64,000 bases of DNA from Taibaiella lutea. Lineage in GTDB: Bacteria; Bacteroidota; Bacteroidia; Chitinophagales; Chitinophagaceae. The notes beneath the pieces were generated by a model that did no database searches, was not told where the DNA came from, and was given only the letters and a program-made list of their open reading frames with translations. The stretch covers positions 713,410 to 777,409 of the forward strand of contig NZ_VWSH01000002.1 of NCBI RefSeq assembly GCF_008629695.1, written 5' to 3'. Below, one piece after another: positions 1 through 64,000 of the stretch (its first letter is position 1; the number at the start of each line of letters is the position of its first letter). The translations under genes were made by a program, and so were the position numbers.

Positions 1-45
1 TTCGTGTCAAATATGCTAAATAAACGTTTGATTTTCAGATTATAA

Positions 46-1035
46 TTAAAATTGTGGCATTGTAGGTTTCGTGTTCATAATATTGTCTATCCGCTCCTTT
101 ATCTCATTTGTTATTTTTGGATATACGTCCAGCGCTTTTAAGTTTTCCAATAATTGTGCTTCTTTGGTGGCACCTAAAATGGCAGTTGTTACATTCGGAT
201 TACTAATGCACCATGCAATAGATAATGTTGCAAGTGTAGTATCCAATTCTTCAGCCACTTGCTGCAATGTTTTAATACGTTCAATTCTGTCTTCCGTAAA
301 AGTTCTGTCTTTCAGCCATTCAAAACCTTCCAATGCCAGACGTGAATCATCAGGAATACCATTGTTGTATTTACCGGACAATAGGCCGGATGCCAAAGGA
401 CTCCAGATCGTTGTGCCCATCCCGATATTTTTGAAAATGGTATAATATTCCACTTCCATTTTCTGGCGTTCCAGCAAATTGTATTGCGGTTGTTCCATTG
501 CCGGGCCTTCCAAACCTAACCTTTGTGCTACCGCGTGTGCTTCCATGATTTCAGCGCCGCTCCATTCGCTCGTTCCCCAATAGAATATTTTACCTTGCTG
601 AATCAATGTATTCATGCTCCGCACCACCTCTTCCATCGGAACATTCTTATCTGGACGATGGCAAAAGAACAAGTCCAGGTATTCCAGTTGTAACCTTTGT
701 AAAGCCTCGTCACATGCTTCCATTATGTGTTTGCGGCTTAGTCCGTGTTGGTTAGGCTTGTTTTCCTTGCCCCTCCATCCGAAAAATACTTTGCTTGAAA
801 CCGTATAAGACGAACGTTCCCAATTCTTTGATTTCAATACACGGCCCATCATTAGTTCAGATTGGCCTGATGAATATACTTCGGCATTGTCAAAGAAATT
901 GATGCCATTTTCATAAGCAATGCTCATCAACCTGTCCGAAATGCTGTCATCAATCTGCTTTGCAAACGTTACCCACGAACCATAAGACAAAGCACTTAAT
1001 TGCAGGCCTGTATTGCCCATTCTACGATATTCCAT
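46..1035 (-). CDS. Aldo/keto reductase, Kv-beta-like
   Basis: Probable NADPH-dependent oxidoreductase of 329 aa that reduces aldehydes or ketones in the cytoplasm; the substrate cannot be read from the sequence. The AKR tetrad is present: D49 and Y54 in FFDNAEVY, K82 in SSKVFFG and H126 in DLFFCHRPD. The N-terminal MEYRRMGNTGLQ and the TSEWSGAEI stretch resemble the potassium-channel beta-subunit/YghZ branch. The length is normal and no signal peptide is seen. It is a single gene, separated from the upstream icd by a terminator hairpin. The family is certain; the physiological role is not. Confidence 0.9.
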   Translation of the reverse strand: MEYRRMGNTGLQLSALSYGSWVTFAKQIDDSISDRLMSIAYENGINFFDNAEVYSSGQSELMMGRVLKSKNWERSSYTVSSKVFFGWRGKENKPNQHGLSRKHIMEACDEALQRLQLEYLDLFFCHRPDKNVPMEEVVRSMNTLIQQGKIFYWGTSEWSGAEIMEAHAVAQRLGLEGPAMEQPQYNLLERQKMEVEYYTIFKNIGMGTTIWSPLASGLLSGKYNNGIPDDSRLALEGFEWLKDRTFTEDRIERIKTLQQVAEELDTTLATLSIAWCISNPNVTTAILGATKEAQLLENLKALDVYPKITNEIKERIDNIMNTKPTMPQF

Positions 1036-1132
1036 ATTTCTTGTTGTATTAGTTTCTCGCAGCGGCGCAGCGTCACTGTGGGAAAATAGAATGTATTATT
1101 GAAATTCTTGTCAAATTTAGGGAGCTAAAAGC

Positions 1133-1161
1133 AAAAGGACTGCAAATAATGCAGCCCTTTT
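1133..1161 (-). terminator. Hairpin terminator after icd
   Basis: AAAAGGaCTGCA (1133-1144) pairs with TGCAGcCCTTTT (1150-1161) around a 5-nt loop, with one internal mismatch. It lies just past the icd stop codon and before the aldo/keto reductase start. Confidence 0.6.
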
Positions 1162-1222
1162 ATCTGATGGTATAATCAATGTTTCTTATTAAACCTTAAT
1201 GCTCAACCATTTTACTTCACAA

Positions 1223-2536
1223 TTAATACTGCTCTGCTTTTTTCAAAATAACAGGAGAAATATTCAGTCCCATGTTTCTGATAATTTCATTGCCGAATTC
1301 ACTTGTCTTCAATAAAGTAGCATCCGTCATCAAATTATAGAAATCAATTGTAACGGTTTTGCGCATAATGGTTGCGCTCAGGCCACCTGTAATCAGTTCT
1401 GCAGCTTCATGCCATCCAAGATATTCCAGCAACATTACGCCGCTCAGAATCAGGGAAGAAGGATTCATGGTATCTGTATTGGCAAAACGTGGCGCAGTGC
1501 CATGCGTTGCTTCAAAGATGGCATAACCCGTTTTGTAATTGATATTTGCACCCGGTGCAATACCAATACCACCAACGGCAGCAGCCAATGCATCGGAAAT
1601 ATAATCGCCATTCAGGTTCAGCGTAGCAACTACGGAATAATCTTTAGGCGCCAGCAAAATCTGTTGTAAGAAATTATCAGCAATTACATCATTGATAATG
1701 ATTTTGCCTGTTTTCTTCGCTTCGCGCAATGCCTCGTTTGCATCCTTCTCACCTTTCTCTTTTTTGATAGCTTCCCATTGGTCCCATGTGAAAACTTTAT
1801 CGCCATATTCGCGTTGCGCCATTTCATAACCCCAGTTCTTGAAACCACCTTCTGTGTATTTCATGATATTGCCTTTATGTACCAGGCTTACCGTTGGTTT
1901 ATGATGCTCGATAGCGTAATCGATGGCAGCGCGGATAAGACGCTCAGAACCGTCTTTGGAAACAGGTTTTACCCCAAAGGAAGAAGAATCAGGGAAACGG
2001 ATTTGTTTCACACCCATTTCCTCCAATAAGAATTTCTTGAATTTTTCAGCTTCAGGCGTACCTGCCATATATTCAATACCTGCATAGATATCTTCGGTAT
2101 TTTCACGGAAAATAACCATGTCTACCCATTCAGGATGCTTGACAGGGGAGGGTACACCCTGGAACCAACGCACAGGGCGCAAACAAACATACAAATCCAA
2201 TGTCTGCCGCAAAGCCACATTCAAAGAACGGATACCGCCACCGATAGGCGTTGTCAAAGGCCCTTTGATGGAAATCAGGTATTCCTTAGCCATTTCCAAA
2301 GTCTCTTCGGGCAGCCATTGGCCTGTTTGATTAAATGCTTTTTCGCCGGCTAATATTTCTTTCCAGTGAATTTTACGGGTACCGTCATAAGCTTTTTCTA
2401 TAGCTGCATCCAGTACCTTTGCAGATGCCGACCATATATCCGGCCCGATGCCGTCACCTTCAATAAATGGAATAATAGGATGATTAGGAACTACTAATTT
2501 TCCGTCGGCACCCATTGTAATTTTTTCGCCTTGCAT
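1223..2536 (-). CDS. icd: Isocitrate dehydrogenase (NADP+)
   Basis: Converts isocitrate to 2-oxoglutarate and CO2 with production of NADPH in the TCA cycle; a cytoplasmic homodimer in known relatives. The 437-aa protein has the isopropylmalate/isocitrate dehydrogenase fold: GDGIGPDIW near residue 29, the substrate-loop motif [14 protein letters not shown] near 145, and the nucleotide-site stretch [10 protein letters not shown] near 345. The length fits the bacterial NADP-dependent dimeric enzyme. The NADP preference is assigned by overall similarity, not by a residue I checked. It is transcribed alone, with a terminator downstream and a 570-bp gap upstream. Confidence 0.95.
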
Positions 2537-2773
2537 GTTATTTTAAAATTTTTATGAACGTCGATTGCTATAACCGATGTTATGCTTTTTTGATTTTTAA
2601 AATTGAGGTGCGAATTTAAGCAATTATAGGCTTTAAATGTTATTATCATAAAGAAAACATTGGCTTAAAGATGTTGAATGCTTAAGCCGGAAATACTTTT
2701 AAGGATATTATTATCCGGTCAGCTTTTCCCACTTATGTTATCAGAATAATTTTAATGTCTTTGATATTACAGA

Positions 2774-2962
2774 ATGGCTTCCCTGATGCCCCTTGCAACC
2801 CGTCCAGTACACTGGAAAGCCTCCCTGATGCTGCGGTCTCTCATCCAGTACACTGGAGAGCTTCCCTGATGCTTCCGGCAACCCGTCCGGTATGCTGGAA
2901 AGCTCCCCTGATGCTCCGGTCTCTCATCCAGTACACTGGAAAGCTTTCCCCGACCTTCCGGC
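2774..2962. repeat. 41-42 bp tandem repeat with CCAGTacACTGG dyads
   Basis: Four copies of a 12-bp near-palindrome occur at 2804, 2845, 2887 (diverged: CCGGTATGCTGG) and 2928, at intervals of 41, 42 and 41 bp. Between them lie AAAGCtTCCCTGATGCTcCGG-type spacers. GC is clearly higher than in the surrounding gap. The array fills the middle of the otherwise gene-free stretch 2537-3107. An 82-codon frame crosses it but looks like a by-product of the repeats, so I do not call a gene. Confidence 0.8.
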
Positions 2963-3058
2963 TCATAACTCAGGCTGACGGATGGCTTGTATTATTGCCT
3001 TAATTTCAGGTATTGCTTCAATAGTTTATAATATTATCAGAATGACAGCACAACATTA

Positions 3059-3089
3059 TTGATTAGTAATTGTATATTATTTACTTTTG
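3059..3089 (+). promoter_or_regulatory. Bacteroidota-type promoter of the mlaD-like gene
   Basis: A -33 TTG at 3059-3061 is followed after 20 bp by the -7 element TACTTTTG (3082-3089), matching the TTG-N17-23-TAnnTTTG consensus. The ATG follows 18 bp later. Confidence 0.6.
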
Positions 3090-3107
3090 ACAAAACAATA
3101 ATGATTT

Positions 3108-4067
3108 ATGGCGTCAGCTAAACCCAGAAATGAGATAAAGATTGGATTGATGGTAGCAATAACGATAACGTTATTTATACTCGGTATTAATTTCTTAAGA
3201 GGTAAGGGGCTTTTTTCGTCCGATCAGGGATTCAGCACCATTTACAGTGATATTCAGGGATTGCAGGAATCGGCGGAAGTCAGGCTGAACGGCCTGAAAA
3301 TCGGTCAGGTAGATAAAATTGAATTGCAGCCCGACAGAAGAATCAAGGTTCATTTTTTATTGAAGAAAGAAATAAAGGTTTCTAAAGGCTCTGTGGTGCA
3401 GCTTACAGCTGCCGATTTGATTTCAGGTACCAAAATCCTGAATCTTGAAATGAGCAATGACCCGCAGATATTACCTGAAAACAGTTTTATTCAAAGTAAA
3501 GAAGCAGAAGGCTTGTTAGGCAATTTAGGTTCTCAGGTTTCACCTGTCTTAGAGACCGTTACACATACGGTTGTTTCTTTAGATACGCTTTTGAATACAA
3601 TAAATAATATTATTAACGATGATGCGCGCAAACATTTGAATGCGAGTTTTGCTTCTCTGGAAGTTGGCCTGAACCAATTGTCAGGATTGGCTACAGAACT
3701 TAATAAGCAAAGCGGCCAGTTGGCAGGCGTGATTAAAAATGTGAATAGTGTTACCGGCAACCTTGCCTCCAATAATGAGCAGATCAATAATACATTGAGC
3801 AATCTTCATGATTTTTCCACTTCTTTAAAAAACGCTCCTGTTCAGGAGACTGTGGATGATTTGCGGAAAGCAGCAGCAGATTTGCAGAGCCTGGTGGCAA
3901 AGGCAAACGACAGCAACGGCAGCCTTGGTTTGTTGCTAAACGATAAAAGACTTTATAATAATCTGTCAACTACTTTAGGCACTTTAGATACTTTATTGGG
4001 CGATGTGAAAGCGCATCCCGGCAAGTATATTAATGTTTCCGTTTTCGGAAGCAAAGCAAGACAATAA
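3108..4067 (+). CDS. MlaD/MCE-family lipid transport protein
   Basis: Probable periplasmic lipid-binding component of an Mla-type (MCE) phospholipid transport system, anchored in the inner membrane. The 319-aa protein has one N-terminal membrane segment (about residues 12-30, GLMVAITITLFILGINF), one MCE domain (about 38-115, containing GLQESAEVRLNGLKIGQV) and a long helical, Asn/Leu-rich C-terminal region (about 150-290) that fits the coiled needle of such proteins. The usual permease (MlaE) and ATPase (MlaF) genes are not adjacent, so it either works with partners encoded elsewhere or stands alone. It has its own promoter and terminator. Confidence 0.85.
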   Translation: MASAKPRNEIKIGLMVAITITLFILGINFLRGKGLFSSDQGFSTIYSDIQGLQESAEVRLNGLKIGQVDKIELQPDRRIKVHFLLKKEIKVSKGSVVQLTAADLISGTKILNLEMSNDPQILPENSFIQSKEAEGLLGNLGSQVSPVLETVTHTVVSLDTLLNTINNIINDDARKHLNASFASLEVGLNQLSGLATELNKQSGQLAGVIKNVNSVTGNLASNNEQINNTLSNLHDFSTSLKNAPVQETVDDLRKAAADLQSLVAKANDSNGSLGLLLNDKRLYNNLSTTLGTLDTLLGDVKAHPGKYINVSVFGSKARQ

Positions 4068-4088
4068 CATTATCGTTTTCTATATAAC

Positions 4089-4123
4089 AAAAGTGCAGTT
4101 TCTGAATAAGAAACTGCACTTTT
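4089..4123. terminator. Bidirectional terminator
   Basis: A perfect 15-bp stem (4089-4103 with 4109-4123; AAAAGTGCAGTTTCT arm) has a 5-nt loop and A/T-rich flanks. It sits between the convergent mlaD-like gene and the cold-shock gene. Confidence 0.85.
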
Positions 4124-4149
4124 CATTGTGTGGTAGTAAATGTGTTACA

Positions 4150-4344
4150 TTAGATAACCGTTATATTTACTGCATTCAATCCTTTTTTGCCATTTTTAAC
4201 TTCAAAGGTTACTTTGTCGTTTTCACGAAGTTGAAGACCGTTAAGATCAGAAACATGAACGAAAACATCAGGACCTCCGTCATTTGGTTTAATGAATCCA
4301 AATCCCTTGGATTCATTGAAAAATTTTACTGTACCTTCTTGCAT
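4150..4344 (-). CDS. Cold-shock domain protein
   Basis: Small single-stranded nucleic-acid-binding protein (64 aa) of the CspA family, thought to melt RNA structure and act as an RNA chaperone. It is one cold-shock domain: the TVKFFNESKGFGFI start contains RNP1 (KGFGFI, 13-18), and RNP2 is VFVHV (27-31). The length is typical. It shares a bidirectional terminator with the convergent mlaD-like gene. Whether it is cold-induced cannot be told; the upstream region (4345-4489) is A/T-rich with no motif I could name. Confidence 0.95.
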   Translation of the reverse strand: MQEGTVKFFNESKGFGFIKPNDGGPDVFVHVSDLNGLQLRENDKVTFEVKNGKKGLNAVNITVI

Positions 4345-4489
4345 TTGAGTTTAAATAAAAAAATGAATAATAACCGAAAATAGAAATAATTCAGCAAAAA
4401 AGTTCATAAGTTTCTGAAAATTATCTTAAAATAAGTTTAATTCCATGAAAATGTATCAATAAAGAGAATTTGTCTTACAAATTCACAGC

Positions 4490-5092
4490 TCAGACCGTAT
4501 CCGATTTTAACCATCCGGTAATACTCATCCGTGGTCTGTGATTCAACAGAACCTCATGAGGCAGTTCATTGCTTTTGAAAAATACCATTTTGCCATTCAG
4601 CGGAGCAATCATTTCTACGGTTTCGTTGGCATGATAAATACATAATTGACCTCCATCTTCGCTTTTCCAGCCTTCATTCAGATATATAATAATGGAAAAC
4701 TGACGACTGTTGTTATGCTGGAATTGATCAACATGCTTTTTGTAAAAAGTATTGGTTTCATACATGGTATAATGGAATTCATAATCTGAAATACCGGCAT
4801 AGCAAGTAGTGTTCAGATGCAAAACAAAGGCATCCATCACATCAAAAAAAGCATTTTCAAACGGATCGTTATGCGACCTGTCCAGCCAGTAAATGATATC
4901 GCTCCGGGTATCTTTATTAAGCAAGGCATGCTGGTTACTGCCTATTCTGGCAGCATGTAATTGGTTTCCGGAGTATAGTTTAGTTAAATTAGTCCTGAGG
5001 TTATCTAATAAAGACAGACTTAAGAATTGTTCAGCTATTCCAACCTTCTCATCGATATATTGATCGATAAGGGCATTAAAAATTTCTTCCAA
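4490..5092 (-). CDS. 2OG-Fe(II) oxygenase, SM-20/prolyl-hydroxylase-like
   Basis: Predicted non-haem iron, 2-oxoglutarate-dependent hydroxylase of 200 aa; the target is unknown. The facial triad is visible as H120 and D122 in KKHVDQF and H179 in ELPHEV, with R188 in RMSITGW as the 2OG-binding arginine. The IIIYLNEGW and DGGQL strands between them are typical of prolyl-4-hydroxylase-like domains. The start is TTG at 5092. There is no signal peptide, so it is cytoplasmic. Relatives hydroxylate protein prolines (ribosomal protein or EF-Tu), but this is not shown here. Confidence 0.85.
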   Translation of the reverse strand: MEEIFNALIDQYIDEKVGIAEQFLSLSLLDNLRTNLTKLYSGNQLHAARIGSNQHALLNKDTRSDIIYWLDRSHNDPFENAFFDVMDAFVLHLNTTCYAGISDYEFHYTMYETNTFYKKHVDQFQHNNSRQFSIIIYLNEGWKSEDGGQLCIYHANETVEMIAPLNGKMVFFKSNELPHEVLLNHRPRMSITGWLKSDTV

Positions 5093-5214
5093 TAAAAGGA
5101 TATGACAGCTGTATAGGGCAAATTGCCGCTAAGGCGAAGGTAGGGTTATTATAGTGTAATATTACTTGTTATCCGGTTATTCGTAATTGTTGGTAGTACT
5201 TCTCGTTTTAATAT

Positions 5215-5335
5215 TTAGCTTGTTTGCGTTAAAATCTTAATAGCTGCCAGACTCTTTTCTTCGTCAAGGCCAATCATTGCATCAGTTAGTATAAACTTTG
5301 ATTTTATTGCCGTCAATGTCGAGTAAAAGCTTCAT
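5215..5335 (-). pseudogene. Possible frameshifted small ORF remnant
   Basis: On the minus strand an ATG at 5335 opens MKLLLDIDGNKIK. A one-base frame change joins it to SKFILTDAMIGLDEEKSLAA followed by IKILTQTS and TAA at 5215. Both halves read like real protein, but the frame is broken and no family is recognised. It lies in the 290-bp gap between the oxygenase gene and the DUF4419 pseudogene. It could equally be chance. Confidence 0.2.
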
Positions 5336-5382
5336 CTAACAAGTGATTTAGAGAAATTAAAGTGCGAAAAACAAAAGTGGAA

Positions 5383-7053
5383 TCAATCAGGGTTGTTAAG
5401 TTTCCAATGTTCATATCTTTCTTTTCTTTTTTTTGCAGAAGAATGATATTGTTGATTCTCTATTCTTACATCATTAATTGTAAGATAGCTGTTGGGAAAT
5501 TTGTCAATAATTTTTTGTTTATTTTCAGGTGTTAGGTCACGGCAATCAATATTTATTCTATCTATTATTTTATTTGCAAATGACTCAGGTATGACTACCT
5601 CTTTGCCTGATATGTAAAGGTCAACATATTTCCAATGTTCTTGCGAAATCTTATCAATAGTATAAAACCCATAATCCGTTTTATTGCCAAATTCTGAATG
5701 AATTAAGTGGTTGCTGGTGCTAACAATTGTATAAGGAAATAATGAATCAATTTTATTGAGTTCCTTTTCACTAATATCCCCTTCAAGTGAAAGGTAGCTT
5801 ATGTCTATAAGTGAAAGTTCTGCCGGAATTTTGATGGAATCAATAAATTCAACCGATAAACTATTGATTCTTGGTAGTTTTAAAATTTCTCCCGGTATTT
5901 CACTGACTCTGATACGTATTTCACTATTATATTCCTGATCATGTGCAATTTGTGAGGCATATTTATCTGATGTATCTTTAGGCATTACTAACCAGCCGAT
6001 TTGTGGTTCCAGGGCCTGTGTTTTATGATTTTGCTTTAATCCAAAAAAACCGGCAACAAATTGCATCGGAAAAGTTTTTGAATGTCCGTCAGGATATAAA
6101 TCAATCCTTTTAAAATCCACAACAGCCCGTTCGTCAGGAAGGCTTTCCGAGGAGTATAGCATTTTAAAATCATTTCTTTTCCCTGTTTTGTCATAAGGAT
6201 AGAATTTAATAGCCCATCCGTCAATAATTTTAGGGGCGCCATATTCTTTTTCAGTATGATATTTAAACATGTTACGCCAAAATGCTTTATCAAACTTACC
6301 GTTGGACGCATTTATAAACTCATCTAAAATCGGGTCAAGTTCATCAATCCATCAATCTAATTTGTATTTTCTTAATGTATTTGTTTTATCTTTCAATAAT
6401 TGCCAATCTTGTGGCGTTCCTTTAATAGTTATTTCCGGAATGCCGCACATTACTCTAAGTACAATGTACTCAAAATATGGATGCATCGCCTCCATTGCAG
6501 TTATTTGAGTTGCTATTCTTTCATTTGATGTTGTAGTAGAAAAATCAGGTGTTAAATTCGCCATTAATTCTTTGCTCGTATTATCAGAAACTTGCTGAAC
6601 AAACTGAGGAATGACATTTTCCCATGTAGAAAGGCTGCTTAAAGATTGTTCGTTGCCAATTTGAACAACCAAGCTTTTTTTTCCGTCAAAATTTACAAAC
6701 ATATTGCGAAGTGCCTCTGCATTATTATTTACATGATGCGAAAATCCCTGACAAATCAGTAGCCAAATCATATCAGGAGATATTACAAATGGCCGATGTT
6801 CTGAATATGCCGTATGCACCCCATCGAAGAATGGATGTGCGAGTATATCAACCATCTTTTGGGGCATGTGGCTATGAACTATTTGTTGTGGGGCAAATTT
6901 ATCAATGACATCATTACTGTTCCATTCGGAGAGTAAATTGTCAGGCCGTTTCAATTCTTCTATTTTAAAAGTTTTTCCGGAATCTGGCTGGGCGAAAACA
7001 AAATTGGAAGCAAAAACAAAAAATGCAAAGGACAGGATAAATTGTTTTATCAT
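5383..7053 (-). pseudogene. DUF4419 protein interrupted by an in-frame TGA
   Basis: Two minus-strand frames (6352-7053, 233 aa; 5383-6270, 295 aa) are in the same phase and are separated by a single TGA at 6354-6352. Reading through gives KYKLD-stop-WIDELDPILDEFINAS and then a seamless second half (556 codons). The first half has a signal peptide ending FVFAQ and the DUF4419 core HPFFDGVHTAYSEHRPFVIS and PDMIWLLICQGFSHHV. The second half continues with PKIIDGWAIKFYPYD and ends in leucine-rich-repeat-like strands. From my knowledge of the family, a tryptophan (TGG) is expected at the stop, giving WWIDELDP. The function of DUF4419 is unknown. It is a recent nonsense mutation, a readthrough site or a sequence error. 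Confidence 0.8.
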
Positions 7054-7096
7054 GGGATAGGTATTGATAACGAGCTATAAAAAATAAGACGTACAA

Positions 7097-7128
7097 GAAA
7101 GCCCTCGCATTTGGTTGCGAGGGCTTTC
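7097..7128. terminator. Strong hairpin terminator
   Basis: GAAAGCCCTCGCA (7097-7109) pairs perfectly with TGCGAGGGCTTTC (7116-7128). It follows the stop codon of the 1115-aa secreted protein gene on the minus strand. A close variant lies at 16942-16969. Confidence 0.85.
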
Positions 7129-7179
7129 TTTACAAAGATGATTTAAATGGCCTTCGTTTTCCAACTAAATTGGATAATG

Positions 7180-10100
7180 TTATTTCACCAGCACTATTTT
7201 TTGTTTACCGAGGCTTTGTCTTTCATCTTTCAACACTTCCACAAAATACATGCCGTCACTCAGCATATTCAGGTTCAAACTGCAGCTTTTACCTGATTGC
7301 AGGTTTTGCCGTTTAATAAAGACCTTAGTTCCTGCTATGTCATAAATGTTGACCGTGACGGGACCATGTACTTCTTTAGTCAAAAGAATACTTACATTTC
7401 CTTTAGATGGTACAGGATAGCAGCGGAAAGCAATTTCCTCTTCCTGAACATCAGGTGCATGAATGCCTGTAGGTTGCAATGTAACGGTTGCTTCTGCAAC
7501 CGGTGTTTTGTGTTCCCTGTGGCCTACTGAATCGACTGCTTCAATATAAAAAGAGTATTGATGCCCGTATTCACCATGAAAAGAGGCATTATTTATAATT
7601 TTACGTGATTTTTCATAGGGCGAGTTATCTTTTGATATATAAAGGTCATAATAATACACTTGAGAGCCATTCATGTCATCCCCATTAATATTAAAACTAA
7701 TTACTGTGTCATTTTGTACAGTAGTACCTGCGATTGTTGATTCCGGTATGTGAAGATCCAATGTATTTATCCAAGGTTCTGTTTCGATAGCTTCATTATT
7801 GTCAAAAACAATACTTGCCTTATTTGAAATAATAGTTTCATCAGGCAAGTTCTCTTTTAATCCTATTGTATAATATACGAAGCCTTCGCCATTTGGTGGT
7901 ATAACATTTGGTGGCAAAAATCCACCTAATGGGTCACTCAATACTTCTCCGGTACTATCTAATGAAAAGAAGCTACAGGAAAGAACACCAGTCAAAGTAT
8001 CAAACTTTAAATTTGCGCGTATATAATTGTCAGTAGCTAATTGGTAATTTGAGGTAAACTCTTTTCTGTTCATAGGTATATAAAAACTCTTGGTTCCGAT
8101 ACCAAATCCGCCTAATGTAAATGTTGAAAAATCGAACACATTGCTGTCAAGCGTATCAATAACTACTACTTTTTGTGCAGCTAAAGTGGCACTATCCACA
8201 TTTTCGAAAAATATTGAATAATCAAGCTTTTTATCTCCTTTAATAAAATGTGCTTCACCAAATCCCGATGGACCGTATATAGCATTAGGGTCAAGTGAAG
8301 TCCTAACAGATGTATTTTTCCTATCCTCATTGCTTTCTTCTGGACAAGCTTCCTGCATCGTAATATAGGCAGAACTTATGTCAGCTAAACCTGCAGTTAT
8401 ATCATAAGCAAGTTCGACACCAAGTCCCACCGGAGTTGAAAATTCTCCTCCGCATTGAGCCGCCATTGAAGCTAAATTTTTGACTACAGAAGTTGCTGCA
8501 ACTGCGGCTTCTCCATTGCTTAATCCTCCTTGTAATAGACCGGAAATACCAATATTTGCGCCATCGAAAAGCGTTTTTAACCCTGCTGTAGCACAATCAG
8601 CAACAGGAATAGCCAATGCTACACTTGAAACAATAGTATAACCTAAAGAAATTTTTGCCTTCCAACAATCGTCTATCCAGGGGAACCATGGAGATCCCGA
8701 ATAAGGACCGGAGACACCTGCATAAATGCTCTTATTACCTAGTGAAAAATTTAGGGTAAAAGGTAAATCAACATATCCTCCGGCAGGTATGTTGTATACG
8801 ATATATTGATATAATTTTCCGTCAGTTGATACGCCGTTTGCAGTTGTCAGAGCTATATATTCTGGTATAGTGTCCGCACCGAGGGCAATTGCTGAATCAG
8901 AAAGAAGCAAAGTGTCAAGATAGGTTAGAATAACACCATTTGGTATATTTACGCTTACCATCGCAGAGCCAGCGTTTGTATTGCCATCATTATGAACCCG
9001 TACTGTATAAAAATTATCTACCAACCCACGTACCACTCCCCTGCCAAGTATTTGTGTACGTAGGCTTGGAACAAACTCTTCCAGTGTAAAACCGTTTGCA
9101 AAAATGAAAGTTGAATCCTCAGTCTGAATTTCTAAAGTGTAAATTCCTGTATTTGCATTGTGTAGGTCTACAACGCAACTATAGTAGGTTCCTTTTTCAG
9201 AAGCTAATTTATCAAATGGTTCATAAATATTCCCTACATTATCAATTAACCTGAAAACCATACCGGTATCCAGATTTCCTCCAAATACCTCAAAAATACA
9301 ATTTCCCTTACCTGACATGGTTGGAGTATAGTATTCTATGCCGGAAACACTCAGGTCAATACTATCCTCGGCATAATGACAGGAATTTTCCACTCTTTGC
9401 TTTACAGTAAAAACACCCGGATGTGGGAAATCGTGCAACGGGTTACTTACACTATCCGTTGTGCTATCGCCAAAATCCCACAAATAGTTTTGCGCATGTT
9501 TCGAAGTATCTATAAAGCTAAACGTATTCCCAAACCTCACTTTATCAAACCCAGCCACTGGTGGCAATACTGAACATATCTTCACCGTATCCGCCATATA
9601 AGTACTGTAATTGCCTGCATTGTCTTTGGTGCGGACATATAGAATATGGTCTGCTGCTGAAAGACCTGACGGGACAGTAATGGTGAAAGTAGTATCTACT
9701 TCCGGTGCAGCATTCAGCGCTACCTGTGTGCCATTTCCAAAACCGGGGTCGGTGTCAAAGAAAACCTCTGCAGAAATAATACTGTCGCTGCTGCTCCCAT
9801 CCATAATCATAAAGGAACGCGACTGGTAATGTGAATACCAGTCAGCATCATTACGTACTCTGGTATGCAAAGTGTGCAATCCCACTTGTGAACTGCTGAA
9901 GTTCAGGTGAATGGTATCGTCTATACTTCCCGCGGCAGGTGTGACAGGCAGGCTGGTCCAGGTGTTGGATGTATCCAGCGAATATTCCAGCGCCGTGATA
10001 TTGGCCATCTGGCTGTTTACCGTTCCCGATGTAAGAAAAACGGGTTTTGCTACATAGTGGCTATTCAGGTTATTAATGCTGTTGGTGCGTATATACAGCG

Positions 10101-10527
10101 TATGCAGCCCGGGCATTGCACCCGGAAACGAGAGCGTAACGGTATCATTATAGCTTTGCGTATTGGGCGGAAAAGTATAGGTATAATGCGTGCTGTTCAA
10201 TGAATCAAGAAAATAATCAAAAGCCGTGATAATAGGTTTGGCATAGTTATTGTTGCCCGATGTAAGGAAAAACTGTTTGGATTGAGACGTACTCCAGTCA
10301 CCGCTTGTATCCTTGAACCGGAAAAAAACGGTATGTACCCCAAGGCTCAGCGAAGTTGTATTGAGATGAAAAACATCATCGACGGCGGCGGCAGGCGTAA
10401 TCGCTACATAGGTAGCGTTACCCGGCCCCGGGTCGGTATCGAAGGCGTATTCCATGCCCTGTATCTGCTGTGCTTTGCTTCCTAAAGCCCAACATATACA
10501 AAGGATGGCTAAAAATATTCTTTGCAT
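7180..10527 (-). CDS. Large T9SS-secreted PKD-domain protein
   Basis: Predicted surface or secreted protein of 1115 aa. It has an N-terminal signal peptide (MQRIFLAILCICWALGSKAQ); four related modules of about 70-85 residues in the first 320 residues, each opening with a strand such as MEYAFDTDPGPGN, FDYFLDSLN, LEYSLDTSN or VFFDTDPGFGNG; a PKD domain (about 325-395, YLWDFGDSTTDS); a long beta-rich middle; and a C-terminal T9SS type A sorting domain (about 1035-1115, FRCYPVPSKGNVSI to KIVLVK). PKD and sorting domains suggest a cell-surface adhesin or scaffold; no catalytic motif is seen. It lies 26 bp downstream of the beta-helix gene, probably in one operon driven from the 11712-11742 promoter. 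Confidence 0.85.
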   Translation of the reverse strand: MQRIFLAILCICWALGSKAQQIQGMEYAFDTDPGPGNATYVAITPAAAVDDVFHLNTTSLSLGVHTVFFRFKDTSGDWSTSQSKQFFLTSGNNNYAKPIITAFDYFLDSLNSTHYTYTFPPNTQSYNDTVTLSFPGAMPGLHTLYIRTNSINNLNSHYVAKPVFLTSGTVNSQMANITALEYSLDTSNTWTSLPVTPAAGSIDDTIHLNFSSSQVGLHTLHTRVRNDADWYSHYQSRSFMIMDGSSSDSIISAEVFFDTDPGFGNGTQVALNAAPEVDTTFTITVPSGLSAADHILYVRTKDNAGNYSTYMADTVKICSVLPPVAGFDKVRFGNTFSFIDTSKHAQNYLWDFGDSTTDSVSNPLHDFPHPGVFTVKQRVENSCHYAEDSIDLSVSGIEYYTPTMSGKGNCIFEVFGGNLDTGMVFRLIDNVGNIYEPFDKLASEKGTYYSCVVDLHNANTGIYTLEIQTEDSTFIFANGFTLEEFVPSLRTQILGRGVVRGLVDNFYTVRVHNDGNTNAGSAMVSVNIPNGVILTYLDTLLLSDSAIALGADTIPEYIALTTANGVSTDGKLYQYIVYNIPAGGYVDLPFTLNFSLGNKSIYAGVSGPYSGSPWFPWIDDCWKAKISLGYTIVSSVALAIPVADCATAGLKTLFDGANIGISGLLQGGLSNGEAAVAATSVVKNLASMAAQCGGEFSTPVGLGVELAYDITAGLADISSAYITMQEACPEESNEDRKNTSVRTSLDPNAIYGPSGFGEAHFIKGDKKLDYSIFFENVDSATLAAQKVVVIDTLDSNVFDFSTFTLGGFGIGTKSFYIPMNRKEFTSNYQLATDNYIRANLKFDTLTGVLSCSFFSLDSTGEVLSDPLGGFLPPNVIPPNGEGFVYYTIGLKENLPDETIISNKASIVFDNNEAIETEPWINTLDLHIPESTIAGTTVQNDTVISFNINGDDMNGSQVYYYDLYISKDNSPYEKSRKIINNASFHGEYGHQYSFYIEAVDSVGHREHKTPVAEATVTLQPTGIHAPDVQEEEIAFRCYPVPSKGNVSILLTKEVHGPVTVNIYDIAGTKVFIKRQNLQSGKSCSLNLNMLSDGMYFVEVLKDERQSLGKQKIVLVK

Positions 10528-10553
10528 AATCGTTCGTTTTATTTAGGAAATGT

Positions 10554-11666
10554 TTACTGGTTGGCTTTTGCCTTGATGTGCACATCAATACCGTAGCCGG
10601 TAGTACCAATGGTTGGCATCTGGATAAAGGAAATGTTCGGTATGATGCTTAGCCCTGAAATAGAGTAGGGGCTGCCGCCGCCGTACATGCCGCAATTACT
10701 GCCGCCAACACCGGCACCCAGCGCAGGGCTTCCTGCCTTATCCTGACAGATGTAATCGTAGGCATAGGCGGTACTGCCCCAATGTTGAAATAAATTTGTA
10801 ACCGCCGCATTGTTGACAGCACCATTGGTCGTATTAAAGGAGGAATCGTACATAACGTTATTTGTCATGCTGATAGTAGCGTAACTTCCGCCTACATTTG
10901 TAGCGAAATCACTGGTAGCAGGGGAGTTTAGCTTGTTGGCTATAATATTGTTCCTTACAATGAGCTCTGCCTGTGCTGTGCTGCTTGAAGAACCGCAATA
11001 AAAAGCGGTGGAGGAACTACTGTTAGTGCCGTTGTTCCATAAAAGAGTATTGAATTCTGCCGTTACGGAGCTAAGATTCGGAAAACTGCCTGAAGATGCA
11101 TTATAAACATCTATGAAATAACCATAGTTGCTCTTTTCTATCAGGTTGTTGTTGATGGTTATACCGGTAGAATAATCAATATCAATAACACCGGAAGTAT
11201 TGGCATTTTGAATCTGGCATTTGTTGATGGTATTGTTGTTGCTGCGAAGCAACTTGATACCTAACTGGCAAAAATTACTCTGGAAAAGAATGTTGTTTAC
11301 GGTGTCAAAATTTACCTGGGTGCCAAAATGCATACCGGAAATGATGGCTCCCGCAGCACCGGCTTTAATGGTAAAGTCAGCAACGGAGGCGCTCAGTCCG
11401 TCGGCTTGCGTATGCGGAGCCGGATTTTGGTTCAGGTTATAGCCAGGCCCCAGCAATACTATCTGCTTGTCGAGCACAACGGTTCCGTAAGAAGTGCCGG
11501 AACCCTGCACCAATAATACGGCACCTGTAGGTACAGTATTGATAGCGGTCTGCAGGTTGTCGAAATTGGCGGCATAATTACTATTGTTATTTACCGTAAA
11601 TATCTGGGCAGAGGCACCTATGCTAAGCATTAATGAAGCAACAATGCATGTTAATTTCTTTTGCAT
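10554..11666 (-). CDS. Secreted right-handed beta-helix protein
   Basis: Predicted secreted protein of 370 aa with a signal peptide ending GASAQ and an Asn/Ser-rich body with parallel-beta-helix signatures (NNTINKCQIQN, ITINNNLIEKSNYG, LIVRNNIIANK, ISMTNNVMYDSS) at about 20-25-residue spacing between residues 100 and 290. Such folds occur in pectate-lyase-like enzymes and adhesins; I see no catalytic residues to choose between them. Unlike its neighbour it has no recognisable C-terminal sorting domain, so it may stay periplasmic or use another route. It is the first gene of a probable two-gene operon and diverges from the histidine kinase across a 139-bp region holding a palindromic operator. 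Confidence 0.8.
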   Translation of the reverse strand: MQKKLTCIVASLMLSIGASAQIFTVNNNSNYAANFDNLQTAINTVPTGAVLLVQGSGTSYGTVVLDKQIVLLGPGYNLNQNPAPHTQADGLSASVADFTIKAGAAGAIISGMHFGTQVNFDTVNNILFQSNFCQLGIKLLRSNNNTINKCQIQNANTSGVIDIDYSTGITINNNLIEKSNYGYFIDVYNASSGSFPNLSSVTAEFNTLLWNNGTNSSSSTAFYCGSSSSTAQAELIVRNNIIANKLNSPATSDFATNVGGSYATISMTNNVMYDSSFNTTNGAVNNAAVTNLFQHWGSTAYAYDYICQDKAGSPALGAGVGGSNCGMYGGGSPYSISGLSIIPNISFIQMPTIGTTGYGIDVHIKAKANQ

Positions 11667-11711
11667 AAAAATATGTTTTTGAAGGGATTAAAAATGAATA
11701 ATATCTGGAAT

Positions 11712-11742
11712 CAAAAGTACCGGCACGGTTCATTCTGTGCAA
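11712..11742 (-). promoter_or_regulatory. Promoter of the beta-helix/T9SS operon
   Basis: Read on the minus strand, TTG (11742-11740) is followed after 20 bp by TACTTTTG (11719-11712), a consensus -33/-7 pair. The -33 TTG overlaps the edge of the 20-bp palindrome at 11741-11760. The -7 element starts 31.5 bp from the palindrome centre. Confidence 0.65.
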
Positions 11743-11760
11743 TAAAGCATATGCGTTATT
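11741..11760. promoter_or_regulatory. Palindromic operator shared by divergent promoters
   Basis: AATAAAGCATATGCGTTATT is a 20-bp dyad with one mismatched pair. It lies midway between the divergent -7 elements at 11719-11712 (minus) and 11781-11788 (plus), with its centre 31.5 and 30.5 bp from them. A perfect version of the same dyad lies at 14453-14472. The likely binding protein (inference) is the LuxR-type regulator encoded at 13739-14404. Confidence 0.6.
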
Positions 11761-11780
11761 TTTTTATAATCTACATGCAT

Positions 11781-11788
11781 TATTTTTG
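11781..11788 (+). promoter_or_regulatory. -7 element of the kinase/regulator operon
   Basis: TATTTTTG matches TAnnTTTG and lies 17 bp before the kinase ATG. The -33 position reads TTT, not TTG, at the edge of the palindrome, suggesting a weak promoter that would need activation. Confidence 0.5.
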
Positions 11789-11805
11789 CATGAAAGGTAT
11801 TGCTG

Positions 11806-13728
11806 ATGCGGATATATTGGACCTTAATATTAAGTTGTGTATTGACTATTAGTTTTGGGCAAACGAGTAAGTTGAACGGCCTGAAGAAAGCGCTGAAAGA
11901 AACATCTGATGCCCGCCGGCAGGCAGTTTTATTGAACGACATATGCCGGCAGCATTATTCCATTCCCTCCGGTCAGCTGTTGCATTATTCTGACAGGCTT
12001 AAAATGCTAAGTAGCACACAGGCTATGGACTCTTTCGGGATGTATGCGGATTATTACAGAGCGCTCTATTATACCGGACAAGGCATGTCGGATTCAGCAC
12101 TGGCCATTATTGGCCAATATGCTAAAACAAAAGGCTTGACGCAACAATTGTTTTTTGATTTCGAAGCACTTAAGTTTGATAATTACCGGCTGAAAGACAG
12201 GCAAGAGGCTGCATTCAGGCAGGCATTATATCTGTTGAATCTGGCAGGGAAAAGCAATATCGCCGGCCAGAAAATAACGGCAGCCTTAAGCACGGCCATT
12301 CAATATCGCTATTTGAATGTACAGGAAAGCTACTTAAGCAATTTATATAAAGCGGCTTTTGTGGGCGGAAATATAGATGCTTATCCCGCGGAAAAAGCGG
12401 AAGCCAATATATTCAAATGGCTGGCTGTTTATTACGATGAACATGAGGTAATTCCTGATTCCTTTAATTTTTATCTTGATAAAGCCATTGAGGTAGCCCT
12501 TAAGTCAGAAAATCTTGCATCACTCGCGCAGGCTTACAACTGGCGTGCCAATACTTTGGTGCGGCGGTTTGAGACCAAAGTGGCCGAACCTTATATTTAT
12601 AAAAGTGATAGCTTATTTACATTACTGGACGACAGAAGATACGACCATCAACGCTTTCTGTTGAAATATGATTATTATCAGGTTACCAACCGTATAGATA
12701 AGGCTATAGCTCTGGCCAAAGCCGAAATAGAAAAGGAGCGGAGGCGGCCTACGGGAAGGCTGGCGAGACTTTATAATACATTACGTATTACTTACGATGA
12801 ACAAAACGATGATAAGAACCATGCCGCTTATGCCGATTCGCTGATTTATGCACTGGTCGACAGATATGAAGAAACAAGCGCTGCTGAACGCGCTGATTAT
12901 GAAGCACAATACAAGACTAAGGAAAGAGAATTAGCATTGATACAAAGCCGGCTGAATGCAGCCCGGGAAAAAAATATACGTTACCTGTACATGGCTGTTT
13001 TTACAATTGTGGTTTTTATAGCGTTGTTTTCATTCTTTAATTATAAAAAGCAACAAAAGAAACGGCTGGCTAATTTACTGAATGCAGAAGCTCTGGAGAA
13101 AGAAGCTGCAATACAACAAGCCAAAGAGAAGGAGCGCAACCGCATCAGCAAAGAACTGCATGATAATATCGGTGCACAGCTAAGCTATATCCGCAGTAAT
13201 ATCAATTTTCTGAAAGAAGCCCCGGCCGGTTTAAGTAACGAAACAAAGCTTGATTTTCTTGATAAAATTGAAAGCACCAGCCAAACAGCTATTTCGGACC
13301 TAAGAGAAACGATTTGGGTGCTGCATAAAGACTTCGTTCATTTTGAAGAGTTGGCGGATAAATTGAAGGCACATATTGAAAGGCGGTTAGACAAAAATAT
13401 CAGCTTAACGGTAGAAGAAGATATCGCATGCCAATGGCAGATGAGTTCGGTAGCCGCCTTGAACATACTGCGTATTTTTCAGGAGGCATTGACTAACACG
13501 CTTAAATATGCACAGGCAAGGGAAATTATTCTGACCATCATTTCTCCAAAACCTGAAATATTTGAAATCAGGTTGAGGGATGATGGTATAGGTTTTGTAA
13601 GCCAAAACAATCAAAAAAAGAATCATTATGGCTTATCGAATATGCAGGAAAGGGCACAGGATTTTAAATATATTTTCAATATAGAATCAGTACCGGATAA
13701 CGGAACGGAAGTTATTTTAACAAGCTAA
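11806..13728 (+). CDS. Sensor histidine kinase, HisKA_3 (NarL-system) type
   Basis: Membrane sensor kinase of 640 aa for the response regulator that follows 10 bp later. I chose the ATG at 11806, preceded by AAAGG, over a TTG six bases upstream. Order: signal peptide (ending SFGQ); a helical, TPR-like periplasmic region (about 20-375); a membrane segment (about 395-415, YLYMAVFTIVVFIALFSFF); a coiled coil; the HisKA_3 dimerisation domain with phospho-acceptor H452 in KELHDNIGAQLSYI; and a HATPase domain with FQEALTNTLKYA, LRDDGIGF and YGLSNMQERA. All kinase boxes look intact. The signal is unknown. It is flanked by genes for secreted proteins and is probably self-regulated through the palindrome at 11741. 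Confidence 0.9.
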   Translation: MRIYWTLILSCVLTISFGQTSKLNGLKKALKETSDARRQAVLLNDICRQHYSIPSGQLLHYSDRLKMLSSTQAMDSFGMYADYYRALYYTGQGMSDSALAIIGQYAKTKGLTQQLFFDFEALKFDNYRLKDRQEAAFRQALYLLNLAGKSNIAGQKITAALSTAIQYRYLNVQESYLSNLYKAAFVGGNIDAYPAEKAEANIFKWLAVYYDEHEVIPDSFNFYLDKAIEVALKSENLASLAQAYNWRANTLVRRFETKVAEPYIYKSDSLFTLLDDRRYDHQRFLLKYDYYQVTNRIDKAIALAKAEIEKERRRPTGRLARLYNTLRITYDEQNDDKNHAAYADSLIYALVDRYEETSAAERADYEAQYKTKERELALIQSRLNAAREKNIRYLYMAVFTIVVFIALFSFFNYKKQQKKRLANLLNAEALEKEAAIQQAKEKERNRISKELHDNIGAQLSYIRSNINFLKEAPAGLSNETKLDFLDKIESTSQTAISDLRETIWVLHKDFVHFEELADKLKAHIERRLDKNISLTVEEDIACQWQMSSVAALNILRIFQEALTNTLKYAQAREIILTIISPKPEIFEIRLRDDGIGFVSQNNQKKNHYGLSNMQERAQDFKYIFNIESVPDNGTEVILTS

Positions 13729-13738
13729 AACTTTATCT

Positions 13739-14404
13739 ATGAACTTGAAAATTGCCATAGTGGACGATAACAGGCGCAATCGTTATTCGCTTGCAGAACA
13801 GTTAAGAATCAGCGCAGGGATAGCAGTAATATTGCAGGCCGGGGATGGCGGCGATTATTTGGAACAAATGAAGGTACTGGAACCGGAACAATATCCCGAT
13901 GTAGTGTTGATGGATATAGAAATGCCGGGCATGAATGGCATTGATACAGTAAGAAATAGTAAAACGCTTTATCCTTCTGTAAAATACCTGATGCTCACTG
14001 TATTTGATGACGATGACAAAATATTTGAAGCTATCCGTGCCGGTGCCAATGGCTACCTGCTTAAGGATGAAAAACCAATGGCCATTATTGAATGTATTCA
14101 ACAATTAGCCGAACTGGATGCGGCTCCTATGAGTCCTTCCATTGCACGTAAAACCCTTGCGTTATTGTCGCAGGCTACCTTAGTTACTTCTGTTGATAAA
14201 CCGGCTTCTGTGCAGCTATTATCCGAAAGAGAATTGGAGGTATTGAAACAAATGGCTATAGGCAAAGATTATAAACAAATTGCAGCAACCTTATTCTTAA
14301 GCACCCATACCATTCGAAAGCATATTGCTAATATTTATGAAAAATTACACGTTACTTCAAAAATACAGGCCGTCAATATTGCACAAAAAAATAATTGGGT
14401 TTAG
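13739..14404 (+). CDS. LuxR/NarL-family response regulator
   Basis: DNA-binding partner of the upstream kinase, 221 aa. The receiver domain (1-120) has the acidic pair D9/D10, phospho-acceptor D59 in VVLMDIEMPG and K107 in YLLKDE. The C-terminal LuxR-type helix-turn-helix (about 155-215) contains LSERELEVLKQMA and STHTIRKHIANIYEKL. Proteins of this family bind palindromic sites as dimers. The two matching 20-bp dyads at 11741 and 14453, placed alike relative to three promoters, are the obvious candidates (inference). Confidence 0.92.
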   Translation: MNLKIAIVDDNRRNRYSLAEQLRISAGIAVILQAGDGGDYLEQMKVLEPEQYPDVVLMDIEMPGMNGIDTVRNSKTLYPSVKYLMLTVFDDDDKIFEAIRAGANGYLLKDEKPMAIIECIQQLAELDAAPMSPSIARKTLALLSQATLVTSVDKPASVQLLSERELEVLKQMAIGKDYKQIAATLFLSTHTIRKHIANIYEKLHVTSKIQAVNIAQKNNWV

Positions 14405-14452
14405 TGCCTGAAAGCTGTATTGTTGAAATTTTGTTCATCGCCTTCTCGCCGG

Positions 14453-14472
14453 AATAACACATATGTGTTATT
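14453..14472. promoter_or_regulatory. Perfect 20-bp palindromic operator
   Basis: AATAACACATATGTGTTATT is a perfect dyad upstream of the 789-aa T9SS gene, centred 31.5 bp before the -7 element at 14494. It is the same motif as 11741-11760 (17 of 20 bases identical). Confidence 0.65.
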
Positions 14473-14501
14473 GTACCAATTACAATAACAGAATAGTTTT
14501 G
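14471..14501 (+). promoter_or_regulatory. Promoter of the 789-aa T9SS gene
   Basis: TTG (14471-14473), 20 bp, then TAGTTTTG (14494-14501). The -33 element overlaps the end of the palindrome. The ATG follows at 14535. Confidence 0.65.
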
Positions 14502-14534
14502 ACCTGATTATTTATTAAAATAAAATTCAGGGTT

Positions 14535-16904
14535 ATGAAACATTTTTATCTGTTATTGTTTTTCTTGTTAGCAGGAGCTGGCTTTTTTACTGCAAGCGGC
14601 GCGCCTGTAAACGATGATTGTTCCGGTGCACTGCCCTTAACTATGAATGTTGAGGTTACCGACAATACGCTTACCGCTACTGCTTCCGTACCTGTACCCG
14701 CCTGTGGCACTGCAAATGCAGATGTTTGGTATAGCTTCCAGGCTCCCGTGTCCGATTTATATCTCATTGCAAAAGACGTAAGTGCAGGCTCGGTTTCTGT
14801 TTATTCCGGCAGCTGTGCCGGGCTTTCCCTCCTGCAGTGCAAACCTCTGTCAGGCTATTCTGCAACTCCGATCTCCCTCACAGGATTATCTGTCGGCAAT
14901 ACTTATTTTGTCCGTATTGTTTCGTCTTATTCATTTTCGTTGCAACTAAAAGAACAGAATATCATAACATCGATGCAAAGCGGTAATTGGAACGATGCTT
15001 CCACTTGGGTTGGGGGCGTTGTTCCTTCTTTGGTAGATACAGCAATAATTGCCGGAAATCATACTGTAACAATTGCGGCCACTGCTGAAGCAGGAAAGGT
15101 TATCGTTCAGGCAAATGGTAATATTACGCTCAATGATTTTCTTGTTGTACATGATTCTTTGAATAATATGGGAACAATCAATGGTGGAGGGCACATTGGT
15201 TTTGGTGGTTTTGGAGATACGGGGCCTGTTTGCTTTTTAAACTCCGGAAATGTGAATCTGAATGCTGCTACAGGTGACCCCGGCATATCGGTTTACAGTA
15301 CCGGAGGATTGAAGATATTGCTGGATGATATTACAGGTGTGAATAATTTCAACATCAAAACTATTTATCCCGACAATGGTTCGGTTACCGTAAAGAACCG
15401 GAATACGGATGTTGCAACTTTACAGGTACATCGTATCAATAAAAATTCTTTTGACGATGTGCCGGTGAACTTCGTGCTGGAGGATGCCGTTAAGCTGAAA
15501 ATTTCAGGAAATATTACATTCAATCAGGGGATGAGCAGCTTTATAGATACTTTTTCTGTTGCGCCTACGTCATCAATTATTTTTTCCGGTTATGATAATC
15601 AATACCTTACAGTTACCAATGGTGTTTTTATAAATACAGGGACGCTTAAAACGGAGTTATCCGATACATTATTCATAAAAATGACAAACCCGCCGGGCGC
15701 CAATCCTGTATTGGCCGATTCATTATTTGAAATCTCCGAATATTCGGTAGTGAGCTTTGACAATGAAAATCTATATCAATGCAGGAATATTACTTATTAT
15801 AATGATGGATTGCAATACGCCAAGGTACTGTTGAATAACAGCGACCTGAAAGTTTTACAAAATTCGGTAATAAACCAGTTTAGCCTGGTTGGGGGCGGTG
15901 GCGGAGGTTTTATTCCTTTTAATTTGTTCTACACAAACGGCAGCGGAGGCCTGATTCGTTATGTAACCAACACGCCTGTTGACTATCCTGTTTATACATC
16001 CATGGAAAAGCCGGCAACAGTAAAAATCACTAATTCAGGCACCGGAGATTGGATAAAAGTTATTGCAAGAGACAGTTGCCGCACAAACGGAACTTCGGGC
16101 CCGGCCATCACGGATAGCGTAGTTAATCAAACCTGGCATATAACAGAAGCAGTCAATGGTGGCTCGAATCTTACCCTGGCTTTCTATTGGTCTGCCGGCA
16201 ATCATACTGCCGGCTTTAATACTTCTCAATGCGCAATAAGCCATTATACAAATGGCGCCTGGGATGTTTCTCCGGCATTGGTGATGGCCAACTACGATAA
16301 TGCAACAGGGTGGTATTACGTTTCAAGAAACAATATCACTTCGCTTTCGCCGTTCAGGGTAAGTTCGGCCACGAGTGTTCCTTTGCCTTTGACAAGTATG
16401 AAACTTACAGCAGCAGCGGTAAGTAATTCAGAAATAAGTTTAGCAACAGAGGTTATAACAGATAAAGATATAATTGTAGTACTGGAGTATTTATCGGCCG
16501 GGAAATGGCAGGACCTGACTACTTTGCAGTTTAGTACAATGAACCGCCAATTCACCTATTTTCATAATGGGCTCAACAAAGGAAATCATCAATATCGTTT
16601 GCATGCCATTGATAACAGAGGTGCATCACATTACAGCCATATTGCTTCCGTAAACTTGCCGGGTAGTAACGACGGAGCATTACGGGTTTATCCTAATCCG
16701 GCACATACAATGCTTTTCTTTAGTTGTCCGGCAATACCTGATGAAATTAAATGGATTACAGTAACTGACCTGAGTGGTAAAACTATTGCGGAATGTAATA
16801 ATTGTACTTCATTTGAAGTAGCAAAATGGCCTGCAGGTATTTATTTTCTGAGTGTGGAAGATAAATATGGTATTTCGAAGATTAAGTTTGTTGTAAGCAA
16901 ATGA
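14535..16904 (+). CDS. T9SS-secreted surface protein
   Basis: Predicted secreted or surface-anchored protein of 789 aa. It has a signal peptide (ending TASGAP); an N-terminal Ig-like/PPC-like beta domain (about 25-140, NDDCSGALPLTM to GNTYFVRIVSSYSFSLQLKE); a stretch typical of Bacteroidota secreted proteins (SGNWNDASTWVGGVVPS near 155); a large beta-rich middle; and a C-terminal T9SS type A sorting domain (about 712-789, LRVYPNPAHTMLFF to KIKFVVSK). No enzyme motif is recognised. It follows the kinase/regulator pair with its own promoter carrying the perfect palindrome, so it is the best candidate target of that pair. Confidence 0.85.
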   Translation: MKHFYLLLFFLLAGAGFFTASGAPVNDDCSGALPLTMNVEVTDNTLTATASVPVPACGTANADVWYSFQAPVSDLYLIAKDVSAGSVSVYSGSCAGLSLLQCKPLSGYSATPISLTGLSVGNTYFVRIVSSYSFSLQLKEQNIITSMQSGNWNDASTWVGGVVPSLVDTAIIAGNHTVTIAATAEAGKVIVQANGNITLNDFLVVHDSLNNMGTINGGGHIGFGGFGDTGPVCFLNSGNVNLNAATGDPGISVYSTGGLKILLDDITGVNNFNIKTIYPDNGSVTVKNRNTDVATLQVHRINKNSFDDVPVNFVLEDAVKLKISGNITFNQGMSSFIDTFSVAPTSSIIFSGYDNQYLTVTNGVFINTGTLKTELSDTLFIKMTNPPGANPVLADSLFEISEYSVVSFDNENLYQCRNITYYNDGLQYAKVLLNNSDLKVLQNSVINQFSLVGGGGGGFIPFNLFYTNGSGGLIRYVTNTPVDYPVYTSMEKPATVKITNSGTGDWIKVIARDSCRTNGTSGPAITDSVVNQTWHITEAVNGGSNLTLAFYWSAGNHTAGFNTSQCAISHYTNGAWDVSPALVMANYDNATGWYYVSRNNITSLSPFRVSSATSVPLPLTSMKLTAAAVSNSEISLATEVITDKDIIVVLEYLSAGKWQDLTTLQFSTMNRQFTYFHNGLNKGNHQYRLHAIDNRGASHYSHIASVNLPGSNDGALRVYPNPAHTMLFFSCPAIPDEIKWITVTDLSGKTIAECNNCTSFEVAKWPAGIYFLSVEDKYGISKIKFVVSK

Positions 16905-16941
16905 TAGTGCCATTTTTATGAAATCGTTTGAAGTAAACAAA

Positions 16942-16969
16942 AAAGCCCTCGCATTGCTGCAAGGGCTTT
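16942..16969. terminator. Bidirectional terminator between T9SS gene and atpA
   Basis: AAAGCCCTcGCA (16942-16953) pairs with TGCaAGGGCTTT (16958-16969), one mismatch, loop TTGC. It lies between convergent genes. Its stem closely matches that at 7097-7128. Confidence 0.8.
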
Positions 16970-16992
16970 CTTATTATAATAATATTTCTAAA

Positions 16993-18570
16993 CTATTTAA
17001 ACTGAGGAACCAGGCCATGAGCTAAAGCTACCATTTTGTTCAAACCGTCTTCAGGTAAGTTTCCTTTCTTGAATTCAGCTAACAATTCCGGCATTTTAGT
17101 TTCCATTTCAGTCATGAATGCATCTTCAAATGCTTTGATTTTCTTAACCGGAACTTCTCTTAAAAGATTATTAGTTCCTAAATAAATCATTGCAACTTGC
17201 TTTTCAACAGAATATGGATTGAACTGTGCTTGCTTAAGGATTTCCACGTTACGTGCACCTTTATCAATTACAGTTTTTGTAGCAGCATCCAAATCACCAC
17301 CGAATTTAGAGAATGCTTCCATTTCCCGGTACAATGCCTGATCCAGTTTCAAAGTACCAGATACTTTCTTCATGGATTTGATTTGCGCACTACCACCCAC
17401 ACGGCTAACGGAGATACCTACGTTAATTGCCGGACGGATACCTGCGTTAAATAAGTTACCTTCTAGGAATATCTGACCATCCGTGATGGAGATTACGTTG
17501 GTTGGAATATATGCAGAAACGTCACCCGCTTGTGTTTCAATAATAGGCAATGCTGTTAAAGAACCACCGCCTTTTACCATGTGCTTGATACTTTCCGGTA
17601 AATCGTTCATGTTCTTAACAATCGCATCGTTATTGATAACTTTCGCAGCACGCTCCAGTAAACGGCTGTGCAAGTAGAATACGTCACCAGGATAAGCCTC
17701 ACGACCCGGAGGACGACGAAGCAACAATGATACCTCACGATAAGCTACGGCTTGCTTAGACAAATCATCATAAACAACCAATGCAGGACGTCCTGTATCA
17801 CGGAAGAATTCACCAATTGCAGCGCCCGCAAATGGTGCGTAGAATTGCAATGGAGCAGGGTCAGCAGCAGAAGCACACACGATAGTTGTGTAAGCCATTG
17901 CACCGTTTTCTTCCAAAACTTTCATTACGTTCGCAACAGTAGAAGCTTTCTGACCGATTGCTACATAGATACAATATACCGGTTTGCCGGCAGCGTAAAA
18001 TTCTTTTTGGTTGATGATGGCATCAATACAAATAGCTGTTTTACCGGTACCACGGTCACCGATAACCAACTCACGTTGACCACGGCCGATTGGAATCATG
18101 GCATCGATTGATTTGATACCTGTTTGCAATGGTTCTTTTACCGGCTCACGGAACAATACACCCGGAGCTTTACGCTCGATAGGCATTTCATACAATTCAC
18201 CTTTGATTGGACCTTTACCGTCGATAGGCTCGCCTAATGTGTTTACCACACGGCCAACCATACCTTCACCTACCATGATAGATGCGATATTACCGGTACG
18301 ACGAACTTTTGAACCTTCTTTGATAGAAGCACTTTCACCCATCAATACCACACCCACGTTATCTTCTTCAAGGTTTAACGCGATAGCTTTTGTACCATCT
18401 TCAAATTGAACAAGCTCACCTTGACGTACACCGCCTAAGCCGTAAACGCGGGCAATACCATCACCCACTTGCAGTACAGTTCCTACTTCCTCTAAATCGG
18501 CAGAGCCGTTAAAGTTGCTTAACTGTTGGCGCAAAATCGCCGATATTTCATCCGGTTTGATCTCAACCAT
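16993..18570 (-). CDS. atpA: ATP synthase F1 subunit alpha
   Basis: Non-catalytic nucleotide-binding subunit of the F1 head, 525 aa, normal length. The Walker A motif [15 protein letters not shown] lies near residue 170, and the alpha signature region contains [15 protein letters not shown] near 280. It is the last gene of the a-c-b-delta-alpha operon, which here ends with a terminator and a convergent gene; the gamma gene that commonly follows in bacteria is absent. Confidence 0.98.
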
Positions 18571-18624
18571 TTTCTATGAGAATTAAAAAGTAAAATGAAT
18601 GTTTTGTATTTTCTGTTTTCTTTG

Positions 18625-18655
18625 GATTTGACAACTTTTGAAAAGTTGTCAAATC
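18625..18655. repeat. Intergenic palindrome, GTTGTCAACTTT family
   Basis: GATTTGACAACTTTT and AAAAGTTGTCAAATC form a 15-bp perfect inverted repeat around one base, in the 98-bp gap between atpH and atpA. Related hairpins lie at 53391, 53476 and 54722, with a half copy near 53559. Confidence 0.75.
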
Positions 18656-18668
18656 TTTATGTGGCTGA

Positions 18669-19229
18669 TTAAATCTCAGCAACATACAAATTTTTCGTGA
18701 ATTGATTTTTGATATCGTTCAAATCCCTTCTGATGCTTGCATCAAACAATTTGTCGCCAACTTCCAGAGTGAAACCGCCGATAAGGTCAGCATCAACTTT
18801 AGTATCCAATTCAATATGGCCGTCTTTTACAGAAGCAGCCACTTTTTCTTTAATGCTGTTTTTAAGCGATTCATCAATTGCAACTGCTGTAGTTAACTGA
18901 ACCGACTTGATATTTTTAAGCACTTTATATTGCATGGAGAAAGTATCTGCAATCTCCGGCAAATAAAATTCACGGCCTTTATTAATCAATAAAGACATGA
19001 ATGCCATTGTAACATTTTGAACTTTTCCATCCAGTATTGCATGAAGCACCGCTGCTTTTTTGTCAGCCTTTACTACCGGGCTTTTAAGCATCAAAACAAA
19101 GTCCTGATTACCTGAACAAATTTGCTGCATTAACTCCATATCACCTTTAACAGCTTCAAGAACATTTTGCTCCTGAGCTATATCTATAAGTGATTTTGCA
19201 TAACGGGATGCGAGACGTGGGTTTTGCAT
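18669..19229 (-). CDS. atpH: ATP synthase F1 subunit delta
   Basis: Peripheral-stalk subunit (186 aa) that fixes the alpha3beta3 head to subunit b. The N-terminal helical domain starts RLASRYAKSLIDIAQEQNV, typical of the OSCP/delta family, and the C-terminal signature region contains VDADLIGGFTLEVGDKLFDASIR. It lies between atpF and atpA; both gaps hold intergenic repeats. Confidence 0.95.
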   Translation of the reverse strand: MQNPRLASRYAKSLIDIAQEQNVLEAVKGDMELMQQICSGNQDFVLMLKSPVVKADKKAAVLHAILDGKVQNVTMAFMSLLINKGREFYLPEIADTFSMQYKVLKNIKSVQLTTAVAIDESLKNSIKEKVAASVKDGHIELDTKVDADLIGGFTLEVGDKLFDASIRRDLNDIKNQFTKNLYVAEI

Positions 19230-19240
19230 TTTAAATTATT

Positions 19241-19330
19241 GTGATTAGTGATTAGTTGTTAGTGGTTAGTCGATTGATAAAATTATTTTCACTAATTACT
19301 ATCAACTATCGACTGTCAACTATTTACTAA
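19241..19330. repeat. Short-unit A/T-rich repeat tract between atpF and atpH
   Basis: Overlapping GTGATTAG / TAGTTGTTAGTGGTTAG units are followed, after an A/T stretch, by inverted counterparts (CACTAATTACTATCAACTATCGACTG). It fills the intergenic space and could fold back on itself. Confidence 0.6.
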
Positions 19331-19821
19331 TTAAGTTTAATTTCTTCAGCCAACATCTGAACATAATTGTGTTGTTCACCCTGGTTAGCCAATTGTTTAC
19401 GTAAGATTTTTTCAGCAACTTCTACAGCCAGTTTGCCAATTTCGTTTTTCACCTCAGTCATGGCAGCATTTTTAGAACGCTCAATCTGGTTGCGCGTATC
19501 TTCCATGATTTTATTGGCTTCCACTTTTGCTTGTTCTTTAGCCTCGTTGATGATTTTATCTTTTGTTTCTTTCGCTTCTTTAAGCATCATAGTACGTTCT
19601 TCACGAGCCTGCATCAACAAACTTTCGTTCTGACTTTGCATAAGCTTCATTTCTGCTTTTACTTTTTCTGCAGATGCAATGCTTTCAGCGATACCGCTTT
19701 CACGCTCTTGTAATGTTTTTACAATCGGACCCCAGGCAAATTTTTTCAGGATGAAAAGAACTACGAGGAACGCTATTAATGTCCAAAAGAATAAACCGAA
19801 ATCAGGAATAAGCAAGCCCAT
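19327..19821 (-). CDS. atpF: ATP synthase F0 subunit b
   Basis: Peripheral-stalk subunit, 164 aa. One N-terminal membrane segment (about 5-27, PDFGLFFWTLIAFLVVLFIL) is followed by a long charged amphipathic helix (30-150) rich in Glu, Lys and Ala, which dimerises and contacts delta. Length and layout are standard. Part of the atp operon. Confidence 0.95.
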   Translation of the reverse strand: MGLLIPDFGLFFWTLIAFLVVLFILKKFAWGPIVKTLQERESGIAESIASAEKVKAEMKLMQSQNESLLMQAREERTMMLKEAKETKDKIINEAKEQAKVEANKIMEDTRNQIERSKNAAMTEVKNEIGKLAVEVAEKILRKQLANQGEQHNYVQMLAEEIKLN

Positions 19822-19985
19822 TGCTATTAAAATTTTGAATTGTTAATTTTAAAATGGCGGATAATTCTATCCTATAAATATTATTGACAGTGACAACACT
19901 AACAATGACATAAAATCAATTTGAATAATAGCGTTCTCGGCCCTTTGCGTTGAACGCTATTATTATTTCCTTTCGTATCGAAAAA

Positions 19986-20270
<285 letters not shown>

Positions 20271-20329
20271 TTAATAAAATTCAAAAGGCAAAAATAAATC
20301 TCAAACTCAATTCACTTTTCTGCCAAACA

Positions 20330-20367
20330 TATCTAATATCTAACGTCTGACTACTAATATCTAACCT
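20330..20367. repeat. TCTAATATCTAA-type repeat tract between atpE and atpB
   Basis: Degenerate repeats (ATATCTAATATCTAACGTCT, GACTACTAATATCTAACC) end at the atpB stop. The same type of tract lies upstream of trmD, the ABC permease gene and the flippase gene. Confidence 0.6.
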
Positions 20368-21551
20368 TAAGCAACTATAGTATCTTCAGAAACATTGTAT
20401 TCCTGACCGGTTTCTGGATTGTGAGCATGATAACCATGTTCGTGTTCGTCATGATGATGTGCTTCCTCAATTGCCTGACCGATAAATACTGCCGCAAGGT
20501 TGGTAAAAATGAATGCCTGAATAGCACCTACCAATAATTCAAGGCAGAACATGAAAATGGTGAACGCCATTGACACCGGAACAAATCCCCAACCAGCTAC
20601 TGTACTTAATGCACCGAATATGAATATCATTGAAACTACGCTCAGTATGATGATGTGGCCTGCCAGAATATTGGCAAAAAGACGTATCATCAATGCTACC
20701 GGCTTAATAAACAGGGAAATAATTTCAATTGGGACCAATAACAATTTGATACCGAAAGGAACGCCCGGCGGATTGAATAAGTGTCCCCAGAAATGTTTGT
20801 TACCACTAAATAATATAACGATGAAAGAAATCAGGGATAAGGCTGCAGTTACTGCGATATTACCTGTAAAGTTTGCGCCGCCAGGAATAAGACCTAAAAG
20901 GTTATTAATCCAGATAAAGAAGAATAAGGTTAATAGCAATGGCATGTAGCGCATATATTTTTTACCCAGATTTGGTTTTGCTACCTCATCACGAACAAAA
21001 ATAATAACAGGCTCAATTGCATTCTGAAAACCTGACGGGGCTTTCATTACGCCGTTCTTTTTATACTTATTGGCTATACTAATCATAATGACCAATAAAA
21101 GAATTACAGAAATAAGCATGGATGCTACATTCTTTGTAATAGATAAATCGTGGTATTGAGCGTTGGCAATAATGTTATCATTTGCATCAACCGGAACAAT
21201 TTTACCGATCATTTCATTTGGTAAACTGTGTTCAGTCGCATAATGTTTTTCAATTAATCTGTAACCATTATAGGGTACATGGCCGTGTTCAAATTTGTCA
21301 GAAAGGAAACACGAAATCCCCTTGCCGTTTTCGTAAATAATAACAGGAAGTGGAGTAGCGTAAGCGTGACCGTCAATATCGAACCAATGCCATGAATGGT
21401 TATCGCCTATGTGGCCAAATATTACTTCCGATGCGTCAAATCCCTTTTTTTCTTCACCGTTTTCATGTCCATGCTCTTCCTGAGCAAAAACGCTGAAAGT
21501 GGCTACCATTAAGAATAAGACGGCAAATAATCGTTTACATATAGTTAACAC
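20367..21551 (-). CDS. atpB: ATP synthase F0 subunit a, with periplasmic extension
   Basis: Membrane subunit forming the ion half-channels against the c ring. The conserved arginine is in LMIRLFANILAGH (near residue 288), within a five- to six-helix C-terminal domain. At 394 aa it is much longer than E. coli subunit a (271 aa). It starts with a signal peptide (MLTICKRLF to SVFAQ), then a His-rich stretch (EEHGHENGEE) and about 110 extra residues before the first core helix (near 142), and ends with a His-rich tail (AHHHDEHEHGYHAH). Extensions of this kind are usual in Bacteroidota. The start is GTG at 21551, required to keep the signal peptide. First gene of the operon. Confidence 0.95.
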   Translation of the reverse strand: MLTICKRLFAVLFLMVATFSVFAQEEHGHENGEEKKGFDASEVIFGHIGDNHSWHWFDIDGHAYATPLPVIIYENGKGISCFLSDKFEHGHVPYNGYRLIEKHYATEHSLPNEMIGKIVPVDANDNIIANAQYHDLSITKNVASMLISVILLLVIMISIANKYKKNGVMKAPSGFQNAIEPVIIFVRDEVAKPNLGKKYMRYMPLLLTLFFFIWINNLLGLIPGGANFTGNIAVTAALSLISFIVILFSGNKHFWGHLFNPPGVPFGIKLLLVPIEIISLFIKPVALMIRLFANILAGHIIILSVVSMIFIFGALSTVAGWGFVPVSMAFTIFMFCLELLVGAIQAFIFTNLAAVFIGQAIEEAHHHDEHEHGYHAHNPETGQEYNVSEDTIVA

Positions 21552-21560
21552 AGCACTGAA

Positions 21561-21576
21561 ATTTTGCGCAAAGGTA
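21561..21576 (-). promoter_or_regulatory. Promoter of the atp operon
   Basis: On the minus strand TACCTTTG (21576-21569) continues into CGCAAAAT, so the start region reads TTTGCGCAAAATTT, as in the ctaA and eno promoters. The GTG of atpB follows 17 bp after the -7 element, implying a very short leader. The rest of the 413-bp divergent gap (21552-21964) shows only A/T-rich sequence apart from the ACP promoter. Confidence 0.55.
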
Positions 21577-21888
21577 GGGATTAAAAGTTTAAAAAAAAGT
21601 TTCTGCTGAAAATTCAGGATAAATTTGCGTGTTTTTTTTATTCACCTTTTAAAAGTATCCTATTCAATAATTTAATGGATTATTATTTCATTAAATTTAT
21701 GCTTTAAATATAGAATGGCAAAGGGGTTGTATCGTTTTAAGATAAATAAGTTGCTCATTCTGCCGCTGATTTAATACGACTGATACAGTTTAAAAGAGCA
21801 GGATATTTCGTTTTTGGAAAATAATGGAAGGAATACAAGTTCTTTCCGCTTTTTAATCAACAGATTTCTAATTTGTATAAAATATTTT

Positions 21889-21896
21889 TACCTTTG
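21889..21896 (+). promoter_or_regulatory. -7 element of the ACP cluster
   Basis: TACCTTTG, 68 bp before the ACP start, matches TAnnTTTG. No well-spaced -33 TTG is seen. Confidence 0.45.
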
Positions 21897-21964
21897 CCTG
21901 TTTTTGCAAACAGATATTTTAATCTGTCTGCATTGCATTGTATTAAAATTTTGTTTAAAATCAC

Positions 21965-22222
21965 ATGAATTACGAGGAAATAACGAATCGCATTAATGAT
22001 TTTTTAGTGGAAGATTTTGAGGTGGATGCATCTGCTATAACCCCTGAAGCAACATTAAAAGAAACACTTGATTTAGATAGTCTGGACTATATTGATTTGA
22101 TTGTCGCCATTGAAAGTAATTTCGGTTTTAAGGTTAAACCCGAAGATTTTCAGGGAATGGTAACAATCAAAGATTTTTATGACTATGTAGCCAACAGGCT
22201 TCAAACCAAAATTTCTGCATAG
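21965..22222 (+). CDS. Acyl carrier protein
   Basis: Small acidic carrier of 85 aa that holds acyl chains on a phosphopantetheine arm attached to S39 in the motif LDLDSLDYIDLI. Its one helical-bundle domain has the usual length. It is followed after 2 bp by a LpxL-like acyltransferase and then by a dehydratase-like and a ketosynthase gene, so it is probably a dedicated carrier for this small cluster and not the housekeeping AcpP, which usually sits beside fabF. Confidence 0.92.
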   Translation: MNYEEITNRINDFLVEDFEVDASAITPEATLKETLDLDSLDYIDLIVAIESNFGFKVKPEDFQGMVTIKDFYDYVANRLQTKISA

Positions 22223-22224
22223 AG

Positions 22225-23109
22225 ATGTCCGCCTGGAATGGTCAATCTAAAGGTAATCGGTTAGGTTATTCCATATTTATATTCTTACTTAAATATGCCG
22301 GCGTAGGTCCGGCATATTTTTTATTGCGGTTTGTTGCCCAATATTACATTTGGTTTGTGCCTAAAGCTACCAAACCTTTGTACGAACTGTATCAAAGTCA
22401 TCTTCATTTTTCACGTAAGCAATCAAAAAGACTTGTCAGGAAAAATATCCTGATTTTCGGGCAGACGCTTATTGATAAAATTGTGGTGATGAGTGGTTTG
22501 AAACATTCTTTTACTGTTGAAAGAACGGGTGGGCATTATCTGAATGAATTGGCAGATGCTGGCAATGGCGGCATTCTCGTAAGCGCGCACCTGGGAAATT
22601 ATGAGCTGGCAGGGCATTTATTACAGCGATTAAACTCAACTATAAATATTGTGATGTATGATGGCGAAGCTGAAGCTATCAAAGAATATCTTAATAAAGT
22701 TACCGGCCCGAAAACCTTCAATATTATTTTTATAAAAGAGGACCTTTCCCATATTTACGAAATGTCTGCCGCTCTTCGCCGCAACGAATTTATTTGTATT
22801 CATGCCGACAGGTTTATTAAAGGCAATCGTACTATTGAACATAATTTTTTAGGTGCCAATGCACATTTCCCTTTAGGCCCGTTTATGCTGGCATCAAAAC
22901 TGAAAGCGCCTGTTTGTTTTGTTTTTGCAGTCAAGCAAAGTAAATACCGTTACCATTTTTATGGTTATTCTCCTAAAACTTATGAAGGACGCGGAGATAC
23001 GGGTGCCCAAAGTATGTTGAAAGATTATGTACATTGCCTTGAAGAGAAAGTAAAAGAATATCCCGAACAATGGTTTAACTATTATGATTTTTGGGAGAAG
23101 CCGAAGTAA
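22225..23109 (+). CDS. LpxL/HtrB-type acyltransferase
   Basis: Inner-membrane acyltransferase of 294 aa that would transfer an acyl chain from ACP to a lipid or polyene acceptor. The HX4E catalytic motif is present as H122 and E127 in SAHLGNYELAG, and HADRFIKGN and FPLGPFMLASKLKAPV are typical further motifs of the family. A hydrophobic segment lies near residues 16-45. It sits 2 bp after the ACP gene. Relatives include lipid A late acyltransferases and the acyltransferases of aryl-polyene/flexirubin clusters; the context favours the latter (inference). Confidence 0.87.
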   Translation: MSAWNGQSKGNRLGYSIFIFLLKYAGVGPAYFLLRFVAQYYIWFVPKATKPLYELYQSHLHFSRKQSKRLVRKNILIFGQTLIDKIVVMSGLKHSFTVERTGGHYLNELADAGNGGILVSAHLGNYELAGHLLQRLNSTINIVMYDGEAEAIKEYLNKVTGPKTFNIIFIKEDLSHIYEMSAALRRNEFICIHADRFIKGNRTIEHNFLGANAHFPLGPFMLASKLKAPVCFVFAVKQSKYRYHFYGYSPKTYEGRGDTGAQSMLKDYVHCLEEKVKEYPEQWFNYYDFWEKPK

Positions 23110-23151
23110 TCCGGGGGATTATAATAACTTTATCTTCCATAAAATTGAAGC

Positions 23152-23547
23152 ATGGAATATATACCGCAAGCCGCTCCGTTTGAAATGATCGATACATTGG
23201 TTATAGCTAATGAAACGATGTCTGTAACTCAATTTACCATTCGGGAAGGCCATCTTTTTGTAAATAATAATCACTTTTCAGAACCGGGTTTAATTGAAAA
23301 TATGGCACAGACTGCTGCTGCAGGAACAGGTTTTTATGCAGCTCAGAATGAGTTACAACCACCCGTTGGGTTTATCGGTGCCATTAAGAATTTTGAAGTT
23401 ACTCAATTGCCAAAAATCGGCGATACCATCCGGACTACGACAGAAGTCTTGCATACAGTAATGAATGCAACAATTGTTCAGGGTATTATTCATTTAAATG
23501 ATGAAAAAATAGCTGAAGCTGAGTTCAAAATTTTTCTGGAGAACTGA
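23152..23547 (+). CDS. Hotdog-fold 3-hydroxyacyl-ACP dehydratase-like protein
   Basis: Predicted dehydratase (131 aa) of the FabZ/FabA-like hotdog family, removing water from a 3-hydroxyacyl-ACP. The likely catalytic pair is H41 in NNNHFSEPG and E49 in LIENMAQTAAAG. The MAQ helix is typical, although the Pro-rich FabZ loop (PGNPVMPG) is shortened to SEPG as in ApeP/flexirubin-type dehydratases. It sits 42 bp after the acyltransferase gene in the same direction. Confidence 0.82.
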   Translation: MEYIPQAAPFEMIDTLVIANETMSVTQFTIREGHLFVNNNHFSEPGLIENMAQTAAAGTGFYAAQNELQPPVGFIGAIKNFEVTQLPKIGDTIRTTTEVLHTVMNATIVQGIIHLNDEKIAEAEFKIFLEN

Positions 23548-23581
23548 GCATTGTTTGTCTATAGTCGCAATCTAAAAAGAG

Positions 23582-24163
23582 ATGAAAGAATCAATATGGA
23601 AAACTCTGGCCGAAGAACTTAACGGAAGTTATATTCAAAGACAATATGATCATTCTGACAAAGCAATTATTAGCTTTGACAAATTTCACATAATATTTGA
23701 CAACTATACATTTTACAGAACAGTTAATTTGGCAACCTTAGAAGCAACTTATACAAGAATTGTTTGTCCGTTCACTTCAAATGGCAATTTTAAATTTCAA
23801 ATTTACCGTAAAAACTTTTTGGATATAATCGGTAAGCTATTTGGGTTACAAGATATAGTGACAGGTCATGAAGAATTCGATAAAGAATTTATAATCAAAT
23901 CTAATGATGACTACAAAGTATCAGAATTTTTGAATGATTCTGAGCTTCTTGAATTAATCAGGAAACATGGACGTTTTCACATAGAGATTTCAGATCAGAA
24001 AGAAATTTGGGGAGAAAAGCTTCCGGAAAGTAATTATGAACTCTCCTTTTATCTTAAAGGAAAATTAAATTCAATTGAAACTCTCATACAGTTATACTTA
24101 ATTTTTACTAAGTTGATTACTCAATTATCAAAAGTTGAAATAATTAATCCGGTTAATGAATAA
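23582..24163 (+). CDS. Hypothetical protein in the ACP cluster
   Basis: A 193-aa soluble protein with no signal peptide, membrane segment or family that I recognise. It is rich in Phe, Ile, Asn and charged residues; its first 90 residues look like mixed alpha/beta strands (AIISFDKFHIIFDNYTFYRT). It sits between the dehydratase-like and ketosynthase genes, 34 bp after one and 81 bp before the other, and looks lower in GC than both. It may be a later insertion into the cluster and not part of the pathway. Confidence 0.6.
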   Translation: MKESIWKTLAEELNGSYIQRQYDHSDKAIISFDKFHIIFDNYTFYRTVNLATLEATYTRIVCPFTSNGNFKFQIYRKNFLDIIGKLFGLQDIVTGHEEFDKEFIIKSNDDYKVSEFLNDSELLELIRKHGRFHIEISDQKEIWGEKLPESNYELSFYLKGKLNSIETLIQLYLIFTKLITQLSKVEIINPVNE

Positions 24164-24244
24164 TACAGAGTGTTAGACGGAACATTTTTTTAAGTTGATT
24201 TCCCGATTAAATAAGTAGATTTATTCTCTTTAAATAAAAATACA

Positions 24245-25387
24245 TTGCAAAATATAGTAGCTGTCAGTCATGCCATTTTAAGCCCTCTGGGCATCAGTTC
24301 ACAGCAATGTTTCGAACAGGTAAAACAGCAGGCTGGCGCAATAAAAGAATATCAGGACTCCTCCATATCGAAAGAATCTTTTTTTGCTTCCAGATTATCT
24401 ACGGATGTCTGGATGATGTTACAAGCCCGTTTTGGAGGCGGCAAACAATTGCTCAGCCCATTTGAGCAGATGTGTATTTATGTGATAGAGGAAGCTCTTT
24501 CAAAATGTAATATTGATGTCAGAAGTAAAGATTGTGTGTTGATTTTATCTTCTACAAAAGGGAATATTGAATGGCTGGGCGAGCAAAGTGACGAACGTAT
24601 TTCGTTACAGCATTCCGCAAAACTAATTAATGATCACTTCGGAATGAAAACAAAGCCGATTGTGGTTTCCAATGCCTGCATTTCAGGTTCTTTGGCTTTG
24701 ATTACAGCAGCCAGAATGATTGAAGCCGGCAAATTTAAAAGGGCTATTGTTGTTGGTTGTGACAGACTCAATTCTTTTGTTTTCTCCGGGTTTAAATCTT
24801 TTAAAGCTTTGGCAGAACGGGCATGTAAGCCTTTTGATAAAAACAGGACAGGTATAAACCTGGGGGAAGCAGCGGCAGCCATTGTCTTGTCAAATGAAAT
24901 TACCGATATAGAAGAACAGCCGCTGGGATATCTTTCGGGTGGAGGTGTAACAAATGACGCCAACCATCTTTCCGGTCCGTCAAGGACAGGTGCTGAGTTG
25001 TCGGAGGCGATAAACAGGGCCATGAAAGAATCGGGTATTAATGCTGCGGATATTGGAATGATATCGGCGCATGGAACAGCAACTGTTTTTAATGATGAAA
25101 TGGAAGCAAAAGCGCTGCATCTTTCGGGAATGGGTAATGTGCCGTTACATAGCCTGAAAAGCTATGTGGGGCATACTTTGGGCGCTGCGGGTATTATAGA
25201 ATCTATCATTGCCTGTATGGCTATGAATAAGGATTTACTCCCGGCTTCTTTAGGCTTTGATGAAGCTGGTGTTTCTGAAAAGATAAATGTAACCAATAGA
25301 TTGCAAAGCCAATCTTCCGGATATGTTTTAAAAACAGCTTCGGGCTTTGGTGGCTGTAATGCCGCTTTAATTTGGAAGAAATATTAG
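24245..25387 (+). CDS. Beta-ketoacyl-ACP synthase
   Basis: Condensing enzyme of 380 aa that would extend an acyl-ACP chain using malonyl-ACP. The Cys-His-His triad is intact: C145 in SNACISGSL, H276 in SAHGTATVFND and H310 in KSYVGHTLGAAG. It is a little shorter than FabF (about 410 aa), like ketosynthases of aryl-polyene/flexirubin clusters. The start is TTG at 24245. No ketoreductase gene is nearby, so that step must come from elsewhere. The sirtuin gene follows 12 bp later. Confidence 0.9.
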   Translation: MQNIVAVSHAILSPLGISSQQCFEQVKQQAGAIKEYQDSSISKESFFASRLSTDVWMMLQARFGGGKQLLSPFEQMCIYVIEEALSKCNIDVRSKDCVLILSSTKGNIEWLGEQSDERISLQHSAKLINDHFGMKTKPIVVSNACISGSLALITAARMIEAGKFKRAIVVGCDRLNSFVFSGFKSFKALAERACKPFDKNRTGINLGEAAAAIVLSNEITDIEEQPLGYLSGGGVTNDANHLSGPSRTGAELSEAINRAMKESGINAADIGMISAHGTATVFNDEMEAKALHLSGMGNVPLHSLKSYVGHTLGAAGIIESIIACMAMNKDLLPASLGFDEAGVSEKINVTNRLQSQSSGYVLKTASGFGGCNAALIWKKY

Positions 25388-25399
25388 TCGATATTAATT

Positions 25400-26083
25400 A
25401 TGGAAAAGAAAAAGATTGTTATTCTTACCGGTGCCGGAATGAGTGCAGAAAGCGGTTTGCGTACTTTCAGAGATGGTGATGGCTTATGGGAAGAACATCA
25501 TATAGAGGATGTTGCGACTCCTGAAGCCTGGCAAAAGGACAGAAGTCTGGTACAGCGTTTTTATAATGAACGCAGAAAGTCTGTCTTGCAGGCGCAACCT
25601 AATGACGGACATAAAGGGCTTGCATTGCTGGAACAGCGTTATGACGTACATATTGTCACACAAAATATTGATGATCTTCATGAACGTGCCGGTAGTACAA
25701 AAGTGATGCATCTGCATGGTGAGATATTGACGATGAGAAGTGAAAAAGATCGGCACAGTATTTATCCGATAACAGAAGATATTAAAGAAGATGCAAAAGC
25801 TGTGGATGGCAGTTATTTAAGGCCCAATATTGTTTGGTTTGGCGAAGAAGTACCTATGATCGAAAAAGCGATTCCACTGATGGAAGCGGCAGATATTTTT
25901 ATATTAGTCGGTTCTTCATTGGCAGTTTATCCTGCGGCGGGATTATTGCATTATGTGGATGCATCTGTTCCAAAATATATTATTGACAAGAAGATTCCCA
26001 AGGTGTCTATACAAAATGTGATTCCGATTGAAAAGCCTGCTACAGAAGGCGTTGCGGAGTTATTGAAAATATTGATGCCGTAG
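25400..26083 (+). CDS. Sir2-family NAD-dependent protein deacylase, cysteine-free
   Basis: Predicted sirtuin (227 aa) removing acyl groups from protein lysines with NAD+. NAD-binding motifs are GAGMSAESG (11-19) and TQNIDDLH (87-94). The catalytic histidine is H106 in MHLHGE. Y55 and R58 in FYNERRK match the Tyr/Arg pair of class III desuccinylases such as CobB and SIRT5. The protein has no cysteine at all, so the structural zinc site of classical sirtuins is missing. It follows the ketosynthase gene by 12 bp and may be co-transcribed. Confidence 0.88.
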   Translation: MEKKKIVILTGAGMSAESGLRTFRDGDGLWEEHHIEDVATPEAWQKDRSLVQRFYNERRKSVLQAQPNDGHKGLALLEQRYDVHIVTQNIDDLHERAGSTKVMHLHGEILTMRSEKDRHSIYPITEDIKEDAKAVDGSYLRPNIVWFGEEVPMIEKAIPLMEAADIFILVGSSLAVYPAAGLLHYVDASVPKYIIDKKIPKVSIQNVIPIEKPATEGVAELLKILMP

Positions 26084-26120
26084 TCCTGCAATTTTTCTGA
26101 ACGTATATTTGATATAATAT

Positions 26121-26128
26121 TAGCTTTG
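26121..26128 (+). promoter_or_regulatory. -7 element of the Kir channel gene
   Basis: TAGCTTTG matches TAnnTTTG, 65 bp before the start codon. Confidence 0.45.
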
Positions 26129-26192
26129 TTTTCAAACAAGGTAATATGGAAATCTTTACTTTCCGGATAGTCAGGTTTAAATATTTATAATC

Positions 26193-27170
26193 ATGAAAAA
26201 TTCGATGCATAAAAGGCAGGCGAAGGAAGTTGATAATTCAGGTTTTAGTCCTAATAGCGCTGCCGAAGGTTCCAGGCTTTTGAATAAAGACGGAAGTACC
26301 AATTTACGCAAAGTTGGTATGGGTATTTTGCAACGTTACAGTGTTTTTCATACACTGTTAAGAATGTCGGGAACCACTTTTTTGTTTTTAGTGTTTTTGT
26401 TTTACACTACCACCAATATTCTTTTTGCCTTTATTTATCTGGCTCTTGGAATTGAAAATTTACATGGTGTCGATGTCAGCACAAATTTTATTACCAATTT
26501 CACACAGGCATTTTTCTTTAGCTCACAAACGATGACCACAGTGGGTTATGGACATGTGGCTCCTTCCGGTTTTATCGCGAATGCTATAGCTTCTATTGAA
26601 TCCTTTTTGGGCATTATAACATTTGCATTGGTAACCGGTATGTTCTACGCCCGTTTTTCAAGACCCAAAGCATATATCAAATTCAGCGAAAATTTCCTGA
26701 TTGCCCCTTACAAAGAAGGAAGAGCAATTATGTTCCGCCTGGCAACTTATAAAAACAATGATTTGACCGAAGTAAATGCAGAAGTTACTGCAGCCATTCA
26801 CCATATGGAAGACGGAAAACGAATTTCAAAATTCTATCCTGTTCCATTGGAAATTAGCAGAATCAATTCTTTGGCCTTAAGCTGGACTTGCGTTCATTAC
26901 ATTACAGAAGACAGTCCGTTTTGGCTAATGACAGAGCAGGAATTAAGAGAATCCAAGGTTGAATTGATGGTTACCATTAAGGGCTTTGATGATCATTACT
27001 CCAATACGGTACAGCAACGAACCTCTTATAATCATGCTGAAATGGTATATGGCGCTAAGTTTGAGTCAATGTATCATCGCTCGGAAACAAATAATATAAC
27101 AGAAGTGAATCTGAATAAAGTAAATGCACATGTTCCATTTACTTTTGCCAATGATTTGGAAACGGCTTAG
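26193..27170 (+). CDS. Inward-rectifier potassium channel (KirBac-like)
   Basis: Tetrameric K+ channel subunit, 325 aa. There is an amphipathic N-terminal region; membrane helix 1 (about 60-87); a pore loop with the selectivity filter T116-V-G-Y-G-H121 in [11 protein letters not shown]; membrane helix 2 (about 127-150); and a beta-rich cytoplasmic domain (about 155-310) of the inward-rectifier fold. The residue after GYG is His where Asp is usual. The stop overlaps the convergent RNase HII gene by four bases. Confidence 0.9.
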
Positions 27171-27745
27171 TCCTTTATCTTAAAAGTAATGCGATGATAA
27201 GGCGTATGCCCCAATTCTCTTACTTTGGATTTATGAAACGGAGTAGGGTAGCCTTTATTTTGTTTCCAGTTATAATCTTCATGAACTGAATGAAGTTCCT
27301 CCATAAAAACGTCTCTGTGTGTTTTGGCCAGAACGCTCGCCGCTGCTATAGCAGCATATTTGCCATCGCCCTGTATTATGCATTCGTGCGGAATGCCGAA
27401 ATAAGGCGCAAACCGGTTACCATCTATCAATAATAATTCGGGAATAATTTTTAGTTGCTCAATAGCAAGATGCATAGCTTTGAAAGATGCTTTCAGAATA
27501 TTTATTCTGTCTATTTCATGGTTGTCAACGAAAGCCACAGCCCATGATAATGCATGTTCTTCAATTATTGGCCTTAGTAATGTTCTTTCGGATTCATTCA
27601 ATTGTTTGCTGTCATTTAAGAGCGGATGGTGGAAATCCTTTGGCAGGATAACGGCAGCGGCTGTAACAGGACCGGCCAGACAGCCTCTGCCTGCTTCATC
27701 GCAGCCTGCCTCAATTAAAATGTTATGGAAATACGGAGCCAACAT
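27167..27745 (-). CDS. rnhB: Ribonuclease HII
   Basis: Endonuclease that cuts the RNA strand of RNA-DNA hybrids, including single ribonucleotides in DNA. I chose the ATG at 27745 ([21 protein letters not shown]) over a TTG 24 bp upstream, giving 192 aa. The catalytic DE pair is in CDEAGRG (D16, E17), with further conserved motifs LLIDGNRF and [12 protein letters not shown]. Its 3' end overlaps the Kir gene by four bases. Confidence 0.95.
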
Positions 27746-27783
27746 GAAACACAAAAGTAGGCATTTCAAAAAAGCAGAAAAAT

Positions 27784-28857
27784 TTATTGCATCAATTTCT
27801 TTGTCGCATCAATAAATTTATCAGCAGGCTTCATCATCTTCCTTGCCTTTCTATTAAGCGTAAATCGGTGAGCTACAGTGAGCCTGTAGTTTCCGCTGCT
27901 TATTTTATAGTTGGCATCATTGTAAGAGCCTTTCATTACGGCTGTGGTATTTACCCATGAAGCTGTATATATCCATCTGCGCGAATTATAACCAATTGCA
28001 AGACGCGTCATATAATCAGGTGAAACAGCAAAATGATTCCTATATCCAATAATTGTATTTTCTCTGATGAAATCGAGCGAGGCATTAAGGGTAATAGAGC
28101 CTGTTGCAAACCAATGGCTGTCGTAAACGAAGGTATAGGCATAGCCAAAGCTGGGACCTATTTTTGCAAAACGCAGCCTGTTGACAGCTCCTTGTGGGTA
28201 TTGCTCTGAAATTTGCAGTGGTATCAATGCAGAATCACCTTTTACAATGCCATAGCAAAGTTCACCACCTAATAAAAAAGTACCTGCTGATTTAAGCTGA
28301 CGTTCACTTTGGATCATACTTGCACGGTAAGAAAACTCCTTATTGTTAAATACATAGTAAGCTGACAAACCAACCAATCTTACACGCAGATCAGGACGCA
28401 AAAAATAACCACTATATCCGGGAACAAAGTCCTTTGGCGATATATAATATCCTTTATAAAGTTGCCCCAGGAAATCTACGGCGAATTTTCTTGAATATAT
28501 GTGGCCTTGCAGATCAAGATAGGTCGTATTGCCTTTCTCAGTTTTGCCTGCATTCAATAAAGGCGTGCCATAAGCAAGGTTAAAAGTAAAAGAATGATAA
28601 GTTGCGCCAATGCCTATAGCCAATTTAGTATTGGGCATATAAGTAAAAGACGGATGATTTGCTGAACCCGGAATTTTTACGCGGGAATATTTATTTGAAA
28701 GAAATAACCTTCCGGTTAAGTCCTTAGTGTAAGGATTTATGTAATTTGAATCAACGATATCTTTATGTGGTTGTAAAAATTTGATGCCCTGCATATATCC
28801 TTTCGATATGAAAAAGATACACATGCATGCACTCAGAATAATGCCTTTTACTGTCAA
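27784..28857 (-). CDS. DUF4421-like outer-membrane protein
   Basis: Predicted outer-membrane beta-barrel of 357 aa, with a signal peptide ([20 protein letters not shown]) and alternating strands such as [19 protein letters not shown] and [20 protein letters not shown]. The pattern matches DUF4421, a Bacteroidota family of unknown function. The start is TTG at 28857. It lies 38 bp upstream of rnhB and may be co-transcribed with it. Confidence 0.75.
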
Positions 28858-29118
28858 TTGGTCGCTTTGTTTGGTTAAAACTGTTTATATAACTATTCAA
28901 AATGAAATCTGTGAGATTATAGATAACGTTATTTTTCCTTTCCGGTTCAAAAAGACTTAATTGATAGGATAACAGGAACTAATCTTAATATGTGCATATT
29001 ATTATTTGAACTACAATTTCTCCTTTTGTTAATGAAATGATTATTGATAAAAAAAGTGCAAATCTCATATTAATGTATATTTTTGCTCTATCTAAAGAGC
29101 ATTCTCACATTCTGTCAA

Positions 29119-29859
29119 ATGAAAGTCTTATTAAGAATCGTTACAGGTTTCTTATTGTTAACGATTATATTTATTCAACCAAGTCGTGCACAAGTTAGAA
29201 TCGGGCCGGAAGCCGGGGTAAACTTCGGAATGCAAAGTCAAAATATAAAAGCCGGTTCATCCACAGAAAACAGGAACAGCACACTCAAGGTTGGTGCAAT
29301 AGCCGGAGTAAATGCAGATATAAAAATTCTGTCAAATCTTTACGTTCAGACAGGCTTCTTCTATGTTTATGACAATGTAAAGTTTAAAAACGAAGTAGAT
29401 TTCATCCCACTCAGTTTCGGTAATCCAAAACAGGAAATTAATGATGATATTCATGCTTTCAGAATACCGCTGTATATAATGTATAAATCAGGTTTTGACG
29501 GCTTTGGGCGTTTTATTACAGGTATCGGCCCATATATCGGTTATTCATTTATAGCGAACAGAAGTATATCAACTCCGATTCTTATATATGATAACAATGG
29601 CACTGCTGTTTCCTATTATAATAATAAAGTCAATTATGAACTTGAGCTTGGTAATAATCCATTAAAAGATGAAATGAGGAAATGGGATTATGGAGTAAAT
29701 GCCTGCATAGGTTACGAATCAAATGTCGGTATGTTTTTCAGAGGATATTTCAATTACGGGCTTCAGAATCTAACTCCGGGAGGCTCTTCTGATTACAAAC
29801 TTAAAAATTGGGGCGCCGGTGTTACCATAGGTTTCAATATTGGAAAAGATAATTGGTAA
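29119..29859 (+). CDS. PorT-like outer-membrane beta-barrel protein
   Basis: Predicted beta-barrel of 246 aa (start ATG at 29119; the longer reading lacks a signal-peptide start). It has a signal peptide ending SRAQ, then VRIGPEAGVNFGMQSQNI and repeated strands such as LKVGAIAGVNADIKI, NLYVQTGFFYVYD and WGAGVTIGFNIG. It resembles the OMP_b-brl_2/PorT family of Bacteroidota, several of which have T9SS roles, but a specific role cannot be assigned. A terminator follows. Confidence 0.75.
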   Translation: MKVLLRIVTGFLLLTIIFIQPSRAQVRIGPEAGVNFGMQSQNIKAGSSTENRNSTLKVGAIAGVNADIKILSNLYVQTGFFYVYDNVKFKNEVDFIPLSFGNPKQEINDDIHAFRIPLYIMYKSGFDGFGRFITGIGPYIGYSFIANRSISTPILIYDNNGTAVSYYNNKVNYELELGNNPLKDEMRKWDYGVNACIGYESNVGMFFRGYFNYGLQNLTPGGSSDYKLKNWGAGVTIGFNIGKDNW

Positions 29860-29890
29860 AAGCCTGAAACTATTCAATTTATTTGCACCA

Positions 29891-29920
29891 ACCCTATGAA
29901 CGTTATTTCATAGGGTTTTT
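29891..29920 (+). terminator. Rho-independent terminator
   Basis: ACCCTATGA (29891-29899) pairs with TCATAGGGT (29908-29916), followed by TTTT, after the beta-barrel gene. Confidence 0.8.
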
Positions 29921-29995
29921 ATTATTCCAAAAGATATAATAGGTTAACAAACGGATTGTTTCGGCAAAAAGAAACATCTTTTTAAGCTTTGGTCT

Positions 29996-30003
29996 TACCT
30001 TTG
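29996..30003 (+). promoter_or_regulatory. -7 element of ctaA
   Basis: TACCTTTG continues into CGCAAAATTTAACCTG, sharing TTTGCGCAAAATTT with the atpB and eno promoters. The GTG start lies 15 bp downstream. Confidence 0.55.
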
Positions 30004-30018
30004 CGCAAAATTTAACCT

Positions 30019-31122
30019 GTGGCACAATCAGATTTAATTATAACCGCAAATCAGGCTGAGCAAGCTGACATCATGAGGAAAAACAAAATGGTGGCTTACT
30101 GGCTCATTATCGGTGTAGTTATGATTATTGTTCAAACCCTGCTTGGCGGCATTACACGTTTAAGTGGCTCAGGGTTGTCAATTACAGAATGGGACGTGGT
30201 GACCGGAGCATTGCCGCCGTTGAATCATGAAGCATGGGTAAAGGAATTTGCCAAATATCAGCAATCTCCTCAATTTCAATACCTTAACAACGATTTTACA
30301 TTAAGTGATTTTAAATCCATTTTCTTTTGGGAGTGGTTCCATCGTTTATGGGCAAGAAGTATCGGAATTGTATTTGCCATTCCCTTCGTTTATTTTCTGG
30401 TGAAAAAATACTTTAATAAGGAAATGATTCTTCCTTTTATTATCATGTTTATCCTTGGCGGATTGCAGGGAGCCATCGGGTGGATTATGGTAAAAAGCGG
30501 TTTATCGGGCGATGCTATTTACGTGCGTCCGACCAAATTAGCTATCCACTTTGTATTTGCAATGGTTTTGGCCTGTTATGTGCTTTGGTTTGCGTTGCAA
30601 TTATTAATTCCAAAAGAAGATAAAATCATTAATACAAAACTGAAATATTTTTACCTTTTCGCTTTTGTTGTTCTATTAATTCAGTTAGTGTATGGTGCAT
30701 TGATGGCCGGCAACAAAGCTGCCACAGCTGCTGCTACATGGCCAACTATTAACGGAGACTGGATACCTGCAGGCATGGGCCAATCCAACACAGGCCACCC
30801 TCTGCTTGAAAACAAAATCACCATTCATTTTATTCACAGAGGCATTGCTTATTTGTTGACATTGCTTGTTATCATGGCTTCAGTGATAGCATTCAAAATG
30901 AAACAAGTCTCCAATGTTTTTAAAAAATACAGGAGTCTCCCGTTGGTATTAGTGTTGCTTCAGGTGTTATTGGGTATTTGTACGGTAATGATTAGCCCTC
31001 AGATTGTTCCGAATAAATGGGGTTTATTTGAAACATTTGCAGAAATGCATCAATTAGTAGCTATGTTTTTATTGATGTCGCTTGTGGTACAGCTTTATAT
31101 TGTTGAAAAGAAAGTTGCATAA
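30019..31122 (+). CDS. ctaA: Heme A synthase (CtaA/COX15)
   Basis: Membrane enzyme that oxidises the methyl group of heme O to make heme A for cytochrome oxidase. It has 367 aa and about eight membrane helices; conserved family motifs include QTLLGGITRLSGSGLSITEW, WEWFHRLWAR (heme-ligand His) and IHFIHRGIAYLL (a second His). The length matches the COX15-like type. I kept the GTG at 30019; an ATG at 30073 (MRKNKMVAYW) would also preserve the first helix. The oxidase and heme O synthase genes are not in the window. Confidence 0.93.
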   Translation: MAQSDLIITANQAEQADIMRKNKMVAYWLIIGVVMIIVQTLLGGITRLSGSGLSITEWDVVTGALPPLNHEAWVKEFAKYQQSPQFQYLNNDFTLSDFKSIFFWEWFHRLWARSIGIVFAIPFVYFLVKKYFNKEMILPFIIMFILGGLQGAIGWIMVKSGLSGDAIYVRPTKLAIHFVFAMVLACYVLWFALQLLIPKEDKIINTKLKYFYLFAFVVLLIQLVYGALMAGNKAATAAATWPTINGDWIPAGMGQSNTGHPLLENKITIHFIHRGIAYLLTLLVIMASVIAFKMKQVSNVFKKYRSLPLVLVLLQVLLGICTVMISPQIVPNKWGLFETFAEMHQLVAMFLLMSLVVQLYIVEKKVA

Positions 31123-31210
31123 GTCCGATTAAAGGAAGATTTTAAGATGGTTATTTGCATTTGGCTACCGGATTGTTAAATAGATATGAAAATTTGACAA
31201 TTGAAAATAC

Positions 31211-31255
31211 TTAACCTGTGATTAACTGTTAACAACAAATGGAATTTTATCTTTG
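31211..31255 (+). promoter_or_regulatory. DUF1573 promoter 1 with TTAACC dyad
   Basis: TTAACCTGTGATTAAC (31211-31226) lies 21 bp before the -7 element TATCTTTG (31248-31255). The arrangement is repeated before the next gene (31869-31914), including an upstream GTTAAATAGATA block. Confidence 0.55.
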
Positions 31256-31287
31256 TTTTCAAACAAAAAATAAAAAACAATTACGTT

Positions 31288-31791
31288 ATGAAAAAATCTA
31301 TCCTTTCTCTTGCTGTTTTGGCTTTTGCTGCAACAGGTGTTTTTGCTCAGGGTAAAAAGTTGGAAGCTGCTCCCAAAGCGACTACTACTCCACAAGTAGT
31401 AAATGTTTCTCCAACAGATAACAAAGCTGCAGAGCCGACTACAACAATTAAATTCAAAGAAGAAACACACGATTTCGGAACTTTGAAAGAAGGCGATCCT
31501 GCTGAATATGAGTTTTCATTTACCAATACAGGTAAAAAACCTTTGATTCTTACTGACGTTCATCCTGGTTGTGGTTGCACTACTCCTACATGGTCAAAAG
31601 ATCCTGTAATGCCGGGTAAGACAGGTGTTATCAAAGCTTCTTATGGTACTAAGGGTAGAGTAGGTGCTTTCAATAAAAATATTACCGTTACTTCTAATGC
31701 AGGTACTAATGTAATTTACATTAAAGGAACTGTTGAAAAAGCACCGGAAGCTTCTGCTCCTCAGAATGAAAGTGTAATCAAGTCAAACTAA
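31288..31791 (+). CDS. DUF1573 secreted protein, copy 1
   Basis: Periplasmic or surface protein of 167 aa and unknown function: a signal peptide (ending GVFAQ), an alanine/threonine-rich linker, then one DUF1573 immunoglobulin-like domain (about 50-150) with the family signature FTNTGKKPLILTDVHPGCGC followed by TTPTW. The next gene encodes a close paralog, and its upstream region is also duplicated. Several DUF1573 genes in tandem are common in Bacteroidota. Confidence 0.9.
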   Translation: MKKSILSLAVLAFAATGVFAQGKKLEAAPKATTTPQVVNVSPTDNKAAEPTTTIKFKEETHDFGTLKEGDPAEYEFSFTNTGKKPLILTDVHPGCGCTTPTWSKDPVMPGKTGVIKASYGTKGRVGAFNKNITVTSNAGTNVIYIKGTVEKAPEASAPQNESVIKSN

Positions 31792-31868
31792 GAGAAACAA
31801 GTTAATAAATGTGAAATTTCGATTATCGGTTTGTTAAATAGATAGGAAAACGTAATAAATCCCAACGC

Positions 31869-31914
31869 TTAACCTGAGGTTAACAGCCGAAAACGATACC
31901 TGATTATATCTTTG
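31869..31914 (+). promoter_or_regulatory. DUF1573 promoter 2 with perfect TTAACCT dyad
   Basis: TTAACCTGAGGTTAA (31869-31883) is a perfect inverted repeat around one base, its centre 31 bp before TATCTTTG (31907-31914). It is homologous to promoter 1. Confidence 0.6.
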
Positions 31915-31943
31915 TTTCAACAAAAAATAAAACAAATTCATTT

Positions 31944-32435
31944 ATGAAAAAGTCGATTCTTGCTGTTGCCATTCTTGCATTAGCATCTACTGGAGTTTTC
32001 GCTCAAGGTAAAAAGTTAGAAGCAGCTCCAAAAGCTACATCTGTAGTTCCTGCTGTAGCGCCTACAACTACTGCCACACCTGAAACTACCATCAAATTCA
32101 AAACTGAAACGCATGATTTTGGTACTTTGCAAGAAGGTGATCCTGCTGAAGCTGAATTTGTATTTACCAATACGGGTAAAAAACCTTTGATCATTCAAAA
32201 CGTTCAACCTGGTTGCGGATGTACTACTCCTTTCTGGTCAAAAGATCCTGTAGCACCGGGTAAAACAGGTGTTATCAAAGCATCTTACGGTACTAAAGGA
32301 AGAGTTGGTGCTTTCAATAAAAATATTACTGTTACATCTACCGCAGGTACTAACGTAATTTATATCAAAGGAACTGTTGAAAAAGCGCCTGAAAGTTCTG
32401 CGCCTCAAAACAATTCAATGATGAAAACAAACTAA
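31944..32435 (+). CDS. DUF1573 secreted protein, copy 2
   Basis: Paralog of the preceding gene, 163 aa: signal peptide ending GVFAQ, a linker beginning GKKLEAAPKAT as in copy 1, and a DUF1573 domain with FTNTGKKPLIIQNVQPGCGC. The C-terminal 60 residues are nearly identical to copy 1 (GTKGRVGAFNKNITVTS). Together with the duplicated promoter this shows a fairly recent tandem duplication. A terminator follows. Confidence 0.9.
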   Translation: MKKSILAVAILALASTGVFAQGKKLEAAPKATSVVPAVAPTTTATPETTIKFKTETHDFGTLQEGDPAEAEFVFTNTGKKPLIIQNVQPGCGCTTPFWSKDPVAPGKTGVIKASYGTKGRVGAFNKNITVTSTAGTNVIYIKGTVEKAPESSAPQNNSMMKTN

Positions 32436-32467
32436 GATTAATCTTTTGCAGAAAAGATAGTCTAATA

Positions 32468-32516
32468 CCCAATGCCGCAAATTTATTCTTGTACAATAAT
32501 GGCATTGGGTTTTTTA
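32468..32516 (+). terminator. Terminator after DUF1573 copy 2
   Basis: CCCAATGCC (32468-32476) pairs with GGCATTGGG (32501-32509) across a long loop, followed by seven T. Confidence 0.65.
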
Positions 32517-32538
32517 TTTCTAAAATACATTTCAAAAA

Positions 32539-32934
32539 ATGAAAAAAATCTTAGCATCACTTATTCTTGTAGCATTCGCTGCAATCGGAGCACATGCACA
32601 GGCAAAATTTGAATTTACGGCGGGCGATTCGTATGATTTCGGCACTGTAAAAGATGGCGAAAAAGTAGTTCACGTTTACGAATTCAAAAATGTAGGCAAT
32701 CAACCATTGATGATTCAAAAAGCAGAAGCAGGGTGTTCCTGTACTTCAGCAGATTGGACTAAAACACCGGTATTGCCCGGCAAAACAGGTAAAGTCACTG
32801 TTACTTTTGATTCAAAAGATAAAGTAGGTCCTGCAATGAAAGAAATTACGATTAAATCAAACGCAGCATTACCCAATCCTAATATGGCACGTTATTCTAT
32901 TTTCCTGAAAGGTAAAGTAGTGGCGAACAAATAA
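32539..32934 (+). CDS. DUF1573 secreted protein, copy 3
   Basis: More distant third paralog, 131 aa: signal peptide (MKKILASLILVAFAAIGAHAQ), no linker, and a DUF1573 domain with FKNVGNQPLMIQKAEAGCSC and PVLPGKTGKVTV. Unlike copies 1 and 2 it lacks the TTAACC dyad upstream and lies behind their terminator, so it is probably controlled differently or expressed by readthrough. Function unknown. Confidence 0.88.
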   Translation: MKKILASLILVAFAAIGAHAQAKFEFTAGDSYDFGTVKDGEKVVHVYEFKNVGNQPLMIQKAEAGCSCTSADWTKTPVLPGKTGKVTVTFDSKDKVGPAMKEITIKSNAALPNPNMARYSIFLKGKVVANK

Positions 32935-32955
32935 GCATTTGAAATTTTATTTTAC

Positions 32956-32988
32956 AATCCGGAATCATAAATGGTTCCGGATTTTTTT
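32956..32988 (+). terminator. Rho-independent terminator
   Basis: AATCCGGAA (32956-32964) pairs with TTCCGGATT (32975-32983), then a T run, after DUF1573 copy 3. Confidence 0.8.
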
Positions 32989-33030
32989 ATTTTAAAAAGC
33001 GCTCTATTTTTACTTATCAGGATTACCTGT

Positions 33031-33049
33031 TATCTTTGCGCAAAATTTT
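33031..33049 (+). promoter_or_regulatory. Promoter of eno
   Basis: TATCTTTG (33031-33038) continues as CGCAAAATTTT, the same start-site sequence as at atpB and ctaA. Confidence 0.55.
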
Positions 33050-33052
33050 TAA

Positions 33053-34354
<1,302 letters not shown>

Positions 34355-34368
34355 GATATTTAAAATAT

Positions 34369-34405
34369 AACAAAAGGGAGCCATCATTGATGGCTCCCTT
34401 TTGTT
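34369..34405. terminator. Strong bidirectional terminator
   Basis: A perfect 17-bp stem (34369-34385 with 34389-34405) has a 3-nt loop, between the convergent eno and DUF2723 genes. Confidence 0.9.
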
Positions 34406-34412
34406 ATTAATG

Positions 34413-37400
34413 CTATTCTCCTTTACTTTGGATTGAAATGTTCGCATCATCAGGAAGTGTCCTTTGTTTTCCCGCTTCCTCTTTTATAAACGCCAATTGC
34501 TGTAACATGGCTTCATCTCTTTTTAAATCGTCAGATGCGCCACCTGACTGGCTCTCCGGTAAATCATTTATCCAGATTATATCCTGTTTCAAATTTGCTT
34601 CTAATGTTTGCGAAAGTTTATTTCCTTTCTCAAACGCATCTGCGTGATAATAGGCCATCACCATCATCATCGAAATCTGGTCGTGCGGATAAGATTCAGG
34701 TGTAATATTTTGAAGTATAATATCCAAAAGATTTTCGGCATCCTTCTTTCTATTTGATGCAGAAAGTCTTTCTGCAAGTTGAACACTGTTAATGCGGTAA
34801 GCCATCAGCATCACACGGTTTTTTTCATCAAAATAGACATGCTGCTTTTCAGCTCCGCCATATTGATATAGTCTGGTGAAATGCTCCAGGCTCTTTGCTG
34901 CGTCTATGTTGTTAACTTCATTAGTGGCAGCATTATAATCTTCTTTAGTGAAAGGCGCTAATTGATAAACAATACCTTCCATGCGCATATATGGACTCAA
35001 TCCCAGTATATCTTCACGATTTGGATAGCTCCCGTTAAAATAAATCGGACGTTTCCATCCGTTATGGGCGTTGGCAGCAAGTATATTCATGATAGTGATA
35101 TCGTTCTTCATAAGCCCGTCATCTTTAATTTTAAAATAGATCTTATCCATCAATGCAGTATCTTTCAAAACACTTGGTGGTAAAGGCATTGATAAATTTT
35201 TTGTCGGCAGATAACTTATAAAATTGCCATTGTTTGCCTGCATTTTGTTTTCAGGCTTAAACATGAATTTACAGACATCATAAAGGTCAAAAGTTCTTTC
35301 AGCAGGTATTTTAGGATTATTGTAGTAAGTGATATAATTACTTGCTTCGCCCATATAGTCGCCTTTTCCCCAAACCATCGGAACAGCATAAGCATCATTT
35401 ATTTTATAATTAAGCTGATCGATATACCAATCAGCGCTCAGTAATTCCCTTATAATAATTCTTACATCCGGCCTGATGCCTTCCACCTCTTGCAGGTACC
35501 ATAACGGAAAAGTATCATTATCACCTTGCGTAAATAATATAGCATTCGGTTTGCAGGACAATAGAGTATTAAGTGCAGTAGCTCTTGCCAGTGTTTTAGG
35601 CGCACGATTATGATCGTTCCATTCTTCCTTTGCCATTAATGCAGGAACAGAAATAAAGCATAATGCAAAGGCCATAATTAGGCTGATTTTCGGAAGCCAT
35701 TTTCTGATAAAACTTTCAATCATTAATAACCCTATCCCGATCCATATTGCAAATGCATAGGTGCAACCGGCAAATGCGTAATCCCGCTCTCTTGGCTGCA
35801 AAGGATTCATGTTCAGGTAAATACCGATGGCTATGCCTGTAAAGAAAAAAAGGACACTGACAATAATGGCATCTTTTTTGTTGTGCTTAAAATGAAAACA
35901 AAGCCCGGCAAAGCCCAACAGCAAAGGCAAACAATACAATTCATTTCTGGCATCATTGTTTTTATAAGGCTTGCTCATTAAGTTAACATGCCCTGCCCGC
36001 GGGTAATCCAGCAATGGAATGCCGCTTATCCAGTTACCGTTTCTTGCCTCGCCTTGCCCTTCGTAGTCATTCTGCCGGCCGGCATAATTCCACATGAAAT
36101 ACCGGAACCAAAGCCAATTCATCTGATAGTTGAAAAAATAACTGAAATTATCTCTGGCAGTAGGTTTGGAATCTTTATCAATATCAAGATAGCTTCTATA
36201 GAAATTCGTATGGCTCGGATCGGAATTATCCCAGATTCTTGGAAAGAAACGTTTGCTGCCGGGCGCATATTCATAATTTGATTTATGCCCTGCGACACTG
36301 TAACTATGCTCTTTTTCATTTTTATAATAGAAATTCTTTCCTGTATTAATACCCGTTATTTCAGAATCAAAATCTTGCCCGTATAATAAAGGCTGTTGCA
36401 GGTATTGTTCTCTTTGTAAATAAGAAACCAGGCTCATTACATTGTCGGGATTATTGATATCAACCGGAGTGTCTGCATTAGAGCGGATTACAGTTACAAT
36501 ATAGGAAGAGCCACCAATAACAATAAATACAAGACATAGCGTAGCTGTATATAAGGCAGGCCATTGTTTTCTTTTAAAATGTCTGAGTGCGAAAAAAATA
36601 GACGATGCGAATAATATGATGAATGTAAGCGCACCCGACTGAAACGGCAGATGAAAGCTGTTTACAAAGTACAATTCCATATTGGAAGCTATAATGGGAA
36701 TAAACTGTATAACCCCAAACTGTACTATTCCCAATAGTAAGCATCCTGTGACGAAGGCAATAATAATACCTCGTTTTGATGCATCATACTTTCTGAAATA
36801 ATAAACCATTGTAATAGCCGGAATTGTCAGTAAATTCAATAAATGGATTCCAACCGAAGCGCCTATCAGCAATGATATCAGCAAAAGCCACCTGTTAGAA
36901 TAAGCTTCATCCGCAACCTGTTCCCATTTCAGGGCAGCCCAGAATACCAATGCCGTAAAACAAGACGATGTTGCATACACTTCGGCTTCTACAGCCGAAA
37001 ACCAAAACGTATCGGAGAACGTATAAGCAAGCGCTCCGATGATACCGGCAGACATAATAAGTAATGTCTGCCGGTTATCGGGAACATTCTTTCCCGCCAA
37101 TAATTTCCTGCTTAATAAAGTAGTAGTCCAGAATAAGAACAGGATGGTTATTGCGCTTGCCAGTACTGAAAAAGTATTGATAGCAAATGCTGCGTTTTTA
37201 TTGGGAAGCCCTGTGAATGCTGCAGTACCTGAAAATAACGAACTCAATCTTTGTAGCATCATAAACATAGGCGCACCGGGCGAATGGCCGACTTCAAGTT
37301 TGTAGGCTGCCGCTAAAAATTCTCCGCAATCCCAGAAGCTCGCAGTTCGTTCCATCGTTGCGAAATAAACTGTAAATGCAACCGTTGCTATAAACCAGCC

Positions 37401-37439
37401 GCATAAATTGTTTATTTTATTGTAATTCCATTGTTTCAT
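34413..37439 (-). CDS. DUF2723 membrane protein (GT117-type)
   Basis: Large inner-membrane protein (1008 aa from the ATG at 37439, MKQWNYNKINN). About a dozen hydrophobic helices in the first 620 residues carry the DUF2723 signature (TVYFATMERTASFWDCGEFL, VGHSPGAPMFMML). A soluble region (about 640-1000) with a NDTFPLWYLQEVEGIRPDV stretch and helical repeats follows. The family resembles PMT-type glycosyltransferases and is classed as GT117; O-glycosylation of exported proteins is a reasonable guess but is not shown here. Single gene. Confidence 0.85.
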   Translation of the reverse strand: MKQWNYNKINNLCGWFIATVAFTVYFATMERTASFWDCGEFLAAAYKLEVGHSPGAPMFMMLQRLSSLFSGTAAFTGLPNKNAAFAINTFSVLASAITILFLFWTTTLLSRKLLAGKNVPDNRQTLLIMSAGIIGALAYTFSDTFWFSAVEAEVYATSSCFTALVFWAALKWEQVADEAYSNRWLLLISLLIGASVGIHLLNLLTIPAITMVYYFRKYDASKRGIIIAFVTGCLLLGIVQFGVIQFIPIIASNMELYFVNSFHLPFQSGALTFIILFASSIFFALRHFKRKQWPALYTATLCLVFIVIGGSSYIVTVIRSNADTPVDINNPDNVMSLVSYLQREQYLQQPLLYGQDFDSEITGINTGKNFYYKNEKEHSYSVAGHKSNYEYAPGSKRFFPRIWDNSDPSHTNFYRSYLDIDKDSKPTARDNFSYFFNYQMNWLWFRYFMWNYAGRQNDYEGQGEARNGNWISGIPLLDYPRAGHVNLMSKPYKNNDARNELYCLPLLLGFAGLCFHFKHNKKDAIIVSVLFFFTGIAIGIYLNMNPLQPRERDYAFAGCTYAFAIWIGIGLLMIESFIRKWLPKISLIMAFALCFISVPALMAKEEWNDHNRAPKTLARATALNTLLSCKPNAILFTQGDNDTFPLWYLQEVEGIRPDVRIIIRELLSADWYIDQLNYKINDAYAVPMVWGKGDYMGEASNYITYYNNPKIPAERTFDLYDVCKFMFKPENKMQANNGNFISYLPTKNLSMPLPPSVLKDTALMDKIYFKIKDDGLMKNDITIMNILAANAHNGWKRPIYFNGSYPNREDILGLSPYMRMEGIVYQLAPFTKEDYNAATNEVNNIDAAKSLEHFTRLYQYGGAEKQHVYFDEKNRVMLMAYRINSVQLAERLSASNRKKDAENLLDIILQNITPESYPHDQISMMMVMAYYHADAFEKGNKLSQTLEANLKQDIIWINDLPESQSGGASDDLKRDEAMLQQLAFIKEEAGKQRTLPDDANISIQSKGE

Positions 37440-37581
37440 AAGCCGGAAAATCATTTGAGATTAAGGCTTCAAAACTATTGTGAATAAGAAAGTGCCTGAG
37501 TTAATCGAAAGAGAACTATGGTTAATTAAGGTTAATAATTTTCACATTGATTAACATTAAATGTAAATTGCATTATCAATT

Positions 37582-38937
37582 ATGAAACACAACAAAGGGA
37601 AATATAAGCTGAAACATATTCGTCTATTGATGGTAGCGGGATATCTGTTGTTAGTAATCTTTGCCGGACAATGGTTGATGACGCAATATGACAAAGACGA
37701 AAATAGCTTGCAAAAAGAGCTGAGCAAACTATTTGACCATGTGCAGGAAGGTATTACCGATTCACTTTTGCTGGTTTCCATAACAGACCCGGGTAAGCAA
37801 CCGGTCAGCACTAAATCCGAAGCGACTTTAATGCTAAATGACGATACGCTCAATCGTTTGTCAAGCCTGCTTTACAAAGAAAACAATAAAGATCTTACGC
37901 GTCAGGGCGTTACCATGATGGTTCGCAAAGTGCGTCAGTTGACACCCGGTGAAAAGCAGGTATTATTTCATATTGATACCTCCGTCTTTAATAATGATTT
38001 CGCAAATGACATGCGCAGGAAGGGCTGGAACTTTCCGGTGGAATGGGTTACGGAAGCAAAAGGCAATAAAGTTGCGGGCAATGCCATTTTTATTCCAAAC
38101 AGATTTATCCAGTCGGGTCATGGCGTCTTAATCTCCGATTACCGTAATTATCTGTTGAAAGGTCTTTGGCCGCAGGCAGCTTTTGTATTTGTATTGTTAA
38201 GTGTGATTTTACTGGCCTTTTATATCACATACCTGAGTTTGCTGCGTCAGATTCAGTTGAGCTCTATGAAAGATGATTTTGTAAGCAATATCTCACACGA
38301 ATTAAAAACGCCGATTGCAACCGTGAAAGTAGCTTTGGAAGCCATTCAGCATTTTGAAGCCGCGGGACAAAAAGAGTATACAGCAGAATACATGCATATG
38401 GCAAGCCTTGAAATGGAAAGACTGGAATTATTGGTAAATCGTTCTTTGCATACCTCTCTGTTGGAATCCGGCAGGCTTTCATTACAGTTAGAACAGGCTA
38501 ATATTAGAACTATTATCGAAGATGTACTGCTCGCGTATCAGGTGAAGTTTCTGGCTTACGAAGCCGATGTTCATTTTGAAATCAAGGGAACGGACTTTGA
38601 TACAATGGTTGACAAATTACATTTGCAGGGTGTGTTGGTCAATTTGTTGGATAACAGCCTGAAATATGGGCAGGGAAAGATTTCTATCTCTGTTGAACTG
38701 ACATCGTTCAATGGTAAAGTCAATATTAATGTAACCGACAACGGCCCCGGTATTCCCGAAGAATACAGAAAGAAGGTCTTTGAAAAATTCTTCCGTGTGC
38801 CTATGCATAACAGGCACAACGTGAAAGGTTATGGACTTGGACTGACTTATGCGGCTCAGGTTATGGAACAGCACAACGGTAAAATAAGCGTAGTGAATGT
38901 TCCGCAAGGCGGCTGCACCTTCACCGTATCTCTCTAA
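37582..38937 (+). CDS. Sensor histidine kinase, HisKA type
   Basis: Two-pass membrane sensor kinase of 451 aa. TM1 is at about 15-32, a periplasmic domain spans about 33-195, TM2 is at about 196-220 (FVFVLLSVILLAFYITYLSLL), then the HisKA domain with H239 in NISHELKTPIATV and a HATPase domain with VNLLDNSLKYG, VTDNGPGIP and GYGLGLTYAAQV. All boxes are intact. Its partner regulator follows after 9 bp. The signal is unknown. Divergent from the DUF2723 gene. Confidence 0.92.
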   Translation: MKHNKGKYKLKHIRLLMVAGYLLLVIFAGQWLMTQYDKDENSLQKELSKLFDHVQEGITDSLLLVSITDPGKQPVSTKSEATLMLNDDTLNRLSSLLYKENNKDLTRQGVTMMVRKVRQLTPGEKQVLFHIDTSVFNNDFANDMRRKGWNFPVEWVTEAKGNKVAGNAIFIPNRFIQSGHGVLISDYRNYLLKGLWPQAAFVFVLLSVILLAFYITYLSLLRQIQLSSMKDDFVSNISHELKTPIATVKVALEAIQHFEAAGQKEYTAEYMHMASLEMERLELLVNRSLHTSLLESGRLSLQLEQANIRTIIEDVLLAYQVKFLAYEADVHFEIKGTDFDTMVDKLHLQGVLVNLLDNSLKYGQGKISISVELTSFNGKVNINVTDNGPGIPEEYRKKVFEKFFRVPMHNRHNVKGYGLGLTYAAQVMEQHNGKISVVNVPQGGCTFTVSL

Positions 38938-38946
38938 TCATTTCCC

Positions 38947-39639
38947 ATGTTCAGAAAGAAAATACTTTATATTGAAGATGAGCCTTATCTGGCACGTATT
39001 GTAAGCGACACGCTGACATTGAAAGGATATGAAATACTGCACAAAAAAGATGGAACAAGATTGACTGAAACAATTAAACAATTCAATCCTGATCTCATTG
39101 TTTTGGATGTTATGTTGCCGCATATTGACGGCTTTACATTAGGGAATGTTGTCCGTAACTTATTTCCAAAGCTTCCTATAATATTTCTTACCGCAAAAAA
39201 TCAGCCTAATGATATTGTGCAGGGTTTTGAAAGCGGCGGAACGGACTATATGCGCAAACCTTTTACCATGGATGAATTGGTGGTTCGTATAGAAAATCAA
39301 TTACGTTTGGTTGCTCAACACACACCTGTTCAGAATCCTTTGCCTGATGAAATGCACTTGAACGATTTTGTATTTTATCCTGCTAAAATGGAATTGCATT
39401 TTAAGGATGTCGTAAAGAGGCTATCTCAAAGAGAAAGCCAGGTATTGAGTTTGCTTTGCCTGCACCGCAATAAAACATTGGACCGCAGAATGCTGCTGCA
39501 ATCGGTTTGGGGTGATGATTCTTTTTTTAATTCCCGCAATCTGGATGTTTATATCCGTAAATTAAGAGCCATGTTTGCCGCTGATGAAAACATACAAATC
39601 ATTACATTAAAAGGCCAGGGCTATCTTTTTTCCTGTTAA
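38947..39639 (+). CDS. OmpR-family response regulator
   Basis: DNA-binding partner of the preceding kinase, 230 aa. The receiver domain has the acidic pair E10/D11 in YIEDEPYL, phospho-acceptor D54 in LIVLDVMLPHIDG, and K103 in YMRKPF. The C-terminal winged helix (about 130-228) contains LSQRESQVLSLLCLHRNKTL and LDVYIRKLRAMF. Target genes are unknown. Confidence 0.93.
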   Translation: MFRKKILYIEDEPYLARIVSDTLTLKGYEILHKKDGTRLTETIKQFNPDLIVLDVMLPHIDGFTLGNVVRNLFPKLPIIFLTAKNQPNDIVQGFESGGTDYMRKPFTMDELVVRIENQLRLVAQHTPVQNPLPDEMHLNDFVFYPAKMELHFKDVVKRLSQRESQVLSLLCLHRNKTLDRRMLLQSVWGDDSFFNSRNLDVYIRKLRAMFAADENIQIITLKGQGYLFSC

Positions 39640-39755
39640 CCTGTTAGTTTCCCTATATCACGCTTCTCAACTTTTGCATCAATTATTTGTTGGTGTTACA
39701 ATGAAATTTTGCGAAATTTAGAAAGCATTATTTTTGATTTAAAAGATTAAATATT

Positions 39756-40643
39756 ATGGCCTTTATCGATTACTATGAAGTATTAGGTGTGAAGAAAACT
39801 GCCACTGCTGAAGAGATTAAGAAAGCATATCGTAAAATGGCAAGGAAATATCATCCTGACGTAAACCCTAATGATGAAAGTGCAAAACTTAAATTTCAAC
39901 AAATCAACGAAGCGCAGGAAGTATTAACCGACCCTGAAAAACGAAAGAAATATGATAAGTACGGAGAGAACTGGAAGCATGGAGAAGAATATGAAAAAGC
40001 GCAGCAGTCGCGTGGGCAACAATATCAGGGTGGGGAAAGCTGGCAGGATTATTCAGGCAATTTCGATGACGGGCAGTTCTCTGATTTTTTTGAATCTATG
40101 TTTGGAAGCCGTAGTGGTGGCGGACGTCAGTCTATGTTTAAAGGACAGGATTATAATGCGGAACTGAATATCAGTTTAAAGGACGCTGCTACCACTCATT
40201 CGCAGTCTTTTACCATAAATGGTAAGAATGTCAGGATCACCATTCATGCCGGCGTAGTAAACGGACAGAAAATAAAACTGAAAGGTTATGGTGGAGCAGG
40301 TGCAAATGGCGGTCCCGCAGGCGATTTATACCTGACTATAAATATTGCAAATGATACAGAATTCAGAAGAGAAGGCAATGACTTATATCTGAATTATGAT
40401 TTGGATTTATATACTGCTGTACTTGGCGGAGAAATTACTTTGCCGACATTGGACAGTCAGGTAAAGCTCAAAATAAAACCTGAAACACAGAATATGTCTA
40501 AAGTCAGGCTTAAAGGAAAGGGCTTTCCTGTATATAAGAAAGATGGCCAATTTGGTGATTTATATGTTACCTATCACATTAAAATACCAACCAATCTTAC
40601 CGGCAAACAAAAAGAACTATTTCAACAATTAGCGCAATCATAA
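39756..40643 (+). CDS. cbpA: DnaJ-family co-chaperone, CbpA-like
   Basis: Hsp40 co-chaperone (295 aa) stimulating DnaK. The J domain (1-70) has H33-P34-D35 in [10 protein letters not shown]; a Gly-rich linker (about 85-125, GSRSGGGRQ) is followed by the DnaJ C-terminal substrate domain. There is no cysteine-rich zinc domain, which makes it CbpA-like and not DnaJ. The next gene encodes the modulator CbpM, supporting the call. Confidence 0.92.
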
Positions 40644-40654
40644 TTTTTTTTATC

Positions 40655-40945
40655 ATGGCAGCAGAACTCATCTCAATCGAAGAATATTGCAGGCATCATC
40701 ATACTGAAATTACGTTTATAAATGCATTGAAAGATAACGGCCTGATCCAGGTTATTTATGCTGAAAGCAGTCCCTGTATTGATGCGGAGGAACTGGAACA
40801 GTTGGAGAAATATACAAGGCTGTATAATGAACTGGAATTAAATATACCCGGTATAGAAGTTGTAAACGTTTTATTGGAAAAGATGGAGACCATGCAGCAT
40901 CGTATTCAGGAACTGGAATATAAATTGCATTTTTATCAGGAGTAA
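40655..40945 (+). CDS. cbpM: Chaperone modulator CbpM
   Basis: Small helical protein (96 aa), 11 bp after the CbpA-like gene. In E. coli CbpM binds the CbpA J domain and blocks its action on DnaK. The start (LISIEEYCRHHHTEITFINAL) and the following stretch (GLIQVIYAESSPCIDAEELE) match the MerR-like CbpM fold, ending in a coiled coil (QHRIQELEYKLHFYQE). Confidence 0.88.
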   Translation: MAAELISIEEYCRHHHTEITFINALKDNGLIQVIYAESSPCIDAEELEQLEKYTRLYNELELNIPGIEVVNVLLEKMETMQHRIQELEYKLHFYQE

Positions 40946-40954
40946 AGCACGTTT

Positions 40955-41773
40955 TTATTTCAATAAATTTACCAGCGAAGCTATATCATCCGTTTGTATA
41001 GCATCGGGGTTCATTTTAACCGCATCTGTATTGTCTCCGCTGCCGGAAGTGCCCCATACCTGTACATATTTGCCATGACTGTGCGCTTCCTGAATCTGAG
41101 CAGCAGAAATATTTGCAACATCCATTATGATGCCATAAATATTCATACTGTCAATTATTTTCAATCCATCATCAAAGTTATCGGGATTCAGGAAAAACTT
41201 GTAGTCCTTCAATTGCTTAAACTGAATCAGGAAGCCGGCGCTATGAGATTCTATGAATACATTTTGCTCCATTCCATATTTTTCCAAGACTTTTATTACA
41301 GCGCTTATAAATGCCGGATAGGAAGACGGTTCAAAGTAAAGTTTATTATCAAAAGAGAAAGTCAATGATTTTAAATTGCTGACATGTGCAAACAGGCTAT
41401 CCACCGAAACAATATCATAACGTACATAAGGAGCCGGATTATATTTGAATTCCTGCAACTCGCTCCATGTATAGTCAATTATTCTTCCTTTTCCGGTTGT
41501 CTGCGTTTCCAGTGTTTCATCATGATAAGCTACTAGTACGGAATCTTTAGTCATCTGAATATCCCATTCCGACCCGTCGGCACCGCTGTTAATACAGTTC
41601 AGTAAGGATTCATAAGTGTTTATCGGATAAAAGTTGAGATCGCCGCTACCGCCATGCCCAAGCACAATAACCTTATTTTCCATATTTTGGATATCAAATG
41701 ATTCGTTCGTTTTTTTACACGAGCTTATACATGCAAAGACACTAATAGCAATCAGGAAGAAGCACCGTTTCAT
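40955..41773 (-). CDS. Glycerophosphodiester phosphodiesterase lipoprotein
   Basis: Predicted lipoprotein (272 aa; lipobox CISSC, C19) with a GDPD TIM barrel that would release glycerol-3-phosphate from phospholipid head-group diesters. Catalytic residues: H40 in LGHGGSG, E69 and D71 in SEWDIQMTKD, and H84 in AYHDETL. The usual HRG motif reads HGG: the first-motif arginine is replaced by glycine. It lies 2 bp after a small beta-barrel gene, likely co-transcribed. Confidence 0.82.
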   Translation of the reverse strand: MKRCFFLIAISVFACISSCKKTNESFDIQNMENKVIVLGHGGSGDLNFYPINTYESLLNCINSGADGSEWDIQMTKDSVLVAYHDETLETQTTGKGRIIDYTWSELQEFKYNPAPYVRYDIVSVDSLFAHVSNLKSLTFSFDNKLYFEPSSYPAFISAVIKVLEKYGMEQNVFIESHSAGFLIQFKQLKDYKFFLNPDNFDDGLKIIDSMNIYGIIMDVANISAAQIQEAHSHGKYVQVWGTSGSGDNTDAVKMNPDAIQTDDIASLVNLLK

Positions 41774-41775
41774 AT

Positions 41776-42270
41776 TTAGAATTTATATCCAACTGAAAAT
41801 CCCAGCCAGTTTATATAATGATTGTAATTTTCGAATATCGGAGTGTATGCCAGTTGCAGATTTATTCTTTTAAAATTTATTCTATACCCCAGCATTACAT
41901 TTGCTGATAATTTATACGACCTTTTCGCTTCAAAATCTTCAGGATTTAAATAAACTGTACTGCTTATTGTTTGTCCCAGGCCAAATACAAACATGTGTCT
42001 GGAGCCATAATACATTCTTAAACCAAGCGGAATGATTACATCCGGGTTGACAGTGCCTGTAAAATCTTTTGTTTTAAATGTGCTGATGCCGATTGATGGG
42101 AATATTGTTATCTTCTTGTGGGAAAATATAATCCTTTCATAATTGAAAGATGCGTAGCCTCCATTTCCTAATAGCTCAAGAAATACATTGTTTTTAAACG
42201 TCGCTTTAGCATCTTGTTGTGCAAAAGCAACATTGGTCAACAAACAAACAAACAACATCAGCTTTTTCAT
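41776..42270 (-). CDS. Hypothetical outer-membrane beta-barrel protein
   Basis: A 164-aa protein from the ATG at 42270 (MKKLMLFVCLLTNVAFAQQ, a clear signal peptide); the longer reading has no signal-peptide start. Alternating amphipathic strands (GYASFNYERIIFSHKKITIF, INLQLAYTPIF) and a C-terminal aromatic residue (VGYKF) suggest an eight-stranded outer-membrane barrel. The family is not recognised. It directly precedes the GDPD lipoprotein gene (2 bp). Confidence 0.7.
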   Translation of the reverse strand: MKKLMLFVCLLTNVAFAQQDAKATFKNNVFLELLGNGGYASFNYERIIFSHKKITIFPSIGISTFKTKDFTGTVNPDVIIPLGLRMYYGSRHMFVFGLGQTISSTVYLNPEDFEAKRSYKLSANVMLGYRINFKRINLQLAYTPIFENYNHYINWLGFSVGYKF

Positions 42271-42301
42271 AATGAAAACGAAAACATTCATGAAATTAAA
42301 A

Positions 42302-42336
42302 AACAAAAGCCATTCTATATGGAATGACTATTGTTT
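42302..42336 (-). terminator. Terminator after folE
   Basis: On the minus strand an AGtCATTC / GAATGgCT stem is followed by TTTTGTTTTTT, between folE and the barrel gene. Confidence 0.6.
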
Positions 42337-42363
42337 TTATCTAAATAATTGCTGAAAAGTACA

Positions 42364-42960
42364 TTAACTCAAATCCGCTGCAATCAATCTTAAGAACTCT
42401 GAACGTGTTTCATTTACATGAAATTGACCGCTAAATGCAGATGTTGTAGTTACACTATTTTGTTTTGAAACGCCGCGCATCATCATACACATATGCTTTG
42501 CTTCAATCACAACTGCTACACCCTGTGGTTCCAATGCATCCTGAATGGCTTGTAATATCTGATCCGTAAGTCTTTCCTGCACCTGTAGCCTTCTTGAAAA
42601 ACAATCTACAACACGTGCCAGTTTACTCAAGCCGGTAATATAACCATTCGGAATATAAGCGATGTGGGCTTTACCTATAAATGGTAACATGTGATGCTCG
42701 CAAAGCGAATACAGCTCAATATCTTTTACAATAACCATTTCACTGTACGGTTCCTTGAATTTGGCGGAATTCAGTATTTCAGCGGCATCCATCTGATAAC
42801 CTTGTGTAAGATACTGCATGGCTTTTGCTACGCGTTCAGGCGTTTTCTCCAACCCGTCCCTGCTTATATCCTCACCCAATAAATTCAAAATAGAAGTATA
42901 ACTATCTTTCAAAGAATTCGTTATATCCTCGTCATACTGTTCAATTTTTTTATAAGCCAT
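42364..42960 (-). CDS. folE: GTP cyclohydrolase I
   Basis: Converts GTP to 7,8-dihydroneopterin triphosphate, the first step to folate, pterin cofactors and queuosine. It has 198 aa; zinc ligands C87 and H90 in [10 protein letters not shown] and C158 in [10 protein letters not shown], plus the [15 protein letters not shown] stretch, identify the zinc-dependent type. It follows a PTPS-family gene by 36 bp in a two-gene operon. Confidence 0.97.
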
Positions 42961-42996
42961 TCCAAAATTTATTGTAGATAAAAGCTGTGGTAAATT

Positions 42997-43407
42997 TTAA
43001 CCGAAATACTCAACGTAAATTTTCGTTGTTTCATACAACCGGATACCATGAAGCGTAGCGCCTTCTTTTTCTATATGTGGCTGCAATTCATTCCAGATAC
43101 CAATTGCAAGATTTTCAGCGCTGGTAAATTTTCCTTTCATGAAATCAACATCCATATTCAGGTTGCGATGGTCAATCTTTTCAATAATCACATCTTTTAC
43201 CAATGTGCCCAAAGTCTTGGCATTAAAAATAAAACCTGTCTGCGGATGTGGTTCACCCTTTACAGTTACATGCAGTTCATAATTATGCCCATGCCAGTTT
43301 GCATTCGAGCATTTACCAAATACCTCACGATTTTCTTCTTCCGTCCAGTCGGGGTTATATAGTTTGTGAGCAGCGTTGAAATGCTCCACCCGAGTCAGAT
43401 ATACCAT
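42997..43407 (-). CDS. 6-pyruvoyl-tetrahydropterin synthase/QueD family
   Basis: Acts on dihydroneopterin triphosphate, the product of the neighbouring FolE. The 136-aa protein has zinc ligands H14 (FNAAHKL), H39 and H41 (WHGHNYE) and catalytic C33. The motif is C-x5-HGH (CSNANWHGH), as in tetrahydropterin-forming PTPS of animals, and not the C-x3-HGH of E. coli QueD. So both 6-carboxy-tetrahydropterin (queuosine) and 6-pyruvoyl-tetrahydropterin products are possible. First gene of the operon with folE. Confidence 0.88.
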   Translation of the reverse strand: MVYLTRVEHFNAAHKLYNPDWTEEENREVFGKCSNANWHGHNYELHVTVKGEPHPQTGFIFNAKTLGTLVKDVIIEKIDHRNLNMDVDFMKGKFTSAENLAIGIWNELQPHIEKEGATLHGIRLYETTKIYVEYFG

Positions 43408-43427
43408 AATCCTAATAATAATTTTGG

Positions 43428-43435
43428 CAAAGGTA
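43428..43435 (-). promoter_or_regulatory. -7 element of the pterin operon
   Basis: On the minus strand TACCTTTG (43435-43428), 20 bp before the PTPS-like start. Confidence 0.5.
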
Positions 43436-43487
43436 CTACCTTAGTAAGGTTTAGCAAAAAACATTCATTATTAAGCTATAAAGAGAT

Positions 43488-43495
43488 TAAATTTG
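43488..43495 (+). promoter_or_regulatory. -7 element of mqnB
   Basis: TAAATTTG matches TAnnTTTG and lies 18 bp before the ATG; divergent from the pterin promoter. Confidence 0.45.
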
Positions 43496-43513
43496 CAATA
43501 ATAATAATGAATT

Positions 43514-44188
43514 ATGCGCTTATTGGTTGCAGCTGCCACAACATTTGAATTAGACATTTTTACAAGTCATTTGCGTCAGCATTTTCAGGAGATTAATGAA
43601 AATCACTTTTGCAAAGAAAATCTTGAAGTCTATATATGCATCACCGGTATCGGTAGCATGCAGACCGTTTTCAGTTTAATGGAAGCAATGACCATCTACA
43701 ATCCGCACTTTTGCCTGCAGGCAGGCGTGGCCGGTTCTTTCAACCATGAAACCGCATTAGGTTCCCTGGTGATTGTCCGTGAAGAAATGTTAGGTGATTT
43801 AGGTGTTGACGATCATGGACGATTCAGGGACATGTTTGAAATTGAATTGATGAACCCCAATGAAAAACCCTATGTAAAAAAGAAACTGGTAAACATGTTT
43901 CAGGATTTTCCCATGAGACTGAACCTCCCTTATGTTACAGGAATCACGGTCAATACGGTTTCCGGCTCTAATAACTTGATTGGGCACAGGTCGGAATATT
44001 TTGACTGTGACGTTGAAACGATGGAAGGCGCAGCTTTTCATTATGTTTGCCTGAAGAAAAAAGTTCCCTTTTTACAGGTAAGAAGCATTTCAAATTATGT
44101 TGAACCACGTGACAGAAGCAAATGGCAGATGAAGCTGGCTATCGAAAATCTGAATGAATGGATGATTGCCAATTTGCCGGAATCGTAA
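43514..44188 (+). CDS. mqnB: Futalosine hydrolase
   Basis: Nucleosidase (224 aa) releasing hypoxanthine from futalosine in the futalosine route to menaquinone. The nucleoside-phosphorylase-like fold shows FCLQAGVAGSFNHETALGSLV near residue 70, TGITVNTVSGSN near 140, and the purine-site motif VETMEGAAFHYVC near 163. Other mqn genes are not in the window; its presence implies menaquinone made by this pathway, as in many Bacteroidota. Confidence 0.9.
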   Translation: MRLLVAAATTFELDIFTSHLRQHFQEINENHFCKENLEVYICITGIGSMQTVFSLMEAMTIYNPHFCLQAGVAGSFNHETALGSLVIVREEMLGDLGVDDHGRFRDMFEIELMNPNEKPYVKKKLVNMFQDFPMRLNLPYVTGITVNTVSGSNNLIGHRSEYFDCDVETMEGAAFHYVCLKKKVPFLQVRSISNYVEPRDRSKWQMKLAIENLNEWMIANLPES

Positions 44189-44211
44189 TCCATTTAAAAA
44201 GATAAATTCTT

Positions 44212-44646
44212 ATGATAAATCTGACCACACTAAGAACCTTTGATAATTACGTTACTGCCCATATTATAAAAGCAAAACTGGAAACGGAAGGCATTGAAGC
44301 GGTTTTGATAGATGAAAACACCGTTACCATGCAATGGCATATTGCAAATGCAATTGGCGGCATTAAATTAAAAGTCGCTGCATCAGACGTAGAGCGTGCG
44401 TTGCACATTTTAGAAACTACCGAACAGGAAGCTATTGCAGAAAGCCAGACTCCCGGCTTCTGGGACGAAGAAGACATTGACCAGCTAAATCCTGATAACC
44501 GCATCTGCATTCATTGTGGCAGCCAGAATACCCGTAAAGACGATTACGATAAAAAGCCCGCAATCTTAAGCTGGCTTTTACTCGGATTTCCTCTCTTCTT
44601 TAAATCCGATAAATGGCACTGTTTCCATTGCGGCAAAAAATTCTGA
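44212..44646 (+). CDS. DUF2007-type protein with zinc ribbon
   Basis: A 144-aa soluble protein of unknown function. The N-terminal DUF2007 domain (about 1-72, TFDNYVTAHIIKAKLETEGI and EAVLIDENT) has a PII-like fold in known structures. A C-terminal zinc ribbon has two cysteine pairs (CIHCGSQ and CFHCGKKF), separated by a hydrophobic stretch (AILSWLLLGFPLFF). It follows mqnB by 23 bp and may be co-transcribed. Confidence 0.78.
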   Translation: MINLTTLRTFDNYVTAHIIKAKLETEGIEAVLIDENTVTMQWHIANAIGGIKLKVAASDVERALHILETTEQEAIAESQTPGFWDEEDIDQLNPDNRICIHCGSQNTRKDDYDKKPAILSWLLLGFPLFFKSDKWHCFHCGKKF

Positions 44647-44703
44647 TTTATCCTTGCCCATCATTTATTTGATGCAGATCATGGCTTTGATTTTATGAAA
44701 GCT

Positions 44704-44711
44704 TAATTTTG
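44704..44711 (+). promoter_or_regulatory. -7 element upstream of trmD
   Basis: TAATTTTG followed by CGCCAATTC. The leader to trmD would be about 105 nt and contains the repeat tract 44771-44816. Confidence 0.4.
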
Positions 44712-44770
44712 CGCCAATTCTTGAAAATTCAAATAGAGAATAATAATCTCAATGCCAAATAGTGTAGGCT

Positions 44771-44816
44771 TTCTAATGTCTAAAGTCTAACATCTAATAT
44801 CTAAAGCCTAACATCT
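44771..44816. repeat. TCTAACATCTAATATCTAAAG-type tract before trmD
   Basis: Degenerate 9-10 bp units (TCTAATGTCTAAAGTCTAAC, ATCTAATATCTAAAGCCTAA) end four bases before the trmD ATG. Confidence 0.65.
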
Positions 44817-44820
44817 CAAA

Positions 44821-45498
44821 ATGCGTATTGATATAATTACCGTACTTCCCGAGCTTTTAGAAAGCCCTTTTGCGCATTCCATTATGAAACGCGCACAACA
44901 AAAAGGTTTGCTGGAAGTTTATTCACACGATTTAAGGCAATTTACGACTTATGCGCACGCACAGGTAGATGATTACCAATATGGCGGCGGTGCGGGAATG
45001 GTTATGATGCCTGAACCTTTAATAAGAGCCATCGAGCATTTTCAGGTTGAAAGGACCTACGATGAAATTATTTACATGACACCCGACGGAGAAAGGTTTG
45101 AACAAAAGGTTGCCAACCGTTTGTCCATGAAAGGAAACCTGATGATTATCTGCGGGCATTATAAAGGCATTGACGAACGTATTCGCGAACACTTTGTAAC
45201 CATGGAAATTTCCATCGGCGATTATGTATTGAGTGGGGGAGAACTGGCAGCTGCAGTAGTGGTAGATGCTATCGGCAGGTTGTTGCCGGGTGTTCTGAAT
45301 GATGAAACATCTGCATTATTCGACTCTTTTCAGGACGATATGTTAGCGCCGCCCGTTTATACCCGCCCTGCCGATTTCAGAGGTTGGAAAGTGCCGCAGG
45401 AATTACTCAGCGGCGATCCTAAAATAGTAGATGCATGGCGTTTTGAAAAAGCATTGGAAAGAACGCAGCAAAGAAGGCCTGATTTATTGGAGGATTAA
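44821..45498 (+). CDS. trmD: tRNA (guanine-37-N1)-methyltransferase
   Basis: Methylates G37 of tRNAs that read CNN codons, using S-adenosylmethionine; a cytoplasmic dimer with a SPOUT knot. It has 225 aa; motifs are [13 protein letters not shown] at the start, [18 protein letters not shown] near 51, [15 protein letters not shown] near 110 and [14 protein letters not shown] near 130. Here it stands apart from rpsP, rimM and rplS, which are its usual partners in many bacteria. Confidence 0.97.
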
Positions 45499-45500
45499 TA

Positions 45501-45540
45501 AATTGTTGAATTGTTGAATTGTTGAATTGTTGAATTGTTC
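45501..45540. repeat. 8-bp microsatellite, (AATTGTTG)x5
   Basis: Five head-to-tail copies of AATTGTTG, the last ending in C, begin 2 bp after the trmD stop codon. Confidence 0.9.
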
Positions 45541-45605
45541 AAAAATGAAGCAATAAAATTCTTTGTTTCGTACTACAAAAGCCAACTTACTATTTTTGTA
45601 ATTGT

Positions 45606-45926
45606 TTAATATTTAAATGCTTTGTTGTTTAACATCTTTAATAAACTATTTATGCTTTTACTGTCAATTATAGGGTTATAGTCTTGGAGCTGAAGCTCAT
45701 TGTTTCTTTCGTCCTCACAATTAGAGCAATCAAAAGGAAAGTTAGAGCCATCATATAATAGAGATTTAATGGAGAATGTTTTGAAATAGGAAGTTTGCTG
45801 CTTTGTTTGAATATCAATTCTTAAACCCTCATAAAAAGTTATTGTGTCCATACCCAATGTTACAAATTGGGCTTTTAATACAAACGAGTAAAACAATAAT
45901 ACAATAAAAATTATAGGTATTTTCAT
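45606..45926 (-). CDS. Small secreted hypothetical protein
   Basis: A 106-aa protein with a signal peptide (MKIPIIFIVLLFYSFVLKAQ) and a short mature domain with two cysteines in FDCSNCEDE, which could form a disulphide. No family is recognised. The low-GC gene lies alone between trmD and the YciO-like gene. Confidence 0.55.
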   Translation of the reverse strand: MKIPIIFIVLLFYSFVLKAQFVTLGMDTITFYEGLRIDIQTKQQTSYFKTFSIKSLLYDGSNFPFDCSNCEDERNNELQLQDYNPIIDSKSINSLLKMLNNKAFKY

Positions 45927-45994
45927 TTAAGCATTAATTGGTCAGATATTATTTAGCATTTAACCATTTATCCATAAAACAATTTAGCAATTAA

Positions 45995-46612
45995 TTAAAG
46001 CAAATCCCCCCATTCACCGGCGCCTTCCCTTATCAGCACAGGCTCATTATTAGTGCAATCTATCACAGTAGAACCTATCATCCCTCCTATGCCACTGTCA
46101 ATAACCATGTCAACCTGGTTTTCAAAAATATCATGTATAATTTCAGGATCCGTAAAATATTCAACATCCTCATCTGTCGGTAACGAAGTACTCATAATCG
46201 GATGGCCTAATTCCTGAATAATCGTTTGGCAGATAACATGGTCAGGCACACGGATGCCCACCGTATCCTTTTTGGTTTTAAGACTTTTAGGTACTTCTTT
46301 TGTTGCCTCCAGTATAAAAGTATAAGGCCCCGGCAATGCCTTCTTTAGCAAACGGAAAGTAGGCGTACCAATGTTTTTGGCATAATCGCTCAAATGGCTC
46401 AAATCACGGCAGATAAAAGAGAAATTTGCATTTTTTGCCGCAATGTTTTTAATCCTGCAGATACGTTCTATTGCCGCTTGGTTGTAAATATCGCAGCCAA
46501 TACCATAAATAGTATCGGTAGGATAAATAATAACCCCGCCCGAACGCAGGCAATCCACCACAGTCTTAATATTGCGCGGTTGCGGATTGTCAGGATGTAA
46601 ATGTATAAGCAT
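45995..46612 (-). CDS. Sua5/YciO/YrdC-family protein, YciO-like
   Basis: A 205-aa YrdC-fold protein, often labelled threonylcarbamoyl-AMP synthase. The nucleotide-binding start (GGVIIYPTDTIYGIGCD) is conserved. However, the KxR and SxN residues typical of the true TsaC/YrdC enzyme are replaced (AAKNANFSFICRDLS; STSLPTDED), while SFICRDLSHLS, LPGPYTFILEATKEVP and MSTSL match E. coli YciO. So it is YciO-like and may not be the main t6A enzyme. The NDH-2 gene ends 1 bp upstream, and the two are probably co-transcribed. Confidence 0.85.
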   Translation of the reverse strand: MLIHLHPDNPQPRNIKTVVDCLRSGGVIIYPTDTIYGIGCDIYNQAAIERICRIKNIAAKNANFSFICRDLSHLSDYAKNIGTPTFRLLKKALPGPYTFILEATKEVPKSLKTKKDTVGIRVPDHVICQTIIQELGHPIMSTSLPTDEDVEYFTDPEIIHDIFENQVDMVIDSGIGGMIGSTVIDCTNNEPVLIREGAGEWGDLL

Positions 46613-46613
46613 A

Positions 46614-47924
46614 TCAGGTTTCTTTTTTATTTTGTTCGTTTTTCTCCGCTACTTTCTCCGCCAGTTCAACTTGTTTCTTTGTGGGCAATAAAATAAGTCG
46701 CAATGTTGTATCATTTGTAAAATAACTGATCGCCCAGTTTATAAATATAAACAATTTATTTCTTACGCTCAATATCAGCATCAGATGCAGGAACATCCAT
46801 GTAAACCAGGCAAGGCGTCCCTGAAAGCTGAACCACGGCAAATCAACTACCGCCTTTCTTTTACCCACAGTCGCCATAGAGCCAGGATCTTTATATTCAT
46901 ATTCCTTCCATTTCCCGTTATGTAAGGATGCTTTCAGATTCGTAGCTAACAGCTTCGCCTGATTGATAGCTACATTAGCTAACTGAGGATGCCCTTTAGG
47001 ATATTTAGGCGTTTCCATCAAAGCAATGTCTCCCAATGCAAATACATTATCAAAGCCTTGTACCTGGTTATAACGGTTTACCTTCAGCCTGTTCCCCCTT
47101 TCAATAACATCTGTATTAAATCCCGTTGGAATATTACCGGTAACACCCGCCGCCCATATTACGTTATTTGTAATAATCGTTCCGCCTCCTTTTAGCTGAA
47201 TGGTACGACCGTCGTAGTTTTCAACTAATGTATTTGTCATTACAATCACACCTAATCTTTCCAGATAAACCTTTGATTTTTCCTGTGATGCCTTCGACAT
47301 AGGGCCTAAAGTGTGCGGCCCTCCTTCCAGCAAATAAATATTTAATTCGCTGAAATCCATATCCGGATAGTCCTTCGGTAAAATATTCTTTTTCATTTCC
47401 GATAAAGAACCTGCAAGCTCAACCCCTGTAGGCCCGCCACCTACCACCACAATATTCATAAGCGCCTTCAGGTCATCGCCCGTCGCATATATAGCATCTT
47501 CAAAATTCAAAAGAATACGATTGCGCAAAGCAACGGCCTCAATCGTGCTTTTCATCGGAAAACTGTATTTTTCAATCGCCTTGTTCCCGAAGAAATTAGT
47601 AGTACAACCCGATGCCAATACCAGATAATCATATACAAGCTCCTCATCAGCCGTCACCACAATCTTTTTGTCCGTAATAATATTTTGAACCTCCGATATG
47701 CGTACATGGACATTCTCCTTATGCTGAAATATTTTTCTTAACGGAAAAGAAATACTGCTTGGCTCAAGCCTTGCTGTTGCCACCTGATAAAATAGCGGCT
47801 GGAACTGATGAAAATTATATTTGTCAACTAAATAAATTTCATATTTGGAATGACCCAATTGTCTGGCCAATTGCAATCCGGCAAAACCCGCTCCAACTAT
47901 TACAATCCTGTTTTGAGATGTCAT
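46614..47924 (-). CDS. Type II NADH dehydrogenase
   Basis: Single-subunit FAD enzyme (436 aa) passing electrons from NADH to quinone at the inner membrane without pumping protons. It has an FAD-binding GxGxxG (VIVGAGFAGLQLARQLG, from residue 8), an NAD-binding VVVGGGPTGVELAGSLSEM near 161, an FAD motif FALGDIAL near 300, and a C-terminal hydrophobic anchor (about 370-405, WFTWMFLHLMLILSVRNK, FIFINWAISYF). The tail is Lys/Glu-rich. It is the first gene, followed after 1 bp by the YciO-like gene. Confidence 0.9.
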   Translation of the reverse strand: MTSQNRIVIVGAGFAGLQLARQLGHSKYEIYLVDKYNFHQFQPLFYQVATARLEPSSISFPLRKIFQHKENVHVRISEVQNIITDKKIVVTADEELVYDYLVLASGCTTNFFGNKAIEKYSFPMKSTIEAVALRNRILLNFEDAIYATGDDLKALMNIVVVGGGPTGVELAGSLSEMKKNILPKDYPDMDFSELNIYLLEGGPHTLGPMSKASQEKSKVYLERLGVIVMTNTLVENYDGRTIQLKGGGTIITNNVIWAAGVTGNIPTGFNTDVIERGNRLKVNRYNQVQGFDNVFALGDIALMETPKYPKGHPQLANVAINQAKLLATNLKASLHNGKWKEYEYKDPGSMATVGKRKAVVDLPWFSFQGRLAWFTWMFLHLMLILSVRNKLFIFINWAISYFTNDTTLRLILLPTKKQVELAEKVAEKNEQNKKET

Positions 47925-48129
47925 AATTAAATGGCTTTTAGATTATACAACAAAGTACAACAATTGTTCTATAGCTCTTTGCATTAATATTCGGAATAAT
48001 TGAACCCGCAATTGATAAAACATATTTTGTAATCGATAGTTAAGAATTACTTTGCTACCTTTAATTCCATTTAATTTGTGATTCTATTTCATTGACAATA
48101 AATCATCGAAAATTTAACGCGATCAGGAA

Positions 48130-49596
48130 ATGAAAACATGCATTTATAAGGCGCTTTTAGGACTGTTACTTTTTATCGGTTTCCAGGCTAAAGCCCAGGA
48201 TATCTTTTATTCCAAAGCACAAAAATTCACATTACAAAACGGCGACCTGAACATTGTAGGTTGGTGTGGCGACAGGCTTTACACCTATCGTTCTTCAAAA
48301 GAAGGTTATTTCCTTGACGCCTATAACGATTCCATGCGTTTACTGGCTACTATAGCGCTCGACTTTTTTCCCAAAAAGATTTTTGAAACCCAGTTTTATG
48401 CTACCAGCGAATCTATAGTCGTATTGTATCAGGCCATTCAGCACAATGAAGTTGTTCAATATGCTGCCAGGCTTGACGACAAAGCAAGAATAGTGGGCAA
48501 ACCAAAAGCACTGGATTCCGTGAAAGTCGCCTGGTTTTCGAGCGACAAGGAATATTATAACTCCGTTGGCAGTGCTGACAGAAGTAAAATAATGATTTAC
48601 AGCATTGGCAGAAGGAAAAACAAAAGAATCAATATCAATACCATACTCTTCGATAAAGATTTAAACGTGCTTGGAAAAGGAGCTCCCTATATCGAAACAA
48701 ACGATGATGTAAATATTGAACAATCCTTATTGTCAAACGACGGAATGCTTTACCTTTCAGGGAGCCCTGACCATGAATACAAACAATTTGCCGACAATGC
48801 ATGGATATTCAGGCTGTCGCCCAGCGGCCAGCAATTTGATGTCGTTCCGGTGCCCCTTACAGGCAGTTATGTAAGTACCCTTTATATGAAAGTCAATGAC
48901 CAGACAAAAGAAATTTACCTCGGAGCTTACTATTCCGACGATAAATCAGATAACAACGAAGGCGTGATATATGGTGTTCTCCCCCCTATAGCCCTTGAAT
49001 TCAGTACATTCAAGAAAATTCCTTTTGATGAAGACCTGCGCAACGTATCTGATGAAAGAAATAAAAAAAGAGCCTTCAATAATTATGAAGTCAGGAAAAT
49101 TATTGTCAAAAACGACGGAGGCTTCATTTTAGTCGGCGAAAATTATACCATAGCCGTACGCAGCTACAACTACGGTATGGGGGCAGGTTATTACAATTAC
49201 TATAATACCGGAGGCTATAACAATACTACTGTAAGAGAATATCATTACGGCGATATTATGGTACTCAGTTATGATAAAGATGGTAACCGCAAATGGCATA
49301 GCTTCATCAGGAAAGACCAGAACTCTACCGACGATGGCGGTATGTTTTCCTCCTACGCTTTGTTGAATTCCGGGGCATCCCTGGTTTTCATGTACAACGA
49401 TTATTCACTGAGCAAATCTGTTTTAAGCATCGCCGCAGTTGATATTGACGGTAACCTGCAAATGAAAAAAGTGAACCCCTCCGGCATAGGCCTGGGCGAT
49501 TGGGTGACACGCACCGGTAAACAAACGGACATGAAAGAAATTATCATACCCGTTCTCAAAAAAGACAACCTTAGCTTTGCAAGAGTGGCTTTTTAA
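48130..49596 (+). CDS. Secreted protein of unknown function
   Basis: A 488-aa exported protein with a signal peptide (MKTCIYKALLGLLLFIGFQAKAQ), beta-rich throughout, with repeated strand-turn patterns (LYLSGSPDHEYKQFADNAWI, EIYLGAYYSDD, DIMVLSYDKDGNRKWHSFIR) suggesting a beta-propeller. An unusual Tyr/Asn/Gly insertion (YNYGMGAGYYNYYNTGGYNN) lies near residues 347-366. There is no T9SS sorting domain or lipobox. The family is not identified. Confidence 0.7.
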   Translation: MKTCIYKALLGLLLFIGFQAKAQDIFYSKAQKFTLQNGDLNIVGWCGDRLYTYRSSKEGYFLDAYNDSMRLLATIALDFFPKKIFETQFYATSESIVVLYQAIQHNEVVQYAARLDDKARIVGKPKALDSVKVAWFSSDKEYYNSVGSADRSKIMIYSIGRRKNKRININTILFDKDLNVLGKGAPYIETNDDVNIEQSLLSNDGMLYLSGSPDHEYKQFADNAWIFRLSPSGQQFDVVPVPLTGSYVSTLYMKVNDQTKEIYLGAYYSDDKSDNNEGVIYGVLPPIALEFSTFKKIPFDEDLRNVSDERNKKRAFNNYEVRKIIVKNDGGFILVGENYTIAVRSYNYGMGAGYYNYYNTGGYNNTTVREYHYGDIMVLSYDKDGNRKWHSFIRKDQNSTDDGGMFSSYALLNSGASLVFMYNDYSLSKSVLSIAAVDIDGNLQMKKVNPSGIGLGDWVTRTGKQTDMKEIIIPVLKKDNLSFARVAF

Positions 49597-49641
49597 GATG
49601 ACAATAATAATCGCCAACGAATAAGGATGTCATATTTTGCA

Positions 49642-49671
49642 AGCCCTGAAAAGGCGAAATGCAATAGGATT
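49642..49671. repeat. AGCCCTGAAAGGGCGAAAT-type intergenic element
   Basis: AGCCCTGAAAAGGCGAAAT followed by GCAATAGGATT; a second copy is at 54762-54790. It lies just after the secreted protein gene. Confidence 0.7.
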
Positions 49672-49750
49672 AAATCAATGTCATTAACTTAAGCCTCAAA
49701 GCGAAGCTTTGCTATCTGGAGCTACTGTTTCTTTTCCATAAATCTTAATT

Positions 49751-49792
49751 CTATGTATCTATGTGTTTTATTTAAACCACATAGATACATAG
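49751..49792. repeat. 15-bp perfect inverted repeat
   Basis: CTATGTATCTATGTG (49751-49765) and CACATAGATACATAG (49778-49792) are separated by 12 bp. It could be a transcription terminator or a dispersed hairpin element. Confidence 0.7.
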
Positions 49793-49865
49793 GTGAATTA
49801 TTTAGAATTGGAATTGTGATGAAAGGGTACATAGAAAACAAGTTTTAAACATAGCCAATAGACCC

Positions 49866-50396
49866 CTAACTACCGCTCTTCCAACCGGTTCCACTGTTCT
49901 CCCAACCGCTATATCCATATTCCCAATCGCTTTTACCACGCCTCCAACCGGTTTTACCACGCCTCCAACCGGTTTTCCCATGCTTCCAACTGCTTTTACC
50001 ACACTTCCAACCGGCTTTACCACGCTTCCGACTGCTTTTACCTTGCTTCCGACTGGTTTTACCTTGCTTCCGACTGGTTTTACCTTGCTTCCGACCGGCT
50101 TTACCTTGCTTCCGACCGCTTTTACCACGCTTCCAACTGCTTTTACCACGCTTCCGACCGGTTTTACTTTGCTTCCGACTTGTTTTACCATGCTTCCGAC
50201 TTGTTTTACCACGCTTCCGACTGCTTTTGCCACGCTTCCGGCTGCTTTTACCACGCTTCCAACTTGTTTTACCCTGCTTCCGATCGGTTCGGCCATGTTT
50301 CCAACTGGTTCCGCCGTTCTCCCAACTAGTTCCACACCGCTTCCAAATGGTTTGGCCATGCTTCCTACCGGTTTCGCCTCACTCCCGACTGCTAAC
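49866..50396. repeat. 21-bp minisatellite, about 25 copies
   Basis: The consensus is RCTTCCRACYGSTTTTACCAY. The unit is exactly seven codons, and the array stays open on both strands: the minus strand reads VGS-x-VK-x heptads (ATG at 50359, stop 49802), the plus strand LPT-x-FT-x heptads (ATG at 49980, stop 50427-50429). Neither frame has a clear promoter or ribosome site and neither matches a family I know, so I call repeat DNA, not a gene. It fills most of the 49597-50475 gap. Confidence 0.85.
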
Positions 50397-50475
50397 TGTC
50401 GTTTAAAACGACTTTTAGAAAGCCACTAAATATTTACGTAGAATTTTTGCCAGTTATTGTAATTTCGGGCCTTTA

Positions 50476-50913
50476 ATGAAATTTATGGAGATTTCTTTTT
50501 CCTTATCCGATATAAACAAGGCTGCTGCGGAATTCTGGCAATATGCCAAAGATTTTCATGTTATCGCATTTAACGGAGGATTAGGCGCAGGTAAAACAAC
50601 TTTTACCCGTGCGTTATGCAATTATTTGAGTGTGGAAGACATTGTAAGCAGTCCTACTTTTTCCCTGATTAACGAATATCATTTTAAAGATGAAACCGGC
50701 AAAGAGCAGATTATCTTTCATTCCGACTGGTACAGGTTGCAAGACGAAGAAGAAGCTATTCAGGCCGGAATAGAAGATATGTTGGCTCAAAAGCAATCAT
50801 GGTGCATTATTGAATGGGCTGAACGAGCCTCCGGCCTGTTGCCGGAAAACATACTGAACGTTGATTTTTTTGTAGAAGATGCAGATAACAGAATCATTCG
50901 TTTCGCTCCTTAA
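50476..50913 (+). CDS. tsaE: tRNA threonylcarbamoyladenosine biosynthesis ATPase TsaE
   Basis: Small P-loop ATPase (145 aa) needed with TsaB and TsaD to make t6A on tRNAs reading ANN codons. Walker A is GGLGAGKTTFTRAL (34-47); DIVSSPTFSLINEY and HSDWYRL are typical family motifs, and CIIEWAERA corresponds to the WAE motif. An ATG at 50485 (MEISFSL) is an equally good start. TsaB and TsaD genes are not in the window. Confidence 0.94.
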   Translation: MKFMEISFSLSDINKAAAEFWQYAKDFHVIAFNGGLGAGKTTFTRALCNYLSVEDIVSSPTFSLINEYHFKDETGKEQIIFHSDWYRLQDEEEAIQAGIEDMLAQKQSWCIIEWAERASGLLPENILNVDFFVEDADNRIIRFAP

Positions 50914-51064
50914 TGTAGGATAAGTTTATTAAGTATTGAGATTTATCCAATGTAATAGAAATTACCTCGCAAAGGAGTATTTTACAATACATGCTTATTA
51001 TTCTGAAAGCTTTGAAGTATATTCGTTTCCTTAAATTTTTCAATTCCAAACTACCTATTCAAAT

Positions 51065-51988
51065 ATGATCCTTTCTATTAAAAACCTTAAGAAATATTAT
51101 GCAACCCAAAAGGCCGTTGATGATATCAGTTTCGATATCGAACGTGGTTGCATCTTTGGGTTATTAGGCCCTAACGGCGCCGGGAAAAGTACCTTGCTTC
51201 GTATGATTACAGGTATTTTCTATCCAGATTCAGGCGAAATATTATTCAACGGACAAAAATTTGATTCGGAAAAACATATTGAGGAAATGGGTTACATGCC
51301 CGAAGAGAGAGGCCTGTATAAAAAAATGAAAATCGGCGAGCAAGCCGTATATCTTGCGCAACTTCGTGGATTGTCAAAAGCAGAAGCCACAAGCCGTAGT
51401 AAAGATTGGTTCAGGAGGCTCGATATGGTATCCTGGTGGGATAAAAAAGTAGAAGATTTAAGTAAAGGTATGAGCCAGAAGTTGCAGTTCGTTACAACTG
51501 TAATTCATAATCCTATGTTGCTGATTCTCGATGAACCCTTTAGTGGTCTTGACCCAGTAAACGCCAATATCCTTAAAGATGAAATCTTCAGATTGGCACA
51601 GGAAGGCACCACCGTTATTTTCAGTACACACAGAATGGAGCAGGTAGAAGAAATTTGCGATAAAATAGTATTGGTGAACCAGGGGCAAAAAATACTTGAT
51701 GGAAGCGTAAAACAGATTAAGCAGGACTTTAAAGAAAATATTTTTACCATAACATTGGATAAAAGCGATGTCGTATTGCCTTCTTCTATTCAGTTGTTAA
51801 AACAGGAAGGAAACCGTATCGTGTTTCATTTAAATCCCGAGCAAAATTCAAACGACGTCCTGAAACATTTTATACAAATGGGAAACACAGTCCTTGCTTT
51901 TGAAGAAATGCTGCCTTCATTGAATGATATATTCATTCGCCTGGTGCAAGACACATCGGCAGCACGCGCTTTTCAGGAAGTAAAATAA
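51065..51988 (+). CDS. ABC transporter ATP-binding protein
   Basis: ATPase subunit (307 aa) of an exporter with the permease encoded 87 bp downstream. Walker A is GPNGAGKST (35-43); the signature loop reads LSKGMSQKLQF where LSGGQ is usual; Walker B is LLILDEPFSGLDP; and the H-loop is STHRMEQVEE. A C-terminal domain of about 85 residues follows, as in NatA/DUF4162-type proteins. The substrate is unknown; NatAB-like sodium or lipid/peptide export are the usual suggestions. Confidence 0.9.
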   Translation: MILSIKNLKKYYATQKAVDDISFDIERGCIFGLLGPNGAGKSTLLRMITGIFYPDSGEILFNGQKFDSEKHIEEMGYMPEERGLYKKMKIGEQAVYLAQLRGLSKAEATSRSKDWFRRLDMVSWWDKKVEDLSKGMSQKLQFVTTVIHNPMLLILDEPFSGLDPVNANILKDEIFRLAQEGTTVIFSTHRMEQVEEICDKIVLVNQGQKILDGSVKQIKQDFKENIFTITLDKSDVVLPSSIQLLKQEGNRIVFHLNPEQNSNDVLKHFIQMGNTVLAFEEMLPSLNDIFIRLVQDTSAARAFQEVK

Positions 51989-52029
51989 AAGAAACTCAAT
52001 ATAAGTTATCATACATTTTACACCTACCG

Positions 52030-52072
52030 TCTAAAATCTCATATTTAAAGTCTAACATCTGATATCTAAACT
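52030..52072. repeat. TCTAACATCTGATATCTAA-type tract before the permease gene
   Basis: Degenerate 9-10 bp units (CTAAAATCTCATATTTAAAG, TCTAACATCTGATATCTAAA) fill the gap between the ATPase and permease genes. Confidence 0.6.
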
Positions 52073-52075
52073 CCA

Positions 52076-53359
52076 ATGAACAAAATATTTATCATAATCA
52101 AACGCGAATACCTGACAAGGGTAAAAAAACGCTCCTTCATAATCCTGACCCTGCTCATCCCCTTTTTATTTATCGGCTTTGCCGCTTTAATGGGTAGTAT
52201 CGCATCGTCAAAATCAGAGAAGAAAAATATTGCCGTTGTTGATGACAGCCACATGTTTGAAGGCAAACTTAAAAACAACGAAAACGTTTCCTACACCATC
52301 ATCCGCGGTAACGTAGATTCACTGAAACACAATATAAATAATGACGATTACAATGCCTTATTGTATATCCCTGCTTTTGATCCTAATCAGAAAGACATCA
52401 ATTTTAACCTGTACTATAACGAACAGGTTGGTATCATAACAGAAAAAACAATCGGTGACAACCTGAACAGCATTCTTACAGATGAAAGAATGAGCAAAGC
52501 AGGTATCAGCAATGAACAATTGGAATTCCTTCAATCGGAAAGCATACACATCAGTTCTATAAAAGACGGTAAAGAATCAAGCAATGCATCCTCTATCGCA
52601 ATAGGTACCGGCTGCGGATTTTTACTGTATATGTTTATGTTATTTTACGGTATGAGTGTTATGCGCAGCGTAATGGAAGAAAAGACAAACAGAATTGCCG
52701 AGATCATCGTGAGCTCTGTAAGGCCATTTCAACTTATGATGGGTAAAATTATTGGCGTTGCTTTAGTGGGTCTGACTCAGGTATTAATATGGATTATATT
52801 GTTCGGAGTGTTTGCACTCATTGGCTTGCCGATGTTAACCGGTGGTATGCACACAGCAATGGATCCGCAGGCTATGCAACAAGCAAGCGAAAACACCAAT
52901 ATGCATGCTTTGGAAAGCCTGTTACATGGTCCTAACTGGATTGCAATTGCGCTTTGGTTCTTATTTTATTTCTTGGGAGGCTATTTCCTATATGCAGCAC
53001 TGTTTGCATCAGTCGGTAGCCTTGTCAATGAAGATCCTCAGGAATCAAGTCAATATACATTACCCATTACACTCCCTATCATTTTAGGATTTGTAATAAT
53101 GAGCAAAGCTATTTCAGATCCTAACAGCCCTCTGGCAATCTTTGGTAGCCTGTTCCCGCTTACATCTCCCATTGTAATGATGGCAAGGATTCCGTTTGGC
53201 GACGTTCCTGCATGGCAGTTAATCACATCGGCTGTATTGCTGGTACTCGGTTTCATCCTTACCACCTGGATGGCCGGGAAAATATACAGGACAGGTATCC
53301 TGATGTACGGTAAGAAAATTACCCTGAAAGAAGTAGGGAAGTGGCTGGTAAGAAAATAA
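52076..53359 (+). CDS. ABC transporter permease, ABC-2/NatB-like
   Basis: Membrane subunit of the exporter, 427 aa. The first helix (about 18-42, SFIILTLLIPFLFIGFAAL) is followed by an extracytoplasmic domain (about 45-180) and then five to six helices (from about 180), with the ABC-2 motif MRSVMEEKTNRIAEIIVSSVRPFQLM near 210. The layout fits NatB/YhaP-type permeases. A strong hairpin follows the stop. Confidence 0.88.
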   Translation: MNKIFIIIKREYLTRVKKRSFIILTLLIPFLFIGFAALMGSIASSKSEKKNIAVVDDSHMFEGKLKNNENVSYTIIRGNVDSLKHNINNDDYNALLYIPAFDPNQKDINFNLYYNEQVGIITEKTIGDNLNSILTDERMSKAGISNEQLEFLQSESIHISSIKDGKESSNASSIAIGTGCGFLLYMFMLFYGMSVMRSVMEEKTNRIAEIIVSSVRPFQLMMGKIIGVALVGLTQVLIWIILFGVFALIGLPMLTGGMHTAMDPQAMQQASENTNMHALESLLHGPNWIAIALWFLFYFLGGYFLYAALFASVGSLVNEDPQESSQYTLPITLPIILGFVIMSKAISDPNSPLAIFGSLFPLTSPIVMMARIPFGDVPAWQLITSAVLLVLGFILTTWMAGKIYRTGILMYGKKITLKEVGKWLVRK

Positions 53360-53390
53360 CGATTAGAAATCTTTAAAAGATATGCATTGC

Positions 53391-53427
53391 AGCGTTGCCA
53401 ACTTTCAAAAAGTTGGCAACGCTTTTT
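53391..53427 (+). terminator. Terminator of the GTTGnCAACTTT hairpin family
   Basis: AGCGTTGCCAACTTT (53391-53405) pairs with AAAGTTGGCAACGCT (53409-53423), followed by TTTT, after the ABC permease gene. Confidence 0.8.
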
Positions 53428-53475
53428 AATTTATGATAGTTCTTTCTCATTATTTTTGATAACAGCAGTAATTTC

Positions 53476-53510
53476 AGATTTGTCAACTTTTTAAAAGTTG
53501 ACAAATCTTT
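53476..53510. repeat. GTCAACTTTT hairpin element
   Basis: AGATTTGTCAACTTTT (53476-53491) and AAAAGTTGACAAATCT (53493-53508) form a near-perfect palindrome with a T run. A decayed half copy (CAACTTTTAAAAATTGACAA) follows near 53559. These occupy the 338-bp gap 53360-53698. Confidence 0.75.
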
Positions 53511-53635
53511 TTAATTAAGACAACACTCCTCTTTTTTTTATCTTTCAGCAAAGAATAACAACTTTTAAAAATTGACAAATCTTTTTTGATTAAAGTAACA
53601 GTTCTCCTTTTTTGCCCTGAAAAGGAATATTCATT

Positions 53636-53643
53636 TACCTTTG
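53636..53643 (+). promoter_or_regulatory. -7 element of the FAH-family gene
   Basis: TACCTTTG, 55 bp before the start codon. Confidence 0.45.
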
Positions 53644-53698
53644 CCCCTGTTTTTAAATTCAGATTTGAAAATTCTACATTGAAATAATAATTGAAAAT

Positions 53699-54703
53699 AT
53701 GAAACTGGTAACGTACATCAACAACAGCAGGGAGCAGGTAGCTTTCTATATTAACGGAGACCTTTATAATCTGAGCGAAGCAGACATCCGTTTGCCTCAG
53801 ACCATGATGGAAATGCTGAACGATTGGGAAAACCTGTCGCCCATTGCCAAAGAAGCAGAAGCAAATATTAAAGCCGGAACATTGGAAGTCGCTTCCCGCG
53901 ATTTCAGCAGCGTAGAAGTATTGGCGCCTGTTCCAAGGCCCACTTCCTGCCGCGATGGTTATGCCTTCCGTCAGCACGTTGCAGCAGCACGCCGCAATCG
54001 TAAAGTAGATATGATTGCTGAATTTGATCAATACCCCATTTTCTATTTCACCAATCACAATGCCATTCAGGGGCCCGGTAATATCGATTGCATGCCCGAT
54101 CACTTTGAAAAGCTGGATTTTGAATTGGAAGCAACCGTTATCTTAGGTAAAAAAGGCCGTAACATTAAAGCTGCAGAAGCAGATAGTTATATTGCAGGTT
54201 ACTGCATCATGAATGATATGAGTGCGCGTCGTTTACAAATGGAAGAGATGTTATTGAATCTCGGACCCGCAAAAGGGAAAGATTTTTCAACCGTTATAGG
54301 GCCCTGGATGGTAACTCCCGATGAACTGGATGCTTATCGTATTCCGGCAAAAGAAGGACATGTCGGTGCAAACTTCAATTTAAAAATGACCTGTAAAGTG
54401 AATGGCATTCAGGTGAGCGAAGGCAATATGGGCGATATGGACTGGACATTTGCCGAAATCATTGAACGTTGCGCTTACGGTGTAGATGTTTATCCCGGCG
54501 ACGTTATAGGCAGCGGCACAGTCGGTACAGGCTGTTTCCTTGAACTAAACGGAACAGGACTATTAAATAACCCCGATTATAAAGTGCAATGGTTACAACC
54601 AGACGACGTAGTGGAAATGGAAATCGAAGGCATGGGTAAACTGGTAAATACCATTAAAAAAACAGATACCGATTTTTCTATTCTCGCATTAAAGAAAATG
54701 TAA
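53699..54703 (+). CDS. Fumarylacetoacetate hydrolase family protein
   Basis: Predicted metal-dependent hydrolase or decarboxylase acting on 2-oxo acids (334 aa). The FAH C-terminal-like domain (about 75-320) has the metal-binding acidic residues in LDFELEATVILG and the IMNDMSARRLQ motif, and the GDVIGSGTVGTGCFLEL strand. A short N-terminal domain (1-75) precedes it, as in fumarylacetoacetate hydrolase. The substrate is uncertain; tyrosine/homogentisate breakdown is one option, but no partner genes are nearby. Confidence 0.87.
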   Translation: MKLVTYINNSREQVAFYINGDLYNLSEADIRLPQTMMEMLNDWENLSPIAKEAEANIKAGTLEVASRDFSSVEVLAPVPRPTSCRDGYAFRQHVAAARRNRKVDMIAEFDQYPIFYFTNHNAIQGPGNIDCMPDHFEKLDFELEATVILGKKGRNIKAAEADSYIAGYCIMNDMSARRLQMEEMLLNLGPAKGKDFSTVIGPWMVTPDELDAYRIPAKEGHVGANFNLKMTCKVNGIQVSEGNMGDMDWTFAEIIERCAYGVDVYPGDVIGSGTVGTGCFLELNGTGLLNNPDYKVQWLQPDDVVEMEIEGMGKLVNTIKKTDTDFSILALKKM

Positions 54704-54721
54704 ACCAATCAGTTATTTATG

Positions 54722-54760
54722 AAGCGTTGTCAACTTTCTCGAAGCTGACAACGCTTTTTT
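54722..54760 (+). terminator. Terminator of the GTTGTCAACTTT hairpin family
   Basis: AAGCGTTGTCAaCTT pairs with AAGcTGACAACGCTT (one mismatch) and is followed by a T run, after the FAH-family gene. Confidence 0.75.
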
Positions 54761-54761
54761 T

Positions 54762-54836
54762 AGCCCTGAAAGGGCGAAATATAATAGGATAGGGTGCAAA
54801 CCCCATCCTAAATATAAGGTGCTAACCCTATCCTAT
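54762..54836. repeat. AGCCCTGAAAGGGCGAAAT element with ATAGGATAGGGT inverted repeat
   Basis: The 29-bp element at 54762-54790 matches 49642-49671. It runs into ATAGGATAGGGT (54784-54795), which is inverted as ACCCTATCCTAT at 54825-54836, with a CCCCATCCTA half copy between them. Confidence 0.7.
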
Positions 54837-54917
54837 ATATAAGTTAACCCAGTCATTACGTAATATCTTCTATGTAGTTTTCATTCATCAAAGCGCTAAT
54901 TTTTGTAATCTTGCAAT

Positions 54918-54952
54918 GCTAACATCTAATGTCTGACACCTAACATCTAATT
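54918..54952. repeat. TAACATCTAATGTCTGACAC-type tract before the flippase gene
   Basis: Degenerate 9-10 bp units end directly at the TTG start codon. Confidence 0.6.
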
Positions 54953-54953
54953 C

Positions 54954-56399
54954 TTGCGCCGCTTTTTTGTTCAAAATATTGTTTTCCTCCTTCTTGTAAA
55001 CCTGATTGTAAAACCATTATGGATTTTCGGTATAGATCGTAATGTACAACTCGCTGTCGGTCATGAAGCTTACGGACAATATGTGGCATTGCTGAATTTC
55101 AGCGTCATTTTTCAGGTATTGCTCGATTTTGGATTGCAGAATTATAACAACCGCATCATTGCACAATCGCCCAATGCAATGAAAAGCCTTTTTCCCAATG
55201 TCATCATTGCAAAAGGAATACTCTCATTCGGTTATTTCATTTTAGTATTGATATTAGGTTGGTGTTTAGGCTACAAAGGTTATTCCCTTTTCCTTTTGAC
55301 CCTCCTGATTTTTGTGCAGATACTCAATTCATTTCTCTTATATCTGCGCAGTAATGTTTCTGGTATGCATTGGTTCAAAACCGACAGCCTCCTTTCCGTA
55401 AGCGACCGTTTGTTTATGATATTGATATGCTCCGTACTGCTTTTTTACCCAGCATTTTCAGGGCGTTTTAAGATAGAATGGTTTGTTGAAGCACAAATTG
55501 TAGCTTACTTCATTACATCCGTATTTGCTTTCATCGTCTGTACCAGGCTCACAAAGCTCGATTGGTCACATTTTGACCTCAGGAAAGTCCGGGCCATCTG
55601 TTTACAAAGCTTTCCTTACGCATTGCTTATCTTTTTAATGGCAATTTATATCCGCTCCGATGTTTTTTTAATGGAAAGACTTTTAAAAAACGGAAAAGAA
55701 GAAGCAGGCGTTTATGCTGCATCTTACCGCTTTCTCGATGTTTCCAATAATGTTACCGGCGTTTTGTTCGCCGGTATATTACTGCCCTTATTCGGAAGTA
55801 TGCTGGCAAAAAAAGAAGATGTACGCCCTCTGGTAAAATTAAGCCTCAACATATTATTACCCGTTGCCCTCACCGCAATGTTTGTCGCTGTTTTTTTTGG
55901 ACAAGGTATCATGCATCTTCAATTAAAAAATCTGGCTACAGATTATGACGGGAAAGTTTTCGCATTGTTGATGATGTCATTTCCCGGGTATTGTATCGGT
56001 TATGTTTATGCTACTTTGCTTACCGCTAATGGAAGCATCAAGCCCCTGATAATTGTATCATTGATTGCCGTATTATTGAACGTGATACTCAATTTTGTAT
56101 TGTTACCTTTATATGGAGCCATTGGCGCAGCTATAACTTGTGTTATTACGCAGGCATTTTTATCTGTTGTTAATATCTTACTGGCGAAGAAAATCATAGG
56201 TATGAACACTGATTTTGTCTGGATATTAAAATATATTTTATTTGCAGCAGTTATTTGTGCCCTTTGTTTCGGCGTGTTGAAATTAGACATAAAACTATGG
56301 CAACAAATACTCACTGTGGGTTTGGGCGCAGCCATTACAATGTTTATTTGCGGTTTTTTGCCCTTTCACCGTTTAAAAGAGTTAATGCAAAACAGATGA
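54954..56399 (+). CDS. Polysaccharide flippase (MATE/Wzx-like)
   Basis: Inner-membrane protein of 481 aa with about 12-14 helices, of the oligosaccharide flippase superfamily, which moves lipid-linked sugars across the inner membrane. It starts with the usual RRFFVQNIVFLLLVNLIVKP, followed by LAVGHEAYGQYVALLNFSVI, a family-typical stretch. The start is TTG at 54954. It stands alone, with no glycosyltransferases beside it, so the substrate is not known. Confidence 0.87.
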   Translation: MRRFFVQNIVFLLLVNLIVKPLWIFGIDRNVQLAVGHEAYGQYVALLNFSVIFQVLLDFGLQNYNNRIIAQSPNAMKSLFPNVIIAKGILSFGYFILVLILGWCLGYKGYSLFLLTLLIFVQILNSFLLYLRSNVSGMHWFKTDSLLSVSDRLFMILICSVLLFYPAFSGRFKIEWFVEAQIVAYFITSVFAFIVCTRLTKLDWSHFDLRKVRAICLQSFPYALLIFLMAIYIRSDVFLMERLLKNGKEEAGVYAASYRFLDVSNNVTGVLFAGILLPLFGSMLAKKEDVRPLVKLSLNILLPVALTAMFVAVFFGQGIMHLQLKNLATDYDGKVFALLMMSFPGYCIGYVYATLLTANGSIKPLIIVSLIAVLLNVILNFVLLPLYGAIGAAITCVITQAFLSVVNILLAKKIIGMNTDFVWILKYILFAAVICALCFGVLKLDIKLWQQILTVGLGAAITMFICGFLPFHRLKELMQNR

Positions 56400-56542
56400 T
56401 ATTTTTGGCAAAATGTTGTTTTTCCAAAATATAACGTAATCTTGCAGCGTTCAAAAATTTGCAGTAAAGCAAATGTTTTTTGATTATTAAGTTTAAAAGT
56501 AAAAATATTATTCCTCGCAAAAAGGAATGCAGCGTTAAAATA

Positions 56543-59131
56543 ATGGCTAAAAACCTATTGATTGTGGAGTCGCCTGCGAAGGCAAAAACCATTGAAAAAA
56601 TTCTTGGTAAAGACTTTGAAGTGAAATCCAGTTTCGGGCACATCCGCGACCTGGAGAAAGAAGGCATGGGCATTAACGTGGACCAGGGATTTGAACCTAT
56701 ATATAAGGTATCGGACGATAAAAAGAAAGTGGTTGCAGAACTGAGAGCCAAAGCCAAAGGAGCCAACGAGGTTTGGCTAGCAACGGATGAGGACCGGGAA
56801 GGAGAATCCATAAGCTGGCATTTATGCGAAGTGCTTGGATTGGACCCGGCAAATACAAAACGCATTGTTTTCCACGAAATTACCAAACCCGCTATTCAGA
56901 AAGCTGTAGCATCGCCTCGTTTAGTCGATATGAATCTGGTGAATGCCCAGCAGGCCCGCCGCGTATTGGACCGTTTGGTAGGTTTTGAAATATCACCCGT
57001 TTTATGGCGCAAACTAAGCGGACGTGGTCTTTCTGCCGGACGCGTACAATCTGTTGCTGTAAAATTGATAACCGAACGTGAACGCGAAATAAATGCTTTT
57101 AAATCCGAAAGCAGTTATAAGACTGAAGCAATTTTTGAAGCAAAAGATATCAACAATCGTATCGTAAACTTCAAAGCAGAAGGTAAAAGATTTGAAACAA
57201 GTACCACAGCAAGAGTTTTTTTAGATAAATGCATCAATGCCACATTCAAAGTGGAAGATGTACAGGTTCGCCCGGGTAAACGCTCTCCGGCAGCACCTTT
57301 TACAACATCTACCTTGCAACAGGAAGCAAGTCGGAAGTTAGGCTATGCCGTTTCTCGTACCATGCGTTTAGCACAACAATTATATGAAAACGGGCATATC
57401 ACCTACATGAGAACAGATTCTGTAAACCTTTCCGAAACAGCTTTGGAAAATGCAGAAACTGCTATCAAGAGCCAATATGGCGCTCAATATCATCATCGTC
57501 GTCAGTTTCAAACCAAAAATGCATCCGCACAAGAGGCGCACGAAGCTATTCGTCCGACCGAAATGGGTATGAGCAGTATTGGCGATGCGGAAGGCCAAAA
57601 ATTATACGAATTGATATGGAAGCGTACCCTCGCTTCGCAAATGTCAGACGCGCAGTTGGAAAAAACAACCGCGAAAATCGGCATCTCAACACATGAAGAT
57701 AAACTGACCGCAACCGGCGAAGTCTTGAAATTTGACGGTTTCCTTAAATTGTATATTGAAGGAAAAGATGACGAAGACGAAGATGAAAATGCAGGTATGT
57801 TACCGCCATTAACTATCGGTCAAACTTTACCATTGGTTGAAATGCTGACCACCGAAAGATATACACGTCCTGCCCCAAGATATACGGAAGCCTCTCTTGT
57901 AAAGAAACTGGAAGAGCTTGGCATTGGTCGTCCTTCTACTTATGCGCCTACTATCAGCACCGTACAGCAAAGAGGTTATGTTGAAAAACGTGATAAAGAT
58001 GGAGTTGAGCGTAAGTATGGTATTCTTACTTTAAAGAATAATGAAGTAACAGAACAAACATCAACCGAAATTACCGGCGCGGAAAAAAATAAATTGTTTC
58101 CTACCGATTTGGGAATGGTTGTTACCGACTTTTTGAATGAGCATTTCACACAAGTGATGGATTACGGCTTTACGGCCAATATCGAAAACGAATTTGATGA
58201 GATTGCAGCCGGTAAAAAGGTCTGGAACACTATGATTGGCAACTTCTACAATCCTTTTCATAAGACTGTAGAAGATACCATGGAAAATGCAGAACGAGCC
58301 AAAGGCGAACACATTCTCGGTACAGATCCTGAAAGTGGAAAACCTGTATCTGCAAGATTGGGCAGGTTTGGTCCTATGGTGCAGATTGGGAGTGTGGAAG
58401 ATGAGGAAAAGCCGAAATTTGCAACCTTAAAACGTAACCAGAGTATTGAAACCATTACGCTGGAAGAGGCATTGGATTTATTTAAGCTGCCTTTTACTCT
58501 TGAAGATTATGAAGGCAAAGAAGTAAGTGTTGGTGCAGGCCGTTTTGGCCCTTATGTGAAGTGGGGTGAGGCATTTATTTCTATTCCACGCGGCGAAGAT
58601 CCGTTGACTATTGATATAGACAGAGCCATTGCAATTATTAAAGAAAAGCAGGAAGCAGACGCACCTATAGGTTATTACGAAGGTAAGCCTGTAAGTAAAG
58701 GCAAGGGCCGTTTTGGTCCATTCATTAAATGGGAAGATTTGTTTATCAACATACCACGTGCTTACGATTTCGATAACCTGAAACAAAGCGATATTGATGA
58801 ACTGGTGAGTAAAAAACTGGATAAAGAAGCCAATCGTTTTATCCAGCAATGGCCTGAAGAAAAAATTGCCATAGAAAATGGCCGTTGGGGCCCTTTTATT
58901 CGCTTTGGGAAATTGATGTTGAAATTGGGACGTAAAGAAGACGGTGAAAAATATACAGCCGAGGATCTTACAAATGTTTCATTGGAAGAAGTAAAGAAGA
59001 TGATTGTCGCTATTGATCCGACAGCTTTTGAAAAGAAAACAAAGAAAGCAGCCACAAAAAAAGCTGCAGCTCCCAAAAAAGCAGCGGCGAAAAAAGCTGC
59101 ACCTAAAAAAGCTGCGGCAAAAAAGAAATAG
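56543..59131 (+). CDS. topA: DNA topoisomerase I
   Basis: Relaxes negative supercoils by cutting one DNA strand. I chose the ATG at 56543 (MAKNLLIVESPAKAKTIEKI) over one 63 bp upstream, giving 862 aa. The TOPRIM domain has LIVESPAKA and the acidic ATDEDREGE motif; the catalytic tyrosine is in HITYMRTDS. The middle has the IA-type core (SGRGLSAGRVQSVAV). The C-terminal half carries four TOPRIM-C repeats (LGRFGPMVQ, AGRFGPYVKWG, KGRFGPFIKWE, NGRWGPFIRFG) in place of cysteine zinc fingers. It ends with a histone-H1-like Lys/Ala tail (about 30 residues). Confidence 0.96.
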   Translation: MAKNLLIVESPAKAKTIEKILGKDFEVKSSFGHIRDLEKEGMGINVDQGFEPIYKVSDDKKKVVAELRAKAKGANEVWLATDEDREGESISWHLCEVLGLDPANTKRIVFHEITKPAIQKAVASPRLVDMNLVNAQQARRVLDRLVGFEISPVLWRKLSGRGLSAGRVQSVAVKLITEREREINAFKSESSYKTEAIFEAKDINNRIVNFKAEGKRFETSTTARVFLDKCINATFKVEDVQVRPGKRSPAAPFTTSTLQQEASRKLGYAVSRTMRLAQQLYENGHITYMRTDSVNLSETALENAETAIKSQYGAQYHHRRQFQTKNASAQEAHEAIRPTEMGMSSIGDAEGQKLYELIWKRTLASQMSDAQLEKTTAKIGISTHEDKLTATGEVLKFDGFLKLYIEGKDDEDEDENAGMLPPLTIGQTLPLVEMLTTERYTRPAPRYTEASLVKKLEELGIGRPSTYAPTISTVQQRGYVEKRDKDGVERKYGILTLKNNEVTEQTSTEITGAEKNKLFPTDLGMVVTDFLNEHFTQVMDYGFTANIENEFDEIAAGKKVWNTMIGNFYNPFHKTVEDTMENAERAKGEHILGTDPESGKPVSARLGRFGPMVQIGSVEDEEKPKFATLKRNQSIETITLEEALDLFKLPFTLEDYEGKEVSVGAGRFGPYVKWGEAFISIPRGEDPLTIDIDRAIAIIKEKQEADAPIGYYEGKPVSKGKGRFGPFIKWEDLFINIPRAYDFDNLKQSDIDELVSKKLDKEANRFIQQWPEEKIAIENGRWGPFIRFGKLMLKLGRKEDGEKYTAEDLTNVSLEEVKKMIVAIDPTAFEKKTKKAATKKAAAPKKAAAKKAAPKKAAAKKK

Positions 59132-59173
59132 AAATATTTGTCAGGCACCTCAAAGCTATCAGACAAATACTTA

Positions 59174-59217
59174 TTAATACAAAAAGCTCCGAACTGTTTC
59201 GGAGCTTTTTGTATTAA
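59174..59217. terminator. Very strong bidirectional terminator
   Basis: A perfect 20-bp stem (59174-59193 with 59198-59217) has loop CTGT. Core: AAAAAGCTCCGAA / TTCGGAGCTTTTT. Between convergent topA and the YccF gene. Confidence 0.92.
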
Positions 59218-59233
59218 TATATTTAACCGGATA

Positions 59234-59602
59234 CTATACTACGTTTTTGCCGAAAGGCATCAAAGAAAGTTCTATCAACTTAAAATGTTGTTTTGCAAAC
59301 GGAATACCTATTATGGTCAACGTAAGAATAATGCCCCATACCAGGTGATTCAATGCAGTCCATAAACCGCCGCAAAGTATCCATATAATATTGGCAAACA
59401 ATGTAAAACAGCCAGCTGAAGCACTGTCGTTTACAACCTGCTTTCCAAAAGGGAAAAGCACTGCCCCTGCAAGCTTAAAACATTGTAAACCGAAAGGAAT
59501 GCCTACAACTGTAATGCACAAAACCAGACCACCCACAAAGTAGCCGAGCGCAGCAAAAAAGCCGCCGAAAATGAACCAGATGATATTGCCGAGGAAGTTC
59601 AT
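59234..59602 (-). CDS. YccF-domain membrane protein
   Basis: Small inner-membrane protein of 122 aa with two YccF domains, each a helix pair ending in a GIPFGLQCFKLA or GIPFAKQHFKLIE motif (near residues 35 and 98). The architecture matches E. coli YccF; function unknown. Single gene convergent with topA. Confidence 0.9.
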   Translation of the reverse strand: MNFLGNIIWFIFGGFFAALGYFVGGLVLCITVVGIPFGLQCFKLAGAVLFPFGKQVVNDSASAGCFTLFANIIWILCGGLWTALNHLVWGIILTLTIIGIPFAKQHFKLIELSLMPFGKNVV

Positions 59603-59660
59603 AATACTTTGTATTGAAGGGTAAAAGATAAATTATTGAATGATAACCAGGTAAAACAGA

Positions 59661-60308
59661 TTATTTCACAATCCCGTTTTTCATAGCATACATCACCAAA
59701 CCTACACGGGTTTTAATCTGTAATTTTTCGCAAATCTTTTCACGATGATTTTCTACTGTTTTGGGACTAAGGTTCATTTTATCGGCAATTTCTTTATAAG
59801 TCATTTCGCTTGCCATATATTTCAGTAATTCCATTTCCCTTTCAGAAAGAACTGATGCATTCTTTTGCTCGTTTTCTTTGTCGTTTATCAGCAAAGAAAT
59901 TTGCCGTGCCACCATGGGCGTATAATAGTAGCCGTTATCCTTCGTTTCCTGAATAGCTTTTATTAATTCCGACGGTTCTGTGTCTTTTAGCAAATAACCT
60001 TTCGCGCCACGTCTCAACATGCGTATAATACATTCCTCGCTGTCATACATCGAAAGCGCAATCACCTTTACCGAAGGGTAATGCTTATATAACCATTCCG
60101 TTGCATCATAACCATCCATCAATGGCATATTGATGTCCATTAAAACTACATCGGGCAACAGTTGTGATTTTATTTTTTTCTGAAGGTCTATGCCATTATC
60201 CGCCTCAAATACTACTTTAAAATTAGGGTTGCTTTTTATGAAATTGCTCAGGCCGTTTCGCAACAGCTTGTGATCATCTACCAAAGCAACCGATATTGTT
60301 TCACTCAT
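59661..60308 (-). CDS. LuxR/NarL-family response regulator
   Basis: DNA-binding partner of the kinase encoded 9 bp upstream, 215 aa. The receiver domain has D11/D12 in LVDDHKLL, phospho-acceptor D58 in VVLMDINMPLMDG and K106 in GYLLKDTEPSE. The LuxR helix-turn-helix (about 150-210) contains LSEREMELLKYMASEMTYKE and LSPKTVENHREKICEKL. Targets unknown. Confidence 0.93.
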   Translation of the reverse strand: MSETISVALVDDHKLLRNGLSNFIKSNPNFKVVFEADNGIDLQKKIKSQLLPDVVLMDINMPLMDGYDATEWLYKHYPSVKVIALSMYDSEECIIRMLRRGAKGYLLKDTEPSELIKAIQETKDNGYYYTPMVARQISLLINDKENEQKNASVLSEREMELLKYMASEMTYKEIADKMNLSPKTVENHREKICEKLQIKTRVGLVMYAMKNGIVK

Positions 60309-60317
60309 GGTTATAGT

Positions 60318-61121
60318 TTATTCTGCATTTATATCAATGTCCCGCGTAAGCGTAATGGATAGGGTGGTGCCGGTTCCCGGCTTGCTTTCAATATTAAATT
60401 TGCTGTCAATCATTGCTGAGCGTTGTTTGATGTTCATCAGGCCAATGCCATCCCGTGTTTTTTCAATGTCAAATCCGTTACCATTGTCAGTGATTTTTAT
60501 ATCAAGACGGTTATCGGTATAACTCATATCAATCACAATATGGGTTGCTCCCGCATGTTTCACAATATTGTTTAGGCTTTCCTGAATAATACGGTATAAG
60601 ATAAGCCTCCTTTCCGCCTTAATGAAAAACGGAGTTCCGTTGATAGTAAAGTCTGCAGAAAATTTGCGGGTCCTGCGCAACATAGCCAGCTCACGGTCAA
60701 TCGATTCCTTAATGTCTTTTTCTTTTACGTATTCGGTATTCAATGTTTTTGAAATATCCCTTAAATCGTTAATAGCAATATTCAATAAATTCTTTGTCTG
60801 GGAAACCATTTCATTGCTTTCAGTATCGATACTATTCATTTCTATGACTGACATATTTAGCTTCGCCAGACTCAAAACCTGACCGATATTATCATGCAGT
60901 TCCTGAGAAAGGCTGTGGAATGTTTGTTCCTGCGTTTCCAGTTGCGCCTGCAATAATTCTTTCCTGAAATTCTCTTCCAAAATTAATTTCTGATTAAAGT
61001 ATTCCTGTTGTTTTCTCCGGTAAATAATAATTAGAAAAATGAGCGTGATACCCAAGAAGATGAATATCGCGGAACCGCCCAGAATAGCTATGGCAATTTC
61101 ATTGGATTGCTGATGGTGCAC
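60318..61121 (-). CDS. Sensor histidine kinase, HisKA_3 type
   Basis: Compact one-pass kinase (267 aa): one membrane segment (about 8-33, IAIAILGGSAIFIFLGITLIF), a coiled coil (35-68), the HisKA_3 domain with H76 in SQELHDNIGQVLSLAKL, and a HATPase domain with IIQESLNNIVKHAG, ITDNGNGFD and GIGLMNIKQRSAM. It has no periplasmic sensor domain, so it probably senses the membrane state, a partner protein or an internal signal. Its regulator follows by 9 bp. Confidence 0.92.
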   Translation of the reverse strand: MHHQQSNEIAIAILGGSAIFIFLGITLIFLIIIYRRKQQEYFNQKLILEENFRKELLQAQLETQEQTFHSLSQELHDNIGQVLSLAKLNMSVIEMNSIDTESNEMVSQTKNLLNIAINDLRDISKTLNTEYVKEKDIKESIDRELAMLRRTRKFSADFTINGTPFFIKAERRLILYRIIQESLNNIVKHAGATHIVIDMSYTDNRLDIKITDNGNGFDIEKTRDGIGLMNIKQRSAMIDSKFNIESKPGTGTTLSITLTRDIDINAE

Positions 61122-61147
61122 TTTGAAAAATTAGATAGTTGAATGCA

Positions 61148-61155
61148 CAAATCTA
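61148..61155 (-). promoter_or_regulatory. -7 element of the kinase/regulator pair
   Basis: On the minus strand TAGATTTG (61155-61148), 27 bp before the kinase start. Confidence 0.4.
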
Positions 61156-61187
61156 TAAATACCTAAGCAAAATATTAATTGAAATTT

Positions 61188-61814
61188 TTACTTCTTGTTC
61201 CGGTCCATGATAAAGGCAATTAAATATAAAACATAGATTAACAGATTCAGGAAATAATTCAAAGGCCTTAGGTTTTGCCACAATTCAGGATTCACGCTTT
61301 CAAGGTATCTGTTCAACCCGAAAAGAAGTATTGTGCCCGGATAATAAAGGATATTGCCGCAGTTTACCCAAAAATTTCCATCAATGTTAATATTGTAACG
61401 TATAGGTTTCTGAATGAGTTCATAAAAGAAAAGCCCCGTCCAGAATGTAATGCAGACATCCATGAATACGCCGTCAATAAAGTTCTTCTGCCAGAAGAAG
61501 TCATTATCTACATTCCATGCAACAAATAAAGCAGTAAAGAAAAATGTTAAGCCACCGTATAGAAATATCCTTTTTTTCTTATTGAGCAGATAATAGAAAT
61601 AGAGGAACTGAAACATCATTTCAATAGGTATATTCAAATGTGTTCCGAATGATTTCCATTGTTCATCACACAGCTTCCTGAATATTTCAATTAAGAACAC
61701 CCAGCAAAGCAGACCAAAAAGCCATTTGATGGGTGTCCTCAGCTTGCCCCATCTTATGAGTGCGAAAACAAGATTCAGTAATAAGAGCAGGATATAGATA
61801 TACCACAAAAACAT
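61188..61814 (-). CDS. Polytopic membrane protein of unknown function
   Basis: A 208-aa protein with six or seven hydrophobic helices (MFLWYIYILLLLLNLVFALI at the start, IFLYGGLTFFFTALFVAW near 83, PLNYFLNLLIYVLYLIAFIM at the end) and many aromatic residues. It lies 66 bp upstream of the one-pass kinase gene in the same direction, which could make it a sensing partner (inference). Family not recognised. Confidence 0.65.
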   Translation of the reverse strand: MFLWYIYILLLLLNLVFALIRWGKLRTPIKWLFGLLCWVFLIEIFRKLCDEQWKSFGTHLNIPIEMMFQFLYFYYLLNKKKRIFLYGGLTFFFTALFVAWNVDNDFFWQKNFIDGVFMDVCITFWTGLFFYELIQKPIRYNINIDGNFWVNCGNILYYPGTILLFGLNRYLESVNPELWQNLRPLNYFLNLLIYVLYLIAFIMDRNKK

Positions 61815-61843
61815 CTGGAGCGGCGTATGAATTTTTTAAAGTA

Positions 61844-62329
61844 TTACTGGAATACTGTGTTGAAATTTTGAACCGTATTATAATTTTTCCAGCATTGTTC
61901 CCCATTAAGAGGATTGCCCTGGTTATCTTTTACAAACTCAAAATTACTGTCGGTAGCCAATAAAGATACTGTCAGTTGTTTTTCGGATGACGAATTTTCA
62001 TAGACACCCATTACCGCTGCAACGTAACCATTTGCAGGAACAAGGTTCATAAGATTGGAAACCTCATTCCTTTCCATATATACCAGCATCATTTCTTTTT
62101 CATAATCCGGCTGTGCAACACCGCTTTCTAATCTTTGCAAAGCCTCTACATAAGCTCCGCAAAAGGTTTTTATTTTTTCATAAGGTGTGTCGGTTTCGTG
62201 TGGGGTGCCATGCGGCGGATGTCTGTGCCTGTTAAGTATTTCCAGTGTTTCAAGAATAACGCCCGGCTCTAATGAAGATGCATTTAATGTTACAGTTATC
62301 TGGTCGATCTGGTCTGGTGTGAGTGCCAT
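61844..62329 (-). CDS. Hypothetical cytoplasmic protein
   Basis: A 161-aa protein from the ATG at 62329 (MALTPDQIDQITVTLNASSL); another ATG lies 30 bp upstream. No signal peptide or membrane segment. Helical N-terminal half, then a beta-strand half (NGYVAAVMGVYENS, QLTVSLLATDSN). No family recognised. It precedes the membrane protein gene by 29 bp and is probably in the same operon. Confidence 0.6.
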   Translation of the reverse strand: MALTPDQIDQITVTLNASSLEPGVILETLEILNRHRHPPHGTPHETDTPYEKIKTFCGAYVEALQRLESGVAQPDYEKEMMLVYMERNEVSNLMNLVPANGYVAAVMGVYENSSSEKQLTVSLLATDSNFEFVKDNQGNPLNGEQCWKNYNTVQNFNTVFQ

Positions 62330-62593
62330 TTTTGTGGTTGGTTTTTGGTGAACGGGCAAAAATACTCTTTAGAATTGAAGATGCATATAGGGGAAATCCC
62401 GAAATAAAAAAGGGGAAATTTCCCCATGCAGATTCAGGGAGTTCCCTTTTTATAACAGTAGTATGGGTGCTACATTTGTGTTACCAACATGAAATAAATA
62501 TAAAGCCCCTGTAAAAAATATCTTTCAACGGAAAGACAACCTATCACCTTTTATTCAGCGGTTTTATACCCCTGAGGCAAACCCTCCCTCACC

Positions 62594-62627
62594 AAAGAGC
62601 TTTCTCACGCCCAAGAGAAAGCTCTTT
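62594..62627. terminator. Hairpin adjoining the DMT transporter stop
   Basis: AAAGAGCTTTCTC (62594-62606) pairs perfectly with GAGAAAGCTCTTT (62615-62627), directly after the minus-strand stop codon. The rest of the 62360-62627 gap shows nothing I can name. Confidence 0.65.
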
Positions 62628-63569
62628 TTATTGTATCGGAAATTTGTTTTTACGCAAATCTTTCGCAGCCTTATTTCTAAAAACAATAATAAGTATTTGC
62701 AACATAAGCGACATAAAGATAAAACCCATGCCAATATAGAAGCCATAACCAAGCTGGTTATTTTCTTTGTAAATAAGAAAGGCAAGTATAATGCCATACA
62801 CAGGTTCAAGGTTTACAGATAGTGTTATCGTAAAGGCCGAAAGGTGTTTAAGCGCACTCATTGCTAATGACTGGCCCCAAACCGTACAACAATAACTCAA
62901 AAGGAAAATCCATAAATAATCCCAGCCCTGAGGTAATAACTGCAAAGTTTCACCCTGGTTATAAATATAAAATGGTGCCAAAACAGATAAGAATATCAGT
63001 CCTATAGTCATTTCATAAAACACGATGGTACGTGGCTGATATTTTTCAGCTAAAGGTTTGTTCAGCACTGTAAATATTGCACTGATAATTGCCGCAATTA
63101 CTCCTAAAATTACGCCCCATTCAAAATGAACCATCCCGGCAGAGCCATTTGTAGCATGGGGTTGTAAGGCATAAATACAATACACACCCGCAATAGCAAT
63201 GAAACTCAGGAATATTTCTATATAGTTGAATTTACCTTTATTCAGCAACGGATCAAGCAAAGCAGTAAAAACGCTTGCTGTGGCCAGGCAGACCATTGCA
63301 ATAGAAGCATTGGAATATTTAATAGAAGCATAAAATGCAACCCAATGAATAGCATACATCACGCCGATTCCTATAATTCTTACTAAATCTTTACGGATAA
63401 TTTTTATCCAGTCGCCACGATTTGTAAGAATAATTGCCAGAATACCTGCAGTGATCAGCATTCTGTACCAAACCAATACCGGCGCGGAAAGACTGATAGC
63501 TTTTCCTAAAATACCTGTAAACCCCCAAAGAAGTACTGCTAAATGAATTTGAGCATAGGCACGCTTCAT
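62628..63569 (-). CDS. EamA-family (DMT) transporter
   Basis: Inner-membrane transporter, 313 aa from the ATG at 63569 (MKRAYAQIHLAVLLWGFTGI), ten helices in two EamA repeats (about 8-140 and 160-295). Motifs include LLWGFTGILGKAIS and WVAFYASIKYSNASIAMVCL in the first repeat and CTVWGQSLAMSALKHLSAFT in the second. Relatives export metabolites or amino acids; the substrate is unknown. Divergent from the lipoprotein gene. Confidence 0.88.
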   Translation of the reverse strand: MKRAYAQIHLAVLLWGFTGILGKAISLSAPVLVWYRMLITAGILAIILTNRGDWIKIIRKDLVRIIGIGVMYAIHWVAFYASIKYSNASIAMVCLATASVFTALLDPLLNKGKFNYIEIFLSFIAIAGVYCIYALQPHATNGSAGMVHFEWGVILGVIAAIISAIFTVLNKPLAEKYQPRTIVFYEMTIGLIFLSVLAPFYIYNQGETLQLLPQGWDYLWIFLLSYCCTVWGQSLAMSALKHLSAFTITLSVNLEPVYGIILAFLIYKENNQLGYGFYIGMGFIFMSLMLQILIIVFRNKAAKDLRKNKFPIQ

Positions 63570-63688
63570 AATTATTGTGGGTTTCTTTTGGGGGAAAATA
63601 AAGTGAATGCCTGCGAATGTATAAAATAACATCTATATTTTTAAAGCAGATGCCGCGTAAATTTGTATATTTAGTTACGATAAAATTT

Positions 63689-63705
63689 TTGGCACGATTT
63701 TTGCT
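63689..63705 (+). promoter_or_regulatory. Sigma-54 (RpoN) promoter
   Basis: TTGGCACGATTTTTGCT matches the -24/-12 consensus TTGGCACG-N4-TTGCW at every defined position, with the correct 12-bp step between GG (63691) and GC (63703). The expected transcript start is near 63715 and the ATG lies at 63750. Confidence 0.8.
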
Positions 63706-63749
63706 CCATTTATTTGAGTTAATCTTAATCTTAATTAAAATCTAATCAA

Positions 63750-64000
63750 ATGAACAGAATTTCTCTTATTATTTCAGCCGTTCTTGTTGCAATATTTGCC
63801 GTGTCGTGCAGCCATTCAAAAAAAATGACTAAACAACATCATAAAGATCTGCAGGATGTTTATACCACATTGAAAAATGAAATGCCCGAAGCCCTCGTTA
63901 CTATGAGCGGAGAAAGAGTAAAAGTAGTTTTGCCGGAATCCGTATTATTTAAAGTGAATGATGCGGAGCTGAATAAAGAATATCTTCCGATTCTTCAAAA
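63750..64000 (+). CDS. OmpA-like lipoprotein, 3' end outside window
   Basis: The first 83 residues are visible; the gene runs off the window. Start ATG at 63750: MNRISLIISAVLVAIFAVSC, a lipoprotein signal with the lipid-bearing cysteine at residue 20, then SHSKKMTKQHHKDLQ. From about residue 60, VKVVLPESVLFKVNDAELNK followed by EYLPIL looks like the start of an OmpA C-terminal (peptidoglycan-binding) domain. It would tether the outer membrane to the wall. The sigma-54 promoter directly upstream suggests conditional expression. Confidence 0.7.
   Translation, partial: MNRISLIISAVLVAIFAVSCSHSKKMTKQHHKDLQDVYTTLKNEMPEALVTMSGERVKVVLPESVLFKVNDAELNKEYLPILQ

Follow-up and report, generated by a model that had tools for sequence, protein, structure and literature searches.

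One 20-bp dyad recurs at three promoters around a sensor kinase and a response regulator, and the locus raises the question of whether the dyad is the operator of this pair and which genes the pair might control. Our answer is that the dyad is very probably the landing site by which the sensor and regulator of the cluster would switch on neighbouring surface proteins, since related species have such a dyad at a fixed distance from their promoters. The window in what follows is the whole 64-kb stretch of DNA that was analysed.

The gene cluster and its dyads

The sensor histidine kinase (11800..13728, + strand; start at ATG 11806 or TTG 11800) has a signal sequence, a TPR solenoid and a membrane helix, followed by HisKA_3 (PF07730, 1.2e-10) and HATPase_c (PF02518, 3.9e-06, 27.7 bits against a cut-off of 26.4). 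That its sensor part is TPR-like, as the first-pass annotation proposed, is supported by the predicted structure; a Foldseek search with the sensor model gave, among the matches listed, kinase cores only. The NarL/FixJ-type response regulator that follows (13739..14404, +), the proposed binder of the dyads, consists of a receiver and a GerE HTH (PF00072, 2e-22, and PF00196, 8.9e-18, both above cut-off), and its nearest solved structures by sequence include VraR (E 8.2e-26) and NarL (6.7e-22). Downstream lies the gene of a 789-aa exported protein (14535..16904, +) with GBD_T9SS_assoc and Por_Secre_tail domains. On the other side, divergently oriented, a 370-aa protein with a signal peptide (10554..11666, -) is followed after a 26-bp gap by the second gene of the operon, which encodes a 1115-aa T9SS cargo protein (7180..10527, -) with PKD, DUF7619 and Por_Secre_tail. 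The Por_Secre_tail matches of the 789-aa and 1115-aa proteins are above cut-off in both Pfam and NCBIfam, while the 370-aa protein, for which "beta-helix" is the label of the earlier annotation, has no Pfam or NCBIfam match at E 1e-3, and so no Por_Secre_tail. Beyond the cluster, two adjoining ORFs at 5383-7053 (-) match positions 1-155 and 193-303 of the DUF4419 profile, and this gene looks split or frame-shifted.

Dyad 1 (11741..11760, assigned to neither strand) has one mismatched pair and is predicted to be an operator common to the divergent kinase and beta-helix promoters; dyad 2 (14453..14472, +) is a perfect 20-bp palindrome 5' of the gene for the 789-aa T9SS protein and after the regulator stop codon, with no loop and no G+C-rich stem. 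The two had been described as versions of one dyad and both were found where they had been placed, together with all three TAnnTTTG -7 elements reported at 30.5-31.5 bp from the dyad centres. Measured from dyad centre to first base, these are TATTTTTG of the kinase-regulator operon (11781..11788, +) at 30.5 bp, TACTTTTG of the beta-helix/T9SS operon (11719-11712, -) at 31.5 bp and TAGTTTTG of the 789-aa gene (14494..14501, +) at 31.5 bp. The geometry had been called identical at the three promoters, which stands for the two at 31.5 bp; the kinase promoter, at 30.5 bp, departs from what proved to be the cross-species norm of 31.5. The dyad overlaps the -33 region at all three promoters, giving, as described earlier, TTATTG at two and TTATTT at the kinase promoter; a full TTTG -33 is not supplied by the dyad itself.

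Rarity of the dyad and the role of chance

In the whole genome of 4,270,588 bases the exact form AATAANNCATATGNNTTATT occurs twice, both times as the window dyads, and its reversed control does not occur. With at most two mismatches there are 12 sites genome-wide against 3 for the reversed control. For the 10 extra loose sites, at least 7 of which lie inside ORFs, the -7 element at the right distance was never better than 4/6, and we rejected them as regulon members since none has an adequate -7 element there. Frequent occurrence without promoters had been named beforehand as an outcome that would tell against the proposal; the dyad is rare, with its exact form found only twice and its loose matches lacking the -7 element. 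The claim does depend on the exact form, because the pattern with up to three mismatches is not enriched in the 64-kb window (4 found against 2.04 expected, and 15 of 100 shuffles as high). One three-mismatch candidate for a second site, at 11765-11784, was dropped with a PWM score of -3.0. TAnnTTTG occurs 89 times on both strands of the 64 kb, and from that rate three exact -7 matches within the three allowed offsets would have a probability of about 9e-9, a post hoc figure that ignores the A+T-rich nature of promoters. Comparison with relatives is a better test than this estimate.

Conservation among regulator relatives

A 15-regulator alignment (A1) served as query against named genomes, and the relatives used here are the best 80 of the 456 that it gave; together with the window they make up 81 loci, and the closest regulator among these best 80 of 456 is 62% identical. 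Across the 81 loci (the best 80 of 456 relatives plus the window) the pattern AATAnnnCAwwTGnnnTATT has 42 sites in 25 loci, against 0-1 in each of 20 dinucleotide shuffles (mean 0.2). Examples are AATAACGCATATGTGTTATT and AATAGCGCATATGCGTTATT in locus L092, and AATACGGCATTTGTCGTATT, present three times in L139 with both orientations counted. The pattern was drawn partly from the same loci on which its sites were counted, and for that reason we ran a PWM that leaves the window out and a test of spacing, neither of which depends on that. By the PWM built without the window, dyad 1 ranks first in the window (22.9) and dyad 2 second (21.3), with the third-ranked position far below both at 7.8. The window also holds a second NarL-type regulator with a kinase (59661-61121, -), its regulator 38% identical to that at 13739-14404, and none of the eight best PWM matches of the window falls in that region.

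When a composite site was defined as a PWM dyad plus a -7 element of at least 5/6 at 31.5 +/- 1, with a score of at least 9, there were 75 such sites in the best 80 of 456 relatives plus the window, against 1.2 per 200-bp-block shuffle. By the rule of a composite site or a dyad score of at least 13, 45 of these 81 loci have a site and 36 have none, the latter including flavobacterial regulators near dyad-bearing ones. Lack of conservation in orthologous loci was another way in which the proposal had been said to be open to failure; of the 7 loci with regulators 53-62% identical (L088-L093 and L126, a count that omits L164, 58% identical, whose locus ends at a contig edge), 5 have a site 5' of the kinase or regulator, and the dyad is also present in more distant Flavobacteriia and Cytophagia loci. 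Two intergenic regions hold paired dyads 34-37 bp apart (L116, at 9882 and 9916; L146, at 11373 and 11410); the two dyads of L116 have their better -7 elements directed at different genes.

The closest relatives of the genome give a different picture. In the three congeners searched the exact motif is absent and the best-scoring kinase relatives are 24-27% identical, with no close orthologue, so that the module looks acquired or often lost in the genus. The best-scoring kinase relative in 394 family genomes is only 29% identical, and a kinase-only search of genome contigs also gave no close orthologue. Horizontal transfer is no more than suggested by the regulator tree, where a Mucilaginibacter and a Puia MAG regulator are sisters at 94. 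The window pattern with at most two mismatches was not found in the 20 loci L063-L082, with regulators at most 50% identical, and this absence, taken alone, would count against conservation. One of them, L068, has the gene layout of the window, including a homologue that matches the 1115-aa protein at 33% over 403 aa, together with a regulator that has alanine at HTH residue 178 (A178) and no dyad.

Among the best 80 of 456 relatives plus the window, tyrosine at this residue (Y178) is found in 40 of 41 dyad-bearing loci, and none of 14 A178 regulators has a dyad; Y178 also occurs in 22 of the 40 loci without a dyad in this set, and hence is no predictor alone. On a tree of 80 regulators the dyad label changes 15 times, against 26.9 when shuffled (0 of 500 as low). 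The link between HTH and dyad comprises only three independent pairs and is not significant, so that descent could explain it. The regulators of L095, L097, L100-L103, L105-L113 and L117 have A or S at HTH 178, in many cases with an SVLTVRKH-like helix, and no dyad by the rule applied for this comparison; these A/S178 regulators may use another operator.

Spacing to the -7 element

For the best 80 of 456 relatives, counted without the window, 31 of 43 site-gene cases have the first base of the -7 element precisely 31.5 bp away from the centre of the dyad, and each other offset from 26.5 to 37.5 has 0-2 of the same cases. With the window included, 33 of 46 cases fall at 31.5, 7 of them exact, and any other offset from 10.5 to 49.5 has at most 4. 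A -7 match here means TAnnTTTG with at most one mismatch, and spacing played no part in the choice of sites. In the 43 cases from the best 80 of 456, the outer TATT is followed 23 times by G and 18 times by T.

Sites of class II activators are centred near -41.5. The sigma-A -7 box of F. psychrophilum is placed at -12 to -5 in the available text of PMC9723704, and from this position the dyad centre is predicted to lie at -42.5 (kinase promoter) or -43.5, with the outer TATT(G/T) near -33. By this analogy the dyad would sit near where class II activators bind. We regard it as part of a real, conserved operator-promoter unit, which very probably belongs to a NarL-type regulator.

A scan of 296 genomes of the phylum was made with a stricter pattern, not fitted by the window's own sites, and gave 9 sites in 8 genomes, which may overlap the 80 loci, with one in the control. 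In 4 of the 8 scanned regions a regulator relative is encoded within 10 kb; its identity to regulators of the set is 51-73% in L195, L196 and L201 and only 37% in L200. The 8 regions hold 10 sites, 8 of which have a -7 element of at least 5/6 within 1 bp of 31.5 on either strand; those of L198 and L199 have no such match.

Targets and locality

In the best 80 of 456 relatives there are 86 site-gene pairs, spread over 37 loci; in 29 of the pairs, from 23 of these loci, the site lies 5' of a kinase or regulator. A further 7 sites are more than 300 bp from any gene start. An export-type N-terminus, called by a simple home-made rule, is found in 43 of the 49 remaining distinct targets that start no more than 130 bp from a site; for the other ORFs of these loci the figure is 180 of 470 (p = 2e-11; best 80 of 456). 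Por_Secre_tail is present in 6 of the 39 of these 49 targets that were scanned with Pfam (best 80 of 456), and the other scanned targets include outer-membrane barrels, DUF6252 lipoproteins, PQQ_2 and FGE-sulfatase proteins, with several without a family. T9SS cargo is a minority of the targets in relatives. The idea of a T9SS regulon would fit the window, with its two predicted Por_Secre_tail targets, and does not extend to most targets in the relatives, with 6 of 39 scanned; the earlier prediction was largely right and is more general than stated, the T9SS link being one instance.

The divergent layout, with the dyad between the kinase and another protein that is exported in most cases, recurs in L088, L089, L090, L092 and L120. 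In seven mostly flavobacterial loci (L131, L144, L148, L150, L152, L157 and L167) an ORF of 78-96 aa with one hydrophobic N-terminal stretch has its own dyad; its product may be a third component of the signal pathway. A count of the pattern over 19 complete genomes gives 62 sites, with 2-6 in each genome and 1 for the reversed control; 36 of the 62 lie in regulator loci (up to about 20 kb), a share that is inflated because 18 of the 19 genomes were picked for a site in their locus.

Proposed mechanism and alternatives

We propose, with a probability of about 0.8, that the regulator, bound to the dyad as a phosphorylated dimer, activates transcription of its own operon and of the neighbouring surface-protein genes in class II fashion. 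The TPR sensor kinase (11800-13728) would phosphorylate the NarL-type regulator (13739-14404), whose dimer would bind the 20-bp dyad at about -43, where the outer TATT(G/T) would replace or overlap the -33 of a sigma-A promoter, and the bound regulator would activate transcription by contact with RNA polymerase. Dyad 1 would serve both the divergent kinase-regulator and beta-helix/T9SS operons and dyad 2 the 789-aa T9SS gene, so that the regulon here would consist of five genes at three promoters, its own kinase and regulator included. We infer activation because the dyad would lie near the class II position and because DevR sites, in the available text of PMC3029386, likewise overlap the -35.

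The same overlap would also suit occlusion, with the regulator bound as a repressor over the -33 position, so that all three promoters would stay silent as long as the kinase signal did not change. We consider this unlikely, as the dyad lacks a full TTTG -33, which is what would be expected of activator-dependent promoters, the distance to the -7 element is kept to a single base pair, which is stricter than occlusion needs, and the comparators FimR and DevR are activators in the available parts of the papers on them. There is also a slim chance that the dyads are bound by an unlinked transcription factor, with the neighbouring regulator active at other sites. It would fit with the regulator relatives that have no dyad nearby (among the best 80 of 456), with the 4 of 8 pattern-first regions that have no close regulator relative within 10 kb, and with the same absence around four further off-locus sites of genomes G420, G423 and G424 (L203-L206); the location of 36 of 62 sites in regulator loci of 19 genomes, 18 of them chosen for such a site, argues against it, as do the A178 regulators with a dyad in 0 of 14 cases (best 80 of 456 relatives plus the window). 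That the dyads are RNA hairpins, terminators, mobile-element repeats or products of chance has a practically negligible probability. Perfect palindromes can fold into hairpins, and dyad 2 does follow a stop codon, but it has neither a loop nor a G+C-rich stem, the genome has just two copies, shuffles give 0.2 against 42 sites (best 80 of 456 relatives plus the window), and the conserved spacing to the -7 element refutes this reading in practice.

Beyond activation by the neighbouring regulator, one can envision, at somewhat less than even odds, a portable switch across the phylum, in which a TPR/propeller kinase, a NarL-type regulator and the 20-bp operator on a sigma-A promoter would move as a unit and form a small autoregulated regulon of mostly local scope, while the exported cargo under it (T9SS proteins, lipoproteins, outer-membrane barrels) would be freely swapped. 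An exported peptide or protein may then be what the TPR sensor reads, closing a loop on the state of the surface.

Comparison with known systems

Many kinase/LuxR-regulator pairs of this type are present in Bacteroidota, and for most of them, to our knowledge, target and signal are unknown. An operator with a strict spacing rule would make such regulons readable from sequence and provides a ready EMSA or reporter probe; it would link regulators of this family with proteins that are secreted or at the surface, T9SS cargo included, and the dyad-less A178 sub-clade offers a natural difference in specificity. The kind of system is already known, and no prior description of the 20-bp operator was found in the literature searched, the coverage of which was partial, with subscription journals mostly outside it.

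In the available portions of PMC1974823 and PMC11053733, FimS/FimR of Porphyromonas gingivalis, also in Bacteroidota, resembles the present pair in having a kinase with a periplasmic TPR sensor, for which the authors of the FimS study consider a polypeptide ligand possible (PMC11053733), and FimR resembles the role proposed here in binding promoter regions and activating fimbrial surface-protein genes, mfa1 directly. The targets named in those portions are fimbrial, and an operator dyad is not named there. The window kinase does not match the NCBIfam FimS equivalog model NF053520 at E 1e-3, and the kinase of L167 reaches 75.6 bits against a cut-off of 600. DevR/DosR and NarL share the receiver and GerE HTH of the NarL subfamily, and at the target promoters studied in the available text of PMC3029386 the start-proximal DevR site and the -35 element overlap; they differ in their operator, whereas here the promoter is of the Bacteroidota -33/-7 type and the sites are few per genome and many of them local. 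PorXY(-SigP), in the parts of the source available, is likewise a two-component system tied to type IX secretion and controls the secretion machinery via an ECF sigma factor (PMC4800418), and the title of PMC5005315 states that T9SS genes are not directly regulated by PorX; in the system described here, by contrast, the predicted targets are the cargo and the regulator is of the NarL type.
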